From the NCBI RefSeq assembly GCF_037975245.1, contig NC_092571.1:2398501-2462500 (forward strand): a DNA stretch of 64,000 bases, read 5' to 3'. A program made the translations under genes and the position numbers. Positions within the stretch are counted from its first letter, which is position 1. Each line of letters opens with the position of its first letter. This DNA is from Apostichopus japonicus (lineage: Eukaryota; Echinodermata; Holothuroidea; Aspidochirotida; Stichopodidae). Below are positions 1-64,000 of this stretch, piece after piece. Below the pieces are notes generated by a model, which saw only the letters and a program-made list of their open reading frames with translations, had not been told where the DNA came from and did not search any database.

Positions 1-159
1 TTTTATGAATGCTAATTACTCAACCCAAACTTGTTCTTTTAATTTCAAATTAAGTAGCAGAGCACATGTGAATGGCATGTAACGCCATTTGTCCTCGCCA
101 CACAGATGCATCGTACAAATGTTATATTAAGACCATTATTTGTTTTATATTTTCCCATC

Positions 160-330
160 GATTTTTGTGTTGCATCTGAGGAACTAGATTGATGGTCTGT
201 GTGCTAGAATAAGTAGTTCAGCCACTTTCATTGATGGGCCTCACATGTTTAAAGGGTCATATCTCTATACATTACATACTATAGCACTTATTTTTTTTCT
301 TGGACTATAAAATATCAATACTTACTCAAT
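160..330 (+). repeat. Dispersed repeat family R1, copy 1
   Basis: The segment opens with TTTGTGTTGCATCTGAG and carries TAAGTAGTTCAGCCACTTTC about 50 bp later. Both strings recur, diverged, at 2570-2730 and 53838-53995, in the same order and spacing. This shows a dispersed repeat. I cannot name the family, and the boundaries are approximate. Confidence 0.7.
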
Positions 331-441
331 TCTGCAATAAGTCATCCTTTAATTAGTAAGAGATGTTGTTCTAATGTAGAAATATACCTCGCTAATATCG
401 CGACTAAAACCTAATAATAACTAACAATATAACTAACTAAC

Positions 442-450
<9 letters not shown>

Positions 451-486
<36 letters not shown>

Positions 487-499
487 CATATATATATAT

Positions 500-546
<47 letters not shown>
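451..546. repeat. (AT)n microsatellite
   Basis: About 95 bp of alternating A and T, interrupted twice by TAC near 485-505. A T homopolymer follows at 594-612. Confidence 0.95.
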
Positions 547-552
<6 letters not shown>

Positions 553-2569
553 AGTCGCATTTGCTGCTGTTCTTAGCTGACCTGTATGCGGTATTTTTTT
601 TTTTTTTTTTTTGCGTAGTAGGGAAGAATATGAATTATTTATCTATATTGCACGATAAAGCTTATGAATAATGGATGTTTTAAATTGCACAAGGCACAAA
701 CTTCAACATGACACAAATTCTCTCTCAACGACTGCTACTATAACATTTTTTTAGCCTCGGTTACTTTATTTCTGGTTACTTACTTTCACTGGTCGTGACT
801 TGAGTGAACCGGGGCAATGAAATGTGAATAATTTATAATTCTTCCCTCGCTGTACTACGGAAAAAAAGAAGAAGAAAAAAAATCGTGTCCTGGATGGCCT
901 CTGTCTAAAGTGATGGCGCTCTACATAAACAAATATTTTACTCAGGCACAATCTCAGAATGAAAGTAGCAGCTAATTAATGCAAACGATAACTGTTTCAA
1001 CGTCGCCATGCATGCTTGAAGCACAGTCAAAGAAAGTTGTGTGTGAGTGTGTACGTGTGTGAGTGTTTTAAGAAGGAAGGGGTGGGGTTCTTTTTGGTCG
1101 TCGAGGCAGAAGTTGTTTGAGACCATTCCAAAACAAGTCCCTGCTCCAAATGAAGCGAAAAAAAGGGGAAAAAAACGAATATAGAGCTCCATATTGTCCG
1201 TTTTGGAACTGTCAACCTAATCCCCTTACGGACAAGCAAGTCGATTACAAGACAAAACTGATTACTTCCGCATATTTTCAATTAAATCCAACTTTAGTTA
1301 AATTTAACTTTATCTAATGTGAAAATCCTTTTCCTAACCTCTCAGCCGTAATATTACTAGCCTACTTAATTCTTTTTATCTGTTGTATTTCTATATACCA
1401 ATGAAAGGGGGTAAAAAGAAGTTTTCATATTGTCCTTACGGATGTGGTAGGATACTTTTACGAATAGTTTAAACCCAAAAGACGATTTCACGTAACAGTG
1501 AATTTTAGGACCATTTCGATGCTTCCTTGATCCATTTATTAGCTGATTACCTCTTTATGGTCACACCTAATGCCAAGGAGTTTCAATAAGAACCTGCTCA
1601 AGTGGACAGGGGATAGGTAGGGCAAGATACGAAGGCCAATTGCCGAACCCGGTTTCTAAATATTCAGAGTTCAAAGCAAAAAGTCAACATTGTAAATTAA
1701 ATTGATACGATCAGAAGCTATATGTACATTGATAGTTATCCCTAGCAAATTGTACGAATATATAAGCTAATGCTGTGAATTTTTTGAGTTTTTCTTACAG
1801 CGACAGAGAGAAACTTAATAAATAAAGGGATGTCAGGCAGAAGTTAAAATTTCTAGTTTTGATATGCGGTATAGCATCAAGAAGAACCTTTGACTGAGTG
1901 CAAATTATGGTTCGATGTGAATATGACGTTCAGCTTTAAACTATGTGTAATATCTGGAATGCTACTTTTAGGTCATATTAATAATAACATTAGCTACTAT
2001 ATCACCCTAAGTATACTTCATTTGATATATTGTGTTACAAATTTTGAACAACAGTACCACAATGTTTTTCTTATTTTACGTTCATATAAAGACAATAGCA
2101 CCTTGGGAGTCAGTGGATGAAATCTCATATCATTTGTACCATTGTAAATATTTGTTATATTGAGATCTAGCCTCTTATGTGTGTGTTTCTCTTCTGAGAA
2201 TCTGGATTAAAGGGGCCTTTAGACTTCACTTAAGTCATACTATATATCATATATAGTCCCAGAATCAGAAGAAACACATAGAGCCACATGGTAAACGTTT
2301 CTGTAGCTCAGGGTCCAGCTGGGTTCAAAGTATTCACCTTTAAAATATGCTCTGGAGTGCTCCTTTAAGGTTAGACTGAAGATGACACTGTCTCAGTACA
2401 GGGTCTGAATGTTAATGTTAATTCGTTGTAGTAAAATACTCAACTAGCAACTCGACTGTTAACTTCATATAAGCAACTTGGTTGGCATTCAACCTCATTT
2501 GTCCATATTGCTATAAAAAATATATTATTTTAGGCCATGCGTGGAAGTATTTATGTTTTGTTTTCTTGC

Positions 2570-2730
2570 AGTGAATGTTGTGTTGCATCTGAGCCTATAT
2601 ATATCCTGACCTATTATTCTGTCTATAAGACTAGGTAGTTCAACTTTTCATAGATGAGCCTCGGATATTTATAGGGTCATTTCTGAAAACAACTATAAAG
2701 TAGTATAGAAATACAACCTGCACTGATAAC
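2570..2730 (+). repeat. Dispersed repeat family R1, copy 2
   Basis: A diverged copy of the repeat at 160-330. It shares TTGTGTTGCATCTGAG, GGTAGTTCAACTTTTCAT and GAGCCTC in the same order. An A homopolymer lies 130 bp downstream (2859-2879), but whether it belongs to the repeat is unclear. Confidence 0.6.
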
Positions 2731-2858
2731 AGTGTTCTCATATACTACCCACAGCATACTAAAATTAATTCTGTGTCTTAAAGTCGTCTTAATGGCCTGT
2801 CACTATGCTTAGACAAGGTATAGTCCAGTCATATAACGATGAGCTTCAGGGTTAATTC

Positions 2859-2879
2859 AAAAAAAAAAAAAAAAAAAAA
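2859..2879. repeat. Poly(A) tract
   Basis: 21 consecutive A residues. It may be the tail of a retroposed copy or a simple homopolymer; there is no clear body upstream. Confidence 0.9.
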
Positions 2880-5107
2880 GTGGCATTAAAATGCAATCTT
2901 AATCTGCCTTGGATATAGTCTTAATCATGTCAAACGTCGTTTTCCGCCTCACGCTATGCTTTTACAGAATTCAATTTATTAAAATAGAAAGGTCTCTTAC
3001 TTCCGGTTTAAAGTTGCCGTTGCCAATCATTCCTTCCTATTGGCCTATTTAATGTCCTAACATTGCTTATACAGCTAGGCCTTTGTCGGTATAACACACA
3101 CAGACACAAACACACATAAGGTTGCAATGATTCGCTTCATTTTAAGGTGTCTTCGAGTCTTCAAGATTTGTGTCTGATTTTCTGATAACTTGTCTGACTC
3201 GAGTAGAGTCTTTCAAATAACATATTTCTTGTGTGTGGTTTTTGTTGATTTAATGAGTTCATCCATGCAGTTATGAAATATTAAAGTATTGTAATTGACA
3301 GTCAAACTATAAACTTTGTAAACCAAACCAGTGATCCAACGTCGATCGCCACACCCTCTCTTCTCGTCGCCACCTCCAATCCACCCACCCTCTTACCCAC
3401 CCTTACCCTCAACTCACCTGAATAAACTCCAATCCCTTGGGTGACGTTAATTCCACTTCCGTCTCGTAACCTTTCAAAATCCACGATATTTATTGATATC
3501 CAGAAATGACTATTTCTTGTCCTTGATCAATATAGATAATATAACTTTTCTGGCAATTTTCATTTTAATATGATGATTTACCATTATTCTTATGATTTTC
3601 TTGTCTATAGAATTTATTTGGTCATGAATATATACCGGTCTTCCAGAATGACTTGAACAATAGTCAAATGCATTAAATAGTCTCGCTACGTCATATGCTT
3701 ATGAGTATAGTTCTCAATTTGGGTTTTAACGAGAAACAGTTTGACCACATTATACGAATTGCACGTCATTACATTCGTTTCTATATATACTAACCTTAGC
3801 GTGCACATATCATATACATACCCAGATAAGAAATGACAACAGTCCATTCTCACCCTACTGCACGAGCTAAGAATGATTTCGTGTTAGGGATTACAAACGT
3901 TTGTCTCTTGCTTAAAGGGGCCTACTGGGATGATTGACGCAAATGTTATTTGTTGTAACAGTTTTTGTGTATGTACAGCAGCATATGACAACGTGGTTTC
4001 CTTTAAATTATGAGATTTTTAGATTGATAGATTTATCAGATTTGGAGGTTACTCTTTATTGTCACTCTTTCTCTATAACTTTGTTATATATCTTCCAAAA
4101 GTGATACGCCACTTTAAAGTGTATTGTCCTTCCCATATCGGATCGTATACACTGTCGTAACTCTCTCAACTTTGATAACGGATTTAGTCTGTAAACCTGC
4201 AGTAATATGGTCAATATGCTGAGATTCAACACTGTGACTTTTATCAGACTGCAATCCGCGCGGTCCCCAAATTTGCTTGTAACTCCAACGAGTGTTGCAT
4301 GGTGCTCAAGCTGATGTAGAAGCCTTTCTTTTAATACTGCTACCGTTTTTTTAAGTGCATGTTATTGCTGAATTATGACAGATCTTCATTGTCTGAGAAT
4401 AACTTGCAGGGGGTCGGAATGTTATTGAAATTTATACTTTTAACAACTTTTAATAATATGCTAAAATTGAGTACAATATTGATAACTTGGATATCAGTGT
4501 AGCCTCAAATTTTAGAATTATGAATAAAAAAATTCCGATACCACTATTTCAAAAAATTAAATCGTGGGGTTTTCTAATCCTCCCAAAAGTAATTCTCCGA
4601 TATTCGAAAGTTTTAAAAAAGGCCAAGAGAAAAAGATAAACGCTTATTGAGTTTCAACATATATGTTACCATAATTTGCTTTATTAGTGGCAAATTTTGT
4701 GGCAATATTATTAATGGCCTTTTGGAGAAGCTTGCATGATGGTTAATTGTGTTTCATTGTTGACCTCATTGCATCTTCCCCACCGTCTCAATCTTGCTGT
4801 TTTTCTTTCACATAATAACAAAGCTTGCAACCGGCTGTTGATAAGTCAGTGTTGTCAACAGACAGCACCCGAGAAAAGTGAGAACCACTGGGATGGGGTG
4901 TCATGGGGGGGGGGTGGTGTTGCAGAGGTGTATTATCAAGCGCAACGAATAACTGATCTGATTTCAAACACACAACACAAAGTTATCGACATACATTGGT
5001 TAGAGTAGTAAATAAATATAATGTTAACAACAAATGATGTATAGGTGCATTTCAATAACGGAAGATTATGATAATTAATATCTGTTTTTCTTCAAAGTTT
5101 GTTTGCT

Positions 5108-5170
5108 AGTTTGTGAGTTAGTGAGTGAACAAGCTAGTTAGTGAGTGAACAGCTAGTTAGTGAACAAGTT
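5108..5170. repeat. Short tandem repeat, about 21-bp unit
   Basis: About three imperfect copies of a unit containing GTTAGTGAGTGAACAAGCTA. Confidence 0.8.
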
Positions 5171-7105
5171 TAAACCTAGACATTAATAAGGAACAGTTGT
5201 AGACCAGTCACCGAAACAACGCGTTAGTTCATGAAGGCCTATGTTTAATTTTTCTCTCTCTAAAAAAAAAATCGCAAATTTGAGAACTTACATCGACAAT
5301 TGTGGATACGCTTGGCATACCCAATCAACTCAGATTTGAACCGAAGGAATGATGGAGTTGGGTGAGATATTTCAAACATCGTTATTTCATTCCCCGGGTA
5401 CTTGATAGTTTTTTTTCAAACCAACATTTTAAGTAAACAAGGTTGTACAGGACTACATAGTGACCTGTTCTTGAGGAAACTTGTGAAAATTCGCGCCAAT
5501 GGTCTTTTCTTTTGTACTTTCGCAAAGGTCAGGATACCTATCCATTTCTGGGGATCTTAATGAATTGGGGTACAGACGTAAGTATTGACTTATATAATCC
5601 GATTGGTCCAGTCCATTCTTGATTTACCTTAAAGGACAATTGTAGGTACACCATTTGTTTAAGGGGTGGGGGTGCATACCTTTAAAAATAACTGCTATCA
5701 ATCTACACAGGTTTTATTATTTTTATGACGCCTTATTTATTTATTTTTTAGAAATGAAGCTTAAATCGTGAAAGGCTTATCTATAAAAATGGCTGAATTA
5801 GTTAGTCTAGTACACAGACGGCCATACTGGTCAGCTTCCTCAGAAGAAACACAATATATAACATAATTATATGACTTTTATTTCGTCAAATAACATGTTT
5901 TCAATATATTGTGAATGTTAATTGGATGTATGCATGGGTGTTTTAATCAGTCTGTTGGTTACATGAATGAAGATGCAGACTATTTTGGGGGTTGAGATAT
6001 TTTATTGATAATACAATGTATTAAAGTACTTCTTAAGAAAAGTTACCCTGGAAAGAACCTGGACATGATAACCAAACAACCGAACGACTGATCCGCTCTC
6101 AACCCCAGTCCCCTTGCATCGAGACTGTGACTGCGTAATCATCGTCAGGTGTGTATCACGTTTCCCCTCGGAAGGGAACATATACTACACATGAGTTTAG
6201 CCAAAAGGCCGAGAAGCGATCAATGGATTAAAGTTACTATATAGGCCTACACTGACTTTAATCAATTATATAAAGGAGCAATCCAAAAAGTTAACATATC
6301 TTAAAGGTAACTTAATCTGAAACAAAACAGAATAGGCTATAAAAACGGGACGAAACCTCAAATGTCCCTTCTTTGTGGAGTATATACTCGGTACCATTTG
6401 CCAACACCGAAATTCTTCCGAAAGTCGTCCTTCATCAACTTGAGAGACGGGCACCAAATGTTAATCTACCTTTACATGGTAATACGTGTATGTTATAGGA
6501 CTAAGTAGGGCATTAGCTTGAACGACAACCATCATTGGCGAAGTGCGGCAACTTGTCAACGTTTTTATTTATACCTGTTAACAGCCAATGTGGATCACCC
6601 GATTGGGATATATGGTGTTGTGTACCGCGCATATCAATTTCTATGGTACCGCCTCAAATCAAATCGAACCACCATCATCTTTTTGGAAAGAGATGTTTAT
6701 GATAATCAACCTCGTCAAACAGCTTAAAGTAGTCTTGTTAACCTGGGAGGGGGGTGGGGGTGGCGGTATCGCATACAAATTTACTTCTGGTGCTGTCGTG
6801 CAGAATGCAGAACCGTGTAAATGTACGGACCTGGATGTCGTTCATAGATTTTTTGAAGCAAGCTGTTTATAAATAGCGTCATCTATTCAACATTTTTGGC
6901 CATATTGTATTGTTTCAACATATATACACCGTTGGCTTAAGTGTTGGGGTTACATACAAACATACCATTGGTGGTAGGATTCCATATGGATAAGGGAGAG
7001 ATATAACAAGTAATTTTAAGTAAGGGTGATTGTGTATGGAAGGGGCGGGGCAGGGTGGGAGTGGGAGGAAGCTATACGTGGTACTATTGACAGCTTGTAT
7101 ATATC

Positions 7106-7862
7106 CAAGTGCGGCGGAAGCACTTTTAATCTGGAGGGGCACCAACGTCGAAGGGCACTTTGCAGAAATTCGATTGGACTGATGCAGCCTGATATGTAGT
7201 ACCCTTTATAACTCTTATTGTATTATCTTATTTGCGTATACACATCACTCCATCAACGCCCCCCCCCCCCCCCCTCAAGAAAACAATGCATACTAGCACT
7301 GCAATATCTAATGTGCAAATTGGGAAATTGGAAAATCATTATAAAGTCCAAGTCCCTGCACACGCGATCGATACATGCATGAAAGCAAATGAAATATGTC
7401 AAAATACTGAAAGAAAAACAATTTTCTATGTGTTTTTCAATGGTTAAACTGATATTATTATGATCATTATTATTGTAACGACTTTCCGAATAATTCTTAC
7501 CAATTTGGAAGGGTTATAACACGGCAAATGATTGTATGTTACTGGCATGCGATGTATTAACCAACGCATGCCTATATGATATGCACATTAAGATGTTGAA
7601 AGCGCGCGTAGCGCGCGAAAAATTTTGGTAATGTTTTTCGGGCAAGTCGTTACAGCCCCCCCACCCCCCAAAATCAAATTGGGCTCCTACGCCTGTGGTA
7701 GTAAACATTTAAAACTTCCCGAAATATTTCATTCGACGTGGGTTTTGCTTTGTAAACTCTTTATTTATTTAGAAATTTTTATGTAGAAAAAGGGCACATT
7801 TTTAACCTCAGGAAAAGTGGGGGGGCACGTGCCCCCTGTGCCCCCCGGTTCCGCCGCCCTTG
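7106..7862. mobile_element. hAT-type nonautonomous DNA transposon with 8-bp TSD
   Basis: The left end CAAGTGCGGCGGAA and right end TTCCGCCGCCCTTG are inverted repeats matching at 13 of 14 positions. They are flanked on both sides by the identical 8 bp TATATATC (7098-7105 and 7863-7870). An 8-bp target-site duplication with short terminal inverted repeats is typical of the hAT superfamily. The 757-bp body has GGGGCAC/GTGCCCC-rich subterminal sequence and a GCGCGC palindrome near 7600. No transposase frame is intact, so it depended on an enzyme supplied elsewhere. Confidence 0.85.
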
Positions 7863-8781
7863 TATATATCTGAAGTGGCAAATTGATGATGGATTTGGTC
7901 CACTCATTGAATTGACGAAGGTTTCTTGAATCAAAACCAGCATAAACACCAACAGGCAGACCTATCAACCTGTTTGACCCCAAAATAGGGAGAAAAACAT
8001 TTTTCAGGGCCAAAAAATAGGGAGAACAAGGGGAAAATAGGGAGGTTGGTAATTTTCAACTGAAATGATATAAATACTCCTAAAAAAGTATAGTCTACTT
8101 ATGCAATACAGTGAGAGAATCATCCAATCAGTGTTTCTTGTTATAGTTTACCGCAGCTCGCTTCGCTTTCTCCAGGGTTTCTTTAGTAGGCTTCCATTTG
8201 AAATAGGGAAGAGTGGACTCTGGGTACTCCGACTTCATGGCTAGATAGAGTAGATAGAGTCCCATCAAGCTTGAGACTTGACCGACTGTCTGTCTTGTTC
8301 TTGCGAACTACACTGAATAGCCTTTCCAGTTCAGCAGAACTGTGGGGAATTACTAAGCATAGGACTAATTGTTGGCTATTTTCAGAAATGTCGCAAGTGA
8401 TGAAACATTTAAAAACTGGGAGAATAGAATATGAATCCGGGAGGCCGGGATATTCGGGTAAAAACCGGGAGTCTCCCGGTAAAACCGGGAGGGTATATAT
8501 GTACACATTGCAGATTGAACACAACACAAAGCACAAACAATATAGCACTAACAGGACTTTTTAATTTGTTCAAATGACATCTTCAAATTCCAGTATCACA
8601 AAAAAAAAAAAAACAAGTCAAAATGTACCGAACAAACTTACGCCAACTGGGCGATTGTCATGACATCAACTTACGGAAAACACTGCCGGGGTATCAAGAA
8701 CCAGTCCCCCCCCCCTTCTTACATTATTCATTTATTAAGTACCAGATATTATGCAAATGAGAACATTGCTCATCCCATATT
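7863..8781. other. Intergenic segment with a hAT relic
   Basis: This spacer separates two inverted-repeat elements. It holds the degenerate transposase fragment listed next, with GGGAG-rich flanks (7990-8045 and 8430-8490) that probably belong to the same dead element. A possible left end starts at 7957 (CAGACCTATCAACCTG); the matching right end near 8485 is too eroded to claim. Confidence 0.5.
8249..8368 (-). pseudogene. hAT transposase C-terminal relic
   Basis: Read on the minus strand, about 40 residues resemble the C-terminal dimerisation region of hAT-family transposases. They include IPHSSAELERLFSVVRKNKT followed by SRSSLKLDGTLS. The pattern 'IPHS-N/S-A-x-E-R-x-FS-x-V-R-K-N-K-T' with a downstream 'L-DGTL' is familiar from metazoan hAT-like genes. 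The surrounding frame (8183-8548) is only 121 codons, there is no upstream catalytic region or zinc finger, and the tail is unrelated sequence. It is a dead fragment, not an active gene. Confidence 0.65.
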
Positions 8782-9290
8782 CAGAGCTCCCAACTGACCC
8801 GCAATTCGCGGGTTGGACCCGCATTCTAACACCCAAACCCGCTGACCCGCGCAAGCGTCCGAAAAACCCGCATTGTAATTGTCAAGTATACAACAAAAAA
8901 ATTGCATCAAATTTTGACTTAGCAACCATCATTTCTTTAGCATTTAGCATTTAGCATAATAGAGTATAAAACCTCCTTTACAGCATCATTTGAACCTCAA
9001 ATTAGCCTATATTTCTTTTCATTGGGGCAAGCAGCGAACATTTTCATGCCACGGGAAAGAATGAATTATCACCTACTATTCAATTTATTGATGTTACACA
9101 AAAAAATGCATATTTCTCAGAAAATTTTGGGTGACAAAAGCCTTTCTAAGTGCCACCACATGTAGGCATCACCAGGATTCCAAAAAAATTCAAAAGGGGA
9201 GGGGGACACCCCCTCCCCTTATACCCCTCCCCCAGGACGGCGATTCGTGGCATGGACCAGCATTTGCCTTCGAGAGAGTTGGGAGCTATG
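8782..9290. mobile_element. Inverted-repeat DNA element A with 6-bp TSD
   Basis: Left end CAGAGCTCCCAACT and right end AGTTGGGAGCTATG are inverted repeats with one mismatch in 14. Both sides are flanked by CATATT (8776-8781 and 9291-9296), a perfect 6-bp target-site duplication. About 90 bp before the right end lies a GGGGAGGGGGACACCCC module that recurs at the same relative place in element C (48548-49038). The 509-bp body has no coding capacity. The ends are hAT-like but the duplication is shorter than the usual 8 bp. Confidence 0.8.
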
Positions 9291-9296
9291 CATATT

Positions 9297-11029
9297 CCCA
9301 CAGACCTCTCCATATATTGCCACCCAACCCCTTACATGAGCCTACGAAGTGCAGCCTGCCTTCTCCTTCCCCTCTCTTCAGACCTGGTTACTTTGATTAC
9401 TTTGATGACTCAAATGACATAACCAGATGAATTGGTTAGGTCTACTAGTCCATGAACCATGGTTCAAAACTTGTGGGAAAGCCATGCTACAGTTATTAAT
9501 TTGACAATGTTTGCTACAGGTCTATAAACAGAGTAAAATAAATACAATTTCAATACTGCTAAATAAGAGTCTTGAAAAGATCCCTGATATTGTTCATGTT
9601 TGGTCAGAGGTAAATGCATACAACGCGTACATCCATTCAGTAAAATCTACATGATGAGTGAACGGCTAAAATGCATGCATATGTAGTCGTTAGTTTATAA
9701 CACTGACATACCACATTAGCCAACATACAGTAACAAACATAGAAGAAAGTGTTATCAATTAATTAGTGATGGCAATTAATTATTAATTAATAATGGCACA
9801 TACCAGCCATCAAAGTCTTTAGAAAGGATTACAATGATCAAAATATTAATTCGAAATGGTAAATTTGTAACCAAGACAGTACAGTATATATGAATATTTA
9901 TTTTAGCAATTTTCTTTTAACAAAAATCGTGGTATAAAAGTCAGTAGGTGGTAGTCAAATTTGTGCTATTTCTAATAAGTGTAAATAAGTGTCGCATAGA
10001 CTTTCGCTTGCTACTCATTGAAACTTTCAAAAATAACATTGTGTCTGAGGTGGTTGATTTAGTTGGGAAGGGGGGGGGGGGATACTTAGGGTTAAAAACC
10101 TGGCTGTTTTTTTAAAAACCTGTTTTTATATTCTCAGGGATCTAAGAGGGGCTGCTAGCCAGGTATGGCAGTCATCAGTCATTTGGCCCTTAGTTCCTCA
10201 TCATTTTCATCCCTATACATAAAACGTTTAATATGATACACTGAAAAAACTGCCAAATGTCAGAAATACTACAAGAGAAATACGCCCTGTCTTACCCCTG
10301 ACGCTAACCCTAACCCTCTAACAACTAATACCCCTGACTCTAACCCTAACCCTCTAACAACTTTAAGAAGAAAAAGATTACTCCAAATAGAGTTTAAATA
10401 GCAGTGTTGTGTTTGCAGGATTACATATGATATCGCTTAAATTTATGCAAATATAACCAAGCACTTAAATACATATCTGACCCCATTAAGCTGGGGGAAA
10501 AACTTCATTGTGGGGATTGGAACCTTTAGTAACTCTAGGTTATCTATATAACAAACTCTTTCAGTTAATCTGATACGTCATGTTTCATGACAGTCTGTAA
10601 AGTTCTACAACCACAAACTACTGCATAGACCCTACAGTACAACTTTATGCAAAAGACATTTCACACCATTTAAAATCAGTCAAACAGCTAACCTGGCAAG
10701 GTGGGCAATTATAACTTTTTGGTAATAAACTTTTCAAGTTTTTATGGTGCAAAACAGAAAAAAATGTAGCTAAGATAAGATATCACAGTTACTAAAACAC
10801 AACATGCATACAGCATCATAAGGAAACAGTGTCACAGTGACTAGTTTTACATTTTGTAGGTCAAATGTTTACATGATTTAAAAGAAGAACTAAAATTGCA
10901 CTTTCAATTGAGGAGTAGAACTATTACATTCTTAAAGGCTTTCTTTCCGAGGAAGTAAATTTGGAGGAAGAATATATAGTGAGCTACAATGATTACTCTT
11001 CTACCTCAATTCGTTTCAGATGTTTATTA
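9297..11029. other. Intergenic DNA downstream of UBIAD1, probably including its 3' UTR
   Basis: There is no supported coding region. UBIAD1 is transcribed leftward, so part of this stretch is likely its 3' untranslated region. Minus-strand AATAAA hexamers occur at 11023-11028 (2 nt after the stop, so an unlikely signal alone) and 9897-9902. Which is used cannot be decided from sequence. A short CCCTAA-like repeat lies at 10293-10362. Confidence 0.45.
10293..10362. repeat. Two copies of a CCCTAA-containing unit
   Basis: Two near-identical units of about 36 bp, each with CTAACCCTAACCCTCTAACA. The hexamer resembles the metazoan telomere repeat but appears only twice per unit, so this is a small interstitial repeat. 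Confidence 0.75.
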
Positions 11030-12205
11030 TCAGAATCCTGGTAAATATTCTTTACTCGTCAATAGGCAGCTCATGACGTACGTCACTCCAAACAGTAGAT
11101 TCAGCTGCGCTGTTTTATATGGTAATAACTTCAGGTTACCTCTTCTGAATTCTTTCTCCAATTTGAAAGCGACAGTCAACGTCAAAAATGGCAAAAAGAA
11201 GGCTTTGGAAAAGTTCACTCCGAGAACGACGATGATAATGTAAGGTATAAATAGCAGGAAACAGAATAGAATGTAGGATGCCGTTGGTCCGAGCATAATG
11301 GCAACCGTCGTCACGTTCGCAGCCATATCATTTTCAGCATCTCGGCTGTTATTGGCATGCACAATAGCTTCAGTTATAAGCACCACTGGAATTGCATACC
11401 AAAACGGTAATAGTTTCAACAGTCCCGTTTGACAGATGAATGTAAACATCACTGCTACAGGTCCAAACGAAAGTATTATCACAATATCTCCGAACGCATG
11501 GTATTTTAAGCCGATGCCTCCCGTGTAAAGGAATGAGCCCGAAAGGCCACCAAAGAAGACAAGGGCTATGTGTTCAACACTGGCTTTGGACGTCAGACAA
11601 ATGCACAACACCGATGCACAACCTATGGCATAGAGGCATGCACCGAACGATGCAACTTCCTGCGGGGAAAGTTTCTGATCAACCAGCGTTCTATCGTCAC
11701 TTTTCTTGGAATCGATGCCTCTTTTGAAATCGTAATAAGTATTTACCAGATTTCCAGCTCCATGCACCGACAAAATTGCAATGGCGGTGAAAAAGAAGAC
11801 AAAAAGATTGACTTCATTAATCTCCTTGTACCCTAAAGCAGTACCAAGTAATAATGGAATGAGACTTGTGCTAAAGGACCAAGGTCTCAGGGCACTTAAA
11901 TAAGTTCTGGCAACATCTACAGTATTATATTCTTTACTGCATATTTCCAAAGCTTGACCGTCGATACATGAAGTTCTATGGACGTTAGAAATTGATCCAG
12001 ATGGACTCTCTATGCCACAGTTCTCCGAGCTTGGAACACTAGCGGTTATATAGTTATGCTGAAACTTTATCGCGCTACTGATACCTGTACAGGCTGTAGG
12101 CATTGATAAACCATTCAAGTCGGTACTAACGTTAGTACTTATTTGTAACGTTAGGTCCACCTCTGTAGGCCTATCCATGCTGGTAATTTCTTTACTGCCT
12201 TCCAT
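11030..12205 (-). CDS. UBIAD1: UbiA prenyltransferase domain-containing protein 1 (UBIAD1)
   Basis: The encoded protein is 391 residues. It is an integral ER/Golgi membrane prenyltransferase that in vertebrates adds a geranylgeranyl group to menadione to make menaquinone-4 (vitamin K2); a role in coenzyme Q synthesis has also been reported. The conserved domain starts near residue 101 (TYLSALRPWSFSTSL). The first aspartate-rich motif is HGAGNLVNTYYDF with GID and KKSDDRTLVD (residues 148-176). The FGGLSGSFLYTGGIG motif is at 218-232, and the second aspartate-rich motif NNSRDAEND is at 285-293. About eight hydrophobic segments lie between and after these. The first 100 residues are Ser/Thr-rich and not conserved; this leader is about 50 residues longer than in human (338 aa). 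I start at the ATG at 12205 because the earlier codon at 12214 is GTG and an in-frame TAG lies at 12226-12224. The stop TGA is followed directly by TAA. The coding region has no intron, while the human gene has two coding exons. Confidence 0.96.
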   Translation of the reverse strand: MEGSKEITSMDRPTEVDLTLQISTNVSTDLNGLSMPTACTGISSAIKFQHNYITASVPSSENCGIESPSGSISNVHRTSCIDGQALEICSKEYNTVDVARTYLSALRPWSFSTSLIPLLLGTALGYKEINEVNLFVFFFTAIAILSVHGAGNLVNTYYDFKRGIDSKKSDDRTLVDQKLSPQEVASFGACLYAIGCASVLCICLTSKASVEHIALVFFGGLSGSFLYTGGIGLKYHAFGDIVIILSFGPVAVMFTFICQTGLLKLLPFWYAIPVVLITEAIVHANNSRDAENDMAANVTTVAIMLGPTASYILFCFLLFIPYIIIVVLGVNFSKAFFLPFLTLTVAFKLEKEFRRGNLKLLPYKTAQLNLLFGVTYVMSCLLTSKEYLPGF

Positions 12206-12513
12206 AATTTTCACTTCTGTTTCCTATGATTTAAATTTGATATAAACCAACTGATTGTTGTTCACTTTTTAATTTGTCCAACGTTCTCAAATTTCCACAC
12301 ATGTTTGACATTTCAGTTCTCGTTGCTGATGTTTAGGTGCGGTGACTGGAATTTTTTTTCGATATCTGTTAGTCATGTTATCATTTAGATTCATACATTT
12401 CGATATAAGAAAAAATAAGTATCGTCTTTTAAAAGTTTAAGGTCAAGTTATTGAAAGCTATTAATTTAAATTGAAGAGAAATACATGTCTAATAGTTTTT
12501 ATAGTTTTTACTT

Positions 12514-12578
12514 AAAATGGCGGCCTCCAATGCCAATGATGAAATGATTTGTAATGACGTCATTGGTTTGTGACGCAA
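12514..12578. promoter_or_regulatory. Candidate UBIAD1 promoter, possibly bidirectional with MTOR
   Basis: About 310-370 bp upstream of the UBIAD1 start codon lies a cluster of core-promoter-type motifs. It has a YY1-like AAAATGGCGGCC (12514-12525), CCAAT boxes (12527-12531 and 12533-12537), a perfect palindromic CRE TGACGTCA (12555-12562) running into an inverted CCAAT (ATTGG, 12562-12566), and a further TGACGCAA (12571-12578). Such clusters typify promoters of housekeeping genes and divergent gene pairs. The motifs are seen; their activity and any role for MTOR are inferred. Confidence 0.6.
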
Positions 12579-15500
12579 TTTATTACTCACTTATGAAATT
12601 ATGGTGCGTTTTGTGATACGTGTGTGAACGAGCATCCTGTAGAGGAAGAACACATAACCATGAAATAAGGGGAGGGGGTTCTGACAATAGGACCTCGGTA
12701 CGTTACAGCAGTGTCCTCACAACGACCACAGATATGCTACGAAGAGCAGAACTAATCAACGATAGCAACAGTGGCGTGCGACGGATATCAAATTTGGGAG
12801 GGGAACTCTAAATTTACCCCTTATGACATATTTATATACTAATTTGTAGGACATAATTCTGTCTGGAAGGACCAGAGGCGAATTCATATGTTTGTGTATA
12901 ATAGATAGGTTGTGTGGGTTGAGGATTCAGATAGACGTTAACATTTCAAATGGTACGTTCTGAGGGATAGTAGGCCTATAATAATTAGTCTAAAAGCAAT
13001 GTGTTGCGCTTACAAATATTCCTGAAATGGTTGTGAGAGGTTTTACATCTTGAGGTCGTATTCTTCCCCGTGTTGGAATGTAACAGACCCTCCTTTTTGA
13101 CTAAGAAATGCAATTTAATGAGTGTTTCAATTAATGATTTAGAAAAAAATCTTTATAAAATGCTTGAAACTATGTCCAAACCTCTCTATTTTAACACATT
13201 CTGTTCACCTGTACTTTGATTCGTGCTCTTTGACATAGAGGCCGAAAAAAAGTCGCGGCTTTTGCTGAGTCCCGCCGTCATTGGTTAACCTTTCGAGAGG
13301 TTATACATAACTTTAAATGTGGGTACCACACCTGGAGTGGCGAAGATAGATATAACATATTTTGAATATTCGCATTTGAATAAATCACATCATTGCGGGA
13401 TAAATTGAGTTAAAGGAACGCGAAAAAAGAAATGCTTTCTCGACGTAACCCCGCCATGATCATACGATGTATGGAGACTTGGGTTGAGAGTAGACGGCCA
13501 AATTGTTCGTTTCGTGCATAGGCTCTCTATATGTTGGTGACATGTACTTAAACAAAACGAGTCAATTACATCGTTGTGAATAACGTATGCATCCGGGTTC
13601 CGTACACTGTATATTACTAACTCCATTTGGCGTTCCAAAGTATCCCACCATGTACTGGCGCAGCGAGGCGAATACATATCTACACTCATTAACTGTACTA
13701 TTATCTGTTGAATATTCAAATTTAAACCAATCATATCGTTGCAAGATAAACTGTGATAAATTCACGAGAAAAAGATGAATTTATGCGTTGTTCTAATACC
13801 TTTGAAGGTTTTAAAGACGTTTTTATCATTCTCCTGCAACCTAACACATTTGACTTTGCAATGAAAGTACTCACCAAAATTTTCGAGTGATTTCAACAAG
13901 TAAAACCTGACCGTTCCGTATTCACTGCGAATTAACTATTTTGCACATGTTATAAGAACTTCAAGTTAACCATTGTACATTCACTCTGAGTTCTTCACAA
14001 TACGCATAAATCTTTCGCCTTTTACTAAAGATTTCCGTGTGAAGGACTATATATGAGATTATCTCAATTTTTCTCAACCCTTCGAAAGAAGGGTACAAAA
14101 CGAACATAACAGTTACTTTTAAAGGTCACCTAACATTGTTGGATAGATAGATTTCCATGCATCATGCAAGTTGCAATGATTGTTAGGTCTAATCTAATTT
14201 CTTCTAAAGAATCAAATTTCTATTCTCCACACCAAAGACATCTTTAAATCATGATGAAAAGCATACGACCTCTGTATTAAGGACAGCTATGGTAGGGGGG
14301 GGGGGGTGGGGAGGTGTTGGATGGGGTAGCAGTCTTTCATGGGTATAGGTCATGTTGATAATAATAACAATAATATATCTCATGGAATCGTAGCCTCATT
14401 TTTCTCTTTGTAAGGCTGAAATTTGAATGAAGATATTTCTGAAACATCCAAATTACTTGCCAATCCCATTGTGGCCCTAACCTCGGTATCTTGCTTTTCA
14501 TTCCCATTCACTGTTACACCCCTTCCCCAAAACAAGTTTTCAGTAACATTTCGGTTCAAATTAAGTGAATTTTCCCTTCCTCCATAGCTGTTCTTCCTCC
14601 AAACTAAATTCATGTTGATATATACGAAAAACAACGTTCCGTGTCCTTGTTGTTTCATGTTAGTTTATAGCACTAACCGATCGGAATCGAGTTATTTTCT
14701 ACATCCTTGCATGATTATCCCTTAATTACTGTACTTCGTTCATATGTAGCACTGTTTCATTCTAAACTTGAACAGGTTACGGCAACAAGACTAGCACCAG
14801 TTCATTGCGTTGCGTTAACTTATCTTTGTTAATGTTCCATGCAAAGGTGTAGCGTTAGTATTTCTATTCCAACAAAGTACCATTTCGTGCCATTAATTGC
14901 AGTCTTTTTGCTGGAAAGTTAGGCCTATTTCATTCATGCGAGCAACTGCTTTCGTTTTAAGTAAGCCTAACGTTCCTCGTTAGGCCTAACCTAGTAGTAT
15001 GGCTAGTCTTGGCATACTCCACAGTGACGCTAGCTTAATTTAGGCCTAGCCTAAGCTATGTAGCATAACACTGAAAATGCTGTTGTCTGAAATAAAAATG
15101 TAATTGGTTTGTTGTGATGCAAGACAAACGTTTCTCTGGTTTTCCCTTAAGCAACCAGATCTTACTGATTTTGGTTGTTTGCACAGCAAACATGGTCTCA
15201 AAACATGTAACAAAATACATCAAAAAGATATCTCTAATATTACAGATCTATAGTCTAGCCTTTGCAATATATGTTACCAACATGCACATCAAGATTATTT
15301 GTATCTTGGCAGCAGTTTGACGAAACTCCGGACAATTTCCATGGCACTAGCCTTAAAAAGAAAAACATGCACCATACCAGCATGCAGTCCTCTTAAAAAG
15401 AGCGGAATGCTGCCGTAAAATGCTACAGTAAAATCATGAAATTTCATGAGATTGTCGTAAAAACTCTGGCTGACCAAATTAATAAGCTTGATGAAAGGAC

Positions 15501-16138
15501 ATCTGTGTAAACATGCATTTGGTTCTTGGAATTTACAAAATTATAACTGATTATTGTTTGTGTTTGCCCATGAGACCCTTGGATCAATGCCTTCTTGTAA
15601 AGTTGTATGTTGTAATTCATTATTGGTCAAGGGGTGTCATTGGCATTTAGTCAGAAAGCTGGACATTAGGGTTCTTGTTTCTTTCAAAGATAATATTGTA
15701 TTGATACCATCAAATATCTGTTGTTTCTTTTATTCAGCTAAGATGCACTGGAGATTTTAGCATGGAGGGTCCCAAATATGTTCACCTTAGCATTCATTGT
15801 CAGCTAGGTAACTGCTTTGATCGTAAAGTGTACATGCTAACCTGTGGTTACTCTGTATACATAATATTGTGGTTTGCTGTCAGAAACCACTTCCACACTG
15901 TTAATCGCAAGGATCCAGGCACAAAATATACTTGGGCAGTGCTTGGTAATTGCTAGGACACAAAGCTAAGGACAAAGAATTTTATCAGATTCATCATCAT
16001 TATTATACTTTAAAATAATTTTAAAATTTTATCTCACTATTTCGCTTTCTCAAATTGCAAATGCTTTCACATACCATGCGATTCATAAACCATTTGGATC
16101 AACTTCCATGTATTATTCTTTTTGCATCCCCCATTCAG
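12579..16138. other. Intergenic gap between UBIAD1 and MTOR; the MTOR leader exon probably lies here
   Basis: I see no coding region. MTOR translation starts in an exon that appears to have a splice acceptor (CCATTCAG, ending 16138) just ahead of it, so a noncoding first exon probably lies in this gap, as in vertebrates. I could not place it. A small CG-rich patch with an inverted CCAAT lies at 13237-13283. Two diverged direct repeats lie at 13361-13440 and 13707-13780, and a G run at 14296-14306. Confidence 0.5.
13361..13780. repeat. Diverged direct repeats about 345 bp apart
   Basis: The segments at 13361-13440 and 13707-13780 align in the same orientation. Both have TTGAATATTC, then ATCA-ATC-TTGC, GATAAA and a GAGAAAAAGA-like end. 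This could be a small tandem duplication or the ends of an old element. No coding potential lies between them. Confidence 0.5.
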
Positions 16139-16153
16139 ATGGTTATGATGTAA
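16139..16153 (+). promoter_or_regulatory. Possible 4-codon upstream ORF in the MTOR leader
   Basis: ATG GTT ATG ATG TAA lies directly after the inferred acceptor of exon 1 and ends 28 nt before the main ATG. If the exon boundary is right it would be present in the mRNA and could lower initiation at the main start. Confidence 0.35.
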
Positions 16154-16181
16154 GGAAAGCATTGGAGCGACTTTTCCAGCC

Positions 16182-16389
16182 ATGAGTCAGTTTATTGACG
16201 GCCTTAGAAGCCGTCACGAAGAATCCAGGACCAAAGCCGCCAAAGCTCTGCAGCACTATGTCACGACAGAGCTCAGAGAAGTGTCTGCCGATGAGCGGGC
16301 CTCTTTCATGGACGATCTCAACCATCACATATTCGAACTAGTTTCCAGCACGGATGTGAATGAAAAGAAGGGAGGGATTCTTGCCATCG
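16182..16389 (+). CDS. MTOR: MTOR coding exon 1 (residues 1-69)
   Basis: The start [20 protein letters not shown] aligns with the human segment after its leader. The ATG at 16182 has G at -3 and A at +4, and an in-frame TGA lies upstream at 16146-16148. The exon probably begins at 16139 after CCATTCAG, giving a 43-nt leader with an upstream ATG. It ends in phase 1 at CATCG|GTATGT. The 1417-bp intron that follows has a weak tRNA-like stretch (16936-16985), a C run near 17190 and a dispersed repeat at 17441-17695. Confidence 0.95.
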
Positions 16390-19300
16390 GTATGTATGTC
16401 ATTGGTAGAGTTCCATTCATGCATTTTGTTAGTAAAACTGTACTGTATGCACGTGGTAATCTGTGTATATATATAACAATGTGTAGGTAGTACTTTTACT
16501 TTGAAATGGACTCACTCCAGGGAATAATTTTTTAAGGTTCTGAAATTTGTCTCTTATAAAATAATACAGTTCATGTGTAAGAAAAAAGTGTGATACATTT
16601 TTGGATTTGTATAGCAATTTGACCATGTTATATAGCATTTTGTGATGATGCGATAATGGACAGACTAATTCATGCACTCGTTCAGGTGACACCTGTAAAG
16701 CACACATTTTGCAATTATGAATTTCGACATGATGTGGATAGATGATGAATTTCAGACCACAGTAAATTCTGATCATATTATTTCTTCTTAAACATTGATG
16801 AATTATATAATTGACGTCCATCCCATATGTTGACATCGTCAAACGATTTATCACTGTGTATAAGTGACACTGGTTGCAAAGTATGTTCAAAATGTTTAAA
16901 ATGTTACCATGACCATGGTGCAGTGAACTTAGGCTTGGCTTAGCGGTTAGAGGGTCCACCCCACAATTATTCCTGGACTCAAATTAGCACCAAGGGGCAG
17001 ATTCTCTTGACCTGTTCAACTTTGCAACTTTGTAGCTCTGTTGAGTGGAATCTTCCGTGGATTTGTTTTTTTCTGATTTTCGAATATTGGGAAATGGAGT
17101 TTTGGTTCTGTTCTTTAAATAGTTTGAAACTACCTACTTCATCATAGCTTCATTACAGTGATGATGAATGAGGTACCTTCCTCCTGCACCCCCCTCCCCC
17201 CCCCCTTCGCAATATTTGAGAAAGTGAACAGGTGCTGACATACACTCTTGTCTATGTCATTCGGACATTAACTAGCAGTCCAGGGTGCAGGAGTGGATGC
17301 AGTAATAACATGTCTGCCTCATATAGGACTCTCTGACTACTCATCGAAAGGAGAGGCTTGGCATCAGTCGGTGTGCATACATAATCATCGCATGGATATG
17401 GTTTGGAATGAGTTTTCTGTTGGTATCCTTACCCTTGGGGAAGATAATAATAATAATAATATTCCACTTTTATATAGCGCTTTATACCAGCAATAGGTCT
17501 CAATGCGCTTTACAGATGATATGTTACCCCTGGTCAATGATAACCTTTCCCAAAGACAATCCCTCCAGGCGGCTGCAGTTATATACTGTGCCCTATGACA
17601 AGTTACCTCACAGGTACTCATTTAACCCCTGGGTGGAGAGATGCAATTGAGATAAAGCATCTTACCCAAGGACACAACGTAGTGAACTAGATAATAAACT
17701 AAATGAAACATTTCATGGTGAGAGAGTACAGGTTGACATTGTACAGGTACTCAAACTGATGATCTATGCTTGAAACCCCCCTCTCGTTTCTCTCTGGCCT
17801 TAACAGTGAGTCTAATCGGCGCGGATGGAGACATCGCAACAAGAATCACCCGTTTTGCAAACTACCTGAGGAATTTACTCCCGTCCAGTGATGTCATCGT
17901 CATGGAGATGGCAGCTAAGGCCATGGGGCGACTGGCTCTGGCGGGGGGTACTTTTACACCCGAGTACGTGGAGTTTGAGGTCCGAAGGGCTCTGGAATAC
18001 CTGGGAGGAGATCGCCATGAAGGAAGAAGACACGCAGCGGTTAGTTTACCTTCCTTTTGCAATTTGAAGACTTTCGGATGAAATTTCTACCTTATTAATT
18101 AATTAATTAATTTTTTGTTTTATTGCAACATGTATGGCTTCTTCAGACTTTACATCAAATGATCAAAATTATAAATGTGTAATCTCTAAAATGCTATTAC
18201 TTTAGTTCAAATTGGTATCTTTTTGGGTATCAAAGTCGAGTTTGGTTGAAAAATTTAACTCGTTCTTTAATTTTTGCCATGAAAATGGCTGTTATGCTAC
18301 CGAAAAATATGAAAAGGAAAGAAAAGTGACTATCTCAGTACTTTTCAGTAAATATCTTGCGTCACTTCAATCATCGTTCATTAGGAAGTATGTTCATTAG
18401 TGCCATGTACTTTATAAATTTGTCATCCAGAATCATGAGACATGTGACATATTAAAAGCCAGTTTTGCAAAATAGGAAATGGTAGTGAGTACTGAGTTCA
18501 GCGGTTTGACTTATTTCCCCTTTTTTCTTCTCGAAATCTCAAACAGGTCTTGGTGCTGAGAGAGCTTGCAGAACATGCTCCAACATTCTTTTTCCAACAA
18601 GTCCAGCCTTTCTTTGACAACATCTTCAATGCAGTTAGAGATCCCAAGGTAAATTGGCATTTTTTTAAAAAATGTTATGATTAAATGTTCAGTTTATAGG
18701 GCAAATATCTCCCTTAAGCCCGGGTCACATCTGCGCGATTCAACACGCGATTCAACTCGCAACTAAAATCACGCGAATCAGAAAAGTTGCTTCTGAGAAG
18801 TTGCGCTGATTAGGACATTGCTCTATTGCAAATCAACCCAAATCGACGGCGCAACTTTTACGCGATTCAACCTTCAATTGTATTGCGAGTTGAATCGCGC
18901 GTTGAATCGCGCTGATGTGACCCGGGCTTTAGACAACCATGCCTCGTACCTTTTGGTTGTCCGGACAGCAAATTTGGTTTTCCTAAGAGATGCAGCAAAG
19001 CATTAGAGAAATGACCAATATGTTCACTATAGGAGAGATGTGTAGGTTTAAGTGAATAGAACACCAGCTTTGGGCCAGTCAAACTATCCTCCGGGTGGAT
19101 CATAGGCCTACCTCTATTTGGTTTTATTTCAGTATCTCCAAAGGTGATGAATGGGGCTACCAATTTTATCATTTTACATATCTACATTTTTTGTTAGTTA
19201 CAATAATTTGACAATAATTTGATGTAAACAACTAATCCTCCACAAGAAAACCTCCAAACAGAAATTTGGTCATCTCGGACAACTGGATGACCATTGTAAA

Positions 19301-20149
19301 TTAGCCGTGAGTTTAATTCCAGATGTTAGCTCAGTTTTAAGTTTGGATTTCAGTTTGACATTACACTCTGACAAACAGATACCCATCCTGGCAAACCTAA
19401 GCCTTTAATAGTCCTGATGGCTGAGATATGAGGTAAACGTGTTATACTGCTTAAATTTCGGTGAGGCAGTGGCGGCCAGTGGGGACAAGTTTTGCCCCAA
19501 ATGCTAGTACTATTCTTTCTGTGTCAAAGTTCAAAGCAAGTACACTGATAGTATGACTAATCCCAAAATCTGTTATCGAGTAGCAAAACAGGATGTTCTT
19601 ACTGGGTGTACAAGTGTGTTGAAGGGAGACATGAAAGTAAAGTTTTTTTATTAAAGGGAAAAAAATGTACCAAACAGGTGGTTTATGATCTTGTTATGTT
19701 AGTTATTAAGTGTTGATCAAAGCTTACATTACACAATAACAAAATATTCATAATTTGTGAAACACTTTTAGCCCCCACCAAAACCCCCCCCCATTTATTG
19801 ATAACAATAATAAATAAACAATGACGCTGGTGTTAGACTACCTGCTGTGGTGTAAACTACAAACGGAGAAATTCATGCGCATCTATGGTAACATCGTTTT
19901 AGGTAGGTTGACACCATGGCAGTCTGGAATTGCAAGTGATGATAGTAGTACATTACTCTATTACACCTCCTGACATTCACTGCAACGTTGTGGTTTGCCT
20001 CTTTTAAACAGCAAGCTATTCGTGAAGCTGCCGCAGCAGCTTTGAGAGCTTGTCTGGAACTGACAGCCCAGAGAGAAACCAAAGAGATGCAGAGACCTCA
20101 CTGGTATGAGGTAAGTCATCATCATACTTGAAATACTCAAGATGTGTAC

Positions 20150-20194
<45 letters not shown>

Positions 20195-23100
20195 CATGTG
20201 TACTTGATATATATATATAAGATGTGTACTTGATATGTATATTTATATATATATACTAGATGTGTACTTGATATACATATATACTTCATGTGTACTTGAT
20301 ATATATATATATGTATATATTAGATGTGTACTTGATTTGTATATTTATATATATACTAAATGTGTACTTAATATGATTTCCATACTTTGGTCTGCTTCAT
20401 ATCAACTTGGCACATGACATATGCCGCATATTGACTTCACAGATTGGATAAACGTGATATCTTCTAGGCACTTAATATACCTCAATGTCATCTCCATACT
20501 TTTTGATTGAATTTAACATACTTGATATGCAAAGTATCATACTTAATATGCAAATTATCAATTTGCATAAACTTGATTTCATCTCCATACCTCATTCAAT
20601 TGTCATCATCATCTCACTTGATGGTACTTCGTTCCGTTCTTGAAAGCTTCCAAGTGAATTGGATCGTCATATTTGAATCTATGGTGGGAGGATAATGTAT
20701 TTAACCAAACTAAGTATAAAACGTGTTCAAAATCTACAGGTTAACTGGCACCTGATACTTTGAATATTATGTAAAACATGACCCTTGACCTGATCTGGGG
20801 GTTAAGTTGCTTTGTAACAGTATTAAAGGAATCATAAAAAACAGGATATATTTACCCCCCCCCCCCTCTCTTGTGACACCCAGGAAAATTTGTGTTGGAA
20901 GCAGCCCAGTTTAAGCATGAAGAGAACTAGAACAGGCTCTAAGTTAACCAGCATATGTCTTTTTCCAAATACCAGAACTTTGTTAGATGTTGTAAATATG
21001 TTACTTTGAACAGAGTATATCAAATCATAAGGGTGTCGAGAGTAATTAAGTGCCTTCACCTTAGCCTGCTCTTTTTTCTTTGTCTTACACAAGATAAACA
21101 TTTGAATATTTTCTTTCCACTCATGTGAAGCAATCTTACGAAGAAGCGATGAGGGGCTTTGAGGAACCTATCGAGAAACAGAAAGGACTAAACCGAGACG
21201 ATAAACTCCATGGAGCACTTTTGATCATCAACGAACTGATCCGGATCAGCTGTGCAGAAGGCGAGGTAAGGATCGTTTCAGACGATCACTCGTCAGTTCT
21301 AAATATGACTTTGAAAAAAAGAAGAAAAAAACATGTAAAATGATGAAATTTATGAGTCATCAGTCGGTGATCCTGATGGAAACATTCTTAACAAACTGTG
21401 TAAAGGAGAGATTTCATGGGATCCAGAGTACGCTGTGCATGAATATTTCTGTGCTTTCATGAAAAAACACACAAGTTTCCTATTCAATTTGGCAATTTGG
21501 AAAATGCAACCTTAACAAAAATGTTTCATCATTGATAAAGTTTTTCGGTGTAGTGGGCTTAGTAGGCAATCCTTAGCAGACCAATCCTGCATCCACATCG
21601 ACTGTTTGTGAAGTTCGGAGGAGGTACCGTGTCTCGTTTCTGAGTCACACAGCATTAGCTATACCTAGTCATTGGTTCTGATATGTATGATTTAATGGGT
21701 ATGATTATGATATTTAAGCAAATCATAAAGGTAGATCAATTCTATGGGATGTAGTTGGAGGAGTGAACAAATAAACAAAATGTAGATCTTCTCTCTTTAT
21801 TTACTCATGATGTGATATATGATATGATATTATATGAGATGTTATATGATATGATATGATATATGATATGATATAATATGATGTTATATGGTACATGATG
21901 TGATGTGATTTGATATATGATTTGATTTGATTTGATATGATTTGATTTGATATGATATATGATATGATATGTGATATGATATATGATATGATATGATATG
22001 ATTATTTTTGCAGAAAATGAGATTGGAAAAAGAGGAAATCTACCAACAGCAGATGCAGCATGAACACAGCTTTAGAGTAAGTGGTTCAGAAATGATTGAT
22101 GGCTTTATTCTCAGCTTTTCCAGATAACACAGCAGCGTTCCTGCATTTATTAGCAGCAACACCCGATGAAACGTGTGACAGTGGTGTTTTGTCAGTTAAT
22201 TTACTATAGGGTATCGTGATTGTAAATAAATAATAATAATAATAAAAAATATAAAAAAAATAATAGGAAAGAAATTCCCTTTTCAAAGTTTGGTGGCCCT
22301 GCAAAGACTTAACAGTATAGCGACTAAGTGACGCACTGATATCTTGACTGATCTTTTGTATCCTTTGAATTTTTTTCATCATCCATAAATTTCTGATTGG
22401 ATGATGTAGCCAAAAAAAGAAGAAAAGAAACAGAGGACCACATATTCCTTTTATTTATACTAATTAATCATTAATTAAACCATTAACGATTATATATCCT
22501 TTATGAAACCATTATAGACAACCTGTCTGATTTTTGTATTATCGTATTTGAGCGATTCATCTTCTTCTGTCACAGGACGTCGGTTCAAGTCATAGCCGAA
22601 GTAGATCTCAAGGTGGGCCCACACCCAGCCAATCCGCATATTCTCAAAATATCATCTTCTCACTGGTAGCCCCCAACGTCGAAATCAAGTCTCGATTTTC
22701 AGAGAGCAGATACTGCAAGGAGCTGATGGCCAACAAATTTCATGAGGTAATCTTCTGATTCTTGTAAAGAAATATTCATGCAGGGTTCTGCCGCTGCCGG
22801 TCGGGCCCGACCAGCACGCTGAATTACCGACCGCCACAATCTGCCTGAGTGACTTTTCCGACCGGCACTTATTTTCGATAGGAACTCCAAAAAACAGCTC
22901 CATAGCCGGAGGGTCGAACGTACAGAAACAATCTGTTTGAGACTAGGGGAAATCCAGTTCATAACTGTTCAAATTTCAAATATCCAACACATCACAGTGT
23001 CATACTTAGTAAAAATTACCAGAGTTCCGCATTCCAGACCAATGACTGTTTTCCGTTTCCAACTCCCGATCGTACTTTTGATAGTTTCATTTATATCTAT

Positions 23101-26100
23101 TTTTATCGCGCGAGACACAGGCACTATCCAGCTAGCTAGTACACATACGGCCGTTAACCTTCGTAGCGGGTGAATTTACATCATATTGCATTAGGCACGA
23201 CCAGCGCACTCCGCCTCGTAGTGACTATACGTGACGGCTACACGAACTAGTCAGCCACGTGCACGGTGCATTGCTACTGCTTTCTAGTATACTTAATAGG
23301 CACCACCGGCTGGTCTGTACTCTGGTGCTCCAGATATTTGTCCTAACTTTTTTCATTAATTATGAAAAATTCCAGACATGAGATCTCATTTCAAAGCTAT
23401 CTAAATGTGGCTCAGAATACTCGGGAAGGGCCGTTTCCGGCCATCTGGGGGGTTTCCAAAACCCAAAATTTTCTTGTACGCTCCGCGCCAACTGATGGTG
23501 GCGCTCCGCTTAGATAGCCTGCCGGCACTCATTCCACCCTGGGCAGAACCCTGTTCATGGTATCTGTACTTTACCACATAGTGGGGAAATTCTGGTGGGG
23601 CATTTGACTGTGGTTTTGCTTGAAGCGTGTGGTACTTGATGGAAAGTTGAGTTTCACTAGACACATCATTACTTTCATTTGCTACTCCCTTTAGCAACCT
23701 TCTGGTGAAGTAGCCTGACCTAAGATCTGATAAGACAATATGTGGCATCTTTTGAAAGGAACCAAATTAAATGAAAAGCTCACTCGATAAAATGTCTTCA
23801 ATCAGACCTTTAATGTTGATAATCATTAACAGAAGACTTGGACGATCTTTCAAAGAAGGTAAATGTAGAAATTTTTACAAGTTTTCTGAATTTCTTCCAT
23901 TTTTTATCTCAATACATTACATGTATAGAGATATTGTAACAGTAAGTGGGACTCTCTCTTCTCTTAAAAATTTTTCAGCGTCTTCATATAAAGTTCTTTT
24001 TCTCTGGAATTTTCAGAGCAAGCATATATCATATAGGCCAACAAAAGTTACTATTTTCTATTTGAGAATTTTATCTCATTCTATGACTTTTTCACCGATT
24101 TATGTCCAAATTGGGCCAATTTGGACCGAAATACAGTTTAAACAACCCATTTTTGCACACGCTCCAAAACTTATGTTTTATGAAAGAGAATAGAATAGAA
24201 TTGTCTGTCAACAGTGGTATCGTCTAAGATAGGGTCCTATGTATTATATATTTTATTAACATTTTAAACTTTCATTTGTTGTTTACAGGTAGGTATTAAT
24301 AAGAATTTTACTAGCTGTATATGACATTTTATGGCTTTTATTTGCTTTATTTGATGTTTAAATGATTTTTCTTTCTTAAAACAATACTGAGCTGCCGCCC
24401 CTACTTTTAGTAAAAAGGTCCGTTTTTGATGAATAAGCCCCGCCCCCAAGTCTGTTTTGTAGCAGATTGGCTATGACTCATGGCAGCTACATGTTAGATA
24501 TACGAAAATGGCTACCCTCGCGACCAATTGTCTATACTGTAGTTAGGTACGCCAGGTGTAGTGTATTGCATGCTAATTATATATACAAATTCTGTACTGC
24601 TGAATTCTACGTAGTGCATTTAATTTATATTAGGCCTTCGTTTTTGTAACATCCATTTAAGGATAGTACTGGTGTTCAGGTAGCTTTTCAGAGCAAGGGC
24701 CATGATAAGTTTGTTTGATTGCCCTTCATGTATTTTGTATAATTACGTATACACATTCTTGTATTTCTGAAGGCTACTTACTGTAGGCCTACTGTAGGCC
24801 TAGTGCATTTAAAAAAATATATATATAGGCCTAGGCCTATTAGGCTTTCAGTGATAGCCACATTAGCATTGTACTGGTGTTCAGACAGCTTTTCCTAGGA
24901 AGGACCAGGGTAAGTTTGTTGATGGGTACGTATAAAAGAGGAGCCGGCCATAGCATCACAACTTTTATAAGACTATAAAAATTGTATAAGGTTATGTTTT
25001 ATTTATAAGGATATAAGATGTATAAGGTTATAAGAAGTATGATTAGCTTTCTTTTGAACCTGTAATGTTTGACATCAAATGTACAAAGAATTAAAATAAA
25101 ATAACAAAATGGAGAGGAACTGAGGTGGCTATTAGGGGAGGAGGAGGCCACCCATCACTTGCATATAAAAACTTGTAATCTTCTTTTACATTATTTTTTC
25201 CAAGTCATAAATCCATGAAATCTCCATGTAAGAAAAATTGAGATGGAAAAACGTGGGTTGTTTTGATATCTAGAAGTGGACACAGTTTTGATGGTAGTCA
25301 CCACTACAGTCTACAGTAACATACAGTAGGTCAATAGGCCTAGCTCTCAAGGCAGGCATCAAGAATATGGTCGAGTTGTTCGCCTCTTCTAATTTGGCCG
25401 TTGTCATTGACGTCAAACTATATGACCAAAAAGTCCAACAGAGACTGACCCAAGATGAAGGATACCACATAAAAAACAAGTTCTTAAATATTCTATGACA
25501 TTACTAAACCTTGCAACGTCGTTCTTTCGACTAACAGGCAATGAGTGCTAAAGGCAAGACTAGCAGGATAAAGTGTAACCTGCAGAGACTATTCGTGGCA
25601 AAGTAGCAAAAATGCAAGTTATATATTTGTTGTACCATGATTGATATTGATAATTGTAGAGACAGAGCAAAGATTTGAAATTAGGAATCAAAATTAAAAC
25701 TTCCAGTATTGAGATACTGCGTCATTGATGCTCTTGTTTTAGTTCCCTTTGATCTCGGGATTACACTTGTATCTAGATTTGAAAATACTCAGTGCTAAGG
25801 GGTTTACATCAAAGGCCTTTTTCACCGAACTTTTAAGGCAGTATGGCCTGACAACCTGAGAACAGTATTACATATTTCTAATATAAATATTATCTTATTT
25901 TTTGAATATTCAGACTTATCAGTAGAATCTCTGCACTTGTCCATGCTCAGTGATGTCTGCTGAAAAAGTTGAGCATAAAGACAGATAGGATCATATTTAA
26001 TATACAGAACTTGGTAGATGAGAGTACAGTAGTTATGTGCAGACAGGTAAACGTTGGCGTGTCGTAATCGATGCCGAACACTGCTTGATTTTACTAAAAC

Positions 26101-29100
26101 GCTTTTGGATCTGTTCTCACAGATTTCTTTTCAAGTGTTAAAATTACGTGCCAGCCGCAATGCACTAATTCAACAGTCGTTGTTCACCCTGTTACCAAGA
26201 CTGGCTGCCTTCCAACCCAAGGAATTTGTGGAATGGTAAGCAACCATTTTTTCTGTGTGATGCACTTTACTTTTCGAGAGTGTTGGTAGTGAATGCTCTA
26301 CTTTCTATTAAAATCTGTGGGACACAAAATTTGCTCTGTGGGATTAGATATTTATGACTTTCGAAGTAATGGTAACATGTATTTATAAGTACGGACAGCA
26401 AAATCGTACCAGGAACGATATGTTAGGCATCGGCTTCATCGTTTTGCAAATGATACAACCATACTTTTCAATAAAAACATTTCTTGTGGGAAACACAGAA
26501 ATTTCCATTTTCTGATGAAATAGTTATAACTATCAAATTTTGACCAAACCAGTTGTAGGATTAGTAGTTGGATTAGAGTGGTATCTAAGGAATGGTTAAT
26601 CTCCCAGGTCTCAGTCCGAACATTGCAAAGATACATACCAACGACAAGTAAAAGCTTGAATGCACAGTCTTTTCTTTGGCTTCTAATTTCCTGGAATTTT
26701 GTTAATTGTCGTGTTAATCGTTTGTGTTAATTGTTCGTAAGTGCTTATCAAAATAATATGGCATGAGATCCAATCGTTAATGATATTCTCGATTTTTTAT
26801 TGACATTTAAACTTAAATAGCATTTATGTAATAGTTTTGTACCAACCGAGAGACTCTTTTGAGATACTTTCTTTCGTATTAGCATTATGCACATGCTTAA
26901 GGTGTGTCAAAATGAGTGTACATCAAAGGTGTACAAGCTTCCATGCAAACCTTTACCTCAATTAATTTGTTTTGTGTTGAATGTGATGCGTTTGGCATTC
27001 ATTGCATCCAACTTTTTTGTTCTGGTAAGGAAAAAAACGAAGAGGATAAAAAGGGGAAAAGAGACACGATGATTATATTAATACTTCTTTCAGTTCTAAA
27101 GCTTTTGGGATATCTGCAATACCTGGGGGTATCGGCATACCCCATGGGGTGTCACAGGGGTATCATTTGGGTTATCTGCATAAGCAATGAGGCTTACCAA
27201 TTGGGAGGTTTCAGGTTCGAAACCCGGCCAGGTCATAGTATGGTGGGTTTTTCATCCAAAAGCAATCAACAGTTTTCCCATCTGAAATGACTTTCTAAAT
27301 TGAAAGATTCAAAATTTGAGTAGAAAATGTTGAATTGGAAGCCACCCCACGTGTAAGCTGTAATCCATATAAAGCCCTTGCGAGTTTCTCCCACATTTCT
27401 GGTCGCTTAAGCGTCATAAAAATAAATGCTGATGATTTATATTATTATTTATCTGTAACTTTTCACAGCTACCTAAATGATACCGTTACATACCTACTGA
27501 ATTATCTGAAGAAGGTAAGTAGGATTCAAAATTATGGATAAATATGAAATTTAGCCATTACTTAGGGAATGGGATTAACCAGTGGGATTAATGTGATCTT
27601 GCTTAGTTTTAACAATACGATAGAATTGAAGGGAAATAAATGATGTCCACTTTTAATACAGAATTTTGGGGTTTTATCATTTTAATTCTTGAGTTCTGAT
27701 GATAGTGAATGAAAATGTTACATTTACGACAGTAATGAAAAATGAGAAACAAAGGAAGAAATGCTAAAAAAGCTCTTTTATCAGAAAAAGCTTACGAGAT
27801 GAATGAAAGGATGGATAGATGAATGAATGAGTACCAAAGTTTATCCACAAAATTTGAAGGTGTAATTTTTTTTCGTTCACTTCATTTTTCATATGAAAGG
27901 ATCGAGAACGGTCGAGTGCCTTCCATGCGGTGGGACTTCTGGCGGTGGCAGTGAACAAAGATATATCCCCTCATGTCAACAGCATCCTGATGATTATCAA
28001 GCTCTCTCTACCAACCAAAGAAATCCCTCCCAAGTAATTCATTCACAGCTTTGTGGCAAATGTCTTCCCTCTGTCTTTATATATATATTTGAGCGAACAG
28101 TTTCTTGTGTGTCGTCAGGTGTTCAAGTACTTCCAGGAAAACTTTGTTTTACGAGCAGCTGTTTGTGCCCAGTCAAATGTGAATTCTCAAATGTGTATTC
28201 TCAATATTTTTTGTTGTTGTCCCAAGCCAGAACTTGTACAAGTAGCATTGTGAAGTGTTCACCTCAAATCTAATTAGGGCTCAGGATAAGTTGCTATGGA
28301 AACTATCACAGGCATTTGAGGTCTTTTAGAGAAGGGAATTTAGCAGTCTCGACGTTGTATGAATTTTGTCGCTATGGAAACACTGACTGTACTAATGTTG
28401 TGTAGGAATGTGCCCATTTGTATAACATTTGCCATGTCTTACCCCCACATAGACGTATTTCCCTGTTGTGTACCAGTGTTAGGGGAGGCATAGGTATTTT
28501 CTTATCTGGTGCTACTTTTCTCTCTATATATTGACATACACTGTGGCAGGTCTATCTCTTACCTGTGATTGGGTGATTAGGAACCGGGAGCTGCTTGTCA
28601 AATATGACTCACGCAGCTGTGCAATTAATTAACCAATTACTGTAGTCCGTAAAGACAACTAAAGACAAATATTTCAAGGATCGTTTGTGGACGTGAGAAT
28701 TTTGATTAATGGTGACGATTTATCAAGTTTATCACACACTAACAAATATTGCATATCATATCTGAATATTCTAAGATAGCTCGATAGTATGTATGTATGT
28801 ATGTATTTTAGATCCTCCTGCAAGCAGGAACTCGCTAAGAAGCCATCATTGGCTTATCAAAGCCGCAAGCTGACCGAAGTCAGTCTCTTACATTCATATT
28901 TAACGTCCATGATTATGAATTGTCAATTGTCAACAACTCTGTTGGGCTGTTTGGGAGTGACTCGAACCGAGGACCTTATGATTGAAAGGCACAGGCGTTA
29001 CCCACTGAGCTAACACTCCTAGCAATGTGGAGCGGGGGATAATTCATCTCGCTGTCATTTCTTTCATGAACATAGGAGACAGAAGACAGTGGACCCTGCC

Positions 29101-32100
29101 GTGTTTACGTGCATCAGTATGCTGGCCAGGGCCGTGGGGGAGACACTCACTAAAGATGTGAAGGAACTCTTGGAACCGATGTTAACGACTGGTCTCAGGT
29201 TTGTATCAGATGCTGATCCCCAAAAGTGACTTTCTTGTTCTCTAGGCTGTACAAGTAGCATGATGGAGTGGTCACCTCAAATTCAAATAAGGGCTTAGCT
29301 TTAAGTGGCTATGAAACTGTCGACGGCTTTGGAGGTCTTTTAGAGTATAATTTAGCAGTCACGACCTTTATGAATTTTGTTGCTTATTGAAACACTGACT
29401 GTACTTTGAGATGTTTATCAATTCTGAAAAGGTATGTCATGGAAAGGAATTATATTGTTATTGAAAATTGCCGTGGTGATATTCTTGTGATGGACCGAAC
29501 CAGGTATTAAATGAGCCCTGGAGTTTGAATTTTACGTCAGATTCACACGTGAAACCATGCATGGCTAATCCGTTCTGAGGTTGACTCATCGGTCTCGAAA
29601 CCTTGCTCAGATTTGTATGGGAGCGCAATTCGCTAGTGTTGATTCTAGTAGCCTAATTTATACCGAGATAGAAGCGTAAACCAGACATGATATCGTGCGA
29701 TTGCGCTGCCCTCGTACTGAGAACCAGAGGAAATTTCAATGATTGCCAAGTTCAAACAACATCTGAGCAATTAATTTCAATATTAATGGTGGCCAGCGGG
29801 TATAAACAGGAGTTGTGTGATGCTCTCCCCACTTTTGATTTTCTGTTGAAATTTAATTGATTTCTACCTTCATTAAGTGGCATTTAAAGAAATAAAGTTT
29901 CTTGTTTTGTACGATGCCAAATAACACAAACTTAATTATTAACGTAACAAACAAAGATCGAAAAGATGTTTAACAATGGATTGAACGTAATTTGTCTCTT
30001 CCTTCGTTTCCTCTACAGTCCAGCTTTGACCGCAGCTCTTCATAACTTAGCTCAACAACTGCAGAAACTGAAGAAAGACATTCAAGATGGCCTGCTGAAG
30101 ATGTTATCCTTGGTCCTGATGCACAAGCCGTTGCGGCACCCCGGTACACCCCGAGGTCTCCTGATACCCATCACCCCGACAAGTAAGAACAGTAAAAGAG
30201 AAACAATGGACAGTCACAAAGTAGATATATACAGTACCGCTCACCTATAACTCCACGTAGATGTATACTCTACGTTTCTCTACGCGATTATACTTTGTTA
30301 TACGTTTCTGTACGCAACTTTCTACGCAGTGTCTACGAGGTGTCTACGCGGCTTAGGGCTTCGCTCTAGTGCCCCTGAATAGGGATTATACGCGCGTAAA
30401 GACGTACAATCTCGTATAATCTGTAAACGTAGGGTTTTGGCAGCCGCTTTACATAGCAGAGCTTCTATGGGTTAGAATAAACTGTGATGAAGAAAAGAGT
30501 CGGTAAACTCAGTATCGCACCAAGCCCAGTTAATGACTTTCCAAAATATTCAACCACAGAGTTAGCATATACTTAAGCCGATTAGAATAAGAGTAACAAA
30601 GAAAACAGCGCTACTAGGAGCACAAACGATCGATACCATCAGTGCAAAAACTTTAGCAAGGAAACTATATTAATTACGACAATGTGCCCCAGACTGTTAC
30701 TATTTATAAGAGTTCCTCCTGTTAGACATTAAATTGAATGTAGGTAACAATTCACAAAGTATATATACCAAATCATCCCAATGGATGCACAGAATTTGTA
30801 TTTCTTTGCGTATGAGCTTCTAGACGAAGTTTTTTATTACAGTCAACCGATCAGGACGATTACCAGCTAAATATATATTGTGGGCCGAGAGGACACGACT
30901 CGCAATATTTTGTGGACCATTTCACCGGTATAAAAAAAATGATTCAAATATGTTGGTAATAAGTGCAGCAGGGTTGTTATAGATCAGTGATTTCAATCAT
31001 GGGTTTTTTAAACATGTCGGTTTCATTTTCCTCACAGGTGGCAATCAACCCTCTAGCTTGGAAAATGGCGATATAACGAACATCGTCTTGGCTCTCAGAA
31101 CCCTGGGTTCGTTTGACTTTGAGGGTCATTCGTTGACCCAGTTTGTACGCCACTGTGCTGATAACTTCCTCTCGAGCGAACACACAGAAATACGTAAAGA
31201 GGCGGCCTGGACGTGCTCTCGGCTGCTTCAACCGTCTATCAATGTAGGTGGTCTGATAAGCCCTAATTAATCTAATGTGGAATGTTATGGTTAGTTGGTT
31301 ATTTCGTCATAGCTCATCGAAGTGTCATAATAAGTTTGCTTCGATGTCTTGTAAACTTTTCAGCCCAATATTTTATGTAAATTTTTTTGCGATTCTTGAT
31401 TATTTGAAGTATTCAGTTTTGTGAGTGAAGTTTTTCAAAAAAAAAAAAATTCTTTATTGGCTGTTCTGTGTTACCATAATCAAAAGTCTCCAATTTGATA
31501 GAGCCTCTTAAATGTGAGAGAGATCACCCCTGTCCCATCCTGTCCATGTCCCTGTCTCACGTCCCTGTCTTATGTCCCTGTCCCACGCTGTCCAACAGAC
31601 TGCTTCCCCATCCAACATGCTGGATACGATAGTGCAGGTGGATGTACCTGTTATCAATGTACAAACCCCGAAATGTGTTCCCACTCAAATAGAACCATAC
31701 ATCTCTATTTGTAAAATTTGCAAAATAATGTTAAATAACTACTGCATAATGCCATACCCAAAGGCTCTCTGTAAAGCTGCATATATTTTGCGGTCCTTTT
31801 CTTCCTTAGCTTCGGAGTACATCGTCTCCATCCACCGGCTCTACCAACACTCAAGTGGTTGCCGACGTCCTCAGCAAGCTGCTGGTAGTGGCCATAACAG
31901 ACTCCGGTAAGTTGTTGCGCCCCTCACCCCACCCCACCCCTCCCTCCTCCTCTCTGACGTTGAGCAAAGCTTGCCATGGATTTATGGATTGGATGTTTTC
32001 TTGCTGAAGGGGGTACTATTTTCATGTTACTGGAATTAACCTTTATAATGCAGTCCTAACAGCACTGCAAGGTTTATCCTACCATTGAGTCACACATACC

Positions 32101-35100
32101 TAGGTACAGTGGGTGGATGTTATAGTTTGGCAAACAGTCAGTGTATGTTTCCATGGTATCTAGTTAACAAAGAGCTTTAGTTGTTAACACTTTATTTATT
32201 TATTTATTTAATTTTAATTTTTCAAGACCCTGAGATCCGCTACTGTGTGCTGCAGTCCCTGGACGACCGATTCGATGGTCATCTCGCCCAGGCGGAAAAC
32301 CTCAGCGCTCTGTTTGTTGCGCTGAACGATGAGCAGTTTGACATCAGAGAGCTGGCGATGTGTATCATTGGGCGACTGAGTAATCTCAACCCTGCTTATG
32401 TCATGCCATCTTTGAGGAAGACTTTGATCCAGGTGAAAATATTGCTTTTTCTTTATTCGTGTCTCCTTTAGCAGCTTTGGTTTTGTTAGCTTTGCTTTGC
32501 AGTTTCTCAGAGATTGACTCGTGGAAGGGATGCGAAAGTCTTCGATCAGAAATGACACAATTGCGAAAGTCAAAGCACTAGAATGATGTATAAAAAACAG
32601 AATTTGGAGCAACGTGTTCCTTCAAACATTCCCTTTTTTGACATAAGTTCGGAACTTTGGTAGCTATTTGGTTACTGGTGTACCTAACAGGGGCATAGCC
32701 AGAAATTTGAAGGGAGGTGAGCAGAATTTTGAAAGGGTCATTTCTCACAAGGGAGCATTATAACACTTAACGGAGCGTCGTGATGTACAAAGAAAAGTTT
32801 TGCCCGAAATGCCTCCCACGCTGCAGGAAATAAACAATACTAAGTGTATTGTATTACGAAGCAGACGAAATTTCAGGGAAAAGGTTGAGAAGGGTCGCTT
32901 AGCTTCCTTCAACCTGAAAAGAGGGCTTTTATGATATTTCCTGCTTTTAGTTAAATTTTATTTTTCGGGGTACTCAAAGGGGGTGGTGGGGAGCAATGGT
33001 TTCCTTTTCTACCCCCCTGGCTACGTCCCTGGTTCCTAATAGTTGGATGTTTTAAGTGACAGAGAAAGCTACCGTAAGGGCAAAGCTCATCCAAGTAGAG
33101 TTTAGTCAGTATCTGTAACCTACAATAAGGTTGTGATATAATGAAATGTTGTTTTTACTTCTTTATATTGTGTTATGATAGCTGCGAGTGTCAAACCAAC
33201 CATTATATCATTTATTGATGGTAATTGTGTTATATTATTGATGATCTTTAATCCCATAGATTATGACAGAATTGGAACACAGCGGTGTCGGAAGGAACAA
33301 AGAACAGAGCGCTAAGATGCTGTGTAACCTCGTCTCCAACGCGCCTCGTCTCATCAGACCCTACATGGACCCCATACTTAAGGTAAGCAATATTGGATCA
33401 CGCCCTGCAAGTTTTGACCCCATACACACTGCATAATAACCTGTGGAGATCCCATACTTTAGGTAAGCAATATTGGATCACGTGCTGTCAGTAATGACCC
33501 CACACACACTGCATGATAACCTGTGGAGATCCCATACTTAAGGTACGCCATATTGGATCATGCCCTGTATCATGCCCTGTAAGTATTGACCCCACACACA
33601 CTGCATAATAACCTGTGGAGATCCCATACTTTAGGTAAGCAATATTGGATCACGTGCTGTCAGTAATGACCCCACACACACTGCATGATAACATGTGGAG
33701 ATCCCATACTTAAGGTACGCCATATTGGATCATGCCCTGTATCATGCCCTGTCAGTATTGACCCCACACACACTGCATGATAAACTGTGGAGATCCCATA
33801 CTTAAGGTAAGCCATATTGGATCTCCCCCTGTAAGTATTGACCCCACACACACACATTTCCTGTGACCCTGCATGGATTTGTATTGATGGTAAGTAATGT
33901 TGGAATGCTTCCTGCTATGTAACTGACAGGACACATACTTCATCCAATCTACACTGATATCGAATCACCTTATGATACTACACACACTTCATGTGGCCCT
34001 ACATGGATCCCATTACTTAAGTTGGCCACATTGCTTTACACACAGCAACCTATTATGATACACTCACTTTATATGACCCTTGGAGGTGTGCACTAGGGGT
34101 GCAGCTGTGCCTCACATTAGGGCATTTCTTAAGACCCTGATAATCCCCCTTTTTTGCTTGGTGACCTCAATTTTCATCTTGATCATCTTGACACCCTCCA
34201 GTGGCAGAAGTTATGGCCTGTAGATTGGTTCTATGGGTAAGCAGTACCTCTGTCCCATTTGATAAATATATGATTAAAGGTGTTAAATGTTGTTATGTTT
34301 TGCAACTTGTGAATAAAATCATGTTCAAAGTTTGTCCACAAATATCAGCTTGTTTGTATTCTACCTTTGTGGTGACCCTACAGAATATTTTGTTTATGGT
34401 CGTGTTGTCTCGACACCCTGTTTTAATACCATATGAGATGCATCATTTACCCTTTTCTTTGCCCTAGCTACACAACTGTGAATTGTAATCTGTTATGTAC
34501 AATTTAATTTGCTTATAGTGACATTGATTTGTTTTTTTGTTTGACTGTATCATCCTAACTTTCTATCTTATTCCAAACGATTCTGTTGAACATTTCCTTC
34601 GTAGGCCTTGATACCAAAACTGAAAGAGGCTGACCCAAATCCTGGAGTCATCATCAACGTTTTGAAGGCCATCGGCGAGCAGTCTCAGGTGAGAAGAGGA
34701 AATACGTCATTAACTAATTTTTAACGGAGGTTTCATATCATACCAGTGCGAAGGTAACAGATTGTTGGTAGGGATAGAATGTTAGTTTGGCATGCGGTGA
34801 AGGGTACTTTAATAAGGGTTAAGGGGTCAATCTTAGGTAGGGCTAGAATGTTAGTTTGGCTTGTGGTGAAGGGTACTTTAGTAAGGGTTAAGGGATGACA
34901 GATGGGACCTTGTTCCATTTATTGACTGAAGTTTGATTCACAGCTTGAACATGTCTGAGTGTGCATACCAAAGTGAAAAGTGGCAATAGATTGTGGAGTT
35001 GTGATGAGGAGGGTACCTTAGCCATCTTGAAACAGTCAAACAGTTAGAATGAATTTGGGTGTTGGAATATGGTTTCGGAGTGTGAGATGATTGCTCTACA

Positions 35101-38100
35101 AGGGTAAAAAGCATCAGGGAATAGTCTCCGGTAGAGAAGCCTTGTTAGCAGCATTACATAGATTTCTGTCATTATCTTGGAAGTCTGTATAACCTACGTG
35201 TGGGATAATCCTAATATATTTGGTTCTCCTAAACTCTTGCAGGTCAGCGGAGTCGAGATGAGGAAGTGGATGGATGAGCTTCTCCCGATTCTCATTGACA
35301 TGCTTCAAGACTCATCATCGTTGAGCAAACGAGAGGCAAGTCTTTTCAAAGTTTTGTCTTACTTTGTACAGTTTTTTACAGAAAACTGTACAGAAAAAAC
35401 TGACACGTATAAGATCTGACACAGGCATATATCATAGAAATAGGCAATAATACAAAAAAAAGCACCCCCTCAGATTTGCCTATATGAAGCTATTAATTTG
35501 AGACAGAGCTTAGTTTAGTTCTGCAAAGATTGTCTTCTTCAGGTTTGCATAGGTTTTACATAGCAGTTACGATGTTAATGAATTTGTTCTACATGAAATA
35601 TTGAATTGTTAAGGTTCTTATGCAGATAGAGTATGTAGCAACAGTTGGACAATGTTTGTGATACCAGATACATTAGGCTGCGTCCATAGGTTTTACATAG
35701 CAGTTGTGATGTTAATGAATTTGCTCTACATGAAATATTGAAATGTTAAGGTTCCTATGCAGATAGAGTATGTAGTAGCAGTTGGATCATGTTTGTATTA
35801 CCAGATACATTAGGCTGCGTCCATAGGTTTTTCATAGCAGTTGTGATGTTAATGAATTTGTTCTACATGAAATATTGAATTGTTAAGGGTTCCTATGCAG
35901 ATAGAGTATGTAGTAGCAGTTGGACAATGTTTGTGATATCAGATACATTAGGCTGCGTCCATAGGTTTTTCATAGCAGTTGTGATGTTAATGAATTTGTT
36001 CTACATGAAATATTGAATTGTTAAGGGTTCCTATGCAGATAGAGCATGTAGTAGCAGTTGGACAATGTTTGTGATATCAGATACATTAGGCTGCGTGCAT
36101 AGATTCTACATAGCAGTTGTGATGTTAATGAATTTGTTCTACATGAAATATTGAATTGTTAAGGGTTCCTATGCAGATAGAGTATGTAGTAGCAGTTGGA
36201 CAATGTTTGTGATATCAGATACATTAGGCTGCGTGCATAGATTCTACATAGCAGTTGTGATGTTCCGGAAGTTGCTCTACATGAAATATTGAAATGTTAA
36301 GGTTCCTATGCAGATAGAGTATGTAGCAGCAGTTGGACTATGTTTGTGTTTTAACTGGATCTTCAGCAATGAAAAAAAAAACTTACAATTAAAGCAAGAA
36401 AAAGGTTAACTTCAATAATAATTCTGACTCTGATCCAAGTAAGACCTGAAAGATGATCATTTCTATGGCAACAAGTAATATTTTATTCTTGTTTTGTTTT
36501 CCCTTTTGACAGAATGCCCTCTGGACATTGTGTGAACTGGTGGAGAGCACTGGTTGTGTAGTGAAGCCATACAACAAGTATCCCAATCTGCTAGATTTAT
36601 TGCTGAACTTTCTGAAGACTGAACAGTCTCAAGTTCTGCGGAGAGAAGTAAGAAACACACAGTTATTTTATTGAAATTGGAGAGAATGTGCACAATCTTA
36701 AAGAAAGTGAGGGCATAGGGAGTAAATTTGTCGTAACTTAATGATTCAGTTAAGTGGCCAGAAATGCCACAATAGGAAAGCAGATTACTTTAATGCTTTG
36801 AATGATTGTCTTAGTGCAAAGTCATGTCCTAAATAGTTGATGTAAGTTCAAGTTATGTTAATTCACAGCGCGGCCAGACTTTATTGTAAGTTGTGCTAGA
36901 TAAGAACTGATAATTATTATTATAAGTTATTGAAAAGAATTTCAAACAATTCGTTGGCGTTTCCCAGTTTTCTTAAATGTTATGAATTAGGATACGGTTT
37001 GCTAAACCAATCTGAGTTTCGTATATATACAGTTGATATTTCACAAAACCGTTCAAACCAGGTATTTGTGTAAAACTCAAAGACCAATGAGAAAATTTTG
37101 TCTTCTCCTTCACGGATTTCCCTCAAATTCTCCATATGTCCGAAAACTTTCGTTTTCGTAGACAGATAGAGAAAAATGTGAATAGTAATTCAATACATTT
37201 GACATAATAAGACACAGTGATGAAATATATAGGTATACATGTATGTGAGTTATAATGTTAAAGGTTCAGTGTGTAATGACAACCAAATTTGCACACGGAG
37301 CAAAGTGTAGGTACTTTTGTGCGTAACTAAAAGATCATCTCTATCGTTTTGTAGACTATACGAGCCCTTGGTCTCCTCGGAGCTCTGGATCCTTACAAGC
37401 ACAAGATCAACCAAGGCAAGAAGGACAGCATGACCGACACAGCTGCTGCACTGAGTACCTCAGAGACCAAGACATCACAGGAAGGTAAGATGATGTCTCT
37501 GTAAAAAATATCACACGCACCCAAGCACTTGCTGGTTGCTGTTCGGTTTGGATCAGAGATGGTATCTGCTCAATTGGGAGATATGCCGTACTCAACTGGC
37601 TGTAAACGAACAGCCTTCGTCTATATCTATCTGGGGAGCACAAATTTAAGTTTATGAACAGATAGTGCTGCACGCTTTCTTTGGCAACACACTCAAAGCT
37701 TGTTCATTGATGATCTCTGAAGATAATGAAACCATTCTTTGCTCTCTGCACTTCCTTTATCCTCCTTTTGTCACCACCACTGGCATAGATTATCTCTCAT
37801 TCCCAAAGTTGATGTTGAAAAGTTGATAAGTTGATGTTGATTAGTTGATGTTGATAAATCTTTCTTTCAAAAAGTTGTCTGACAAAGGTCATCATCTCCT
37901 GTATGATCGCAAAAATACCATTTTCTCTATAAATTTCAAGATTTTCACGACTTGGTCTTCTCTGTTCCGATACTTGTATCTACAGCGAGTGAAATGCTGG
38001 TTACCCTCGGGAGTCCAAACCTGGAAGATTTCTACCCAGCAGTAGCGATATCAACCTTAATGCGGATCATGAAGGACCCCTCGCTGGCCAATCACCACAC

Positions 38101-41100
38101 AGGAGTCGTTCAAGCCATCACCTTCATCTTTAAGAGTCTCGGAGTCAAGTGCGTCCAGTTCTTACCACAGATCATGCCGACTTACATCTACGTCATCAGG
38201 ACCTGCGATCCAGGAATACGAGAGGTGAGGAATGTTTCAAATTGCCAACTTTATTTGTGGCTTCCAAATAATTAGGATAGATGGGAGTTGATTGTGCTAT
38301 GTGATAATGCTTCAGTGTTGTTGAATTTCATGTGTATAAACATTTGATTGATACTCCATAGAGTTATTAGGGCCTGTTTGATGTCAGACCTGGATCGAAA
38401 ACAGAACTCTGAGGTAAACATAGAATTGTAAGATGCAGTCCATGTGTGTACACAACTCTGAATTAGATTTTTGCACGTGCAATGATTAGGGGCTGGTGGG
38501 GGGGGGGAGGGTGGTGGTTGTTTCTATTTAGTATTATGAGTGTAAGTCACATATGACATCTACAAGTATTCTGTTTTCTTTTATTTTGTTTCTTCGTTTG
38601 TTCACAGTTTTTGTTTCAGCAGCTAGGAACAATCATTTCCATCGTTAAGCAGCACATCCGGAACTATTTGGATGATATTTTTGACCTAATCAGGGTAGGT
38701 GTTTCCTCGTCGTCATGTTTACAGGTGTCTTAAGTAATAATGAGAAGATGTGGAAATTCGTTAGTGTTGTTTCATGGACCAGAACGTTGCATAAAAGTTG
38801 AGAAGACAAAAATTTCATGTGAAGAAAGGGTTGATTTTGACAACAATTTAATCTTGTATCTGCCCTGTATTTGATAACTTTGATACTGTTTTGTTCTCTT
38901 TACATTGTAAGAACCCCCTAACTACACATCAAATTTACTGTTCAGTTGTACCCGTTATTGCACAGAAAATTTACTGTATGGTTGTAACTGCACGGTAAAT
39001 TTACTGTACGGTTGTAACTAGCAACTGCACAGCAAATTTACTGTACAGTTGTAACTGCACGATAAATTTATTGTACGGTTGTAACTACCCAGTAACTACA
39101 CGGTAGATTTACTGTATGGTTGTAACTACCCTGTAAATGTACAGTAAATTTACCGTACGGTTGTAAGGTTGTGGAGAAACAAGTAAATGCATGATTTTAT
39201 GTATAGTAAGTGCCTTTGTTATCACTAATTTTTTATATTATTTGTCCTTGACTTGAACACACTGTAAGAATTAAGTAGGAAGTTGGCGCCTCGTTTGAAA
39301 ATTCAGTTTTATCTCATCTTGACCTCACACATGCCATCAGTTCCCCTCAAATTCTTATTTTACCTATGGCATATGTGCCATGGCCTCTTTCAAAAATCAT
39401 TTCAAACCCCCTGGTGCTCTTTCATGCTTTTATTCTTTACTTTTTTCTTTTTCTTCTTTTTTCGGTATGGTAGGACTTTTGGACAGTTAATAGTCCTTTA
39501 CAGAACACCATTATTCTTCTGGTGGAGCAGTTAGTCGTGGCTCTGGGAGGAGAGTTCAAACTCTACCTGCCTCGAATCATCCCCATGATGCTGAAAGTGT
39601 TCATGCACGACCACAGCTCCAGCAAGACAGTGACTACAAAGGTAAAGTGTTGTAGGAATTGTAAGCGTATACGTAAGACGAAAGTTAGATAATAGTGTAA
39701 TGTAGTGGATCTGGCTCATGCATTAACTCAGTACAAAAAATATAAGTTTGATACACAGCTTGTAAATTGAAACACATTGATCCAACTCTGAACTTGATTG
39801 CGTATTCTGTTTTTGAGAAATTTGCAATATTGAAATATATTAATTTCATTTTGTGAAGGGTCCTCTTTTAAACCGGTGATGTCACAGATTTTCCTACTCC
39901 ATTGCTCCGTCATATCTGGAACTATATTCCAACTATCATCAGAGAGTATCTCTCCCCCCCCCCCTTCCCCCCACTGAGAACTCAAGAAATTGCTCAAAAC
40001 CTTAATGAGTCCAACAACATTACATAAAGTCTAATAAATTCAGTCAATTGTCTAAATGAATTCAGTAATAGTGTAATGTAGTGGATCTGGCTCATGCATT
40101 AACTCAGTACAAAAATAAATATAAATTTGATACGCAGCTTGTAAATTGAAACACATTGACGCAACTCTCAACTTTATCGCGTATTCTGTTTTTGAGAAAT
40201 TTGCAGCATTGAAATATATTTATTTCATTTTGTGAAGGGTCCTCTTTTTAACCTGTGATGTCACAGATTTTTCCACTTCGTTGCTTGGCATATCTGGAAC
40301 TGTATTCCAACTATCATCAGAGAGTATTTCCCCCTCCCCCTCCCCCCACTGCATCAGAGAGTATCTCCCCCTCCCCCCACTGAGAACTCAAGAAATTGCT
40401 CAAACTTTAAAGAGTCCAACAACATTACATAAAGTCTAATACATTCAGTCAATTGTCTAAATTCAGTCAATTGTCTAAATATATTCAGTAAATTCAGTAA
40501 AATTGACCCATGCATTTTCTGCTAAATTTTCCCAAGTGTAATCCAAGTATAAGTGCCATTTTTGTATCAAGTAAAATTTAACCATCGATATTTTTCTCTT
40601 TTGTTATTAAGCTTCTCAACGGTGTACAGCGATTTGGCCCTAACCTTGATGATTATATGCATCTTCTACTCCCTCCCATTGTCAAACTGTTTGACTCCTC
40701 GGAGGTCCCGCTTCCTGTTAGAAAGTAAGTTTGAACGACACTGTCCGTTTTTTTTTGTGAAGCATACCCCTCTCACCACTTGAATACTTATTTTGTGATG
40801 TCCCACCATCCTTTCATGAATTGGACAAATTTATAACTCAAATCTTTGTTTTCCTTTAAACTTGTGGGAATTAAGTTGATTTTCAATTATTTTATTGCTA
40901 CTGAAACTGAACTGGTCAGCCAGCCAAACATAGAACACTTGATTTATGATATAGCCTACTCATTTTGGTTTGATAAGAAATGTTGAGATGTTTTTTTTTA
41001 TAAAAATTCTTTTACACAGGAAAGTGAAAAAGAAATGGTGGTTTAGTTATTAAAATTCCCACAAGTGAAATGCTTTGTAATATTGACCTTTGTGTAATTG

Positions 41101-44100
41101 TTGTTGGCAGTATGTCAGAATAATCTTTTAGACCTTATTGGGTTGGTCGGATAAATAAGTTGCCTTGCTATGTTCCTGCAACCGGAACAAGCATAGACAA
41201 ATGTGACTTTAAGGAGTATACTGGTGGCATACTGATGGCATGATGGTGGCAACATACTGATGGCATGATGGTGGCAACATAATGGTGGTAGACACTGGTG
41301 CCAGCACAAAAACTTCCATCTCAGTTTTTTTGTTATTAACTCTAGATATTGCTGTGTAGAGATAACTTTGTTTTAATGAACTGATTAACCCTGTAATATT
41401 CCAGGGGTCATAGGTTGTTCTTGTGTGATGTCATCCTTGCAGACACTATGCCTCAAAAACTTCTCCATTCATCTACAAATATGAGTTACCGAATTTTCCA
41501 CAAAAATCTTTTTCAACCATCCCTGTTAAACCTAGTGTCTCAGATCATGAACGGAAGTCGCATTTATGAAACTATCGTAAACCATCCTATCATGCATGTT
41601 CAATGTTTTTTTTGCATAACGCAGCCAGTCACACATCTCTCGTCTCTTTCAGAACCGCTTTGGAAACCATTGACAAACTCAGCGACACTTTAGATTTCAC
41701 AGATTTTGCTTCTAGGATCATACACCCGTTGGTCCGCACCTTAGACTCCACCCCCGAACTGAGAGGTCCGGCCATGGAGACCCTCTCCTCGGTGGTCCTC
41801 CAGCTGGGCCGTAAGTTCATGATCTTCATCCCGATGGTACACAAGGTCCTGATCCGACATCGCGTCCACCACCAGAAATACGAAACCCTCATCTTGAAAA
41901 TTGCCAAGGTGAATTCCTCCCCTTTTGATTTTAAAGTTTCAGATTTTGTAAAAGTTAGAGTGAATCCACTCATTGCTCACTAATTCTACTTTAATATATA
42001 TTCTTAGATCTAGGCAAAATATTTGAAAATGGAAAATGGGAGCCATTTCTGGTATAAAGATGTAAGAAGTTCAGAGAGCTGGGTGGTTAAGTGGTGTAGA
42101 GAACGGCTGTGTTATATTCACCTCATACCAATTTGCGACTAATTTTACAGTTTCCAAGATTTGGTTTTTCAAGTTGGTTTTGCTTCTCATTTCCACTCAT
42201 TTCTTGTTATTTGTGTGTGAGACAAGCGTATTGGTCTACTTTGCATGCTGTATTAGGTCACACTGTAATGATTTAAATCTAATTTCTGTATTAAAGTATA
42301 CTAACTATATTGATACCTCATGAAGGAAGATCTCAATGATGGTAAATGGTTCGTTTTGTTTGGTAAACTTCCAATTGAACTAGCCAGCATGGTGATATTG
42401 TTAAATAAATTTTTTGTGAAAATTGAAGAAAAAAAAAAAAAGGAAAAAAATTGTCCATGAGTAGTTAACTTTCTTTGAGTGTAACATCGAAATAATCATT
42501 ACATTGTCGGTCTAAATTTGATGTTTAATATATTTTCCCCCCCTTTGTGTTCTTCTTTAGGGAACCACTATCGTGGAGGATGAGCTACTCCAGATGAGGG
42601 CTCGTCAGAAACGGTCCAGCCACAGGAAAGAGGAGACTACAACGGCAGAGCAGGTCGCCCCCAAGAAACTTCCTGTCAGCATCTCAAACCTCTCAAAGGT
42701 TAGTTTTTATATCAACCTTGACTTGTTTACTGCTTCAAACTAAAGTTCCTTTCATTTTGCTTTTGTGGTTTCCTTCTTTGCTTTCACAAATAGCACTGGA
42801 TGCCATATGTTACTCTCATCACTTATTGTAACCAGGTGTTTGTCTCGTACTTATGCACTGTAATATTTTACAGGGTTATTTTACATTATTTTATGCACTG
42901 TAATACTTTACAGAGTTCTGCAACAATCATTTTTTAACAAGAGAGGTTTATATAGAGTTTGTAATCCCGAGATCACTGTTTCAAATCCCATTCTAGACAA
43001 TACACATATTTGGAATAGAACTTGCTTTATAAACCTGTGGTTTGTCTTTGGAGTAAGCGGTTACAATTGTTGGACCGGTTCTGAGAAATTTAGTCTTTAA
43101 ATTCCCATTATTGAGCTTCTAAGTGTAGTGCTCTCCGTGAAATATTCTTTGTTGGCAAATTTGAAATGTCTTCAGATATTCTCCCTTTCCCCCTCCCTCC
43201 AGCTAAACTGAAATATATCTTGTGTTAATGATATCTTAAGCTTATTGCAGACAAGTTCAGTCTAGATGTGAGAAACTTGCAATGAATATTCATAAGAGAA
43301 AAAGGGATAAGTCAATGAATGTTCTCATTTCTTGATGATTTCCAGGCATGGTCGGTCCACAGGCTCTTCTCTCGAGATGATTGGATGGAGTGGCTCCGTA
43401 GACTCAGCATCGAGCTCCTCAAGGAATCACCATCACACGCCCTGAGGTCCTGCTGGGCCTTGGCGCAAAGCTACAATCCCTTGGCTAGGTGAGCTTTCCT
43501 TGCCTCACCCTGTCTGTGTTCCTCCCCTTCTCCCTGTATCTGCCTCACTTTCCTCACCTTAGTCTCAACTTCCAGTAGCATCCACATGTGTAACTTTGCC
43601 ATTCCTGTGTCCCTTCTCCTCCCTGCTACTATTGTTCTACGCTTGTACCTTTGATTCTTCCCCCTTTTCCGCCTTTCATCTTACCTCCTCCATCGCCCCT
43701 CCATCTTCCCTCCTGCATTTCCCCTCCATCTCCACTCCATTTCCCTTATATAACCCCTCCCTCATCCTTCACATCCCCTCCTCCATCTCCCCTCCTCCAT
43801 CTTTCCTCCATCTCCACTCCTCCATCTCCACTCTTCCATCTCCACTCCTACATCTCCTCTCCATCTACCCTCCTGCATATCCCCTCCATCTTCCCTCCAT
43901 CTCCCATCTATAACCCCTCCTTCTTCCTCAATATCCCCTCCATCTCCATCTTCCCTCCATTTACCCTCTATAACCCCTCCCTCATACTTCACATCCCCTC
44001 CTCCATCTCCCCTCCTCCATCTTTCCTCCATCTCCACTCCTCCATCTCCACTCTTCCATCTCCACTCCTACATCTCCTCTCCATCTACCCTCCTGCATAT

Positions 44101-47100
44101 CCCCTCCATCTTCCCTCCATCTCCCATCTATAACCCCTCCTTCTTCCTCAATATCCCCTCCATCTCCATCTTCCCTCCATTTACCCTCTATAACCCCTCC
44201 CTCATACTTCACATACCCTCCTCCATCTCCACTCCTACATCTTCTCTTTTCCCCTCCCGATACCCTTCTCCACTTCTTGAAAGAAGAAGGATAAGAAGAA
44301 GACAAAAACACCTTTCATAAATATTAATTCTAGTGATATTTAAAAGATGTGACCATTTCTACTCATATGTTTATTTATTTATTTTTTCCTTGGACAGAGA
44401 TCTCTTCAACGCTGCTTTTGTTTCCTGCTGGTCCGAGCTGACGGAACAAGATCAGGATAGTCTGATCCTAAGCTTGCAGAAAGCTCTTACCTCGTTGGAC
44501 ATCCCGGAGATAGTCCAGATACTGCTGAACTTGGCTGAATTTATGGAACATTCAGATAAGGTGACCAAGAGATCATATAATATGAGGGGGGGGGGGGGGG
44601 AAACAGATGTTGTTTTTATTGCAATTTCCATTGGTAGAATAATATGTCTGTGTAAGCAAAATAGGAGTATCTGCATGGTGGTCAGTACAAACAAATATCC
44701 ATTCCCAAAAGTCTCTGGTTGACTCCCATTCCCAAGTCCAATTTCTCACCAAACCTTTCACTTGAGTTTCTTTAGACGTGCCCAGCAAAGTTCCAAGTTC
44801 TTTCCTCTCAGTCAGAAATTGACAATTATCCATTCTTCAGTAGTTTACACATCAGTTACCTCAGGCCCCAATTCTTAATTGCAAAGTAGGCTAGGCTAGC
44901 AACTCTGATAGCAAAAGTGTTGAATCTGTGTTAGACAAAGCTTTAAACTCACAAGATCTTGCACATGCTTGTGACTTCATATGAGAAATCAGCAAAGCAG
45001 TTTCTTTGAGTGTATTTGACAGTGAGAGAAAAACACATTCTGCGAGGACAAAACAGCTGAAGCACCTGTTTTTGGCTGTTTTGATAACAGGAAAAAATGT
45101 CTACATTTTAGACCCATGATCATTGTTGACGTTTGTTATAGAAAGTTTCAGTTTGATAAAATACTAAAAACACATTCCTATTTTGTCCAGAATAACTTGG
45201 CTAAAGCCTCAAAATAAAGAATGGAACATTTGTCAAAAATCATAGAAAATAAATAAAAAAATGCCAGAATAATGATCCTCCATTAAGAGTTTGTCAAGTG
45301 AAGCAGAAATATAAATATTTGAAGTCAGCAATTTTCACTGAGCCTAACATTTACTCACCTCTCCTATTCCTTCAACAGGGTCCTTTGCCCCTGAACACTA
45401 TTCTTCTAGGAGAGAGGGCCGCTAATTGTAGGGCCTATGCCAAGGCACTTCATTACAAAGAAGATGAATTTCAGAGAGGGCCCAACACAGAAATCCTTGA
45501 GGCCCTCATAAGGTGAGCAAAGTGTTAAGTCAGTAATGCCATTATACAGCAGAAATGTTTGGCACGATTTTCAACTGCAGGTAATTTGTGTGGCTGTGTT
45601 CTGTGTGGCTGTGGTCAAGGACTAGAAACAGCCATGTATCATTTTTGTGTAAAGGGGCCCCCTCCCCCCCCCCCACTTTGTGTAGGAAAATGGCTGAATG
45701 GAAATGAATACTCCATAGGTAATATATAGGGGGGAAAAATACTGAGGCAAAATGTGATCTGTTTTTCTGTTCCCTAACTCTACCTATGATTGTCTGAATG
45801 TGACCAACTACATTCTTCATTAATGTAGGCAACAACTGCTTCAATAATATGCTGTCATATTTTGTCACAGATTATTAAAACAATGCACTCATCCATATCA
45901 AGTGATATGACCAGAGTAGGATGACCTTTGACACTGCGGGTTGGATCGAAGTACATTTGTTTCCCAAACTGTGGTTTTATGTTTCCTTCTACTAATGTTG
46001 CCATGCCGACTGTATTTCAGTACGTGATGTCGGACAAGTTTTGTTTTCCTGATTTTTTGAAGTCGGTTCATACAGTTGAACTTAGTGAATGAATGCAACA
46101 CAGATTAAAATTGATGTGCTCCTTAGCAGAAGGTGACAAAAAGGATGAGAAAAGAATTCTAACCAGAAACTGCAAAACATTTTGTTTTATTTAAACCTTT
46201 TTATCAGATTATATCCAAAAACTGTTAAACAGTTCTCAGTGATGTGGCTAGACTTTTGAAACTTTGCTTTTTGTTTTTGCTTTTTTCGCCCTCAGTATCA
46301 ATAATAAATTGCATCAGCCCGAAGCAGCCTACGGGGTGCTCCAATATGCCATGAAGAATTACCGAGCCGAATTGGTAAGATTAAGACTTAATGATGTTTG
46401 ATTCTGCAAAGGGTGATTTTGTAATAAAAATATAAGAATTTGTAAAGCGCTTTTATCCAGTTAAAAAAAACTGCTCAGAAGCACTGCAGGAGCAAAGTAC
46501 CCAAAATGGACACAACAGTTATAAAACAAATGGATACGCATTCATGAATAAGAACGTCTTGAGTTCTTTCTGGAAAGTTGACACATGCTGGATTGTTTTC
46601 AGATGTAAGGGGAGACTGTTGTAGAGGATTATTCTGAAAGACACCGAATTATATCGACGATTGACCATCGTCGTTTCAAACAATATTTTCACAGATCACA
46701 AATATTCCATCTTTTACTCCTTATGTCTTCCTTTAAACGACTTGTTTAATCAAAGTCATTAATTTACGTCTTGCTTTTATGTCGGAGGTAGTTATGAACT
46801 TTTCATGTTTTTTTTATGTTTTTCTGTCCGAAGCAAATCCAAGAAACCTGGTACGAGAAACTCCACGACTGGGACAATGCTCTCACGGCTTACGAAAAGA
46901 AGATTGATGCCAGCCCGGACGATATCAGCTTGACCATGGGACGTCTCAGGTGTCTGGAAGCTCTTGGAGAATGGTGAGAACATGTTGGTTTTCATTCCAT
47001 AAATACCTATCTGGTTCCGATTAAAACAAGTTTGTGAAATCAGTTTGGAGTTACTTGTGGACTAATATGTTGCAAGAACTTCTTAGCAGGTGGTGGGGTG

Positions 47101-50100
47101 GAGGTGGGGTTGTTGTCTCCAAGGGTGGTTGGAGGTCCCCCTCCCCAAAATATCTGCCCCCACCCCTTGTGCTTTACATACTTACTCTTTTAGCTTTACT
47201 ATCATGATATCACGCTCATTCAGTTGCATTGCTCACTCTCATATACTTTTTTTTCCTTATATGATTAAAAAACTGGGAGTACAACCGCAAAGTTTGCCCC
47301 AATCATATTTATCTCATTCTGTCTTGATTACCGTGCGATAATTTCCAAACTTTAGCGTACTTGTAGTACCGTTATGCATGGGTATCATTGTTCCAATCTG
47401 CCTTGCATCACTTCTAACCGCAGGGGTCAGCTGCACGAGGTAGCCTGTGAGAGGTGGCCGTTGGTGGACGACGAAGGGCGCCAGCAGATGGCGCGGATGG
47501 CGGCCGCCGCGGCGTGGGGTCTCCAGAACTGGGAGAGGATGGAGGAGTACGTCTGCCTCATCCCTCGGGACACTTTCAACGGGGCGTTCTACAGAGCTGT
47601 CTTAAACGTTCATCAAGATCACTTCTTACAAGCCAAACAGGTTTGTCCAACTGTCACAGAATAAACGGGGCAAAAAAATGTTTTTTTTTCGTCCTTATTG
47701 AAACACGAGTTGTTATAGCGTCAATGACATTTTTAATTCAATCTTACATGTTTGAATTGTTCATGTCCCTGGCCCGGTTATGTCGATGGATAGTTAGTGC
47801 GGTCTTTGTAATTGGAAAGTAAGTGAACATGGGTTTATTTTGAAAGGGTTAATTTTATATCTTTATATTTGTATTAGAATTGGTAGTGGTGTTGGTAGTG
47901 GTAGTGGTGTTGGTGTTGGTATTGATAGTAGTATTGGTAGTGGTATTGGTAGTGGTAGTTGTATTTATATTTATAAAAATTATTTATATAAAAAATAAAG
48001 GCTTAACTTTAAAAGAACTGATCAGCAGAAAAATTTTCAATTTTCAAATTTTTTCATCCAAATTTTAGTTCCTTGTAGTGAATAATATTATGTGAAAAAG
48101 GGGAAAGGGGTTCAGGTGGGGGCATGTATTTCTATTTAGACTGCGCAACTTTTTATTGTATGATGGATTAAGCTTGTATAAGAACTGCACGAATGATTGT
48201 TAATGTCTGTCAACATTTGGAAGTCATGTCACCAGACAGCCCATCTGTGGACCCCCCTCTCCACCCCCCTAATTTTGTGTTTGTTTTTGCTTGTAGTGCG
48301 TGGACAAAGCCAGAGAAATCCTTGACACAGAGTTGACCGCTATGGCCGGAGAGAGTTACGACCGGGCATACGGAGCCATGGTGTCCGTACAGATGCTCTC
48401 GGAAATCGAAGAGATCGTCTCTTACAAACTGGTCCCAGAGAGACGGGAAATCATCAAGGAAATGTGGTGGGAGAGACTCCAGGTATAACATGTTTTTTCT
48501 GTTTCAACATTAAAACATGATTTTAGACCTTTAAGAAAAACAATTAGCAGGGATGTGCCCGCACCGGGCGGCCCCGCCCAACACTAAAAATTACCGCCCA
48601 GCACCGTCTTAAAAATTGTGAATCTCGCCCAGCACTACTTTCATCTAATATCCTGGACATTCCTAACAATATATTCAACATAAATTGGGCCGGCCTATGC
48701 CAAAATCATACAGACTAATAAAGCATCAGTTACGCATGCGAGAAACATTACTTACGGCTCTCAATCGGTCCCTTGTAAAATCTCTTCGAAACAAACTAAT
48801 AACTTTTACCAGTTAGGCTACGTAATATATTTCACTAAAAAAAATGTAAATTGTTAGCAAAACTAGTACTTGTGTATGTGCTTAAAAAGGTACACAGTTG
48901 CCAGCATTTGGCATCTGAGCACCTTCAAAAATCGCAAAATTTCTCAAAGGGGAGGGGGACACCCCTCCCCCTTAGACCACCCCCCCCAGGATGGCAATCA
49001 GTATACCCAGCACTCAGGAATTCCTGGGCACATCCCTGATTAGGTTTACATTTCAATACAACTTTTTAAGTAAAGAGAAATTACCCCTTTAGACATCCTA
49101 GGCTTATTAATCAAAGTGGCTGGATGATGTAGTTTAGCACATGAAGACAGCTGATAATCACTAACAACACAAAAAGGAATATAAAAATATCAGACTTTTG
49201 GCAAATTTCAAAAGATTACGTATGCAATACGTTACAAGTATGTTAACTACGTTGGGTACTGGAATTAGTCAGAGGGTACCCGACTGGTTAGATGAAGGGA
49301 CAGAATATCTTTGTGAGGTAGGTGTTAAAATACTTAAAACATTGAGTAAAAATTAGGCCTGCATTGAGAATCTAGGGTCTGTATCAAATTTTGTGTTAAA
49401 GGAGCATTTCAGACATGTAAAATGTTGCTTTAATGGTAAATATCTTGAGAGCTGAAATAGAAAAAGGGAAGGTAACCTGCCCTAGCAAGTACTTAGAGTT
49501 TCCTAACACAGAGGACTGTTGGGATATTAAACACAAATGTTTGTATCTTCCGATGCAGCTGTAGATAAACTCTGCTTTTTATTAGAGACGGGAATCAAAC
49601 ACAACCACCATCGTTGGCCTATCTGATAGATATGCCTAGGTGCATGACAACTTCCCCAAATAGCTAAGCTAAAATAAAAAAAATCATTTCATATCAGAAA
49701 TATTGCACTTTCAATGTTCCATTATACACTAAACTAATGATTTGAATGTTGTCTGTTTTTATTTATTTCTAGCATTGCTCATTTCCTGTCCTGGAGTTGG
49801 GTTTTTGAAAAAATGCTGAATCTAACACGTTGACATTCTTTTAATATGACCTGATCATGTGACTGGTTTACATTGTCAAACACTGGTTTTAATTATCCAT
49901 CTTGATAATATGAAAATAGAAATGAAAGCTAAAGTAGAAGGTTTCATATCTTTGTGGCACTATGACATCACAATATAGCAGCCCAGTATTAACCACAAAT
50001 ATCATCCAAATTGAGCAGATTTCTCTCGATATTCGAGGGGAATTCTCCATCACGAAGATATCTATTATATCTTGTGAGATAAAGGATTATGTTTTGGGTC

Positions 50101-53100
50101 TGCTCGTTCTTGAGTTAACAACAATGGTTATTAAAATGTTTGTTAGCTGGTCTCTTGACCTTTGGAGTTCAATGCATGCTCTTTAATTGGTCTCTCATCA
50201 CGGCCAGAGGAAGTTTTTAAGCCGCGCTAATTCGTCTGAGATTGGCTATAACTTTCACATTAATTACATTGGCATTAGGTGTGTCTATTTAAGAAGCTCT
50301 CACCCTTATCCTTTGGTGTGATAGGCAGACAGGATTTCCTCTGTAGTTATTCATGACTCTCTAAACAAATCAAGATGATTCAGTTTCATAATTTACAAAA
50401 AAACAAAAATGGATCATTAAGGGTTTATAGGCAATTGTAAAACTGATGTTTTGGCAGCGAGCCTTCGTGGTGTTTTTATTTGGCATTGGGAGTTAGACTA
50501 CAGTATGCTTACATGCCACATGGCCTATGTTCCCTGCTCAATGCCATGCATATGATTCATAAATTTACTAGAAGACCATATTTCAAAGAGAGACATATTA
50601 TAATGTTCAAAACCACATTTTCCAACCAGAGTCAGGTTTGACCTTATCAAACTAAGACTTTGAATTCTGGAATTCTGCTGTAAACATCTCAATTGGTTTT
50701 CAGTGGTCTTCACCATAAACATTTGGGGGGGGGGGGGTGGGTTGGGGGGGCAAGACTGACAACCTTTTAAAAAACAGTGTAAGATTTCTGTTATTACCAG
50801 AAGCCCCTATATAGCCATTCTGCCTTCTTAGCCAGGTCATATGGTTCTGTTTGTCATGTTGCTGCTAACAGGACATTCCACCTCACCTCCCCTCCCCCTT
50901 TGTTCCCCCGTTTCCCCCTCGCTTACCGCGCCCTGAAAGGTTGAAAATCTTGCCTAATTACAACGTATTACACTGAATCTCACACACTGTTTTGGTAATG
51001 CTTCCATGGTTCAATGTGTGTAAGATTTGTTGCCATGGTGATCTGGATATCTATTCTCATTTTCATATTCATCTTCTTCTTACTCTCTGGTTTATTACTT
51101 TCTTTCCTCAGGGATGCAAACAGAGCGTGGAGGACTGGCAGAAGATTATTCACGTGAGATCGTTGGTCATCCAACCGCAGGAAGACCTCAGAACTTGGCT
51201 CAAGTTTGCCAGTCTGTGTCGAAAGTCCGGAAAGATGGTAAGGAACGCTTCATCTCAAGATGAAATGTCACCAAATTTGTTTTCAAATTTTTCTCACCAT
51301 TTCACACAAAAGTCACGAATAAAGTACCTTTTTCTTATCAAGTATCTCTTCGTTTGGATGTTGCAGTGTGTTTGGGATAAACAGACCTTTTAAATCACTA
51401 GAACCAGGACCAATAGAAGACTAGTTTTAAAGAAATTATTTATGAACAGTGTTATGCATAACAGGATATTAAATTCAAAGATTAAAGCCAGCTGGTTTGA
51501 TCATCAGCAGGACCACACTGTGGTAATGTTTACCCGTACAGAATGACTTTAGAAAGGAAGTTATTTGTTGATATGTCATAGTCTAACCAACTATTTTATT
51601 TGTTTATTCCTTTCATAGTCTAACCAACTATTTTATTTGTTTATTCCTTTCATAGTCTAACCAAACTATTTTATTTGTTCATATGTCATTGTCTAACCAA
51701 CTATTTTATTTGTTTATATGTCATAGTCTAACCAAACTATTTTATTTGTTTACATGCCATAGTCTAACCAACTATTTTATTTGTTTATATGTCATAGTCT
51801 AACCAACTATTTTATTTGTTTATATGAACTATTTTATTTGTTCATATGCCATAGTCTAACCAACTATTTTATTTGTTTATATGTCATTGTCTAACCAACT
51901 ATTTTATTTGTTTACATGCCATAGTCTAACCAACTATTTTATTTGTTTATATGTCATTGTCTAACCAACTATTTTATTTGTTTATATGTCATAGTCTAAC
52001 CAAACTATTTTATTTGTTTACATGCCATAGTCTAACCAACTATTTTATTTGTTTATATGTCATAGTCTAACCAACTATTTTATTTGTTTATATGAACTAT
52101 TTTATTTGTTCATATGCCATAGTCTAACCAACTATTTTATTTGTTTATATGTCATTGTCTAACCAACTATTTTATTTGTTTACATGCCATAGTCTAACCA
52201 ACTATTTTATTTGTTTATATGTCATTGTCTAACCAACTATTTTATTTGTTTATATGTCATAGTCTAACCAACTATTTTATTTGTTTATATGTCATAGTCT
52301 AACCAAACTATTTTATTTGTTTATATGTCAAAGTCTAACCAAACTATTTTATTTGTTCATATGTCATAGCCTAACCAACTATTTTATTTGTTTATATGTC
52401 ATAGTCTAACCAAACTATTTTATTTGTTTATATGTCATTGTCTAACCAACTATTTTATTTGTTTATATGTCATAGTCTAACCAACTATTTTATTTGTTTA
52501 CATGCCATAGTCTAACCAAACTATTTTATTTGTTTATATGTCATTGTCTAACCAACTATTTTATTTGTTTATGTGTCATAGTCTAACCAACTATTTTATT
52601 TGTTTACATGCCATAGTCTAACCAAACTATTTTATTTGTTTATATGTCATTGTCTAACCAACTATTTTATTTGTTTATGTGTCATAGTCTAACCAACTAT
52701 TTTATTTGTTTACATGCCATAGTCTAACCAACTATTTTATTGGTTTTATATGTCATAGTCTAACCAAACTATTTTATTTGTTTATTTGTCAAAGTCTAAC
52801 CAAACTATTTTATTTGTTCATATGTCATAGTCTAACTAACTATGTTATTTGTTTATATGTCATAGTCTAACCAACTATTTTATTTGTTTACATGCCATAG
52901 TCTAACCAAACTATTTTATTGGTTTATATGTCATAGTCTAACCAAACTATTTTATTTGTTTATATGTCAAAGTCTAACCAAACTATTTTATTTGTTCATA
53001 TGTCATTGTCTAACCAACTATTTTATTTGTTTATATGTCATAGTCTAACCAACTATTTTATTTGTTTACATGCCATAGTCTAACCAACTATTTTATTTGT

Positions 53101-56100
53101 TCATATGTCATAGTCTAACTAACTATGTTATTTGTTTATATGTCATAGTCTAACCAACTATTTTATTTGTTTACATGCCATAGTCTAACCAAACTATTTT
53201 ATTGGTTTATATGTCATAGTCTAACCAAACTATTTTATTGGTTTATATGTCATAGTCTAACCAAACTATTTTATTTGTTTATATGTCAAAGTCTAACCAA
53301 ACTATTTTATTTGTTTATGTGTCATAGTCTAACCAACTATTTTATTTGTTTATATGTCATAGTCTAACCAACTATTTTATTTGTTTACATGCCATAGTCT
53401 AACCAAACTATTTTATTGGTTTATATGTCATAGTCTAAGCAACTAAAGCCAAATTGAATGCAGGTATTATTTCATCTGATCAGCTATACTGGATTTTGAG
53501 ATAAAGTCACCTACAAATTATTCTGTATGTCTGCAATGCTTCTTTGAGGTTAAATCTGTTATGACTTTGGCCTATTTAATCAAGGTCTACATGGAAATGT
53601 GAATCCATTGTTTCATACGTTCTAATGACTCTACCATACTTTAACTTCACATGAATGATTATAGCATCACATGTGCGATCACATCCATGGACACACCAAT
53701 TGTCCTTCACACCTTTTGCATGTATTGTTAACATGTTATTTGAGGTTATTCGTAAGTCTAGTGTTTATCCTTTGGAATTTAACTGTACTGCTTTTGAGGA
53801 TCTGATGTAAATGGTTTTAAAGTCTGATATGGTTCCGATTGAGTTTTGTGTTGCATCTGAGCGACTGATCTGACTAGCTGTGTGCTAGACTAAGTAGTTC
53901 AGCCACTTTCATTGGTGAACGCCAGAGTTTTAAAGTATCTTTTTCCTTTACAAAATATTGAAAGTGGTATAGAATTAATACCTGGGCCGATACCAGTAAT
54001 TTGTCATGATATTCCTTCCTTGCAGTGTTCTGGGTTGTATCTAATGAAAACTGGTTCGTGATCCCTGGTTACACGGTATGCAAGGTACCGTGGCCTCTGA
54101 CTGGCTTCCCCCCCACCCCCACCCCCACCCCCAGCAAAGAAATCGCTACATAAGGATCGTCATCAGCTAAGGGCTGGATAGCTGAGTAGGTAGAGCTTGA
54201 ATCCCAGAGGTCACTGGTTGAATTCCATTCTAGCCATAAATTTCGTTGATCTTGTCCTTTGTCTAAAAATTTCTCCCGTTAGTTTTTCATTATTCATTTA
54301 CTAACTTTACCAGTTATTTTTTTAACAGTTGACAGCATTTTCATTTCTCAAAAATTTTAAGTGGTGTTGAACACAACAAAGACTGTTAGAAGTAGATGAT
54401 TTATAAATGTATCAAAATTACGATTGTTGCCTAGAAATAATCCTTTAAAATGGGTGAATAAAAACCCGAAACCTTGTACACTTTAACAGGTCTCCTAAAC
54501 TTTCCTCTATTTGGTAACAGAATGTGTTTGTTCATTTTTTAATATTATGACATTTTTTTTTTATCTGAAGGTTTTATCACACAAGACACTGACATTGCTA
54601 CTGGAGTCAGACCCATCGTTGGACGAGACCACTCCCATCAGCTCAATAGCAGTAGTCAAACACCCCAAGATTATCTTTGCTTACATAAAGCATCTCTGGA
54701 AAGATGGGAATAAGGTGAGAAGGCAATTTTGGAATCAGTAATGATCAAAAGGCCCAAAATGCGTAGATGTATTTTCTTCCATGTCTTTCTTTGGTACTTT
54801 GCAAAATGATATACAGAACCCTGTGAGTCAGCGAATGAACGAACGAATCAAAAATGAGGAAATATTGCGAAAGTTGTCATGATAAATATGTATGAGTAGA
54901 TTTTTGAAGGTTAGGGAAGGAAGTTGCACATTAAGATTTTTGTAGGTTATTCTGGAAGGCCACTCCTGTTTATAAAACAAATAGAGAAAGGAAGCTTAAA
55001 ATACAGAAAGGACAGAAAAGTGTATTAGACTGCAATGTTAACATTTCAGTGTTAATGGGTGGGTGGGGGGGTGGGGGTGTGAGGACCAAGGAGGGGGAGG
55101 GGGAGGGAATAATTTTGTAGGACTCCTGCAGTTACAAATGTCGAAAATAATTCCCAATCGTTCGTTTGTCACATGTCACTGTCGTCCTGTAGGAAGAGCA
55201 ACAGTGCCGGACAGGAACTTTGAGGAAATATTAATTTTAGCTGCTAAGGATCAGTCTGAATATAATGTTAATCACACTGGACAGTTTTATGTATACCCGT
55301 TTTAAGGTATTGCTTTGTGCATGTTGTGTTCAGAGTTGCTGGTTAGCTTCCAGACGCCCCAAAATAGATTGAGGAGGGTGACAGGAGGGGGGGCGATATG
55401 GGGAGGGGGATATGGGGAGGGGGATATGGGGAGGGGGATATGGGGAGGGGGGATATGGGGAGAGGGATTGGGGAAGCCAGGTGTTACACCAATGATATCA
55501 GTTTCATGGAACATGCCCTCATGAAATTTATTGTGAAAATTGCTGAGGTCCCCATAACTCACCTCCCCCTCATCATGTATGTGTGTGGGCAGGCGGGGGA
55601 GGGGGGGGGTTCCTGCTTTTATAAGGTCTATTTTCCTCTTCTTAACAGTTTGAATTGACTTACACCAGTACCATTCTGTACTTGAGTACTATGAAGTTAG
55701 CTCTATATATTGAACGTATTGCTTTGTACATGCTGTGTTCAAAGTTGCTGAGTAACTTTCATAACCATGTTGTGTTGCTCATTAGTTTCAGTTAAGAGAG
55801 TGAAATGTTCTCTATCATAAACTCTATGCAGATTTTGTTATCATTGTAAAGATACAGTTAACTCATAGTTTTAGCTTACAGAAGTAATAAACAACATTAC
55901 TAGCGACCTCACCCCCGATTACTGTACGTACAGTCTTTTACTACACAAATGTGATAAGTCTAATGTTAGTGTTCAATTATGTTGATTTCTGAGGAACTTT
56001 AGTTCTCAAGACTGACTTAAAAAACATCTGTTATGAAAATAAATAAATACAAAAAAAAACAACAAAAACAATTTCCATACAAGCATACTCGACAATTTTC

Positions 56101-59100
56101 GCCTTAAAATATTATAGTTGTTGCTTTAACGTGCCGAGCATTGATCGTATCTCTTCTGGGACTCATTTACAGCAAGTGGCCTTCAATCAGCTTCATGAAT
56201 TTGTGAAGAGCACCCTCAGTAGGTACACAACGATGAATGTACCGATGCGGACGGGTGAGGTAGAGGGAGTGGACGAACTCAACAAACTCTTGGCCAGGTG
56301 AGAATAAAAGTCTCGATTTTTGATTAGCATTTTAAGCAGAGTACACCCTAACATGAGTGTATCGCAGAATTATAGCCAAATTGGTATTGAGGATGAGTAC
56401 AATGAAAGTGAGTCGTATTGTATGTCAGGGACTGCAGCAGAGTAAATAGAATATAAACATAAAATGGATTTGATCGTAAAGTGTACAGTTAAATTTGTGT
56501 GCGTTCTGTATCGGGAAACAGAGTTACGCTGTATGCACTGCAAGAGAACGTCAATGTGTGATTCTGAATATGTCAACAAAAATAATAATAATGAACCCCC
56601 CCAAAAAAAATTAAAAAAGAAGGTAACATACTAGATTACTACATCACTACACAAGAGTATGCTTTGACACAAAGAGAGAACGTTAAAGTGTCGAAATTTT
56701 GTGATATTTAACTCGTTCTTCATTTTTTAGTTTTGAGAGGTGATAGTGCAAACTACTATATATATATTGGTCACTTTCGGTGATCATGCACTGAAGAAGA
56801 GCTAGTTTTGCTCGAAAGCTCTGCAAAAACCAAACATTGGCTGTTTTACTTCCAATCACTTACCTAATTCAATTATTGTATCTCACTCGAGATCCAGCCT
56901 TTCTCTAAATGCAGCATAGTTGTTTAACAGTTTTTCCGTTATTCCTATATATATATATATATATATTATTATATATATATATATTATTATATATATTTAT
57001 AAGTAAGTCTTGTTAGTAGGAACCAGAGAGTCATTAAACTTCAAGAATCATATTTAATAATCAAACATAACACCAGGAGTATGTAAACAAGAACCAGAGA
57101 CTGTATGCCAGTAACAGAAATGTTGCGAACAATATGAAAATGTAACGACTCAGAGATTTTTTGGCTAAGGACTTATATTTCCCGCCTCTGAAGACCTGAC
57201 CCAGTGACCTGTGAGCTAGACTCGATAGTCCAGCCAATTGGGACAGGTTTTTCTCGATGATTTAGAAGCAATTCCTCGATCATGAAACATTGCAATATTA
57301 AATTATGTCCTCTTCTGGTAATAGTGGTTGGTCTATTACATGTCAATGTTTGCACTTTTCAGCTTCGGTAGTTCCTTAACATCTTTGGTCATACAAACAT
57401 TCGCTATCCACGTCAACTTCAATTCGATATTGTAATTGAAACAGTTGGACACTGCTTGTTTTTTTGGGGGGGTTTTTGTCGATTATCTGTTACAGCTTTG
57501 TTGTTTTGACCCTAACTTCCAGTCCTTATTATCTCAGTCAATTCTTACGTAACTCGATACAAAAGTTCCCAACGATCTCATGATCTTGTCAGATTTGGAA
57601 CTCGGTTGGATGTTAAGTGGCCTGTTTGTGGAGCCCCTTTGATATATATGTTCAACCCATTAGGAGCTGTCTTAACTATCTTGGAGTAAAAAGAACTCTC
57701 TTCTATAACCAACCATATACCACGTCAGGGGATTGTTACGAGTTTAATGGGATAATAAGTCACCCGGTAGGGCCCCTCGGGAGGAAACAATTTGTTACGG
57801 TAACCTGATAGTATATTGATTGAAATGATGTAACAGTTACAATTATCATTGTACTGTATGGATAACAGGCGTTGCGATGATTTGTAGAGGTTTTTTTTGC
57901 ATTACTCCTCTGGTCAATGTTGTGTTATATTTTTCTACAGTGTTGTAATATAGATATGTATGTATCTGTCATACTCCTAAAATTCTCTGTAAAGTTTTGC
58001 AAAGCATTCTGGGAGCAAGTGAACTCTGAGAGTGTTAATGTAGGAGTTATTGTAGGGCAGGGTTAAGTTTTTTGCAGCTTTGAAGAATTGAACCAAGAGA
58101 ATTTTTTTTTCCTCAAAAGTTTGAAAAAGGGTGCCAAGGCATCCTGTCCCAAAGTGAGTGAGATTATGCGGAGATAAAGACACAAAGAGGAACTATTCAT
58201 GAGATTGTTGGTAAAAATTATATGTCTAGATATTAATGCTTCCCTACAGCTGCATCATAATTAGCTGTTTTCTAGTTCAAATATCTCTGACATGGTTGGA
58301 CAATTTTGAGCCCCTGTGTGTGATAATTATGAGGGCCTCCCCCCCCCATGGCAACTTGATTTAAGGGGCAGAGCATTACAGTGGGTGACAGGGGCACCAA
58401 CGGCAATTTTTGAGCACTTTACCCAACGTACACCAACAAACGATGATGACATTTTTCTTTTCTGGGAAAGGAGCCTACATCTTTGGAGAGAGTTTCCCAT
58501 AACCAAACCTTTTCATGGTCTGTTGAGAATTAGCTATTCCATACCTCAAAAACTGAGTTTAGTGCATCGTGTGTGAGAGTCTGCATTGACCACATTTCTT
58601 TCCCATGTAATATTATCTAAGCCTCAGAGAAATTGTTTTCAGGGTAAAAATTGCAGCACAGAGGAAGATTCTTAGAGGAAATTGTTAATTGTCCCATAAT
58701 CGTTCTCTGGTTGTCATGGTTACAATGTGTTAAAGGCTAGTCCACTCTCACTAAGTTGTGATTAATTCTTGGCAAAGTTTTTGGAAGAATATCAAGAAAA
58801 ACGCCTGGACCGACGGGTGGTTTGACGACACCATCTTGCAGATTAAGTCGAGAACCGCTGCGTGCTAGGGACACGACAGACGTTGGATTTAGTTTGATGT
58901 AAAATAAGACTTACTTATTCAGCACATTCAGACACATGGTGGTTAGGATGGTTGCAAGTACATGGAACACCGAACATATCCTAACATATCTGTTAATCAG
59001 ATCTGTATGAGCTGGTTAGTAAGCTAGGAAGATATAATACCTTTACCAGTCAATGATGATAACAACTGTTAGCCCTGAACCTTGTATGCAAAGTAGGTTA

Positions 59101-61119
59101 CACCTGTTAGGGAAGACCATCGGTCTAGATTATTTGTTGATGTTTGGTTTCAAAGTTGCTGAGTCATGAAGCTTTGAGAAGATGCTGTGTTTACATTCAT
59201 GATCTAATGAACTCAGTATTGGAGCTTTTTTTTAGCTTCAGTTTATTCCAGTATAAGTTTCAAACAATTTGTAAATATGGAAGCTTAGGAGCTGTAAAAA
59301 AAAACTAATAAAATTATATATATGTATATATCACACATGATTTGGTCAGAGCGACACCAAAGTTGCAAGTAAACCCAACACTTTATCTCAAACTCAGGAA
59401 GGCAGACGAAAAACTTTCCAAACAGATTATCAGATTTTTGCAAGGTAGCTAATATATATACAATTATTTCCCCATAAATGGCATGAACTGTTTTAACTAC
59501 ACAAACCTACTCTGTTTTCAACTGTGCAGGAAGACAGGGTATTAAGTTTTCCCCTTTTTTCTCACTTCCCCAGATGTTATCTTAAACTTGGACTTTGGCA
59601 ACAAAGTATGGAGCCACCCAGCGAAGATGTTATTACCGCGATACTGGGCTACTACAGTAAAGCAACAGAGTTTGATCAGGACTGGTACAAGGTAATACAG
59701 ATGTATGTATGATACATGTGGAGAGGATGAACAGGGGAGGGAGGATGGGAGGGAGGGTGAGGAGTGGTAGGGAGGGTTCAGGGAATAATAGGGAGGGATA
59801 GGGTAGGAGTGAGGGCATGGGGAAAAGCAGGATATGAGATGGTTGGGGAACATGTAGGAAAGAAATAGGGTAGGAGTGGATGAGGGAAGAGAAGTTCAGA
59901 GCTAGATGGTGTCGAGACAAAGATATGGGTAAGGAATGGTTAGGATAGAGAAGTTGTATGTTATGGATAGGTTAGGATAGGTAGAGCATGAGAATGAAGA
60001 GGAAATGGTCTAGTTTAATATTGTAAGGAATGAATATGATATCTGGAGATATGCTTTTTGGGGAGTGTGGCTACTAGGGGGAGAGGGTGGTGGTGGAAAG
60101 GGGGAGGGGGTGTTGGAAAGGGGGAGGGGATTTTGAACCTATGCATCATATTGTACGTCATGTTGTAGCAATCCTTATTTTAACTGACTTATGTGTGGTG
60201 GTTCATTCAATGCATTATATGAGTTTCTTGTTCAGTATAAGCAATGGGGGGAGGGAAGGAAGGGGGAGGGGGAATGGGGAGGGGAAATGGGGAGGGGAAA
60301 TGGGGGAGGGGTGGGGGAGTCCGGGCAGGGGGTAATGAGACTAAACCTAACATTGAAGAACTTAGTGGCAGTTACCAAATGTGCTTTAAATATTATGCAT
60401 CCTTCTTATATTGTATCTTTACCAGGCATGGCACTCTTGGGCTTTCATGAACTATGAGGCTGTCTTGCATTTCAAGCAGCAGTATCTGAGTTCTCCTCCT
60501 CAGTCCAAGAGTAAATCGCCGTCCCCATTACCATCCCCACTCACTCCAGAGAGTGGGGCAGAGGGTGGGGGAGACACCACGGAAGGGACCCAGGTCAGTC
60601 TATTGACGGAAGCCAGTGACATGGACAAAATGCCAAAGTTGAGCTTTTCACAGGTAAGTTACTTCGTACATGAGAAAAATACCTTCTCATGGTTGAAGTT
60701 GTGAAGACGTTTTCTTTTTACAGGTCAGAGGAAACAACTGTGAGATTAAAACAAATATATAATATTATCTCTTTCTTATTATGTCAAGGTCCACTTCTCA
60801 TGTTCACTTTGTTCATCTTGAAAACTATATCAAGCACTTACGTAAAATCGGCAAAGACAGAATGAAGCATTCACATTAAATTTCTCTCAATCTTTTATTG
60901 TTTGTTTTTTTGTCTGTTTCGCAGAGTGACTATGTCTTACGGTACTGCGCACCAGCCGTCCATGGATTTTTCCGGTCCATTGCTCTCTCCGGTGAAAACG
61001 ATTCCTTGCAGGACACCCTTCGTCTTCTCACGCTCTGGTTTGATTACGGACAGAACCAGCAGGTTTACGAGGCATTGATAGAGGGCTTGAAAACAATACA
61101 AATAAATACATGGCTGCAG
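16182..61119 (+). CDS. MTOR: Serine/threonine-protein kinase mTOR, N-terminal 1888 codons in 39 exons (gene runs out of the window)
   Basis: mTOR is the PI3K-like protein kinase at the core of mTORC1 and mTORC2. It integrates nutrient, growth-factor and energy signals, largely on lysosomal membranes. The 39 coding exons join with consistent phase to 1888 codons ending in INTWLQ, which matches about residue 1937 of human mTOR (2549 aa). Recognisable blocks in order include [78 protein letters not shown] with [142 protein letters not shown] and LTLWFDYG. Residues 1 to about 1325 form the HEAT solenoid; from exon 29 on is the FAT domain. FRB, kinase and FATC are not in the window. All introns are GT-AG except intron 18 (GC-AG). 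The N-terminus is about 24 residues shorter than human, lacking the Ala/Thr-rich leader. It lies head to head with UBIAD1. Confidence 0.97.
17441..17695 (+). repeat. Interspersed repeat with TAGCGCTTTATACCAGCAAT core
   Basis: A (AAT)n tract leads into TATATAGCGCTTTATACC, then GCGCTTTACAGATGATATG, and ends with CATCTTACCCAAGGACACAA. I recognise this type of sequence (AGCGCTTTA ... CCCAAGGACACAAC) as widespread in genomes of marine invertebrates. A related core (TTTGTAAAGCGCTTTTATCC) appears at 46434. The family name is not certain. Confidence 0.6.
17807..18039 (+). CDS. MTOR: MTOR coding exon 2 (residues 70-147)
   Basis: Encodes [20 protein letters not shown] through [20 protein letters not shown] to EGRRHAA, HEAT repeats highly similar to human. 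Acceptor TTAACAG, donor GCAGCG|GTTAGT, ends in phase 0. The 507-bp intron that follows holds a short TTAA repeat and nothing else recognised. Confidence 0.96.
18547..18648 (+). CDS. MTOR: MTOR coding exon 3 (residues 148-181)
   Basis: Encodes [20 protein letters not shown] to [13 protein letters not shown]. Acceptor AAACAG, donor CCCAAG|GTAAAT. The 1363-bp intron that follows holds a 212-bp foldback element and a hAT-like single end near 19466. Confidence 0.96.
18717..18928. mobile_element. Foldback MITE with TTA target duplication (PIF/Harbinger-like)
   Basis: The left end AGCCCGGGTCACATCTGCGC and right end GCGCTGATGTGACCCGGGCT are inverted repeats with one mismatch in 20. The pairing extends well inward through repeated GCGATTCAAC/GTTGAATCGC. 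Both sides are flanked by TTA (18714-18716 and 18929-18931). A 3-bp TTA duplication and a small palindromic body fit the PIF/Harbinger group. There is no coding capacity. Confidence 0.85.
20012..20110 (+). CDS. MTOR: MTOR coding exon 4 (residues 182-214)
   Basis: Encodes [20 protein letters not shown] to [10 protein letters not shown], matching human QAIREGAVAALRACLILTTQ. Acceptor TTTAAACAG, donor TATGAG|GTAAGT. Confidence 0.96.
20150..20380. repeat. AT microsatellite and GATGTGTACTTGATAT minisatellite in intron 4
   Basis: A (TA)n tract at 20154-20190 is followed by about five imperfect units of GATGTGTACTTGATAT plus variable (AT)n. The unit TGTACTTGATAT also appears just before the AT tract. 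The rest of the 1020-bp intron has no recognised content except a C run at 20857-20866. Confidence 0.85.
21131..21265 (+). CDS. MTOR: MTOR coding exon 5 (residues 215-259)
   Basis: Encodes [20 protein letters not shown] to [20 protein letters not shown]. Acceptor ATGTGAAG, donor GGCGAG|GTAAGG, phase 0. Confidence 0.96.
21805..22002. repeat. GATAT/TGATATGA minisatellite in intron 5
   Basis: About 200 bp of irregular TGATA and TGATT pentamer repeats ending 11 bp before the exon 6 acceptor. The array replaces the usual pyrimidine tract region except for ATTATTTTTGCAG. Confidence 0.9.
22014..22076 (+). CDS. MTOR: MTOR coding exon 6 (residues 260-280)
   Basis: Encodes [21 protein letters not shown], aligned with human LREEMEEITQQQLVHDKYC. 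Acceptor TTTTTGCAG, donor TTTAGA|GTAAGT. It is short (63 nt) and in phase 0 on both sides, so skipping would keep the frame. The 499-bp intron that follows is AT-rich with a TAA repeat (22229-22266). Confidence 0.92.
22576..22746 (+). CDS. MTOR: MTOR coding exon 7 (residues 281-337)
   Basis: Encodes a Ser-rich loop ([20 protein letters not shown]) and then [14 protein letters not shown], aligned with human ESRCCRDLMEEKFDQ. The loop is about 12 residues shorter than in human and poorly conserved. Acceptor TCACAG, donor CATGAG|GTAATC, phase 0. Confidence 0.93.
22747..26122. other. MTOR intron 7 (3.4 kb)
   Basis: Holds inverted-repeat element B (22781-23553) close to the donor. It also has a cluster of AGGCCTA-type strings near 24780-24850 and nothing else recognised. 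A 140-codon frame at 23771-24193 resembles no family known to me and is probably spurious. Confidence 0.7.
22781..23553. mobile_element. Inverted-repeat DNA element B with 6-bp TSD
   Basis: The left end CAGGGTTCTGCC is perfectly inverted at the right end (GGCAGAACCCTG). Identical TTCATG flanks lie at 22775-22780 and 23554-23559. The GC-rich subterminal region (TCGGGCCCGACC, then AATTACCGACCGCCA) parallels element C (AAATTACCGCCCAGCAC). The 773-bp body has no intact transposase. It begins only 34 bp inside intron 7, so it was inserted next to the exon 7 donor. Confidence 0.85.
26123..26235 (+). CDS. MTOR: MTOR coding exon 8 (residues 338-374)
   Basis: Encodes [20 protein letters not shown] to [15 protein letters not shown], matching human QVCQWVLKCRNSKNSLIQ and [10 protein letters not shown]. 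Acceptor TCTCACAG, donor GAATG|GTAAGC, phase 2. The 1233-bp intron that follows holds a tRNA box-B-like string (27214-27224). Confidence 0.95.
27214..27224 (+). repeat. Box-B-like motif, possible SINE fragment
   Basis: GGTTCGAAACC fits the RNA polymerase III B box, but no convincing A box precedes it at the usual distance. It may be a decayed tRNA-derived SINE. Confidence 0.3.
27469..27514 (+). CDS. MTOR: MTOR coding exon 9 (residues 375-390)
   Basis: A 46-nt exon encoding the end of C plus [15 protein letters not shown], aligned with human YLQDTMNHVLSCVKK. Acceptor TTTTCACAG, donor AAGAAG|GTAAGT. The 385-bp intron that follows has no recognised content. Confidence 0.93.
27900..28033 (+). 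CDS. MTOR: MTOR coding exon 10 (residues 391-434)
   Basis: Encodes [20 protein letters not shown] to [11 protein letters not shown], aligned with human EKERTAAFQALGLLSVAV. The acceptor ATATGAAAG has its pyrimidine tract 10 to 40 bp upstream. Donor CCCAA|GTAATT, phase 2. Confidence 0.92.
28233..28395 (+). repeat. Direct duplication flanking exon 11, copy 1 (intron 10)
   Basis: About 160 bp, with TGTACAAGTAGCAT, GAGGTCTTTTAGAG and GAAACACTGACTGTACT. The same strings recur in the same order at 29247-29405 in intron 11. Confidence 0.85.
28951..29020 (-). repeat. tRNA-derived SINE head or tRNA pseudogene
   Basis: On the minus strand a 70-bp tRNA-like unit has an A box (TTAGCTCAGTGGG, 29013-29001) and a B box (GGTTCGAGTCA, 28968-28958). 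Outer GGAGTG and CACTCC can pair like an acceptor stem. The T stem does not pair, so it is not a functional tRNA. A tRNA-derived SINE is the likely reading; a (TATG)n tract lies at 28786-28806. Confidence 0.6.
29076..29198 (+). CDS. MTOR: MTOR coding exon 11 (residues 435-475)
   Basis: Encodes [20 protein letters not shown] to [15 protein letters not shown], matching human [15 protein letters not shown] and [12 protein letters not shown]. Acceptor AACATAG, donor CTCAG|GTTTGT, phase 2. Direct duplications lie on both sides of the exon. Confidence 0.95.
29247..29405 (+). repeat. Direct duplication flanking exon 11, copy 2 (intron 11)
   Basis: The partner of 28233-28395, same orientation, diverged by scattered substitutions and small gaps. 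The rest of the 820-bp intron 11 has no recognised content. Confidence 0.85.
30019..30182 (+). CDS. MTOR: MTOR coding exon 12 (residues 476-530)
   Basis: Encodes [20 protein letters not shown] and [20 protein letters not shown], nearly identical to human in the second block. Acceptor CTCTACAG, donor CGACAA|GTAAGA, phase 1. The 855-bp intron that follows opens with an unusual TACG-rich patch (30250-30425). Confidence 0.96.
30250..30425. repeat. TACG-rich segment at the start of intron 12
   Basis: About 175 bp with many copies of CTACG or TACGT (for example TCTACGCAGTGTCTACGAGG), much denser in CpG than its surroundings. It could be part of an unrecognised transposon. I see no clear terminal repeats. 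Confidence 0.45.
31038..31243 (+). CDS. MTOR: MTOR coding exon 13 (residues 531-599)
   Basis: Encodes [20 protein letters not shown] then [19 protein letters not shown] to [10 protein letters not shown], very close to human. Acceptor CCTCACAG, donor ATCAAT|GTAGGT, phase 0. Confidence 0.96.
31527..31593. repeat. TGTCCCTGTC tandem repeat in intron 13
   Basis: About five imperfect units of roughly 13 bp (TGTCCCTGTCTTA type). The rest of the 566-bp intron has no recognised content. Confidence 0.8.
31810..31906 (+). CDS. MTOR: MTOR coding exon 14 (residues 600-631)
   Basis: Encodes a Ser/Thr-rich variable loop ([14 protein letters not shown]) then [18 protein letters not shown], aligned with human [19 protein letters not shown]. 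Acceptor TTCCTTAG, donor CTCCG|GTAAGT, phase 1. The intron that follows is only 320 bp, with a (TTTA)n tract. Confidence 0.94.
32227..32432 (+). CDS. MTOR: MTOR coding exon 15 (residues 632-700)
   Basis: Encodes [38 protein letters not shown] and [15 protein letters not shown]. Acceptor TTTTTCAAG, donor ATCCAG|GTGAAA, phase 0. Confidence 0.96.
32688..33031. mobile_element. hAT-type MITE in intron 15
   Basis: The ends CAGGGGCATAGCCAG and CTGGCTACGTCCCTG are inverted repeats with 13 of 15 matches, a classic hAT MITE end. The flanks GTACCTAA (32680-32687) and GTTCCTAA (33032-33039) form an 8-bp target-site duplication with one mismatch. The length is 344 bp with no coding capacity. Confidence 0.88.
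33260..33382 (+). CDS. MTOR: MTOR coding exon 16 (residues 701-741)
   Basis: Encodes [20 protein letters not shown] and [18 protein letters not shown]. Acceptor ATCCCATAG, donor CTTAAG|GTAAGC, phase 0. The last bases of the exon and its donor are repeated in tandem just downstream. Confidence 0.96.
33360..34035 (+). repeat. Tandem array containing copies of the exon 16 splice donor
   Basis: Units of about 80-92 bp contain CCCATACTTAAGGTAAGC or close variants, which is the exon 16 end plus its 5' splice site. After the true donor at 33383, donor-like GT sites occur at 33463, 33543, 33635, 33715, 33807, 33890 and 34021. Those at 33463 and 33635 keep GTAAGC. The last two copies also retain more exon-like sequence (CCCTRCATGGAT). 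Reading past the true donor meets an in-frame TAA at 33434-33436. The rest of the 1222-bp intron has no recognised content. Confidence 0.9.
34605..34688 (+). CDS. MTOR: MTOR coding exon 17 (residues 742-769)
   Basis: Encodes [28 protein letters not shown], aligned with human ALILKLKDPDPDPNPGVINN. Acceptor TTCGTAG, donor TCTCAG|GTGAGA, phase 0. Confidence 0.95.
34767..34894. repeat. Two tandem copies of a 69-bp unit in intron 17
   Basis: The unit contains AGAATGTTAGTTTGGC and GGTGAAGGGTACTTTA, present at 34767 and again at 34836 with few changes. The rest of the 554-bp intron has no recognised content. Confidence 0.9.
35243..35335 (+). CDS. MTOR: MTOR coding exon 18 (residues 770-800), with a GC splice donor
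   Basis: Encodes [31 protein letters not shown], aligned with human VSGLEMRKWVDEL and MLQDSSLLAKRQ. Acceptor CTTGCAG. The donor is CGAGAG|GCAAGT, a GC-AG intron with otherwise perfect U1 complementarity. Phase 0 continues into exon 19 (NALWTL, human VALWTL). The only nearby GT (35340) would shift the frame. Confidence 0.93.
35549..36350. repeat. 138-bp tandem repeat array in intron 18
   Basis: Nearly six copies of a 138-bp unit. Each has CATAGCAGTTGTGATGTTAA, CTACATGAAATATTGAA, CAGATAGAG-ATGTAG and AGATACATTAGGCTGCGT. Units start near 35549, 35687, 35825, 35963, 36101 and 36239. It fills most of the 1177-bp intron. Confidence 0.95.
36513..36647 (+). CDS. MTOR: MTOR coding exon 19 (residues 801-845)
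   Basis: Encodes [20 protein letters not shown] and [17 protein letters not shown]. Acceptor TTTTGACAG, donor AGAGAA|GTAAGA, phase 0. The 707-bp intron that follows has no recognised content. Confidence 0.96.
37355..37484 (+). CDS. MTOR: MTOR coding exon 20 (residues 846-888)
   Basis: Encodes [20 protein letters not shown] and a variable Thr/Ser-rich tail. Human has [19 protein letters not shown]. Acceptor TTTTGTAG, donor GGAAG|GTAAGA, phase 1. The 501-bp intron that follows has a few TTGATGTTGA repeats near 37810. Confidence 0.96.
37986..38224 (+). CDS. MTOR: MTOR coding exon 21 (residues 889-968)
   Basis: Encodes [20 protein letters not shown] then [20 protein letters not shown] and [18 protein letters not shown]. 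Acceptor TATCTACAG, donor CGAGAG|GTGAGG, phase 0. The 383-bp intron that follows has a G run (38498-38507). Confidence 0.96.
38608..38694 (+). CDS. MTOR: MTOR coding exon 22 (residues 969-997)
   Basis: Encodes [29 protein letters not shown], aligned with human FLFQQLGMLVSFVKSHIRPY. Acceptor TTCACAG, donor ATCAGG|GTAGGT, phase 0. Confidence 0.95.
38935..39165. repeat. Minisatellite of about 36 bp in intron 22
   Basis: About six irregular units built from TTACTGTACGGTTGTAACT and GCACGGTAAA. The rest of the 779-bp intron has no recognised content. Confidence 0.88.
39474..39641 (+). CDS. MTOR: MTOR coding exon 23 (residues 998-1053)
   Basis: Encodes [52 protein letters not shown]. Acceptor TATGGTAG after a long T-rich tract, donor ACAAAG|GTAAAG, phase 0. 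Confidence 0.96.
39691..40498. repeat. Direct duplication of a 376-bp unit in intron 23
   Basis: AATAGTGTAATGTAGTGGAT starts both copies (39691 and 40067). Both continue through TTTGTGAAGGGTCCTCTTTT, a C-rich stretch and ACTGAGAACTCAAGAAATTG. The copies are close but differ by substitutions and small indels. It fills most of the 970-bp intron. Confidence 0.93.
40612..40724 (+). CDS. MTOR: MTOR coding exon 24 (residues 1054-1090)
   Basis: Encodes [37 protein letters not shown], aligned with human LLAAIQLFGANLDDYLHLLL. Acceptor GTTATTAAG, donor AGAAA|GTAAGT, phase 2. Confidence 0.95.
41217..41292. repeat. GATGGTGGCAACATACTGATGGCAT repeat in intron 24
   Basis: About three imperfect units containing CTGATGGCATGATGGTGGCA. 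The rest of the 928-bp intron has no recognised content. Confidence 0.85.
41653..41908 (+). CDS. MTOR: MTOR coding exon 25 (residues 1091-1176)
   Basis: Encodes [40 protein letters not shown] to [20 protein letters not shown], closely matching human. Acceptor CTCTTTCAG, donor GCCAAG|GTGAAT, phase 0. The 652-bp intron that follows has a weak tRNA-like stretch near 42084 and an A run near 42430. Confidence 0.96.
42561..42698 (+). CDS. MTOR: MTOR coding exon 26 (residues 1177-1222)
   Basis: Encodes [20 protein letters not shown], a variable Lys/Glu/Thr-rich segment, then [13 protein letters not shown]. The end aligns with human KKLHVSTINLQK, which contains Ser1261; the matching position here is the first Ser of VSIS. 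Acceptor TTCTTTAG, donor TCAAAG|GTTAGT, phase 0. Confidence 0.94.
42953..43005 (+). repeat. Fragment of the tRNA-derived SINE seen at 54171
   Basis: GAGTTTGTAATCCCGAGATC followed by CTGTTTCAAATCCCATTCTA matches GAGCTTGAATCCCAGAGGTC and TTGAATTCCATTCTAG of the unit in intron 34. The A box half is missing or eroded. The rest of the 647-bp intron 26 has no recognised content. Confidence 0.5.
43346..43488 (+). CDS. MTOR: MTOR coding exon 27 (residues 1223-1269)
   Basis: Encodes [47 protein letters not shown], aligned with human DDWLEWLRRLSLELLKDSS. Acceptor TTTCCAG, donor GGCTAG|GTGAGC, phase 2. Confidence 0.96.
43670..44275. repeat. Homopyrimidine satellite with 220-bp higher-order unit in intron 27
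   Basis: About 600 bp are almost pure C and T on the plus strand, built from CTCCATCTCC-type monomers. Blocks recur at an exact 220-bp spacing: TATAACCCCTCCCTCAT-C at 43749, 43969 and 44189. Open frames on either strand here are products of the repeat. Confidence 0.95.
44398..44560 (+). CDS. MTOR: MTOR coding exon 28 (residues 1270-1324)
   Basis: Encodes [20 protein letters not shown] then [13 protein letters not shown]. Human has [20 protein letters not shown]. Acceptor TTGGACAG, donor GATAAG|GTGACC, phase 0. The 818-bp intron that follows starts with a G run (44587-44600). Confidence 0.97.
45379..45512 (+). CDS. MTOR: MTOR coding exon 29 (residues 1325-1368), start of FAT
   Basis: Encodes [44 protein letters not shown]. 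It marks the start of the FAT domain of TPR-like helical hairpins. Acceptor TTCAACAG, donor CATAAG|GTGAGC, phase 2. The 783-bp intron that follows has a C run near 45667 and nothing else recognised. Confidence 0.97.
46296..46374 (+). CDS. MTOR: MTOR coding exon 30 (residues 1369-1395)
   Basis: Encodes [27 protein letters not shown], aligned with human SINNKLQQPEAAAGVLEYAM. Acceptor CGCCCTCAG, donor GAATTG|GTAAGA, phase 0. Confidence 0.95.
46425..46690 (+). repeat. Interspersed repeat with GTAAAGCGCTTTTATCC core in intron 30
   Basis: Starts AATTTGTAAAGCGCTTTTAT and continues through AACGTCTTGAGTTCTTTCTG to GGGGAGACTGTTGTAGAGGA. It resembles the type of repeat at 17441-17695 in its core and is of a kind common in marine invertebrate genomes. 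The boundaries are approximate. Confidence 0.5.
46834..46973 (+). CDS. MTOR: MTOR coding exon 31 (residues 1396-1441)
   Basis: Encodes [30 protein letters not shown] then [14 protein letters not shown]. Human has TWYEKLHEWEDALVAYDKK. Acceptor GTCCGAAG, donor GAATG|GTGAGA, phase 2. The 450-bp intron that follows has no recognised content. Confidence 0.96.
47424..47640 (+). CDS. MTOR: MTOR coding exon 32 (residues 1442-1514)
   Basis: Encodes [40 protein letters not shown] and [20 protein letters not shown]. Acceptor CTAACCGCAG, donor AAACAG|GTTTGT, phase 0. It is notably GC-rich for this locus. Confidence 0.97.
47878..47965. repeat. GGTAGTGGT/GGTGTTGGT tandem repeat in intron 32
   Basis: About 90 bp of GGT-x-GT hexamer-type units. 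An open frame through it is an artefact of the repeat. The rest of the 656-bp intron has no recognised content. Confidence 0.9.
48297..48482 (+). CDS. MTOR: MTOR coding exon 33 (residues 1515-1576)
   Basis: Encodes [40 protein letters not shown] then [20 protein letters not shown]. Acceptor GCTTGTAG, donor CTCCAG|GTATAA, phase 0. Confidence 0.97.
48483..51111. other. MTOR intron 33 (2.6 kb)
   Basis: Holds inverted-repeat element C (48548-49038) near the donor, a G run at 50726-50748 and a C-rich patch at 50880-50925. I see no nested gene. Confidence 0.7.
48548..49038. mobile_element. Inverted-repeat DNA element C with 5-bp TSD
   Basis: The left end CAGGGATGTGCCC is perfectly inverted at the right end GGGCACATCCCTG (13 bp). 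ATTAG flanks both sides (48543-48547 and 49039-49043). About 80 bp before the right end it has GGGGAGGGGGACACCCC and CCCCAGGATGGCAATC, matching element A at the same relative place. Near the left end AAATTACCGCCCAGCAC parallels element B. The length is 491 bp, noncoding. Confidence 0.83.
51112..51237 (+). CDS. MTOR: MTOR coding exon 34 (residues 1577-1618)
   Basis: Encodes [42 protein letters not shown], aligned with human RSLVVSPHEDMRTWLKYASL. Acceptor TTTCCTCAG, donor AAGATG|GTAAGG, phase 0. Confidence 0.96.
51561..53445. repeat. Large 35-bp minisatellite in intron 34
   Basis: About 1.9 kb, roughly 53 copies of a unit with CATAGTCTAACCAACTATTT followed by TATTTGTTTATATGT. Variant units have AACCAAAC (36 bp), CATTGTC, TACATGCC and TTGGTTTA. 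A truncated unit (TATATGAACTATTTTATTTG) recurs about 258 bp apart (near 51831 and 52089), showing block duplication. The start and end are set where the unit fades. Confidence 0.97.
53838..53995 (+). repeat. Dispersed repeat family R1, copy 3
   Basis: Shares GTTTTGTGTTGCATCTGAG, CTGTGTGCTAGA and AAGTAGTTCAGCCACTTTCA with the copy at 160-330, in the same order. It shows the family occurs in intergenic and intronic DNA. Confidence 0.75.
54171..54238 (+). repeat. tRNA-derived SINE unit in intron 34
   Basis: A tRNA-like segment with A box TAGCTGAGTAGG (54179-54190) and degenerate B box GGTTGAATTCC (54216-54226). The outer GGGCTGGAT and ATTCTAGCC can partly pair. A related fragment lies at 42953-43005. 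It is not a functional tRNA gene. Confidence 0.6.
54571..54714 (+). CDS. MTOR: MTOR coding exon 35 (residues 1619-1666)
   Basis: Encodes [20 protein letters not shown] then [20 protein letters not shown], aligned with human LAHKTLVLLLGVDPS and VTYAYMKNMWKSARK. Acceptor TATCTGAAG, donor AATAAG|GTGAGA, phase 0. Confidence 0.94.
55040..55110 (+). repeat. G-rich tract in intron 35
   Basis: Runs such as GGGTGGGTGGGGGGGTGGGGG and GGAGGGGGAGGGGGAGGG can form G-quadruplexes on the plus (RNA-like) strand. Confidence 0.8.
55385..55470 (+). repeat. GGGGAGGGGGATAT tandem repeat with G-quadruplex potential
   Basis: About five 14-bp units of GATATGGGGAGGGG. Every unit supplies two G runs of four or more on the transcribed-RNA strand. 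The surrounding 1458-bp intron 35 also has a 45-bp repeat pair (55312 and 55719, GTATTGCTTTGT-CATG) and nothing else recognised. Confidence 0.9.
56173..56297 (+). CDS. MTOR: MTOR coding exon 36 (residues 1667-1707)
   Basis: Encodes [20 protein letters not shown] to [11 protein letters not shown]. It aligns with human IDAFQHMQHFVQTMQQQAQ and KQELHKLMA, a poorly conserved FAT segment. Acceptor ATTTACAG, donor GGCCAG|GTGAGA, phase 2. Confidence 0.9.
56791..56820 (+). other. Hammerhead-ribozyme-like core, possibly a transposon remnant
   Basis: CTGAAGA, then a potential stem GAGC-TAGTTTT-GCTC, then GAAA, follows the CUGANGA-stem II-GAAA layout of hammerhead cores, with one extra A before the stem. 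Related motifs are known at the ends of some Penelope-like elements. The flanking stems needed for cleavage are not evident. Confidence 0.3.
56949..57000. repeat. (TA)n microsatellite in intron 36
   Basis: Three runs of TA dinucleotides separated by TTATTA. Confidence 0.93.
59574..59691 (+). CDS. MTOR: MTOR coding exon 37 (residues 1708-1747)
   Basis: Encodes [20 protein letters not shown] then [17 protein letters not shown], aligned with human RCFLKLGEWQ and YYSAATEHDRSWYK. Acceptor TTCCCCAG, donor TACAAG|GTAATA, phase 0. Confidence 0.95.
59715..60330. repeat. Purine-rich low-complexity DNA in intron 37
   Basis: GGGAGGGAGG and GGATAGGGTAGG-type repeats (59725-59960) are followed by denser G runs at 60074-60130 and 60244-60330 (GGGGAGGGGAAAT units). 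There is strong G-quadruplex potential on the RNA-like strand. It occupies nearly all of the 734-bp intron. Confidence 0.9.
60426..60653 (+). CDS. MTOR: MTOR coding exon 38 (residues 1748-1823)
   Basis: Encodes [20 protein letters not shown] and a disordered Ser/Pro/Gly-rich linker ([19 protein letters not shown]). This sits where human mTOR has its Ala/Thr-rich linker in FAT. Sequence conservation stops at the linker but its place is kept. Acceptor TTTACCAG, donor TCACAG|GTAAGT, phase 0. The intron that follows is 271 bp. Confidence 0.95.
60925..61119 (+). CDS. MTOR: MTOR coding exon 39 (residues 1824-1888), last in window
   Basis: Encodes [40 protein letters not shown] and [13 protein letters not shown], aligned with human [20 protein letters not shown] and IQIDTWLQ. 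Acceptor TTTCGCAG, donor CTGCAG|GTGAGT, phase 0. The next human residues (VIPQLIARID) are not found before the window ends. Confidence 0.97.
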
Positions 61120-61703
61120 GTGAGTGTCTGTTGGAAATCAAATTCTCGAACCAGTGGTCTGAGAACAAATTCAACTGGCGGCGAGATCGTTTGATCAGTT
61201 TCCGTTGAAACGTGATAGGAGTATTAGTCAGGTCTATGTCTATGCTAACTGGGTTTAAATTGGACTACTGTGTAGACTGTTGACATCAAGTGGTACTAAC
61301 GCTTGCAGTACAATTTGGGGAACCATGTCATTTCTGAAGACCATCGGCCGTTTCTTGAAGGAAAAATCCAAATTTACAAAATGAGACCATGAGGATTTTC
61401 CTAACCTCCCCAACCCCCACTCCCTCCCCACCCCCTATGCCATAGCCATGGCCTTGAAGTATCCCTGCAAAGATCAGTAAGAAGGACTGTTGTGGCCCCA
61501 GGAATGGGATGATACAGTGAAGCAAGGATTCATTGATAAGCGACCCACAGGCCAAAGCCCCTCCCACAAAAGAATTGTCAGAAAGTTTTTGCACTGATTG
61601 GGTATGCGAGTCCTCGGAGACTGTATGGTTGAGCATCCTACCAGCCTACCCCGCACGTCACCTTTATCTAGGTACTATGTGTTTTAGTTGAAGTGGTTCG
61701 TCT

Positions 61704-61749
61704 CTCCGGGCCCTCTCTCCGGGCCCTCTCTCCGGGCCCTCTCTCCGGA
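61704..61749. repeat. 15-bp tandem repeat CCGGGCCCTCTCTCC
   Basis: Three full units plus part of a fourth, nearly identical, so probably recent. Each holds the palindrome GGGCCC. Confidence 0.93.
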
Positions 61750-62037
61750 AATAATCATTAAGAACCTTGGCAGTAGAGCAATAGCATGTGGAAAGGTGCA
61801 AAGGTGGAAATATTTCCAGTAGCATGAAACTGTCTTACTCAGGTTGTTACAAATAAATTGTTCATGTATCTATCCCGATGAGTTTAGAAGCTTGTAGAGA
61901 TATTGTTGAGACGTTTTTAAACACAGTTAGACTGTCTCTTTCTAAACATGTACCCACACATTGACAGAAGAAGCATCTTGGCTTTATATGTCAAAGATTT
62001 TGTAAGTTGAACTTGTGTTAAGTTTGGTCCTCTCATT

Positions 62038-62140
62038 TGCATTCACTACCATCTTTCCCATCCCCTCTCCTCCCCTCCCCACCCCTCTCCTCCCCTCTCC
62101 TCCCCTCCCCATTCCCCTCCTCATCCCCCTCCCCACCTTC
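62038..62140. repeat. Polypyrimidine low-complexity tract in intron 39
   Basis: CCCCTCTCCTCCCC-type units, about 100 bp of nearly pure C and T on the plus strand. Confidence 0.9.
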
Positions 62141-64000
62141 TTGCCTATTCTTTCTTTTCACATACATCACTCTGTACTTACGGTAACCTTACTCTCTTTT
62201 CCTCAGAAAGTCAGAGAATTAATAAGTTGGCAAAGGGTTTCTTTTTTCACATGTTAAACTTTAGTCTCAGTCACAGACTCGGGTTAAGACGTGCCTGGGA
62301 GTGCAAAAAAAAGGTTAAATACCTGGGTTTTAAATTACCTAGAATGTATCATAACTGGTCCACGTTCTCGATGAGATAACCGTATGTAAAATACATTGCT
62401 CTCTGGCAAAACATCCAATCACAGACTTTTCTCATGGTCATAGCTAGCCTTAAACAAATATGTACAAATACTTCATTTCCTTTTTGTTGGAAAAATTGCA
62501 GTAAAGCCATCCAGTCTGAAAATAACAATACTTGCACTGCAAACCTTAATCTGTCAGATTTAATGGATATTGGGATATCAGCCTGGCCCCCAGATATTGT
62601 TTTCCAAGACTTAAAATCTATATCAGAGAAATGGCACGACTCCCATTAAGAAAAGTGGTAAAGAAAAATGTCAGAAGTTTGCATTAAATCCTGTTACGGT
62701 TGTCATCGGTGGGAACACTGGATGCGTAAAGCAACGGCGTATTATATGTTTTAGAGTGATTTTAGTGATTTCATTTCATGACATGTCATGAACCTCTGTA
62801 AGTGTTTCAGCTTTGAAATCTCTGAAATATTAATATCCTGTGACTAAGGGGAAATATCTAGTTGGTTATGTTCTGTGTGTTTACAAGATCTTATTATACC
62901 GATAGTTTAGGGTAGGAAACCACTGTATGAATGCTCCACATAACTGATATCTCAATTTACTCTGTGACTAATTTTTTTTTTTTTGGTGACTCATGTGGAT
63001 GAATGACCCTTCATTTCTAAATAAGTAACCGACCCAATGAAGCTGAATTTTAGCCAAAATGATTTCTTCTCATTGTTGTCATGGAAATGTGCTATCTTAT
63101 GCGATAATGAAGTCACAGGCAGATAATGTGACATGTTGACAAAGAGTGGTAATCAATTAATATGGTAAAAACCACCCAACTCCCTAAAGTATCTTTGGGA
63201 CGATGTGTTTCTGATTCCTAGCCAAAGGCGAAAGGAATAAAAAACAGTTTGCCTAGTTGTTTTCATCCATGGATGTCAAAAAAGTCATTTGTACAGCAGT
63301 TTTACATAGAATATTCTCTGGTAAAGCCTGGCAAGGAATTACCAAGCCTGTTAGCTTTCTGCTTTATGGTTACACCCTAATAACGGTCCAACCTTTGATT
63401 AAGAAGTCTCAAGTTAGCGAGTTAGACAAGTTAACCATGTAGTAATTTGTGTGACCGGCCAGTTTTTCCGTTTGGTCAGTCGAAATGCCTCCCCCCCCCG
63501 GGAAGTTTCCTTGAAATGACGAAGTTGATCCATGATGCAAAAATGAATAATATCAGTCGAGGAAATTAGATCCATCCTCTCGTTAATCAGTTCGTTACTT
63601 CCAGGCCATCGTCGGCATGGAAGCCCTTGATCTGTCCCATTGGGTTGCTGGAATACCTAATATCAGATCTATATAAAATTTGACAAATCAAGGTCCTTTC
63701 TTTTGATTGATCAGAAAATGTTCAACTTCAAGGTGGGTTCAATTTGTGGAGGTATTAAGGAATTTTGAAAGTATTTTCAAAGTTTGGTTGAAGTCCTCAA
63801 ATAAGCAATATAATTTTTTAAATTATAGGATAAATACTGTTAAATCCATGGATCAAAGTCTGTTGTAAGTTATGTTCATGTCGCACCAGCAAAACAAGTT
63901 GCCAATCGAGTTGTTTCTAATGTTGTATGACATAAAGAATAGTACATTTTTCACCTGGTGAAAAATTTAACAACACCATTACAAGACGCAATGATAGTTA

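Follow-up and report, generated by a model that had tools for sequence, protein, structure and literature searches.

A divergent UBIAD1-MTOR pair in the sea cucumber Apostichopus japonicus, probably inherited from a common ancestor with vertebrates

UBIAD1, a vitamin-K/sterol-linked gene, and MTOR, a growth-control gene, lie side by side on chromosome C11 of the sea cucumber Apostichopus japonicus and are transcribed away from each other, their start codons both falling within the window (the whole stretch of 64,000 nucleotides that we analysed). We consider it probable that this adjacency was inherited from a common ancestor with vertebrates and that a compact 5′ interval has helped to preserve it. 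Inheritance is also part of a neutral alternative discussed below, so our confidence in the two accounts overlaps and does not add up to certainty. The divergent arrangement proposed in the earlier note, with UBIAD1 starting at 12205 on the minus strand and MTOR at 16182 on the plus strand, was borne out by reading frames, domains and orthologue matches.

Features of the UBIAD1-MTOR locus (window positions) and C11 positions of relatives of human 1p36.22 genes
Feature	Position	Strand	Evidence or remark
UBIAD1 coding sequence	11030..12205	-	single coding exon, 391 aa; span includes stop codon
Promoter-type motif cluster	12514-12566		consensus matches
U5 spliceosomal snRNA gene, full length	13981-14095	+	Rfam RF00020, 96.5 bits, model 1-117
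Putative MTOR 5′ UTR end within first coding exon	16139-16181	+	read from sequence
MTOR first coding exon	16182-16389	+	spliced translation matching mTOR
MTOR second coding exon	17807-18039	+	spliced translation matching mTOR
MTOR third coding exon	18547-18648	+	spliced translation matching mTOR
Open frame with MTOR exon, mTOR_dom (PF11865)	37907-38272	+	Pfam E 1.7e-28
Open frame with MTOR exon, FAT domain piece (PF02259)	50977-51390	+	Pfam E 2.5e-13
EXOSC10	C11 25.29 Mb		about 23 Mb from MTOR
TARDBP	C11 17.96 Mb		N-terminal domain match alone
SRM	C11 8.00, 11.76, 22.74 Mb		2/3 loci confirmed spermidine synthase
MTHFR	C11 18.51 Mb

Identity of the two genes

The UBIAD1 open frame spans 11030-12223 on the minus strand, with its ATG at 12205 and its stop codon at 11032-11030, and the product matches the Pfam UbiA family (E 4.9e-37). 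Searched against the PDB (E up to 0.001), it returned UBIAD1 as the sole match (E 4.1e-98), the two agreeing at 152 of 290 aligned residues. Asp-rich prenyltransferase motifs take the forms NxxxDxxxD and, for the second, NNxRDxxxD; both are present, as NLVNTYYDFKRGID and NNSRDAEND, aligned to PDB UBIAD1. The best models among those of the UbiA family were MenA-like bacterial ones, with scores under their curated cut-offs. The genome search found three UbiA-family genes. UBIAD1, in single copy, is on C11, and the other two, on C19 and C14, are of COX10 and COQ2 type, respectively. Judged by its sequence, the C11 gene is a true UBIAD1 orthologue; COQ2 and COX10 are out as identities, those types being the C14 and C19 loci. 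An intronless retrocopy is likewise out, because no intron-bearing UBIAD1 was found in the genome and the position is the same as that known from human.

For MTOR, the first three coding exons joined encode 181 aa. This sequence aligns to mTOR (E 2.5e-85) and shares 137 of 180 aligned residues with it. N-terminal HEAT sequence, mTOR_dom, FAT, FRB and PI3K-like kinase follow in this order on one strand, the FRB domain (C11:2491604-2492218) and a kinase exon (near C11:2504320) lying beyond the window end. Genome-wide, the FRB domain was found in the C11 MTOR only and MTOR as a single copy, and the gene is, on this sequence evidence, a true MTOR orthologue. A pattern search for the C-terminal FATC exon found none. 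By eye, C11:2508783-2508890 resembles the MTOR exon just ahead of the FATC exon.

The interval between the start codons

The distance of 4.0 kb given in the earlier note holds for the start codons, which are separated by 3,976 bases (12206-16181), but the gap is not empty: it contains a U5 gene, complete with its conserved loop and Sm-site stretch. The U5 genes of the genome form a set concentrated on C11, this copy included. The gene in the gap would be a separate transcription unit, either ancestral to the interval or seeded by a U5 cluster elsewhere on C11. The human U5 gene RNU5E-1 presumably also maps to 1p36.22; a literature search on U5 gene location at 1p36.22 returned nothing. No second copy of the UBIAD1-MTOR interval was found within the 264-kb region.

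A single promoter-type motif cluster lies within the interval, comprising consensus matches for YY1 (YY1-like AANATGGCGGC at 12514), CRE (palindromic TGACGTCA at 12555-12562) and CCAAT (at 12527 and 12533, and inverted at 12562-12566). It is a candidate core promoter of UBIAD1, perhaps also of MTOR, and it favours the compact-interval account. Our motif scan tried 16 patterns and found, in the 264-kb region, 2 YY1 sites against 0.16 expected and 15 CREs against 2.25 expected under a simple model; the model therefore understates chance matches, and the motif evidence is weak. Because an in-frame TGA (16146-16148) and a putative 3′ splice acceptor AG (16137-16138) precede the MTOR ATG, MTOR very likely has a non-coding 5′ exon further upstream, which would bring the transcript starts of the two genes to less than 4.0 kb apart; in bidirectional promoter pairs they lie under about 1 kb apart.

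These features bear on functional co-regulation, in which a bidirectional promoter at 12514-12566 would drive UBIAD1 to the left and the non-coding MTOR exon to the right, tying quinone/sterol prenylation to nutrient signalling. The implied upstream exon suits this reading, as does the YY1-CRE pair of the cluster, the only one within 100 bp of each other in 264 kb. We nonetheless regard it as unlikely. The 5′ splice site of the MTOR first exon is ambiguous by splice-site scoring, with candidate donors at 12953, 15808, 14292, 12604 and 14961 all outscoring the known donor at 16390, and the U5 gene would fall in MTOR intron 1. Among the matches listed for UBIAD1 with mTORC1, no title concerns such a link, and neither titles nor abstract openings lend weight to the metabolic tie on which the earlier note speculated; a literature search for UBIAD1 with bidirectional promoter returned none. 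Quite improbable, too, is an old deuterostome cis unit of UBIAD1, U5 and MTOR, with a YY1/CRE/CCAAT core firing both ways and U5 held inside; if it were true, one regulatory neighbourhood would serve growth signalling and splicing capacity as well as quinone/sterol-linked prenylation.

Human 1p36.22 and the C11 linkage group

The earlier note had likened the pair to its human counterpart, in which UBIAD1 is presumably also divergent from MTOR. What published data uphold is the placement of MTOR: in PMC5302868, the human MTOR 5′ end faces UBIAD1 across a gap of about 10.65 kb, a promoter SNP of MTOR lying 10,651 bp from UBIAD1, and ANGPTL7 sits in intron 28 of MTOR. The human/vertebrate 1p36.22 block includes TARDBP, MASP2, SRM, EXOSC10, MTOR (ANGPTL7) and UBIAD1, and the Fig. 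6 legend of the amphioxus comparison names MTOR together with UBIAD1 (PMC5237311); the gene list of one human interval includes UBIAD1, FRAP1 (MTOR) and ANGPTL7 (PMC1925147). Apart from PMC5237311, the literature found for UBIAD1, MTOR, EXOSC10 and ANGPTL7 is, by title, on cattle breeding or mouse mapping.

The sea cucumber locus resembles 1p36.22 in that the 5′ end of MTOR is turned toward an adjacent UBIAD1, and in that MTOR encloses a small gene whose product is probably secreted. In human this is ANGPTL7, presumably on the strand opposite MTOR; in the sea cucumber it is a C1q/collagen gene (C11:2468315-2469109), which runs antisense to MTOR. It differs in its shorter gap (4.0 kb as against about 10.65 kb), in the U5 gene inside that gap, in the family of the nested gene, and in that TARDBP, SRM and EXOSC10 share the chromosome but lie megabases off. 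With its C1q plus collagen domains, the nested gene was rejected as a homologous counterpart of ANGPTL7, and its nesting inside MTOR may be coincidence. The wider human gap, showing that spacing is not conserved, and the splitting of the sea cucumber interval by the U5 gene both count against the compact-interval account.

All four human 1p36.22 genes for which the searches gave an answer (EXOSC10, TARDBP, SRM and MTHFR) map to C11, and for these four neighbours our sequence comparison shows C11 and human 1p36.22 as descendants of the same ancestral linkage group. Counted against this linkage are further matches of the EXOSC10 search family on C1 (twice) and C17 (once) and a weak single-exon match of the spermidine synthase family on C21. 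The EXOSC10 domain PF08066 had no match anywhere in the genome and, with no control match either, is uninformative; strict patterns for EXOSC10, SRM, TARDBP and UBE4 found none in 264 kb, a weak test given that the MTOR FATC pattern likewise found none. An extended conserved block directly beside the pair was not found. In open frames sampled for Pfam, the flanks hold Hes genes, SRP68 and PCLAF, perhaps among others, and differ from human; the pair has therefore outlasted its surroundings, and it looks like a tight remnant of the old linkage group. The earlier note's claim of old, retained microsynteny thus gains clear orthologues, a divergent order and four of four answered neighbours on C11, with an age read from two lineages, human (from a published account) and sea cucumber.

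That the comparison covers two lineages only leaves some room for chance or convergence, in which UBIAD1 and MTOR would have been joined independently in sea cucumber and vertebrates. With 19,828 genes, divergent adjacency has a chance of about 1/19,827 x 1/2 = 2.5e-5 genome-wide, and of about 6e-4 even with both genes on C11 (28.43 Mb of 671.6 Mb, about 840 genes by length), making a chance pairing unlikely. Nor is the UBIAD1 gene here an additional copy that had moved in, and the location of the two other UbiA-family genes on chromosomes other than C11 favours inherited adjacency. We hold independent joining to be highly improbable.

A more serious alternative, possible though doubtful, is neutral survival, in which rearrangement between chromosomes is slow for this old linkage group, the pair stayed unbroken by luck and the contents of the interval are irrelevant. 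It accommodates both the spacing that differs from human and a macrosynteny kept while local order was scrambled (EXOSC10, TARDBP, SRM, MTHFR). However, EXOSC10, a close neighbour of human MTOR, is megabases away here; local breaks are therefore common, yet the UBIAD1-MTOR gap was spared. We prefer inheritance with a compact interval. The common ancestor of sea cucumbers and vertebrates would already have had UBIAD1 and MTOR side by side; C11 would exchange few genes with other chromosomes, and the pair would have stayed together while much local order within the ancestral linkage group was scrambled. Most likely, we infer, the promoters of both genes lie in one compact 5′ interval of < 4 kb, so that breaks in the gap would rarely be tolerated. 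Common physiology of UBIAD1 and MTOR need not be involved.

A probably ancient gene pair and the MTOR 5′ region

Ancient conserved microsyntenic gene pairs and genomic regulatory blocks of animals were reportedly described by Irimia et al. in 2012. The usual target in genomic regulatory blocks is a developmental regulator, unlike UBIAD1 and MTOR, neither of which is one. As in the ancient pairs, two unrelated genes would here have been adjacent for > 500 My, the date for echinoderms against chordates in a passage of PMC13317027. That passage does not name mTOR, the main text of PMC8851819 on ancient microsyntenic pairs and regulatory blocks names neither gene, and a literature search on UBIAD1 microsynteny returned none. 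Ancient conserved gene pairs are already a known phenomenon, and UBIAD1-MTOR is a further data point rather than a new kind of system. The U5 gene in the gap warns that "conserved neighbours" may have other genes between them. A pair that has stayed adjacent since the echinoderm-vertebrate split, while other neighbours scattered, is a natural place to look for something constraining the 5′ region of MTOR, and that region bears on how MTOR expression is set.

Identity of the two genes and their surroundings

The UBIAD1 frame encodes a UbiA prenyltransferase by domain profile search (E 4.9e-37). Among solved proteins, UBIAD1 was its sole match at E up to 0.001 (E 4.1e-98), with 152 of 290 aligned residues identical over residues 100-389; residues 1-99 fall outside this match. 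Of the bacterial family models, the MenA type came nearest, with scores below the curated cut-offs. We found two UbiA-type genes elsewhere in the genome, typed by scanning four of five further exon matches (the fifth, genomic piece L004, contains a stop and was excluded). Because their exons are of the COX10 type (contig C19) and the COQ2 type (C14), the window gene is the only UBIAD1 found in the genome.

The first three coding exons of MTOR splice to 181 residues matching mTOR at E 2.5e-85, with 137 of 180 aligned residues identical. The last exon recognised, by eye, ends at C11:2508890, which gives the gene a length of at least 94 kb; pattern search did not find the FATC end. A C1q/collagen gene, one open frame on the minus strand at C11:2468315-2469109 (L017:5815-6609 in the flanking DNA), is nested in MTOR and antisense to it, in the stretch that separates the FAT exons from the FRB exons. 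In human, too, MTOR harbours a gene for a secreted protein, ANGPTL7.

Among sampled open frames, the first coding genes recognised beyond UBIAD1 are two Hes-like genes, one ending in WRPW, and past MTOR lie SRP68, PCLAF and a USP5-like gene. A frame at 23771-24190 in the window and another at L024:5098-5502 outside it, some 115 kb away and on the other strand, share a 15-residue peptide and are probably a dispersed repeat.

Features of the UBIAD1-MTOR region and related loci (unprefixed coordinates are window positions; C numbers are contigs, C11 carrying the window at C11:2398501-2462500; L numbers are pieces of DNA outside it)
Feature	Position	Strand or place	Remark
UBIAD1 open frame	11030-12223	minus	391-residue protein from ATG 12205
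U5 spliceosomal RNA gene, full length	13981-14095	plus	96.5 bits, gathering score 40
MTOR coding start	16182	plus	
MTOR coding exons 1-3	16182-16389, 17807-18039, 18547-18648	plus	
mTOR_dom piece	frame 37907-38272	plus	domain profile match
FAT piece	frame 50977-51390	plus	domain profile match
FRB domain of MTOR	C11:2491604-2492218	past window end	no second FRB in genome search
MTOR kinase exon	near C11:2504320	past window end	
Hairy/Hes-type gene	C11:2384159-2385391 (L010:5659-6891)	minus	Hairy-orange
Hairy/Hes-type gene	C11:2348015-2349478 (L013/L014)	minus	Hairy-orange
U5 tandem array	C11:4443518-4465623 (4.44-4.47 Mb)		36 matches listed, unit ~623 bp
U5 pair of copies	C11:16127839-16128609		
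SRM	C11 8.00, 11.76, 22.74 Mb		family match
TARDBP	C11 17.96 Mb		N-terminal domain match
MTHFR	C11 18.51 Mb		
EXOSC10	C11 25.29 Mb		family match

The interval between the start codons

The earlier note placed the divergent start codons about 4.0 kb apart, which is borne out: 3,976 bases separate them and they face away from each other. An in-frame TGA (16146-16148) and a putative splice acceptor AG (16137-16138) upstream of the MTOR ATG make it very likely that the first exon of MTOR is non-coding and lies further left, which would bring the transcript starts of the pair less than 4 kb apart; splice-site scoring did not place this exon. Surveying the interval with 16 patterns, we observed a promoter-type cluster at 12514-12566, some 310-360 bp upstream of the UBIAD1 start codon, in which CCAAT boxes and a palindromic CRE accompany the window's only full YY1-like site. 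Across 264 kb surveyed, both motifs are commoner than a simple model expects (2 YY1 vs 0.16; 15 CRE vs 2.25), and they occur within 100 bp of each other once, in this cluster. The cluster is suggestive only, because 16 patterns were tried; it lies where a promoter of UBIAD1 would be expected and is a candidate for one, from which MTOR might also start.

U5 genes and mitochondrial contigs

Between UBIAD1 and MTOR also lies a U5 gene, overlooked in the first reading of the sequence. Aligned to the family model, its loop and Sm-site stretch fit the consensus; two non-standard pairs are marked in the stems, and other changes preserve pairing. In the window, 140 kb of flanks and a further 60 kb, U5 was the only Rfam family to reach its gathering score. 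Genome-wide we found at least 43 U5 matches, a lower bound as scoring covered 47 of the 54,183 first-look candidates. The matches listed are concentrated on a single chromosome, with 39 on C11, 3 on C13 and 1 on C19; those on C11 comprise the tandem array, two copies at 16.13 Mb and the interval gene, which ranks second by score among the 43 listed, above the array copies.

Read with the echinoderm table (TGA as Trp), contig C35 has an open COX1 frame, and its frames run COX1, ND4L, COX2, ATP8, ATP6, COX3, ND3, ND4, ND5, ND6 reversed and CYTB, with tRNAs present, which is the gene order typical of sea cucumbers and sea urchins. Several COX1-like pieces at C29:14745-31219, on another contig, point either to a copy in the nucleus or to a misassembled second mitochondrial sequence.

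Linkage with human 1p36.22

The pair has the same orientation as in human, as the earlier note held. Human UBIAD1 is transcribed the opposite way to MTOR. The 5' end of human MTOR faces UBIAD1, because PMC5302868 places the MTOR promoter SNP rs2295080 at a distance of 10,651 bp from UBIAD1 but of 66,590 bp from ANGPTL7, which it assigns to MTOR intron 28. The block is compared across vertebrates in an excerpt of PMC5237311, which describes similarity to amphioxus scaffold_150 and names TARDBP, MASP2, SRM, EXOSC10, MTOR and UBIAD1 in a figure legend. Our literature search, with most subscription papers outside its reach, found no report of the pair in an echinoderm.

MTHFR and PGD are further members of the human region. 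We located EXOSC10, TARDBP, SRM and MTHFR (PGD, PF00393, and MASP2 are outside this count), and all four lie on C11, which makes up 4.2% of the genome (671.58 Mb, 35 contigs). By our arithmetic this would arise by chance at ~3e-6 if the genes were independent, a figure that is too small, given the three loci of SRM and the possible dependence between MTHFR and TARDBP, which lie ~0.55 Mb apart. The EXOSC10 family also matches C1 (twice) and C17 (once); PF08066, another EXOSC10 domain, had no match in this genome or in any control genome. Spermidine synthase was confirmed in both SRM loci tested (of three), and the family has one weak match on C21. Two spermidine synthase gene sets 3.75 Mb apart (C11:7998995-8013667 and C11:11751395-11765645) have near-equal scores and similar exon spacing, reflecting either segmental duplication or a region duplicated in the assembly.

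Since all four located genes are on C11 and the COX10-type and COQ2-type genes lie off it, C11 and the human 1p36.22 region go back to one ancestral linkage group. Adjacency and orientation of the pair would arise by chance at ~6e-4 given both genes on C11 (assuming ~840 genes there, expected by length) and at ~2.5e-5 genome-wide, by our own arithmetic; an excerpt of PMC10344927 gives 19,828 genes and 23 chromosomes for the Apostichopus japonicus assembly. Within the linkage group, local order is largely scrambled, and the MTOR-UBIAD1 pair survives inside it. We propose that its adjacency is inherited and that the compact 5' interval may hold the pair together on a slowly exchanging chromosome, in which case retention would require no shared metabolic purpose of UBIAD1 and MTOR.
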